Made by a program: the position numbers and the translations under genes. A stretch of DNA of 16,654 nt from Flavobacteriaceae bacterium (GTDB lineage: Bacteria > Bacteroidota > Bacteroidia > Flavobacteriales > Flavobacteriaceae): assembly GCA_002687665.1 (NCBI GenBank), contig NZAX01000010.1, forward strand, positions 3,039 to 19,692, read 5' to 3'. Of the stretch, positions 1-16,654 are shown one piece after another. Positions within the stretch are counted from its first letter, which is position 1, and each line of letters starts with the position of its first letter. Below the pieces are notes generated by a model. The model was not told the DNA's origin, did no database searches, and was given only the letters and a program-made list of their open reading frames with translations.

Positions 1-290
1 CCTATATCAGTTAGGTCCAAGAATCGTTCACCACGAATTAAATCTTCGAGGTACTTATGCATTGCTGTACCTCTAATCGCTGCGTCCCGTGTAATTTTTT
101 GAGCTTCGCGCAATCCGACTCTTTCGCGCCAGCGCTCCAAGCTTTTTATTTTATCTTCAGTCTGAGTTTCACTTAGGATAGTTGTAACACTTGGTAATTT
201 TATCTCATCACCACTAATCGTGTAGTGCCTGAGTCCTTCTATGTTAGCTCTGGAACTTGATGGGTATTTGTACTTATCAATTAATTTCAT
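1..290 (-). CDS. PD-(D/E)XK/MGME1-like phage exonuclease, N-terminal part
   Basis: The first 96 codons of a gene that runs off the left edge. Visible motifs are PSVTTILS (residues 33-40), a Trp-Arg stretch (WRERVG, about 54-59) and RGTAMHKYLED (73-83) with His78 and Glu82. This order is typical of the Cas4/RecB-like exonuclease family that includes mitochondrial MGME1 and many phage recombination or DNA-degradation nucleases. The catalytic D...ExK core lies beyond the window, so activity cannot be judged here. The ATG overlaps the TGA of the upstream dioxygenase gene (ATGA), so translation is probably coupled. The expected role is 5' or 3' end processing of phage or host DNA in recombination and replication. 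Family assignment is fairly secure; the exact function is inferred. Confidence 0.8.
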   Translation of the reverse strand, partial: MKLIDKYKYPSSSRANIEGLRHYTISGDEIKLPSVTTILSETQTEDKIKSLERWRERVGLREAQKITRDAAIRGTAMHKYLEDLIRGERFLDLTDI

Positions 291-1348
291 GGCATCTTGT
301 GAAAAATTTTAGACCATTTGGTCCTGTTGTATTCTGCTTTGCGAACCTCATCGACTCGTTTAAACAATTCGTCCCACGTAATCTCTTCGCCCTCTACATT
401 TATCTTCATAGTCATAGGACCTTGTCCTGGATATAATTTATCTAAGTATCCTGAGCAGCGCCACATTCTACGCATGTCACCTTCATCAACGCTTGTTGGT
501 CGGGCGTGCAATGTAATCGCTTGGTCCATATAACAAACCTCACCGTCTTTCCAATTGTGTGTGTAAATATATTCTGGTTTATCCATTAAAGACCAAATGT
601 GTTTTATATATTTTTTTGATTCATCTACAGACATGCCCAAGAAATAACCAAACAAAGATCCTGGAAAATGTATGCCAGGTACACCGCTTGCAGTTTGGCC
701 TTTCAGTGGCGCTGTCAATCCATCTAAAGGACAACCGTTGTAGCGCATGATGGCGTGTTGCTCTTCTATCAACTCACCTGCAAAGTGATCAAAAACGTTT
801 TTTGAAATCATGTCCCATCTATTAACGCACATCAACTCATCAACCTGAGATCTGTCTTCACAATTTAAATTGTCATAACACTCAGCTGTTGATAGAAAAG
901 TTGTCTGACTGCCTTCACTTGCTTCAACACTTGCAAGACCAACAACTCTTTGTGCAGATTCAAAGCTTGGTTGATCACTGTGCCAACCAAGTTTACCGTT
1001 TGTAAATATACCAAGAGCTCTGCCTTTGTGATCTTTTTGAAAAGTTACTGATTGCATGCGGCTTCTGTGTCTAGGGTCAATCAGTTTACCAATGCGTGCT
1101 GTTGTGTTTCTTACAGCGTTCCAATGCAAACCTTTTAATTTACCAAGACCAATACCTGCAATGACTGGTGACATACCTGGACTGCCCCAGGAATCTAAAA
1201 TATCGTAGTGTCGTTCTTCTGTTAACTTTTGTTTGACAAACACAACTTGTTTGTCTGCAATCAATCTACCCAACTCTGGTATGTGCTCATCACTATTTAT
1301 GTCAAAGTCAAATGCTTCAACAGCGTTTTGTAATTGTTGCACCTTCAT
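287..1348 (-). CDS. TauD/TfdA-like Fe(II)/2-oxoglutarate dioxygenase
   Basis: Predicted non-haem iron, 2-oxoglutarate-dependent dioxygenase of the TauD/TfdA superfamily. Counting from the chosen start, the metal-binding facial triad is His123 and Asp125 in GWHSDQPSF plus a distal His281 in ITLHARPTSV, with Arg294/Arg297 in MRRMWR as the likely 2-oxoglutarate carboxylate anchor. At 353 residues it is somewhat longer than TauD itself, with the extra length mostly before and between the motifs. The start at 1348 is preferred: it overlaps the sulfotransferase stop as ATGA and has AAAGG about 10 bases upstream. An ATG three codons earlier (1357) would leave that AGG only one base away. The substrate is unknown; family members hydroxylate sulfonates, amino acids and non-ribosomal peptide intermediates. 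It lies in a cluster of host-like enzymes and probably acts in the cytoplasm as an auxiliary metabolic or modifying enzyme. Confidence 0.82.
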   Translation of the reverse strand: MKVQQLQNAVEAFDFDINSDEHIPELGRLIADKQVVFVKQKLTEERHYDILDSWGSPGMSPVIAGIGLGKLKGLHWNAVRNTTARIGKLIDPRHRSRMQSVTFQKDHKGRALGIFTNGKLGWHSDQPSFESAQRVVGLASVEASEGSQTTFLSTAECYDNLNCEDRSQVDELMCVNRWDMISKNVFDHFAGELIEEQHAIMRYNGCPLDGLTAPLKGQTASGVPGIHFPGSLFGYFLGMSVDESKKYIKHIWSLMDKPEYIYTHNWKDGEVCYMDQAITLHARPTSVDEGDMRRMWRCSGYLDKLYPGQGPMTMKINVEGEEITWDELFKRVDEVRKAEYNRTKWSKIFHKMP

Positions 1349-2139
1349 CTGTGCCATGCCTTTCTGATGGGAACATCAAATCCCTTATCTAAATATTTAC
1401 TCCAGTCCATTATACCAATCATTTCAAGGACTTCAAAGGGTTTTAAATCTTCAAAATCTTCCATAAAAACGGTCTGACAACGCTTGGGTTTCAGCGCTCG
1501 ATATACCTCCCAAGATCTTTCCATGTCTTGTGTCCACCTATCCAACGTGCCTGGCCCCGGTCCAAACTTCCTTAGTCTTTGTATTTTCTTATCGTCATCT
1601 GGTCCAAAGTGATAGTGTCCTGTAGTCATGGACAGATACAAACTTTTTGTTTGCTTGCGAACATCGCGTCTTTCACAACTAATATAGTCTACATCCCACT
1701 CTGGTTTTGGGTTTGTAAGCAACGGATATTTTAAAAGTAAAGTTTGATTATCTAGAATAGAACTTACAACCATACGTCTTGTTTGTTTTGTAAAATCATC
1801 TTTACCCATTGTTGTGTACATAACGTTGTGCAGCGCACCTCTTTTATGTTCTTTGCCTCTTGCTTTCTGTCTACCTGGTGACCAAACAATTAATCTTTCA
1901 TTATAAAAAACACTGTCAATTACTTCAGGTACTAAAAATTCATTAAGACCTACATATTTTTTATTTTCTAAATCATACTTGCGTTCGTAAATAGAATCAA
2001 AAGATCCTATGCTGTCGTCACCTTCTCGTGCGCGATAGTATCTATCTAGTACCAAGTACAAATATGTTGATCCACACCTTCCGTTGTGAATTATAATTTT
2101 ACTCAAACTGTTGGTTCGTCTTTCTTTTTGCTTCTTCAA
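1345..2139 (-). CDS. sulfotransferase-like protein (PAPS-binding P-loop fold)
   Basis: Resembles the sulfotransferase fold. Near the N-terminus IIIHNGRCGSTYL (residues 15-27) matches the 5'-phosphosulfate-binding loop. SCERRDVRKQTKSLYLS (154-170) matches the 3'-phosphate-binding segment, with Arg158 and Ser166 as candidate ligands. The family moves sulfate from PAPS to carbohydrate, lipid, peptide or small-molecule acceptors; the acceptor here is unknown. No ATG precedes the P-loop. The frame can start at TTG 2139 (264 residues, 41-base overlap with the upstream gene) or at TTG 2106 (253 residues, 8-base overlap). Neither has a convincing ribosome-binding site, but the shorter form fits the tight junctions elsewhere. 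The adjacent TauD-like gene raises the possibility that the two act on one sulfur- or surface-related substrate, which is inference. Confidence 0.68.
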   Translation of the reverse strand: MKKQKERRTNSLSKIIIHNGRCGSTYLYLVLDRYYRAREGDDSIGSFDSIYERKYDLENKKYVGLNEFLVPEVIDSVFYNERLIVWSPGRQKARGKEHKRGALHNVMYTTMGKDDFTKQTRRMVVSSILDNQTLLLKYPLLTNPKPEWDVDYISCERRDVRKQTKSLYLSMTTGHYHFGPDDDKKIQRLRKFGPGPGTLDRWTQDMERSWEVYRALKPKRCQTVFMEDFEDLKPFEVLEMIGIMDWSKYLDKGFDVPIRKAWHR

Positions 2140-2386
2140 TAAATTTCTTTATCATTTTTAATTCTAATTTTAATTCTCTGTTTTCTCTTTTCAAACTACA
2201 AATTAAAGGTAATGTTTTCATATGGTACTCCCACACCGACCAGTTCCAATAATCTGTTTGTTGTTCTAATTGCCTTTCTAAGTTTGCAATATACTGTTCA
2301 TCCGTTTCTACGATATCTTGATTTGATACGTATTTATATTTATGTCCTGTGAATTGTAGAGGACCTGTTACTTTTTTTTGCTGCAT
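2099..2386 (-). CDS. hypothetical protein with C-terminal coiled coil
   Basis: A 95-residue ORF not recognised as any family. The middle is rich in Trp and Tyr (YWNWSVWEYH, about 46-55), followed by a charged, heptad-like helix (about 65-90: SLKRENRELKLELKMIKKF) that is likely to form a coiled coil. The ATG at 2386 has no clear ribosome-binding site. The ORF overlaps the end of the Coq4-like gene by 47 bases, an unusually long overlap for this region, and overlaps the sulfotransferase ORF at its other end. Continuous coding direction and lack of any gap support it as a gene, but the overlaps leave real doubt. Its position suggests co-expression with the enzyme cluster; no function can be assigned. 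Confidence 0.55.
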   Translation of the reverse strand: MQQKKVTGPLQFTGHKYKYVSNQDIVETDEQYIANLERQLEQQTDYWNWSVWEYHMKTLPLICSLKRENRELKLELKMIKKFIEEAKRKTNQQFE

Positions 2387-3146
2387 ATAATTTATATTGT
2401 CTTAGCATTACTCGCCACATCGGAGCGATCTTATGCCAATACTTTGGTTTAATATCTAACTTTAATTCTTTTTTAACTTGTTGTAAATCAACGTTTAAAT
2501 ACTTGTCCCAATCAACCGTCATAAACCACGGTCCTCGCTTCCCCAGGCGCCATCCTTCAACCACTGTTCTACAAAATACGAAAAAAGGATTGTATGCTAT
2601 CAGCATCCAGAGCTTAGTATTGGGTGGATATTTTTCTTTTTGAAATGTATTGCGTATAGCCATAAAGAAAGAGGCATATAGAATAGTGGCAAATGATTCG
2701 CGCCATTCTCTTGCTAGTCCAAAAGACAATACCCCAACTTCACCAAAAGGTGTTGTATCGTAGCCCATAAAAAAATGTATTAGGTCGTGCTCCATTACAG
2801 TGGATTTAAAAAACTTACTAATGTTATTTGCTTTACCTGTACGCGCTTCATAACCAAACTTAAAAAGATCAACCATGTTGTTGTCCTGCATCCATGACTG
2901 AAACTCAGCGCCAAACGTACCTGGCTCAAAGTTACCTGTCTTTATTTTATCTAACACGTGAGTATCACTTGCAAATAATTTTTGTGCTGCTTCTGTTTTA
3001 CAGAAGATAGAATAAATAGTTTTAGTTTCTTTCTTATCTAGCTCGTTAACAAACTTAAATATTATATCTAACGGCGGAGCATTATCAGTTTGAAAGTGGG
3101 TTGCATACTCCCAAGCAAACTTGATTTGTTTCCATCGATGTTTCAT
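2340..3146 (-). CDS. coq4-like: Coq4-family ubiquinone biosynthesis protein
   Basis: A 268-residue protein with the hallmark Coq4 metal motif HDxxH-x11-E: His120, Asp121, His124 and Glu136 in EHDLIHFFMGY...FGEVGVLSF. The upstream segment FEPGTFGAEFQSWMQDNN (about 73-90) corresponds to the conserved PxGTxGxxYxxFlxxN region of the family. Coq4 is a peripheral membrane component of the coenzyme Q biosynthetic complex. It is needed for late ring modification, and recent work implicates it in oxidative decarboxylation of the ring C1. Homologues occur in mitochondria and in some Alphaproteobacteria. The protein has extra C-terminal sequence with aromatic-hydrophobic stretches (about 179-193) that could support membrane association. 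It starts directly after the previous stop (TAA then ATG) with no clear ribosome-binding site, so translational coupling is likely. All four metal-motif residues are intact. A role in host quinone metabolism is inferred. Confidence 0.85.
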   Translation of the reverse strand: MKHRWKQIKFAWEYATHFQTDNAPPLDIIFKFVNELDKKETKTIYSIFCKTEAAQKLFASDTHVLDKIKTGNFEPGTFGAEFQSWMQDNNMVDLFKFGYEARTGKANNISKFFKSTVMEHDLIHFFMGYDTTPFGEVGVLSFGLAREWRESFATILYASFFMAIRNTFQKEKYPPNTKLWMLIAYNPFFVFCRTVVEGWRLGKRGPWFMTVDWDKYLNVDLQQVKKELKLDIKPKYWHKIAPMWRVMLRQYKLYAAKKSNRSSTIHRT

Positions 3147-3833
3147 TTACTTATATATTTTTACCAACCTACATAGTTTAGTAGAAACGTTTTCTATATT
3201 TATTGAATCAGAAGTTATTTTTTTAGTTGCGTTTTTTGACACTGCTGTTCCATTAACATTACATGCTTGTCCAAAAAATATAAAACAATCTGTCCCTTCT
3301 TTTGTTGCAGTGATTGTCGTGCCTGGAGCTACATCTGCTTTTTCAAAAGACCAACCTCCTTCATGCTGCATTGGGCAAAGTATTCTTGTATTTGTTTCTA
3401 AAATTTCTAAAGTTGTTTGATAACAATCGGGTTCATACATCAAAGGAGATTGTTTCCAATCGCATGGTGTATCTCCTAAAGTAGTTGTACCTTCACACCA
3501 ACCAGGACCATCTGAGTATGTAGAGTTATGATACTCTAAGTGTTCATCTAATACTGCTCTGTAATCATCTTTATTTGCGTCAGAAAAATTATCCCCTTCT
3601 TTCCAGTCGTGTCTCAATCTTATTGAGCCTTCAATCAAAAAGTAATTATTATCAGCTCTTAATAAAGAGGGGTAAGTTGGGTGAGGTGAAAATAAAAAAT
3701 TACCTGCTCCATCTTTTGTTCTTTCCTCTCTAGATTCTCTTACTATCATCTGACCAACTTTTGTGGCCCTAGATACAGAGATTTGTATCTTGTTTTCAAA
3801 GTTCTCAACTGTGAAATCCATGTTAAAAATCAT
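3147..3833 (-). CDS. hypothetical protein, Cys-rich, possible beta-rich C-terminal domain
   Basis: A 228-residue protein that I do not recognise. It lacks a signal peptide or membrane segment. The central and C-terminal parts carry several cysteines (in GWCEGTT, TPCDW, PDCYQ, RILCP, TDCFIFFGQAC and TKLCR). The C-terminal third alternates short hydrophobic strands with Gly/Thr turns (APGTTITATKEGTDCFIFFG), suggesting a beta-sandwich or cupin-like fold, but no metal-ligand pattern is evident. The start at 3833 overlaps the preceding stop as ATGA and has AAGGA about 12 bases upstream; an ATG four codons later is possible. It follows a tail-fibre-like gene and one other unknown, so a virion-associated or receptor-related role is possible. 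It directly precedes Coq4, so a role in the enzyme cluster is equally possible. Confidence 0.7.
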   Translation of the reverse strand: MIFNMDFTVENFENKIQISVSRATKVGQMIVRESREERTKDGAGNFLFSPHPTYPSLLRADNNYFLIEGSIRLRHDWKEGDNFSDANKDDYRAVLDEHLEYHNSTYSDGPGWCEGTTTLGDTPCDWKQSPLMYEPDCYQTTLEILETNTRILCPMQHEGGWSFEKADVAPGTTITATKEGTDCFIFFGQACNVNGTAVSKNATKKITSDSINIENVSTKLCRLVKIYK

Positions 3834-4204
3834 AGTGTTTCAGCGTCCTTTGCTTCCACATCTTGCATGCCGTTCGGTTTCAACCATTTTTCTATTTTTT
3901 GTGGATCATCAACTTTTCCTCTTAATACTATAGTTAGTGTTTCTTCATCTACTTTGTATTTTACAGGATCAACATTTAAAATAGTTGCCCATTCTAATAG
4001 ACAGTTGTATTCAAAACCTTTTATGTGTTCATCTGTAAGTATGTTTTTTCGTAAGGCATAAGTTCTAACAGGTAGGTCTGGATTATCTGGAGTCACGACC
4101 ATTGTCATCAGAGTGCTGGTTTTATCTTCACCTGTATCGTCATCTACATAACGCACCACTTCACCAGTGTCTTCGATTTCTTTTTGCCAAGTAATATTAT
4201 ACAT
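3830..4204 (-). CDS. hypothetical protein
   Basis: A 124-residue acidic protein with no recognised domain. The N-terminus is highly acidic (DDDTGEDKT, about 21-29), followed by a probable beta-rich stretch (TLMTMVVTPDNPDLPVRTYAL) and a helical segment with a single cysteine (FEYNCLLEWATIL). No transmembrane segment or signal peptide is visible. Its ATG overlaps the stop of the tail-fibre-like gene as TAATG. Only a distant AAGGG (about 13 bases upstream) could serve as a ribosome-binding site, so translation may depend on coupling. The position just after a tail-fibre-like gene makes a virion accessory or chaperone role conceivable; nothing in the sequence proves it. Confidence 0.68.
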   Translation of the reverse strand: MYNITWQKEIEDTGEVVRYVDDDTGEDKTSTLMTMVVTPDNPDLPVRTYALRKNILTDEHIKGFEYNCLLEWATILNVDPVKYKVDEETLTIVLRGKVDDPQKIEKWLKPNGMQDVEAKDAETL

Positions 4205-4848
4205 TATATGTGACTACCCTTATCCATTTGCATAACATACGACGTACCGGAAACCATGGGTGTAGATGCATTATGACTCGGACCAGCCGGCATTCCAGTA
4301 AGAGCACTAAAGTAACGACCATTTGCAGCTGCACTAGGAGTATTGCCCCATTGTCTGTCAAACAAATAACTCGAGGTTGAAGTATTAACTTGAAATATTT
4401 GATTGTAGTAAGTAGCAGGGTTTACTGATGATCCTGAGCTTGCGTTATCTGCTCTAAAATCACACCTTGTTCCTACTATTAACCAACACTTTAAGTTTGT
4501 ACTAATTTCACTACCACTAGCACCCATTACCATCCCCGCACTAGTAAAAGATCCGATGTTTCCAGTGCTATGTATATTTACACTATCTACTCCAACATAT
4601 GTTTGAGGGGCCTTACCACCAGTAGAAGCTGTTCCAGCAGTAAATTGAGCATATGCTCCTTTACTTCTACCCCCATAAAAATTTGACATAGATATCTGCC
4701 CTGACGTGGGTATATTATTATTTTTAGTAACAGCAATAACAAAACTGCCGCCTCTATAAAACTGACTCATAGATACATTACTAGAAGGCGATCCAAATTC
4801 AGCCCTAACGTCATTCAAAGAAATGCTGCCGCTGCTGGGTAACGTCAT
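4204..4848 (-). CDS. tail-fibre-like virion protein with short N-terminal repeats
   Basis: A 214-residue protein rich in Ser, Gly, Ala, Asn and Thr, with the composition of a phage fibre or appendage protein. The N-terminus carries related units: LPSSGSISLNDVRAEFG (3-19), SNVSMSQFYRGG (23-34) and IPTSGQISMSNFYGG (46-60). The SxSLxDVxxEFG / ISMSxFYGG pattern is familiar from structural proteins of marine phages, where it often marks an attachment or repeat segment followed by a variable tip. The rest (61-214) is beta-rich and unrecognised and may be the exposed tip. The ribosome-binding site is strong: TAGGAG lies six bases before the ATG, and its TAG is also the stop codon of the upstream gene. 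A structural gene here, downstream of enzymes and far from any visible head or tail genes, is notable. Confidence 0.7.
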   Translation of the reverse strand: MTLPSSGSISLNDVRAEFGSPSSNVSMSQFYRGGSFVIAVTKNNNIPTSGQISMSNFYGGRSKGAYAQFTAGTASTGGKAPQTYVGVDSVNIHSTGNIGSFTSAGMVMGASGSEISTNLKCWLIVGTRCDFRADNASSGSSVNPATYYNQIFQVNTSTSSYLFDRQWGNTPSAAANGRYFSALTGMPAGPSHNASTPMVSGTSYVMQMDKGSHI

Positions 4849-4857
4849 GTATAGCTC

Positions 4858-5094
4858 CTATATTAAATGTGGTTTTTTAAAATATATTATTCCATTCTCA
4901 TAGTCAAATTCACATGGATTGCCTATTAGTTCTTCCGGCGTCATAAGGCCCATCCTGGCCCAGTTGGTGTGTCCAAACTTAGCTTTACACAATTTATCTA
5001 TTGTATGTGCCGGTAGATCAGGAAACTTATCTTCAGCCTCGTACGGCGCGCCCGTGTCCTCTGGTATCCAGTCTATTTCAAATTCTTCTGTCAT
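4858..5094 (-). CDS. hypothetical acidic protein, possibly reached by -1 frameshift
   Basis: A 78-residue acidic protein with no recognised family. It has an acidic N-terminus (EEFEIDWIPEDTG), a helical centre containing a single Cys and Trp (DKLCKAKFGHTNWARMG, about 33-49) and a short C-terminal strand (GIIYFKKPHLI). The ATG overlaps the stop of the upstream 31-residue ORF as ATGA. No AGGAG-like site precedes it, only an A-rich tract. The upstream ORF ends in dnaX-type slippery heptamers in the right phase for a -1 shift into this frame, so it may be made as a separate protein by coupling, as a fusion, or both. Its stop TAG forms the first bases of the ribosome-binding site of the following tail-fibre-like gene. 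The function is unknown. Confidence 0.7.
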   Translation of the reverse strand: MTEEFEIDWIPEDTGAPYEAEDKFPDLPAHTIDKLCKAKFGHTNWARMGLMTPEELIGNPCEFDYENGIIYFKKPHLI

Positions 5095-5186
5095 TTCTTT
5101 TTTTTCTTTTTCTTCTTTTTTCGAAAAATACTATCGTAGTTATCCTTAAACTTTTTTGAAGGTATGTGCTTGCCGTCTTGTGCCAT
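5091..5186 (-). CDS. 31-residue basic microprotein with poly-lysine tail
   Basis: A short ORF supported mainly by its junctions. Its ATG overlaps the stop of the upstream TSCPD-like gene as TAATG, and its TGA overlaps the ATG of the next gene as ATGA, so it fills the 91-base gap exactly. The protein begins MAQDGKHIPSKKFKDNYDSI and ends with nine consecutive lysines. It contains no membrane segment or known motif; the tail suggests nucleic-acid or membrane-surface binding, which is inference. The lysine codons form an AAA/AAG tract with A AAA AAG heptamers in the slippery phase at 5115-5121 and 5097-5103. A -1 shift at the first would give a fusion of about 109 residues. The ORF could be a stand-alone microprotein, the N-terminal part of a frameshifted gene, or a gene split by a homopolymer sequencing error. 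Confidence 0.62.
   Translation of the reverse strand: MAQDGKHIPSKKFKDNYDSIFRKKKKKKKKK
5097..5121 (-). promoter_or_regulatory. candidate -1 ribosomal frameshift tract (two A AAA AAG heptamers)
   Basis: In the frame of the 31-residue ORF the codons CGA AAA AAG and AAA AAA AAG place A AAA AAG heptamers (5115-5121 and 5097-5103) exactly as X XXY YYZ. This is the heptamer used by bacterial dnaX. The -1 frame after the site has no stop and runs straight into the 78-residue ORF. No clear Shine-Dalgarno stimulator about 10 bases upstream and no strong stem-loop just downstream was found, so efficient shifting is unproven. Confidence 0.4.
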
Positions 5187-5578
5187 TATTCCCTCATCGC
5201 GTATGGGTCTGTAGACAACTCACGTTGTTTCTTGTCTGGTTGTTTACCCATAATAATATCTTCCATATTCTTGTGCAGGTAGTTTGCCATCTGACCAATC
5301 ACATTGTCTTGAGATAATGTGTCTACCAAATCTTTTAAAGACTCTCCGTGTTGTAAACATCTAGATATCAGCTTGCCTGATGCTCTGAGTTCTCTGTCTA
5401 AATATGAATCTGTTGGTTTTAATTTTATCCAGAAAGCCATAGGTGTAAGTCCAGTCTCACTTGCGGTATAATCTAATATACCTACAACTCGCCTACCATC
5501 AATTGGTAAAGCGAAAGTAGCACTCATCATCCTGTTAGGGATTTCTTTTCTCACCTTGTTCTCCTTAATTAAAGTCAT
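5186..5578 (-). CDS. TSCPD-like small phage protein (tentative)
   Basis: A 130-residue protein. IPNRMMSATFALPIDGRRVVG (about 14-34) and SGKLISRCLQHGESLKDLVDTL (about 67-88), followed by VIGQMANYL, resemble small phage and prophage proteins related to the TSCPD domain at the C-terminus of adenosylcobalamin-dependent ribonucleotide reductases. The conserved feel lies in the IPNR start and the ISxxLQHGxxLxxLVDxL helix. No catalytic residues of a reductase are present, so it is not itself an RNR. It could be a regulatory or nucleotide-binding module, but that is unproven. The start is well supported: GAGGAG lies seven bases before the ATG. It overlaps the end of the upstream membrane-protein gene by 14 bases. 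The family call comes from pattern resemblance only. Confidence 0.5.
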   Translation of the reverse strand: MTLIKENKVRKEIPNRMMSATFALPIDGRRVVGILDYTASETGLTPMAFWIKLKPTDSYLDRELRASGKLISRCLQHGESLKDLVDTLSQDNVIGQMANYLHKNMEDIIMGKQPDKKQRELSTDPYAMRE

Positions 5579-5780
5579 TTCGATGCTCCTCGATAAATTG
5601 GTATAGATAACTATTCGTCTCCTTCACCTGTTGTATCTCTAGCCACATCGTTTCGATAACGGTGTATATATTATATATAGTCACTAAATTTACAATCATT
5701 AATCCCATTGAAATAAATAAAATTGTCCAAGTCAGTACATTACTTGTGGACCAACTTACTTTTACGTTAAAATCTTTCAT
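5565..5780 (-). CDS. small single-pass membrane protein
   Basis: A 71-residue protein with one clear hydrophobic segment, about residues 15-39 (VLTWTILFISMGLMIVNLVT and following), preceded by a short polar N-terminus. A polar, partly helical C-terminus (EIQQVKETNSYLYQFIEEHRNDF) follows. No signal-peptidase site or lipobox is evident, so the helix is probably a membrane anchor. AAAGGAG lies seven bases before the ATG, a strong ribosome-binding site partly within the three-base gap from the upstream stop. Size and layout would suit a holin, spanin-like or superinfection-exclusion protein. No endolysin is visible nearby, so a lysis role is only a possibility. Confidence 0.72.
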   Translation of the reverse strand: MKDFNVKVSWSTSNVLTWTILFISMGLMIVNLVTIYNIYTVIETMWLEIQQVKETNSYLYQFIEEHRNDFN

Positions 5781-5782
5781 AT

Positions 5783-6466
5783 TTATGCTCCTTTAGGCCA
5801 TTTTAATTGTTCAGCAGGTATTCCTATCCAGGGGTTATTCCAGTGATGCCATTCATCATACGGTTTTGGAATATAGTCCCAAGAAGAAAACATTAAACTT
5901 ACTCTAAAGTCTCTTCTTAGCGGATCTATATTTTTAAATTCATTTGTTGCATGATAAATTGGTTTGTTGAAAAATACCAAATGATTTTCTTTTGGTTTTA
6001 CAATAATCATTCTGCTTCCATCCAAAGGCTGATAGTTAGTATCATTAATAGGTCTTCCTTCTACATATGTATTGTTTGGTAGTATTAATAACTCACCACC
6101 TTTCATTTTAGGATCAATACTAATATATAAAATATGTGTGTTTAATGGAAACTGTCTGGCAAATGGAGGTTCTTCAGTACTATCGTTTTCACTTATATAT
6201 TTTTTCATAAATAATTCGTTAGCATCTACGTGCCATAAAGTTGGTTCTTGCCCTCTAGGGTTTCTAATCCAGTACTCTACATGATTATCTTGTCCAATTA
6301 GTTTAACAATGGCTTTTTCAATTTTGTTTCTAGGAGGAACATCTTTAGGTTTAAAATTATAGGTTGGCCAATAATCTGCGTCATCACCAATATACTCTTG
6401 CAGTTCCTCAAAGTCTCTTTGACTTAAAACACTTTTTGCATATTTAATGTGTTCAAGACTTTCCAT
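5783..6466 (-). CDS. prolyl-4-hydroxylase-like 2OG-Fe(II) oxygenase
   Basis: A 227-residue protein with the 2OG-Fe(II) oxygenase signature of the P4H/PhyH type. From this start, His79 and Asp81 lie in LWHVDANE, the distal His172 in IYHATNEF, and Arg188 in FRVSLMF is the likely 2-oxoglutarate anchor. GGELLILPN between them is the usual strand before the distal His. Such genes are frequent in marine phages and are thought to hydroxylate proteins, amino acids or DNA bases; the substrate here is unknown. The ATG at 6466 is preferred: it overlaps the upstream stop as TAATG and has GGAG ten bases upstream. A GTG at 6493 would add nine residues but has no better site. It is unrelated in motif layout to the TauD-like enzyme at 0.3-1.3 kb, so the phage carries two different oxygenase families. 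Confidence 0.83.
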   Translation of the reverse strand: MESLEHIKYAKSVLSQRDFEELQEYIGDDADYWPTYNFKPKDVPPRNKIEKAIVKLIGQDNHVEYWIRNPRGQEPTLWHVDANELFMKKYISENDSTEEPPFARQFPLNTHILYISIDPKMKGGELLILPNNTYVEGRPINDTNYQPLDGSRMIIVKPKENHLVFFNKPIYHATNEFKNIDPLRRDFRVSLMFSSWDYIPKPYDEWHHWNNPWIGIPAEQLKWPKGA

Positions 6467-6678
6467 TATATAGTTTCTCCACTTTTCATCCACCTGGGTT
6501 CTATACCACCTTCAACATTAATACGACATTGCTTGGCTGGCAACCATACTTCACCTTGACTATCACACTGTGGGCAGTTTACCTGGTGTGCACAGCCTGC
6601 TGGCATACGAATATAGCCATTCCCAAAACACCTGGGACAGATGGCCTTAACCTCGTGATCGCCCGTTAGATCTACCAT
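6466..6678 (-). CDS. small zinc-finger protein, DnaJ-type CxxC pairs
   Basis: A 70-residue protein with two CxxC knuckles: CPRCFGNGYI (Cys14, Cys17) and CPQCDSQGEV (Cys35, Cys38). The CxxCxGxG form of the first resembles the zinc-binding repeats of DnaJ, and the pair probably binds one zinc ion; Cys29 and Cys51 are extra. Proteins of this type occur widely in phages as small unannotated genes and may bind nucleic acid or protein. It overlaps the end of the RHH-like gene by 32 bases, and its stop is part of a TAATG junction with the oxygenase gene. The start ATG is preceded only by purine-rich sequence, so translation may be coupled. The function is not known. Confidence 0.7.
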   Translation of the reverse strand: MVDLTGDHEVKAICPRCFGNGYIRMPAGCAHQVNCPQCDSQGEVWLPAKQCRINVEGGIEPRWMKSGETI

Positions 6679-6826
6679 TTTTCTTTTTCATCTCTTTCTC
6701 TAATAAAAATTCTATGACTTTTTGCACACTTACTGGTACTTCGAACCTGTTTTGTGCTAAGCTTAAAAGTTTTGAATGGGTGTCCGTAGATACTGACACT
6801 GATTTAAATTTACTTATATCCGGCAT
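6647..6826 (-). CDS. ribbon-helix-helix-like DNA-binding regulator
   Basis: A 59-residue ORF starting at ATG 6826 with the best ribosome-binding site in the window (AAGGAGGG, four to five bases upstream). The N-terminal half fits a ribbon-helix-helix protein. A short strand, KFKSVSVST (about 6-14), is followed by helix A (about 15-27, THSKLLSLAQ) and helix B (about 33-46, SVQKVIEFLLEKEM). A basic tail (KKKNGRSNGRSRG) may contact DNA. RHH proteins of this kind are dimeric repressors or antitoxins. It is the first gene after a sigma70-type promoter that contains a perfect inverted repeat, so it is a natural candidate to bind there and autoregulate the leftward operon. The DNA-binding assignment rests on pattern resemblance; the regulatory link is inference. 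The ORF overlaps the zinc-finger gene by 32 bases. Confidence 0.68.
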   Translation of the reverse strand: MPDISKFKSVSVSTDTHSKLLSLAQNRFEVPVSVQKVIEFLLEKEMKKKNGRSNGRSRG

Positions 6827-6856
6827 TTTGCCCTCCTTATTGTGTTATTCTATGGG

Positions 6857-6886
6857 ATTATATATGTCAAATATAATATTTGACAA
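6857..6886 (-). promoter_or_regulatory. sigma70-type leftward promoter
   Basis: On the minus strand TTGTCA (6881-6886) and a perfect TATAAT (6857-6862) are separated by 18 bases. Transcription would start near 6850, about 25 bases before the ATG of the RHH-like gene. It lies in the largest intergenic gap of the window and would drive the accessory block to the left. Confidence 0.65.
6865..6885. promoter_or_regulatory. perfect 9+3+9 inverted repeat, candidate operator
   Basis: Arms TGTCAAATA (6865-6873) and TATTTGACA (6877-6885) are exact complements around a 3-base centre. The site covers most of the -35 hexamer and the spacer of the leftward promoter, so a bound protein would block RNA polymerase. 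The adjacent RHH-like gene is the obvious candidate for the binding protein. Confidence 0.6.
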
Positions 6887-6900
6887 GATATTATTTTAAT

Positions 6901-6961
6901 TTATTTTATAGGTAATTTCTCACCTTCATATGTCGGTAGATTTCCCTTGATCTGCCGGCAT
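6901..6961 (-). other. intergenic remnant or out-of-frame micro-ORF
   Basis: Directly after the zinc-ribbon gene, an ATG overlaps its stop (TAATG) and opens an 11-codon ORF (MPADQGKSTDI). In the +1 frame, after the first four codons, the sequence reads on as KGNLPTYEGEKLPIK and stops at 6901-6903, just before the promoter. One extra or missing base would join the two into a peptide of about 20 residues. It may be a broken microgene, a recoded one, or chance. The segment also holds a weak hairpin (6933-6956). Confidence 0.25.
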
Positions 6962-7167
6962 TAATTTCTCTTAAAAATATAACTATCTTCTAGATAATTG
7001 AATGTAACTTTACCGTTGACGTGCTGTTTATGCTTTGTTTTGCATGTCATACATTGATATACTCTTTCCTCTTCTTTAGAAACTAGTCTAATAAATGGAA
7101 CATACATTTCGCATTGTTCACAAACACCTAAAGTTATTTCAACAGGACTGTCATTACTGTATGTCAC
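6961..7167 (-). CDS. small zinc-ribbon protein
   Basis: A 68-residue protein with two CxxC pairs, CEQC (Cys16, Cys19) and CMTC (Cys39, Cys42), separated by 19 residues. This is the layout of a single zinc ribbon. It starts with GTG at 7167, supported by AAGGAG nine bases upstream, and overlaps the end of the polymerase gene by 14 bases. The next in-frame ATG lies inside the first knuckle region and would lose it, which supports the GTG. Zinc ribbons of this size occur in phage transcription and replication accessory proteins, but no specific partner can be named. It is the last gene of the replication block before the control region at 6.83-6.96 kb. Confidence 0.7.
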   Translation of the reverse strand: MTYSNDSPVEITLGVCEQCEMYVPFIRLVSKEEERVYQCMTCKTKHKQHVNGKVTFNYLEDSYIFKRN

Positions 7168-9010
7168 CCCAACTATCTCCTTTTTCGTAATCTACTTTGT
7201 TGGGAACTTGTAACGATACAGCTTCTTCCATGACTCTAATAATTTTTTCTGACTCTTGTACGCTCGATACTGAGATATCAAGTTCATCATGAATTTGAAC
7301 ATGTGGTATTACTCCTTCCTGATACAACGCCAACATAGATTTCTTTGTCATGTCAGCAGCTGAACCTTGTATTAGTTTATTTAATGCTTTGTAAGTAAAC
7401 GCACGTTTAATCCCCGGTCCATGCTCCCTGAGTGCGTCTGCGTGTGGTAGTGGTTTCTTGATACCAAAACCATGTGGCTCCCAAAGATCAAAATGACACA
7501 ATCGACCACCGATTGTGCGTATCTTACCACTATCATCAGCTCTACGCGATACAGCTTCTGATAGCATCTTAACAAAAGGTGCTCGCTGGTGATATCTTTT
7601 TATCAACTTTTCAGCAGCATCTTTCATAAGTCCTAGTTCTGCCATGAGTTTATTCTTACCCATGCCATACATTAATCCTAAATTAATTGTTTTTGCTTGT
7701 TTACGCTCAATGCCGGCCATGTCAGCAATCATCTGGTGAAAGTCTGCACTGCCCTCATTATATTGATCTACAATAGTTTGTGTTCCTTCCATGCGCATAA
7801 GAGATGCAAAGTGTACTAGTATTCTAGGTTCTTGTTGACTGTAGTCAAAGCAACCCCAGGTATGTTTTTCTTCTGGTATAAATAAACTTCTAATCAACGG
7901 TCCAAGATGCTTGTGTCTTGCAGGTATCTGCTGGAGATTCGGGTTGTTGTAACTAAATCTACCTGTTACTGTACCGCCTTGATCTGATCGTATTTGATTT
8001 ATTTCAGCGTGTATCCTGCCTTTGTGTTCGTGTTTAAGTATCGTATCGATAAATGTCGTGTTTGCTTTGTTAATCTCTCTTGCTTCGTTAATTAGTTTTG
8101 GTAGCTCTGCTGGGTGTGTTGCAAGAAAGTTTTTTGTAAAGCTGGGTGTGCCTTTTTCTGTCCTGTCGTATGGTAGTTTTACTTTCTCAAACGCCTTTGC
8201 AATAGATGCAGCAGCCCAGATCTCTACATCAAACCCTGCTATTTTATTTATATCCCGTAGTAATTCTTCTTCTGTTTTCTGTAGTTGTGTCTTGACAGAC
8301 ATTGCTTTTGCAATATCAACGCGTACACCTTTAAATTTCATATCAACCAGGCATGGAAACAGCTGTGTTTCTAAATTAAATATGTCCCACAGATCTTGCT
8401 TTGATATTTCATGTTGTAGTGCGTGCCATAACTTCAGTGTCATCTCTGCATCTTTCTCTGCATACTCACCAACAAATGGTGCAGGTAGTCTCCACATCTC
8501 TGCTTTTGGATTGACACCAAAATCTTTTGCAGCTTCCTGTAAAAGTTTTTCGTTCTTGCGCATGTTAATATAATCTTTACCAACAGAGTCTAGTGTATAA
8601 CTAAACCTGTTCTCATCAATCAAACTTGCAGCGATCATTGTGTCAATGATGCCGCCGTTTATATAAAAACCAAGAGAACGTATCCATGACACATCGTACA
8701 TTGCGTTGTGAAATATTTTTGTAGATGTGTTTGACAACAGTTCTTCAAACCAATCCAGGACTAATCCCCGATCCATGTTGCCCCCGCCTTCGTGCGCAAT
8801 AGGAAAATAGCCGGACCAGCCTTCGACCGCAACGGCTATGCCGACTATCTCCCCGTCTCCTCTAACCGCACCCGAGCCCATTGTGAGCAGGTTTGGATCT
8901 CGTGTTTCCAAGTCAATAGCTATCTCACTATAACTGGATAAATCTGGTAATCTGTCTGGTGGTACCCACTCTGTTTCTGGTGTGAAGAGTGGTTGCTGTA
9001 GTGTCCTCAA
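7154..9010 (-). CDS. polA: family A DNA polymerase with 3'-5' proofreading domain
   Basis: Replicative phage DNA polymerase, 618 residues, lacking the 5'-3' nuclease domain of bacterial Pol I. The exonuclease domain has DLET (Asp33, Glu35), HNAMYD (Asn102, Asp106) and YAEKD (Tyr183, Asp187), so proofreading should be active. The polymerase domain has motif A DYSQQEPR (Asp389), motif B RKQAKTINLGLMYG (Arg436, Lys440) and motif C IHDE (His574, Asp575). The residue equivalent to E. coli Phe762 is Leu444; in viral polymerases this position affects nucleotide selection and has been linked to replication style. The start is TTG at 9010, overlapping the upstream stop as TTGA, with AAAGGG eight bases before it. 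A stretch of the exonuclease domain (about 8760-8890) is markedly richer in G/C-ending codons than its surroundings. The gene sits in a replication operon with a helicase and a primase. Confidence 0.97.
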   Translation of the reverse strand: MRTLQQPLFTPETEWVPPDRLPDLSSYSEIAIDLETRDPNLLTMGSGAVRGDGEIVGIAVAVEGWSGYFPIAHEGGGNMDRGLVLDWFEELLSNTSTKIFHNAMYDVSWIRSLGFYINGGIIDTMIAASLIDENRFSYTLDSVGKDYINMRKNEKLLQEAAKDFGVNPKAEMWRLPAPFVGEYAEKDAEMTLKLWHALQHEISKQDLWDIFNLETQLFPCLVDMKFKGVRVDIAKAMSVKTQLQKTEEELLRDINKIAGFDVEIWAAASIAKAFEKVKLPYDRTEKGTPSFTKNFLATHPAELPKLINEAREINKANTTFIDTILKHEHKGRIHAEINQIRSDQGGTVTGRFSYNNPNLQQIPARHKHLGPLIRSLFIPEEKHTWGCFDYSQQEPRILVHFASLMRMEGTQTIVDQYNEGSADFHQMIADMAGIERKQAKTINLGLMYGMGKNKLMAELGLMKDAAEKLIKRYHQRAPFVKMLSEAVSRRADDSGKIRTIGGRLCHFDLWEPHGFGIKKPLPHADALREHGPGIKRAFTYKALNKLIQGSAADMTKKSMLALYQEGVIPHVQIHDELDISVSSVQESEKIIRVMEEAVSLQVPNKVDYEKGDSWGDIQ

Positions 9011-9213
9011 CTGTAGTCCCTTTCGATTATCATATCGATAAAATGTTTCGCTTTCTCGAGGCTCTCTTTGCCTCCCTTATCTTGATGTCTAACTATATAT
9101 TTTATAGCAGATCCTTCTGCGAATAACAACTTGTTTTTATTGATGAATTCACTGGGTTGTATCTTGTATTTTTTGTAATGGTCACCTCCGACCTGTGTTT
9201 TATATGCACTCAT
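9007..9213 (-). CDS. DUF3310 family protein
   Basis: A 68-residue protein matching the DUF3310 pattern: VGGDHYKKYKIQPSEF (8-23), then a helix ending IKYIVRHQDKGGKESLEKAKHFID (37-60). The family is widespread in phages, and the domain also occurs in T7 gp1.7, a nucleotide kinase. The short single-domain form is the usual one and its own activity is not established. It sits between the polymerase and the HNH gene, with ATGA at its start and TTGA at its end, so it is part of one tightly coupled replication operon. A role in nucleotide metabolism or replication support is plausible from context. Confidence 0.85.
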   Translation of the reverse strand: MSAYKTQVGGDHYKKYKIQPSEFINKNKLLFAEGSAIKYIVRHQDKGGKESLEKAKHFIDMIIERDYS

Positions 9214-9971
9214 CTTCCAACCATTCCTCCTGTAGAATAACTTCTTCGTTCTGGCATTATGTCATCAACTTGATTTGCATAATGTTCTCGTAATTCTCTT
9301 CTTTCATTATATCTTTTTAATATTCTTATACAGTCCTTGATACCAATGTTGTTTTTACGTTTATTGAATTCCCAACAACAAAAAACAATATTATCTATCG
9401 TATACCCTCTTTCAGAATCAAATCGATCTATAGTGCAAAGTGTGTCTGCTCTTAAATTATCGGGATCATAAAAAGTTAAAGGAACACCTGTGTAATAACA
9501 ATTTACACCATACTTTCTAACATGTTCACCCCATAACCATAATAAATCTTCTAGAGTAATTATTGGAACATCTTCATGAATCTTTTTTAACTTTTCTCTT
9601 TTTTTTATGGTGCTCATTTTTGCATTGTACTGACTTACAAAAAACCCTCTCAGGGTTTTTTTATGCTCTCTATCTGTTACTTTTAAACGTTCTCTTTGTT
9701 TTTTAGTTCTTTTTCTTACACCAGGTACAAAAGTTTTCTCACGATGTTTTCTACTGTAAGCTACATCTTTTTCCCTTGCTTCGTCTGATGCATAACGTTT
9801 AACACTAGTTACAGAAATACTAAACATCTTTGCTAAGTCTTTAGTAGGTACTCCGCTTTCCTTTAAGGATCTCAGTTTTGCTATTTGTTTTTCATCAAGT
9901 TTAAAATATTTTTTTGCTTTGGGTAAATATTTATCATATTCACTTGAACGCATTCTCTCTGGTTTTTTCAT
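9210..9971 (-). CDS. HNH-type endonuclease with N-terminal HTH
   Basis: A 253-residue basic protein. Residues about 25-61 (KLDEKQIAKLRSLKESGVP and following) look like a helix-turn-helix of the resolvase/sigma-like kind. A very basic linker (about 74-130) follows. The C-terminal part has the HNH-like pattern CYYTGVPL (158-165), TIDRFDSERGYTIDNIVFCC (180-199) and EFNKRKNN (201-208). The usual first histidine beside the Asp is replaced: Asp182-Arg183 stand where DH is common. Asn194, Asn203 and Lys206 fit the rest of the motif. Similar DR-type HNH proteins occur in phages and are often homing or nicking nucleases. Both junctions are tight (ATGA), with GAAAGGG about ten bases before the ATG, so it is integrated in the replication operon rather than an obvious insertion. 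Confidence 0.72.
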   Translation of the reverse strand: MKKPERMRSSEYDKYLPKAKKYFKLDEKQIAKLRSLKESGVPTKDLAKMFSISVTSVKRYASDEAREKDVAYSRKHREKTFVPGVRKRTKKQRERLKVTDREHKKTLRGFFVSQYNAKMSTIKKREKLKKIHEDVPIITLEDLLWLWGEHVRKYGVNCYYTGVPLTFYDPDNLRADTLCTIDRFDSERGYTIDNIVFCCWEFNKRKNNIGIKDCIRILKRYNERRELREHYANQVDDIMPERRSYSTGGMVGR

Positions 9972-11479
9972 AAAATGTAAGCCCTTTCATAGTTTCTTGG
10001 TTCTAAAATGTGTAATGATTTCTTTGCGCGTGTTACAGCAACATAGAATAGTCTGTGTAATTCATCTGGGTCCATATCATTGTGGTCCATAGCAGACTTA
10101 GTAATATCAGGAAGAACGAGTACATTGTCAGCTTCACCTCCTTTAGCAGCATGTATTGTTGATAGTGTTATTCTTGGTGTCTGTGAAATTTTTTCTCTGT
10201 TGGCTAACATATTTCTTATGTAGTTTTCTGTGTTAGTATCTAGGCCTGCAAACGCTTTGTACCAAACATCGTCAGTTTGTAATCCATGATTATTCATACA
10301 CTCTTCTATGTAATAACCGTCTTCGTTTTCATCCATTGTCTTACCAGTGCGATAACCTTTTGTTACGTTATCACCCAGGTATGAATAAATGTTTTTTATT
10401 GATCCGATTGGTAGTAATGTTTCACTGTTTCTCCATTTCTCCCAAGTTTGTATTGCAAGAAGTAAATCTAATTTGACAGAGTTTTTTGTTTTGTGTGAGT
10501 AGTACCACCCTTGCAGTTCGCAAAACTCTTTGATGTCATCTAAAAAATAATTTGCGCTGGATAAAACTAACCACTCTCCCTGTGACATATCAACCTGTGT
10601 CACGTCAGCATATCTTGTTAAATCACCCATCTCTTGTCTTGGCATGTAGTCTTTATCGTATCTGTTAGAAACAGATCTAATAATCTTTTGTGACATCTCA
10701 TGTATCGGTCCACCGGGTATCCTATAAGATTGATTAAGTGTATCGATGTAATCTACCTCTTCTTTAAGAGCGATAAAAGTATCAACATCAGCGCCAGCCC
10801 ATTTAAATATTGCTTGATCATCATCCCCTGCAATGTAGGTTTTGTTTGCTTTCGCCCAAAGAGTCCGGACCATTCTCCATTGCAAAGGTGAGAGGTCCTG
10901 TGCTTCGTCAATAAATAATACGTCGAAAGATGGTGATACATCTTGTTTAATAAAGTCTTCCAATAAATCATTGTAGTCAAGTAGACCTTTCTCTTTTTTA
11001 TATCTGTTTAGTTCTTGATCTAATAAATACAATAAATCTCTTTCTATGTCCAAACCATGTTGGTTTCTATCGTATAAATCCAGGACAGGCATCTCCAATA
11101 CTCGTGCTTTATTTATAATTCTTAAGTATTCATTGTCAGAATTAAATACACCATCTTCATCACTGTTCCATGCAGTTTTGATTGGTATACCGCATTTCAA
11201 ACCAAAGTCTCTGTAGTCAGAATGCTTCATCATTTTTTCTTTGTTTATACCTAAAGTTCTAAAAGCAAGAGAATGTAGAGTTCTAAAAAAAGGTATCTCT
11301 TTTTGATCAATCATAAACTTTTCTTCTGCCCTGTGTGTCGCTTCCCATGCCGCTTTCTTTGTAAAAGAAAAGTAACCTATCCTTTTTATATCTGTTCCAG
11401 CTCGTAAAAAATCTTCTACCAAATTTAGTAGTGTAGTTGTTTTACCTGTACCAGGTGGGCCTAAAATAATTGTCTTCAC
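9968..11479 (-). CDS. UvrD/Rep-like superfamily 1 DNA helicase
   Basis: A 503-residue SF1 helicase. Motifs in order: Walker A GPPGTGKT (7-14), motif Ia IGYFSFTKKAA (34-44), motif II FIDEAQD (189-195), motif III IAGDDDQAIFKWAGA (216-230), motif IV LNQSYRIP (248-255), motif V STIHAAKGGEADNV (about 440-453) and motif VI YVAVTRAKK (479-487, Arg484 as the arginine finger). All are intact, so ATP-driven 3'-5' translocation is expected by family. No DnaB- or T7 gp4-like helicase is visible, so this may be the main replicative helicase or a recombination helicase. It starts with GTG that overlaps the stop of the primase gene (TAGTG), so the two are probably made in proportion. It is shorter than UvrD (about 720 residues) because its 1B and 2B insertions are small. 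Confidence 0.93.
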   Translation of the reverse strand: MKTIILGPPGTGKTTTLLNLVEDFLRAGTDIKRIGYFSFTKKAAWEATHRAEEKFMIDQKEIPFFRTLHSLAFRTLGINKEKMMKHSDYRDFGLKCGIPIKTAWNSDEDGVFNSDNEYLRIINKARVLEMPVLDLYDRNQHGLDIERDLLYLLDQELNRYKKEKGLLDYNDLLEDFIKQDVSPSFDVLFIDEAQDLSPLQWRMVRTLWAKANKTYIAGDDDQAIFKWAGADVDTFIALKEEVDYIDTLNQSYRIPGGPIHEMSQKIIRSVSNRYDKDYMPRQEMGDLTRYADVTQVDMSQGEWLVLSSANYFLDDIKEFCELQGWYYSHKTKNSVKLDLLLAIQTWEKWRNSETLLPIGSIKNIYSYLGDNVTKGYRTGKTMDENEDGYYIEECMNNHGLQTDDVWYKAFAGLDTNTENYIRNMLANREKISQTPRITLSTIHAAKGGEADNVLVLPDITKSAMDHNDMDPDELHRLFYVAVTRAKKSLHILEPRNYERAYIL

Positions 11480-12999
11480 TAAAATGGCGCCTCTTCGTAT
11501 TTAACTTTACTTAATGCTGGCTTGTCTTTTTTCATTGCTTTTATTTTTATAACTCTTGGTGTTTGGTTTTTTATCGTCATTCTAATCTCATCATCAAAGA
11601 TATCTTCTAATTGCTTCATGAGATTACCTGTTTTAATTTTGTCCATTTCCCAATTGTTTCTCTTACAAAAAGAATAAAAGTCATCCATTCTAAAATAAGT
11701 GTAGCCGTCATCAGTCCAGGACATTTTGTTTAACATATCTTCTTTTGTTCTTGCAGCAGGTCTGTTGACTGTAAAGTCATATAATAAATTTATAATTTGA
11801 TTGATAGGATCTAACGATTCTAAAGGTTCAATCTCTTCTAGTGCAGATAGTAATGGACTGACATATAGCTCTCGCCAGTCTTTTGCTTTTGGTATCGGTG
11901 TCATTATGTCAGCTTGATCTAAAACAGCTAACGCAAATAAATTTGGATTATGTAATTGTTCAGTTTTTAGTTCAACTCGTTTACCACCTACATTTAAAAA
12001 CCACTGTGGTGGATTTGATTTTATTTTTGTAAGTGTGTCTAGTTCTGGCATCTGCTCTTCATCAAAACCAACACCAAACTTTTTTGTTCTACATTTCGCA
12101 GGATTACATACACCACAAATAGGTTGTTCTTTACATCTGTATTTGTCATAACCTTTTCTGTTTAATGATTTTATTAATAATTGAACCTCCGTATTACTAA
12201 GTGGAGGAGACATTACCTTTTGATTATCTGCTACGAGCATGTCTTCCCAGTTATCTGGATTAGATTTTTTTCTATATACACCCACATTAAATAAACCATT
12301 GTTTCTAGATCCTTCACCAAACCCTTCGTCAGCTAGTCTGTTTAAACATGGTGGACCATCTGGAAAAGCTTCAATTATTTCTTGTTTCTTTACAACTATT
12401 GATTCTATTTCTTCTCGTGTTTGCACCCATTCATCGTATATTTGATAAAACTCTTCTAAGCTTGCAGCTTCACCACCTGCTTTAAATGTATACCTAAGTC
12501 CTCTAATGCCGCCGTGATATGGTAGATTTAAAAAGTTTCCTGTGTCACCACGTTCAACTAATATTTCAGTTTGTTTCGGAAATATTTCACTACCACCATA
12601 ACCCAAAGCTTCAGCCATTGCTTTTAATTTTGATTGCATCAATGATGCAGGTATAAAATCTTTAGCAAATAAAAATAAGTGTGCCCCTCCAGACTTTGAT
12701 CTGAAAGTCACCAATGGAAACCCCATGCCTTTGATGTTACGCATGATAACTAAATGATCCAAGTTGTATTCATCTACATCAATACAACCCCACTTACACA
12801 TATTCTCTTCATTAATAGGAATGACACCAAGAGCGGGATCTTTACCGTCAAGATGCTCGTTCCATAAGTCATCTGTTATAGATTGTCTTTTAATAAAAGC
12901 TTTGCCCTCAGCTTTGCCTTTATCTGTAGTTGCGCCTGATAAAATTAATTGACCATACGCACTGTTGTTTCCTTCAAATATTTCTTTAAAGCGTTGCAT
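11479..12999 (-). CDS. archaeo-eukaryotic-type primase, TOTE-primase-like
   Basis: A 506-residue protein with an AEP catalytic core. CIDVDEY carries the metal-binding Asp74 and Asp76, and RSKSGGAHLFLF (100-111) carries the S-x-H element with His107. IFPKQTEI (139-146) then GNFLNLPYH (154-162) match the FPxQ ... GNxxxLP signature of TOTE-type primases. A PriCT-like segment follows (GEGSRNNGLFNVGVY, 228-242). After it comes a four-cysteine cluster, Cys289, Cys295, Cys298 and Cys303, likely to bind zinc or an Fe-S cluster. The C-terminal 200 residues are unrecognised. It would make primers for the family A polymerase; no DnaG-type primase is visible. It overlaps the upstream small ORF by 14 bases and the helicase gene by one base. 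The ATG has only a weak upstream purine stretch. Confidence 0.85.
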   Translation of the reverse strand: MQRFKEIFEGNNSAYGQLILSGATTDKGKAEGKAFIKRQSITDDLWNEHLDGKDPALGVIPINEENMCKWGCIDVDEYNLDHLVIMRNIKGMGFPLVTFRSKSGGAHLFLFAKDFIPASLMQSKLKAMAEALGYGGSEIFPKQTEILVERGDTGNFLNLPYHGGIRGLRYTFKAGGEAASLEEFYQIYDEWVQTREEIESIVVKKQEIIEAFPDGPPCLNRLADEGFGEGSRNNGLFNVGVYRKKSNPDNWEDMLVADNQKVMSPPLSNTEVQLLIKSLNRKGYDKYRCKEQPICGVCNPAKCRTKKFGVGFDEEQMPELDTLTKIKSNPPQWFLNVGGKRVELKTEQLHNPNLFALAVLDQADIMTPIPKAKDWRELYVSPLLSALEEIEPLESLDPINQIINLLYDFTVNRPAARTKEDMLNKMSWTDDGYTYFRMDDFYSFCKRNNWEMDKIKTGNLMKQLEDIFDDEIRMTIKNQTPRVIKIKAMKKDKPALSKVKYEEAPF

Positions 13000-13207
13000 A
13001 GTTTCTTTGATACTCCTTTATTCTTTCTGCATTCTTTTCTCTGTACAGCTTTTGATACTCTTTTGTTTTGCGCTCAAAATACTGTACACCCTCGGGGCTG
13101 TCCCGAAACATTTGTAATGTTGCTTCTAAATTTCTTACTTTATTCCTTAACTTTTGTAAAGTCTTCGTTCTGTAATATTTTCTTTGATAATTTTCTCTTT
13201 CGCTCAT
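12986..13207 (-). CDS. small basic coiled-coil protein
   Basis: A 73-residue, strongly charged, Tyr/Arg/Lys-rich protein (for example YQRKYYRTKTLQKLRNKVRN near the N-terminus and KEYQKLYREKNAERIKEYQRNY near the C-terminus). It is predicted to be almost wholly helical with coiled-coil character. No family is recognised; DNA binding is possible from the charge. AAGGG lies about nine bases before the ATG. It overlaps the primase start by 14 bases and the preceding small ORF by 68 bases. The long overlap means one of the two small ORFs may not be expressed; this one has the better ribosome-binding site. Confidence 0.6.
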   Translation of the reverse strand: MSERENYQRKYYRTKTLQKLRNKVRNLEATLQMFRDSPEGVQYFERKTKEYQKLYREKNAERIKEYQRNYATL

Positions 13208-13322
13208 CTCTTTGTGCCCTTGATTCTTTTAAACTTATGTCCCACAACTCGTCTTGTTCTAGCCAATACTCGTCAAACGTCAGAGACGCGTAAGGGGGTC
13301 TATGCTTACGCGTCTCTTTCAT
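13140..13322 (-). CDS. hypothetical small protein beginning in a strong hairpin
   Basis: A 60-residue ORF. Its ATG lies one base after the stop of the ssDNA-binding-protein gene (TAA C ATG), with no clear ribosome-binding site; an upstream ATG at 13373 would overlap that gene by 50 bases and is less likely. The sequence YASLTFDEYWLEQDELWDIS (about 11-30) followed by a basic helix looks like real protein, but matches no family I know. Codons 3-14 coincide with a perfect 13-base inverted repeat, so the message would fold right at the start of translation. The ORF overlaps the next one by 68 bases. It could be a translationally coupled small gene, or the hairpin could be the functional part. Confidence 0.5.
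   Translation of the reverse strand: MKETRKHRPPYASLTFDEYWLEQDELWDISLKESRAQRDERKRKLSKKILQNEDFTKVKE
13282..13317. repeat. perfect 13-base inverted repeat (hairpin)
   Basis: Arms AGAGACGCGTAAG (13282-13294) and CTTACGCGTCTCT (13305-13317) are exact complements with a 10-base loop. The hairpin starts nine bases after the end of the ssDNA-binding-protein gene in the transcribed direction. No U-tract follows on the minus strand, so it is not a standard intrinsic terminator. It could stabilise the upstream message end, attenuate downstream expression, or be a protein- or replication-related site. Confidence 0.7.
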
Positions 13323-13323
13323 G

Positions 13324-14085
13324 TTAAAATGGAACTGAGTCTGTTTCTTTAGACTTAGTCTCACCTTCTCCATGATTTACTGGTGCGTTATTAACGTTAC
13401 CAGCAAATGCTTTTGCGGCCTCATATACACTTTTATCTTGTACAGGACCAATCTTAGTTATGTTCCAACCAAACCAAGTTCCCTTGTCATTTGATTGTTG
13501 CACTGTACCAAGATTATACACGTGACTATAAGAAGCCGGTGTGAACATACCATTCTTACCCTTCAGTGTGATGGTGTTCATCATCGAGTTCCATGATCTA
13601 CTTACTTTCAACTGTGTTGATTTCATTGTAATCAATGCTTGTTGCATATCTTCTGTCAACACAAAGTAAGATGCTGTGTTTTCAAGATAGTTACCATTAG
13701 GTAATCTATCTTTATAGTCAGAACCTCTAGTGGTTTCTTTTATGATACCACTGCTGACTGGATGGATAGCTACAGGAGCACTTGTGCCCTCGCCTCTATC
13801 ACTCCACTCAACGTATTCCCTCTTATAACCGCAAGGAATTACATTGAGTCCTTTCTCACCATCATATGTCTGCTTAGTCACGGTATTGAATATCATACCT
13901 GCCTCAGCACCTTCTACATACTTGGCGTCCCGTTTATTTATCTCGGGTGATAGCTGTCCCAACACTCTCAAAAAGGGCATAGCAAAATCTTCGCTACCCA
14001 TTTGATCCATGCCGCCAGCTTTGTCTTCTTCAAACATGCTCGCTAAAGCTATGCTTGAATTTTCTTTTTTAGCTACTTGATTCAT
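13324..14085 (-). CDS. probable phage single-stranded DNA-binding protein
   Basis: A 253-residue protein, acidic at its C-terminus and ending ETDSVPF. That tail resembles the acidic -DxxPF tip with which SSB proteins recruit replication partners. The core (for example MPFLRVLGQLSPE, about 36-48, and a central beta-rich part with YFVLTEDMQQALITMKSTQL) is of a type often found beside phage primase and polymerase genes. No classical OB-fold motif can be proven by eye. The start at 14085 is chosen because AAGGAG lies about nine bases upstream; the ATG seven codons earlier would put that site inside the gene. Its place at the head of the replication operon, before primase and helicase, supports an ssDNA-binding role. 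It could instead be a recombination mediator. Confidence 0.58.
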   Translation of the reverse strand: MNQVAKKENSSIALASMFEEDKAGGMDQMGSEDFAMPFLRVLGQLSPEINKRDAKYVEGAEAGMIFNTVTKQTYDGEKGLNVIPCGYKREYVEWSDRGEGTSAPVAIHPVSSGIIKETTRGSDYKDRLPNGNYLENTASYFVLTEDMQQALITMKSTQLKVSRSWNSMMNTITLKGKNGMFTPASYSHVYNLGTVQQSNDKGTWFGWNITKIGPVQDKSVYEAAKAFAGNVNNAPVNHGEGETKSKETDSVPF

Positions 14086-14112
14086 GTTTCTTTTCTCCTT
14101 ATTCATGATTCG

Positions 14113-14670
14113 TTATTTCCGGCTAATTTTAGTTTGATCCTTTACAAACAAATGAAAAGAATCCGAGGGCATGTCGAGGCCGGCCTCGACACGCTCTCTA
14201 TAGAGTGCCTTCAAAGTCATCGGCTCAACTTTTGATTTTTGTTGAGGTTCATACCCATTAGACACTGCAAGGTCCAGGAGTTCCTGTGCCTTGTTATCTT
14301 CGCCTTTACCGAACGTAACAGCAACTTCGTTTTTAATGATGTCGCCTAGCCCGTTTTCTCGAAGCCATTTGTAAGCTGACTCTATGTTGTCTTTTTTAAC
14401 AGTACAGCTGTATGCTTTTCGCACCTCAACTCCACTACCGTCAGCTAATTTCAAAGATGATAGTCCCTGCTCTGCAAGTAGGTTTGGTATTATCTCTGAA
14501 GAAATCTTATCTGCTTGATCTTTTTTATGTTTTATTTTGTCTTCTAAATCTGCTATCTCGTCTTCGTAAGACCTCAGCTCTTGACAGTATTTAGCTAAGG
14601 TATTGATATCAGATTTCTCTATTATTTCTTGTTGATCGTTTTCCAGATCATCTAAAGTTAGTGTTGTCAT
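14113..14670 (-). CDS. conserved phage protein with N-terminal coiled coil
   Basis: A 185-residue protein. Residues about 24-60 (ELRSYEDEIADLEDKIKHKK and around) form a clear coiled coil. A mixed alpha/beta domain follows, containing LSSLKLADGSGVEVRKAYS (about 70-88) and a helical C-terminus with RERVEAGLDMPSDSFHLFV. It is not recognised with certainty. Proteins with this layout are common in replication regions of marine phages, and a Gam-like or ssDNA-handling role is possible but unproven. The start at 14670 is preferred over ATG 14688 because AAAGGAG lies six to seven bases upstream and the previous gene stops one base before. Codons around 14160-14195 are strikingly G/C-ending and form a 20-base perfect palindrome, unlike the AT-rich codons elsewhere in the gene. 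Confidence 0.68.
   Translation of the reverse strand: MTTLTLDDLENDQQEIIEKSDINTLAKYCQELRSYEDEIADLEDKIKHKKDQADKISSEIIPNLLAEQGLSSLKLADGSGVEVRKAYSCTVKKDNIESAYKWLRENGLGDIIKNEVAVTFGKGEDNKAQELLDLAVSNGYEPQQKSKVEPMTLKALYRERVEAGLDMPSDSFHLFVKDQTKISRK
14172..14205. repeat. 20-base perfect palindrome next to a 10-base palindrome
   Basis: TGTCGAGGCCGGCCTCGACA (14172-14191) is its own exact complement with no spacer. Four bases further, CTCTATAGAG (14196-14205) is another perfect palindrome. Both lie in the C-terminal coding part of the coiled-coil protein. The codons there are nearly all G/C-ending in an otherwise AT-rich genome, suggesting selection on the DNA or RNA itself. Confidence 0.65.
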
Positions 14671-14671
14671 C

Positions 14672-15073
14672 TCATTCTCCTTTTTCATATAAATTAAAAG
14701 ACAGTGGATAATATCTTGTTTCCTGTCTGTCCCATTTCAAAAGATTAAATTTACCTTGCGTAATGTCGCTTACTATTGCTGTTGATAATCCAATAATAGC
14801 AGGGTCACCTGTACAAAGTATGTAGTCTGTTTCTTTGAAATCTCGTAAATTTTTTCTCATTTTATGTATAAAAGGTCCTGGACTAAACATCATCTGTGAA
14901 TTTTCTGGCAAACAAATAACCAGATATCCAAAGTCTGATGCAGTCAAAATGTTGATGTTTCTTGGTGGGTGTTGTAGTACATACACAAAATCTTCTTGAG
15001 GGTTTTCCTTGTTAAATTCTAGGAATTCCTGCAATTGTTTTGGTCTGTACAATTCAAATAATTTATTTCTCAT
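14672..15073 (-). CDS. conserved phage hypothetical protein
   Basis: A 133-residue protein from ATG 15073 (141 residues if ATG 15097 is used). The shorter start is preferred because the likely leftward transcription start falls near 15093, inside the longer form. AAGAAAG lies a few bases upstream; the longer form has no ribosome-binding site. The C-terminal half, with DYILCTGDPAIIGLSTAIVS and then KFNLLKWDRQETRYYPLSF, looks like a compact alpha/beta domain and is of a kind seen in many phage replication regions. I cannot name a family. No membrane segment or metal motif is visible. It is the first gene of the long leftward replication operon and shares a control region with the SNF2 gene on the other strand. 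Its last codons contain the ribosome-binding site of the next gene. Confidence 0.68.
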   Translation of the reverse strand: MRNKLFELYRPKQLQEFLEFNKENPQEDFVYVLQHPPRNINILTASDFGYLVICLPENSQMMFSPGPFIHKMRKNLRDFKETDYILCTGDPAIIGLSTAIVSDITQGKFNLLKWDRQETRYYPLSFNLYEKGE

Positions 15074-15087
15074 AATCGCTTTCTTAT

Positions 15088-15104
15088 ATGTTGACATTCA
15101 ACAT
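15088..15104. repeat. perfect 7+3+7 inverted repeat in the divergent control region
   Basis: Arms ATGTTGA (15088-15094) and TCAACAT (15098-15104) flank CAT. It overlaps the -35 element of the rightward promoter and the -10/start region of the leftward one, so a protein bound here could affect both. Confidence 0.5.
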
Positions 15105-15119
15105 AGCTATTGTTATATA
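15091..15119 (+). promoter_or_regulatory. rightward sigma70-type promoter for the SNF2 gene
   Basis: A perfect TTGACA (15091-15096) lies 17 bases before TATATA (15114-15119), with start expected near 15126. This is about 20 bases upstream of the SNF2 ATG. It overlaps the leftward promoter on the other strand. Confidence 0.6.
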
Positions 15120-15127
15120 AATGTCAA
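15100..15127 (-). promoter_or_regulatory. leftward promoter of the replication operon
   Basis: On the minus strand TTGACA (15122-15127) and TATGTT (15100-15105) are 16 bases apart; the start would be near 15093. The -10 is imperfect, so this promoter should be weaker than the rightward one or need help. Confidence 0.45.
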
Positions 15128-15144
15128 GAAAGAAAAATTAAAAT

Positions 15145-16593
15145 ATGATAAAAAACTATAAGTTTAAAACCAAGCCATACGAGCATCAACTCAAAGCATT
15201 GGAAAAATCATGGGCCCAAGATACTTATGCCCTATTTATGGAGATGGGGACAGGTAAATCCAAGGTCCTCGTTGATAACATAGCTATGCTGTACGACAGA
15301 GGCGCGATTAAAGGTGCACTGGTTGTGGCACCTAAAGGTGTTTACAAAAACTGGGACAGCATAGAGTTTCCTGTTCATATGCCTGAACACATAGAATATA
15401 CAAAAGTATTGTGGGAACCAACATCGACAAAGAAAAAACAGGCTGAGCTCGATACATTATTTGCAGATGATGATAAACTTAAGATATTGATAATGAACGT
15501 AGAAGCATTTTCTACATCAAAAGGACTGGACTTTGCTCGAAGTTTCCTTAACATTTTTGTTGGAAGAGCTTTAATAGGGATCGATGAATCTACGACGATC
15601 AAGAATCCGACAGCAAAGCGAACAAAAAATATATTAACAATAGGGGATCTAGCGAAATATCGTAGAATCTTAACCGGCTCTCCAGTCACAAAGTCACCAC
15701 TTGACTTGTATAGTCAGTGTGATTTCTTGGACCCAAACCATCTGGGTCATCAGTCGTATTATAGTTTCCGTGCACGTTATGCAAATATGGTTGACAGAAA
15801 TTTCGGTGGTAGGCGCGTGCAGATAGTTGGTAGTTATAGAAGACTGGGAGAATTATCTGATCTGTTAGATTCGTTTTCTTACAGGGTGTTGAAAGAAGAG
15901 TGTTTGGATCTACCAGAAAAAGTTTTTACAAAAAGATTTGTAGAGCTAACAAAAGAACAAGACAAAGCATACAAACAAATGAAAGAGATGGCACTTGCAA
16001 TGCTTGATGATGGCAAGTTGATGTCAACTGTAAATGTTATGACGCAGCTTATGAGATTGCATCAGATAACTTGTGGTCATTTTAAAGCAGATGATGGCAC
16101 GATCACTCATCTTAAAAACAACAGGATCGACACACTAATGGAGCTGTTGGATGAAACAGACGGCAAGGTGATTATTTGGGCAAATTATGTTGAAGATATA
16201 AAAAATATAGTCGAATCTTTAAAAAAAGCTTACGGAGAGGCCTCTACAGTCGAATATCACGGGTCAGTGGACCCTAGGGTCCGCCAGGAGAACATTGCTC
16301 TATTTCAAGAGAAAAAGGGCCCTACACGCTATTTTGTAGGAAATGCTCAAACTGGAGGGTATGGAATTACCCTGACCGCAGCCAACACTGTAATTTACTA
16401 TTCAAACAATTATGATCTTGAAAAGAGACTACAATCAGAAGATAGAGCACACCGTATCGGCCAGACTGGCAGTGTTACCTATGTTGACTTGATTGCAGAA
16501 AAGACTATAGATGAGCGTATTGTTAAATCACTTAGAGACAAAATAAACATAGCTAATGAAATTATGGGGGAAGATATTAAAGACTGGATCTAG
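15145..16593 (+). CDS. SNF2-family (superfamily 2) DNA-dependent ATPase/helicase
   Basis: A 482-residue SF2 protein and the only convincing plus-strand gene here. Motifs: Q-like YEHQLKAL (12-19), Walker A EMGTGKS (33-39, Lys38), motif II IDESTTIKN (146-154), motif III LTGSP (176-180), an aromatic-charged middle region, motif V GGYGITLTAANTV and motif VI LQSEDRAHRIGQ (429-440) with arginine fingers Arg434 and Arg437. The DRAHRIGQ form is diagnostic of SNF2-type translocases. No HNH or nuclease domain is fused. Short SNF2 proteins are common in phages and may remodel protein-DNA complexes or assist replication and recombination. Transcription starts from a good promoter just upstream; the ribosome-binding site (AAGAAAG region) is weak. 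It opposes the replication operon across a 71-base control region. The 3' part contains two GC-rich palindromes. Confidence 0.95.
   Translation: MIKNYKFKTKPYEHQLKALEKSWAQDTYALFMEMGTGKSKVLVDNIAMLYDRGAIKGALVVAPKGVYKNWDSIEFPVHMPEHIEYTKVLWEPTSTKKKQAELDTLFADDDKLKILIMNVEAFSTSKGLDFARSFLNIFVGRALIGIDESTTIKNPTAKRTKNILTIGDLAKYRRILTGSPVTKSPLDLYSQCDFLDPNHLGHQSYYSFRARYANMVDRNFGGRRVQIVGSYRRLGELSDLLDSFSYRVLKEECLDLPEKVFTKRFVELTKEQDKAYKQMKEMALAMLDDGKLMSTVNVMTQLMRLHQITCGHFKADDGTITHLKNNRIDTLMELLDETDGKVIIWANYVEDIKNIVESLKKAYGEASTVEYHGSVDPRVRQENIALFQEKKGPTRYFVGNAQTGGYGITLTAANTVIYYSNNYDLEKRLQSEDRAHRIGQTGSVTYVDLIAEKTIDERIVKSLRDKINIANEIMGEDIKDWI
16236..16282. repeat. pair of perfect GC-rich palindromes in the SNF2 gene
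   Basis: AGAGGCCTCT (16236-16245) and GGACCCTAGGGTCC (16269-16282) are both exact palindromes. The codons across the second (GTG GAC CCT AGG GTC CGC) are unusually G/C-rich for this gene. The pairing of a longer and a 10-base palindrome resembles the site at 14172-14205. Confidence 0.6.
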
Positions 16594-16654
16594 AGAAGTA
16601 TATTTTCGTATTTGGTCCGTCCTTCTACTTTGCTCGCTCTTAACACTTGTTTTC
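16590..16654 (-). CDS. possible C-terminal end of a convergent gene (partial)
   Basis: Reading leftward from the right edge, one frame stays open for 20 codons (ending SKVEGRTKYENILL) and stops at TAG 16590-16592. That stop shares the palindromic CTAG with the stop region of the SNF2 gene, giving a tail-to-tail junction. The length is too short to prove coding, but the direction fits the rest of the genome and there is no other use for these bases. Confidence 0.35.
   Translation of the reverse strand, partial: KQVLRASKVEGRTKYENILL

Follow-up and report, generated by a model that had tools for sequence, protein, structure and literature searches.

The window, that is, the whole stretch of 16,654 nucleotides that was analysed, corresponds to positions 3039-19692 of the 19,692-base contig C45, which was placed in a bin of 1.43 Mb. 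A gene of the Coq4 family, whose namesake enzyme takes part in making the respiratory molecule ubiquinone, was found on its minus strand together with the following features, whose occurrence was counted over 45 coq4 loci.

3..290, minus strand: c14, exonuclease-like, cut by the window start; it matches annotated exonucleases and forms the other border of the inserted region
287..1357, minus strand: c22, TauD/TfdA-family dioxygenase (PF02668), phrog_24590; in 10/45 loci
1345..2139, minus strand: c11, with a GRCGST P-loop; in 14/45 loci
2099..2386, minus strand: c2, small protein; in 29/45 loci, 28 of them with c2 immediately downstream of coq4; a look-alike follows the desaturase pair
2340..3146, minus strand: phage-borne gene of the Coq4 family, cluster c0, 268 aa, ATG start, HDxxH-x11-E at residues 120-136
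3147..3833, minus strand: c1, predicted bicupin-like, 228 aa; in 39/45 loci, 38 of them with c1 immediately upstream of coq4
3830..4204, minus strand: c5, small cassette protein of no family; in 20/45 loci
4204..4848, minus strand: c3, presumably fibre-like by its SSGSISLNDVRAEFG start, phrog_30374 (unknown function); in 29/45 loci
5783..6493, minus strand: c6, candidate 2OG-Fe(II) oxygenase; its score with PF13640 is 17.0 bits, under the cut-off of 27
7154..9010, minus strand: DNA polymerase A, the near border of the replication block common to the contig and phages 023Pt_psg01 and HTVC027P

The original prediction was silent on the minus strand, on the regular neighbour c1 and on the exchange of coq4 with desaturases.

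The metal motif HDxxH-x11-E lay at H120, D121, H124 and E136 of the window protein, as originally predicted, with PGTFG upstream at residues 75-79. According to passages of PMC9774615, the Coq4 metal motif is HDxxH-x10-13-E, and the metal in 6E12 is held by the motif residues. The profile PF05019 matched the window protein at 27.3 bits, above the curated cut-off of 22.9, though the match was weak, since the whole-genome search with PF05019 at E 0.001 missed the window's own coq4 gene. Structure prediction compared with known structures gave the Coq4 helical fold. Compared with the PF05019 Coq4 proteins (Nostoc Alr8543 6E12, Nostoc punctiforme 3MSQ, and human and yeast COQ4), the phage protein had the fold and HDxxH-x11-E in common, and its (P/E)GT(F/L)G and C-terminal regions could be aligned. 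However, it belonged to a viral subfamily of its own, with 14-20% identity to both Nostoc structures, a long predicted C-terminal helix at residues 235-267 and the regular partner c1, and the records searched contained no gene for UbiA. Membership in the Coq4 family, as had been predicted, was thus supported by the profile, the fold and the family tests.

The first protein search yielded 20 proteins, and the IMG/VR scan with an alignment of 18 proteins yielded 44 viral loci. The alignment of 18 proteins gave no match in 84,980 GTDB species genomes; likewise, tblastn of the window protein gave none in 50,697 named phage records, nor did L041, L032 or c1 in named phages. The search with the divergent member L041 gave 38 proteins, and that with alignment A2 gave 74. 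L041 reached 21.9 bits against PF05019, just below the cut-off of 22.9, and precomputed Pfam annotation was missing from all 38 of its relatives, while 45 of the 46 A2 members matched PF05019 at E up to 1. P0008 and P0017 had already been named Coq4 by JGI. The motif was kept in all 46 rows of A2, and among the 886 ORFs of the 45 loci it was present in exactly the 45 coq4-cluster members and no others, so that a chance origin was rejected. Furthermore, 37 coq4 pairs had 75-99% identity; among the 14 listed, dN/dS was 0.03-0.31 in the 12 with dS above 0.02, and 0.67 in the two with dS of 0.012. Overall, purifying selection on the phage coq4 is indicated.

The cellular side was sampled by 12 cyanobacterial loci and three short homologues. 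A pattern-limited search of the GTDB species genomes gave 51 matches, none of which was a relative, and a recent host-to-phage transfer was rejected because no close cellular relative turned up. G040, G048 and G053 (L049-L051), which are genomes of the bin's order, had short PF05019 proteins whose open frames were 173-191 aa long. These genomes are presumably menaquinone users, so PF05019 by itself need not mean ubiquinone. In addition, P0074 (455 aa, found at E 1e-9) joined a Coq4 domain, with HD..H kept, to a glyoxalase/dioxygenase-type PF00903 domain, and was the only one of the 74 proteins of the widest search with a second Pfam domain; the sequences of 24 proteins were inspected. P0074 looks cellular and may hint at a functional connection of Coq4 beyond phages.

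The contig was syntenic with two phages in its replication block. Fourteen of its 33 ORFs matched phage 023Pt_psg01, and 14 of the 33 also matched Pelagibacter phage HTVC027P. Primase, helicase, polymerase and exonuclease stood in the same order in all three, and the replication block and an SNF2-type helicase were held in common. The two phages differed from the contig in the stretch holding coq4, from polymerase to exonuclease, where they gave just two short weak matches (contig 9504-10205), and the profile search found neither coq4 nor c1 in them. When 60 genomes were searched with the phage Coq4 profile, the only match was in G000 itself. In tetranucleotide composition, the contig lay at a distance of 0.148-0.206 from the phage pieces (of both phages) and of 0.233-0.296 from ten bin contigs. 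The gene had been predicted to be phage-encoded, and this is supported by the synteny with the two phages and by the 44 viral loci.

The bin itself contained menD and, at 554.7 bits, GldK, which we take to be a mark of Bacteroidota. COQ7 was found in none of the 26 genomes searched, the bin among them, so the bin looks like a Bacteroidota menaquinone user. There was also no ubiA-type match in G000. The contig was taken as possibly misplaced in the bin. Because both syntenic phages come from seawater, the host of the contig's phage was probably marine and SAR11-like.

In the neighbourhood, coq4 was tightly coupled to c1. L022 had coq4 and no c1 match, and its ORF 1587-2303 was cupin-like by eye, without a Pfam match. 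In L020, a 2OG-oxygenase-family gene stood between c1 and coq4. Clusters of virion type, namely S74 tail-fibre (c4), SU10-type adaptor (c19) and phrog_3287 virion (c13), were present within six genes in many loci. A fibre-like SSG start was found upstream of coq4 in 24 of the 45 loci, and 8 of the other 21 had fewer than three upstream genes; overall, 25 of 508 ORFs longer than 120 aa had such a start. In P-HM1 and P-HM2, to which BFVD folds had pointed, the c1 profile gave no match in four records in a search run without a positive control.

Several neighbours resembled enzymes. The PHROG label of c6, 'DNA endonuclease V' (phrog_274), was seemingly wrong, as the protein was nearer to a 2OG-Fe(II) oxygenase; its look-alike L064:2047-2727 reached 27.6 bits against PF13640. 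The P-loop starts of c11 (GRCGST) and L022:2307-2813 (SRCGST) are, we assume, reminiscent of sulfotransferases, and these two proteins near coq4 had no Pfam match. An annotated taurine catabolism dioxygenase, comparable with c22, was seen near the record starts of cyanophages P-HM1 and P-HM2 too.

Another 40 loci (L054-L093) came from searching with c1, mostly on contigs already met, with seven new coq4-bearing ones; these counts are biased because the c1 queries came from coq4-adjoining genes. The gene after c1 was coq4 in 30 loci and a fatty-acid desaturase in six, and the contig ended in four. In the desaturase loci (L063, L064, L066-L069), tandem genes after c1 (about 4693-6233) replaced coq4; the second was visible in five of the six, the contig of L068 ending first. 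The desaturases tested reached 45.8-64.6 bits against PF00487, which matched all three desaturase records versus none of the 34 coq4 records searched (of 44). By eye, look-alikes of c6, c3, c5, c1 and c2 kept their order in three loci (L064, L066 and L069). The two tandem desaturases were unlike each other (about 37% alike), and the second copy differed between loci (62%). The first copy was 99-100% identical across the six loci, which may therefore represent one replacement event. The six loci ruled out c1 as an obligate Coq4 partner: where desaturases replaced coq4, c1 was kept, and hence needs no Coq4. The best explanation is a cassette of fibre-like c3, small c5, bicupin-like c1, either Coq4 or two desaturases, and c2, which is present in two or more kinds of phages.

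Desaturases are metal enzymes on hydrophobic substrates. The phage desaturases occupied the same slot behind c1, but are an unrelated family and were carried as a pair. Cyanophage desaturases were reportedly treated by Roitman et al. 2018, a study cited in PMC11480375. As for quinones, UbiG is a methyltransferase. Compared with phage Coq4, phage ubiG concerns another step and another family, but it too is a viral gene with a proposed part in ubiquinone synthesis, and PMC9301287 names it as a viral quinone auxiliary gene. A survey of viral genes includes a quinone category, as given in a portion of PMC10653327. In the literature searched, nothing joined Coq4 with phage auxiliary genes, and no phage Coq4 subfamily was described.

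The preferred reading, to which we give a probability of about 45%, is that the phage Coq4 subfamily is metabolic cargo in an exchangeable cassette position, with a ubiquinone precursor as the likeliest substrate. Taken together, the kept motif, the kept fold and the exchange with desaturases speak for an enzyme that depends on metal and has a hydrophobic substrate. Such an enzyme would use O2 and would act during infection on a membrane-held compound, most plausibly the prenylated 4-hydroxybenzoate precursor of ubiquinone, which it might decarboxylate oxidatively at C1 in a marine host that uses ubiquinone, for example SAR11. Human COQ4 converts the C1 carboxyl to a hydroxyl in one oxidative step, according to sections of PMC11495197 and PMC12938788. 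By this analogy, the simplest substrate to assume from homology is a ubiquinone precursor, at slightly less than an even chance. The original prediction had gone further, to a reshaping of host respiration or quinone supply. It was supported for family and phage origin, and not for the metabolic step: the UbiA gene, the one Ubi family tried, was absent from all 37 viral records (many of them fragments), coq4 shared its cassette with a bicupin-like gene and frequently a fibre-like one, desaturases took the place of coq4 in one lineage, and identity to the Nostoc structures was low. The absence of UbiA, the fibre-side setting and the low identity stand against the quinone reading, and a purely metabolic gene would not usually be linked to virion and fibre-like genes. 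The weak Pfam match, the dN/dS of 0.67 in two pairs, the possibly single desaturase event and the bin's GldK and menD without COQ7 also count against the preferred reading.

The main rival is a virion or attachment module, in which a Coq4-fold enzyme without a quinone role, together with c1, modifies or binds a fibre-like protein or a host envelope lipid. It is in agreement with the position of c1 directly before coq4 in 38 of the 45 loci, the nearby virion-type clusters, the SSG starts upstream and the distance from the Nostoc proteins. However, c1 persists with desaturases in the place of coq4, the metal motif is fully kept, and the placement of the protein in virions is purely putative; we consider this module possible, though unlikely. 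A related view is that the phage Coq4 has left quinone chemistry and forms with c1 a two-gene module near fibre genes, oxidizing a lipid or virion component, the slot behind c1 being a general socket for unrelated metal-dependent oxidizing enzymes (Coq4, the desaturase pair and the L020 2OG-oxygenase-family gene). This view seems rather doubtful.

A non-catalytic scaffold that binds lipid or quinone and organizes host membrane enzymes, as first proposed for yeast Coq4, is improbable. Coq4 was proposed as a CoQ complex organizer in passages of PMC11495197, and the structure title of 6E12 mentions oleic acid, but the four motif residues were strictly conserved and the replacing proteins, desaturases, are enzymes. 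A non-phage gene, whether the binned bacterium's own cellular coq4 or an artefact of binning, is hardly conceivable: the contig does sit in a Bacteroidota-looking bin whose contigs lie far apart in tetranucleotides (mean 0.196, maximum 0.42 among ten), but the synteny and the 44 viral loci, the 60-genome profile search and the tetranucleotide distances rejected a host gene.

The phage-borne coq4 is a real phage gene family, with a putative role in ubiquinone. Diverse and with its metal motif intact, this viral family offers natural variants for testing the needs of Coq4 chemistry. Moreover, the desaturase swap hints at membrane-lipid or oxygen chemistry in infection, probably of marine bacteria.
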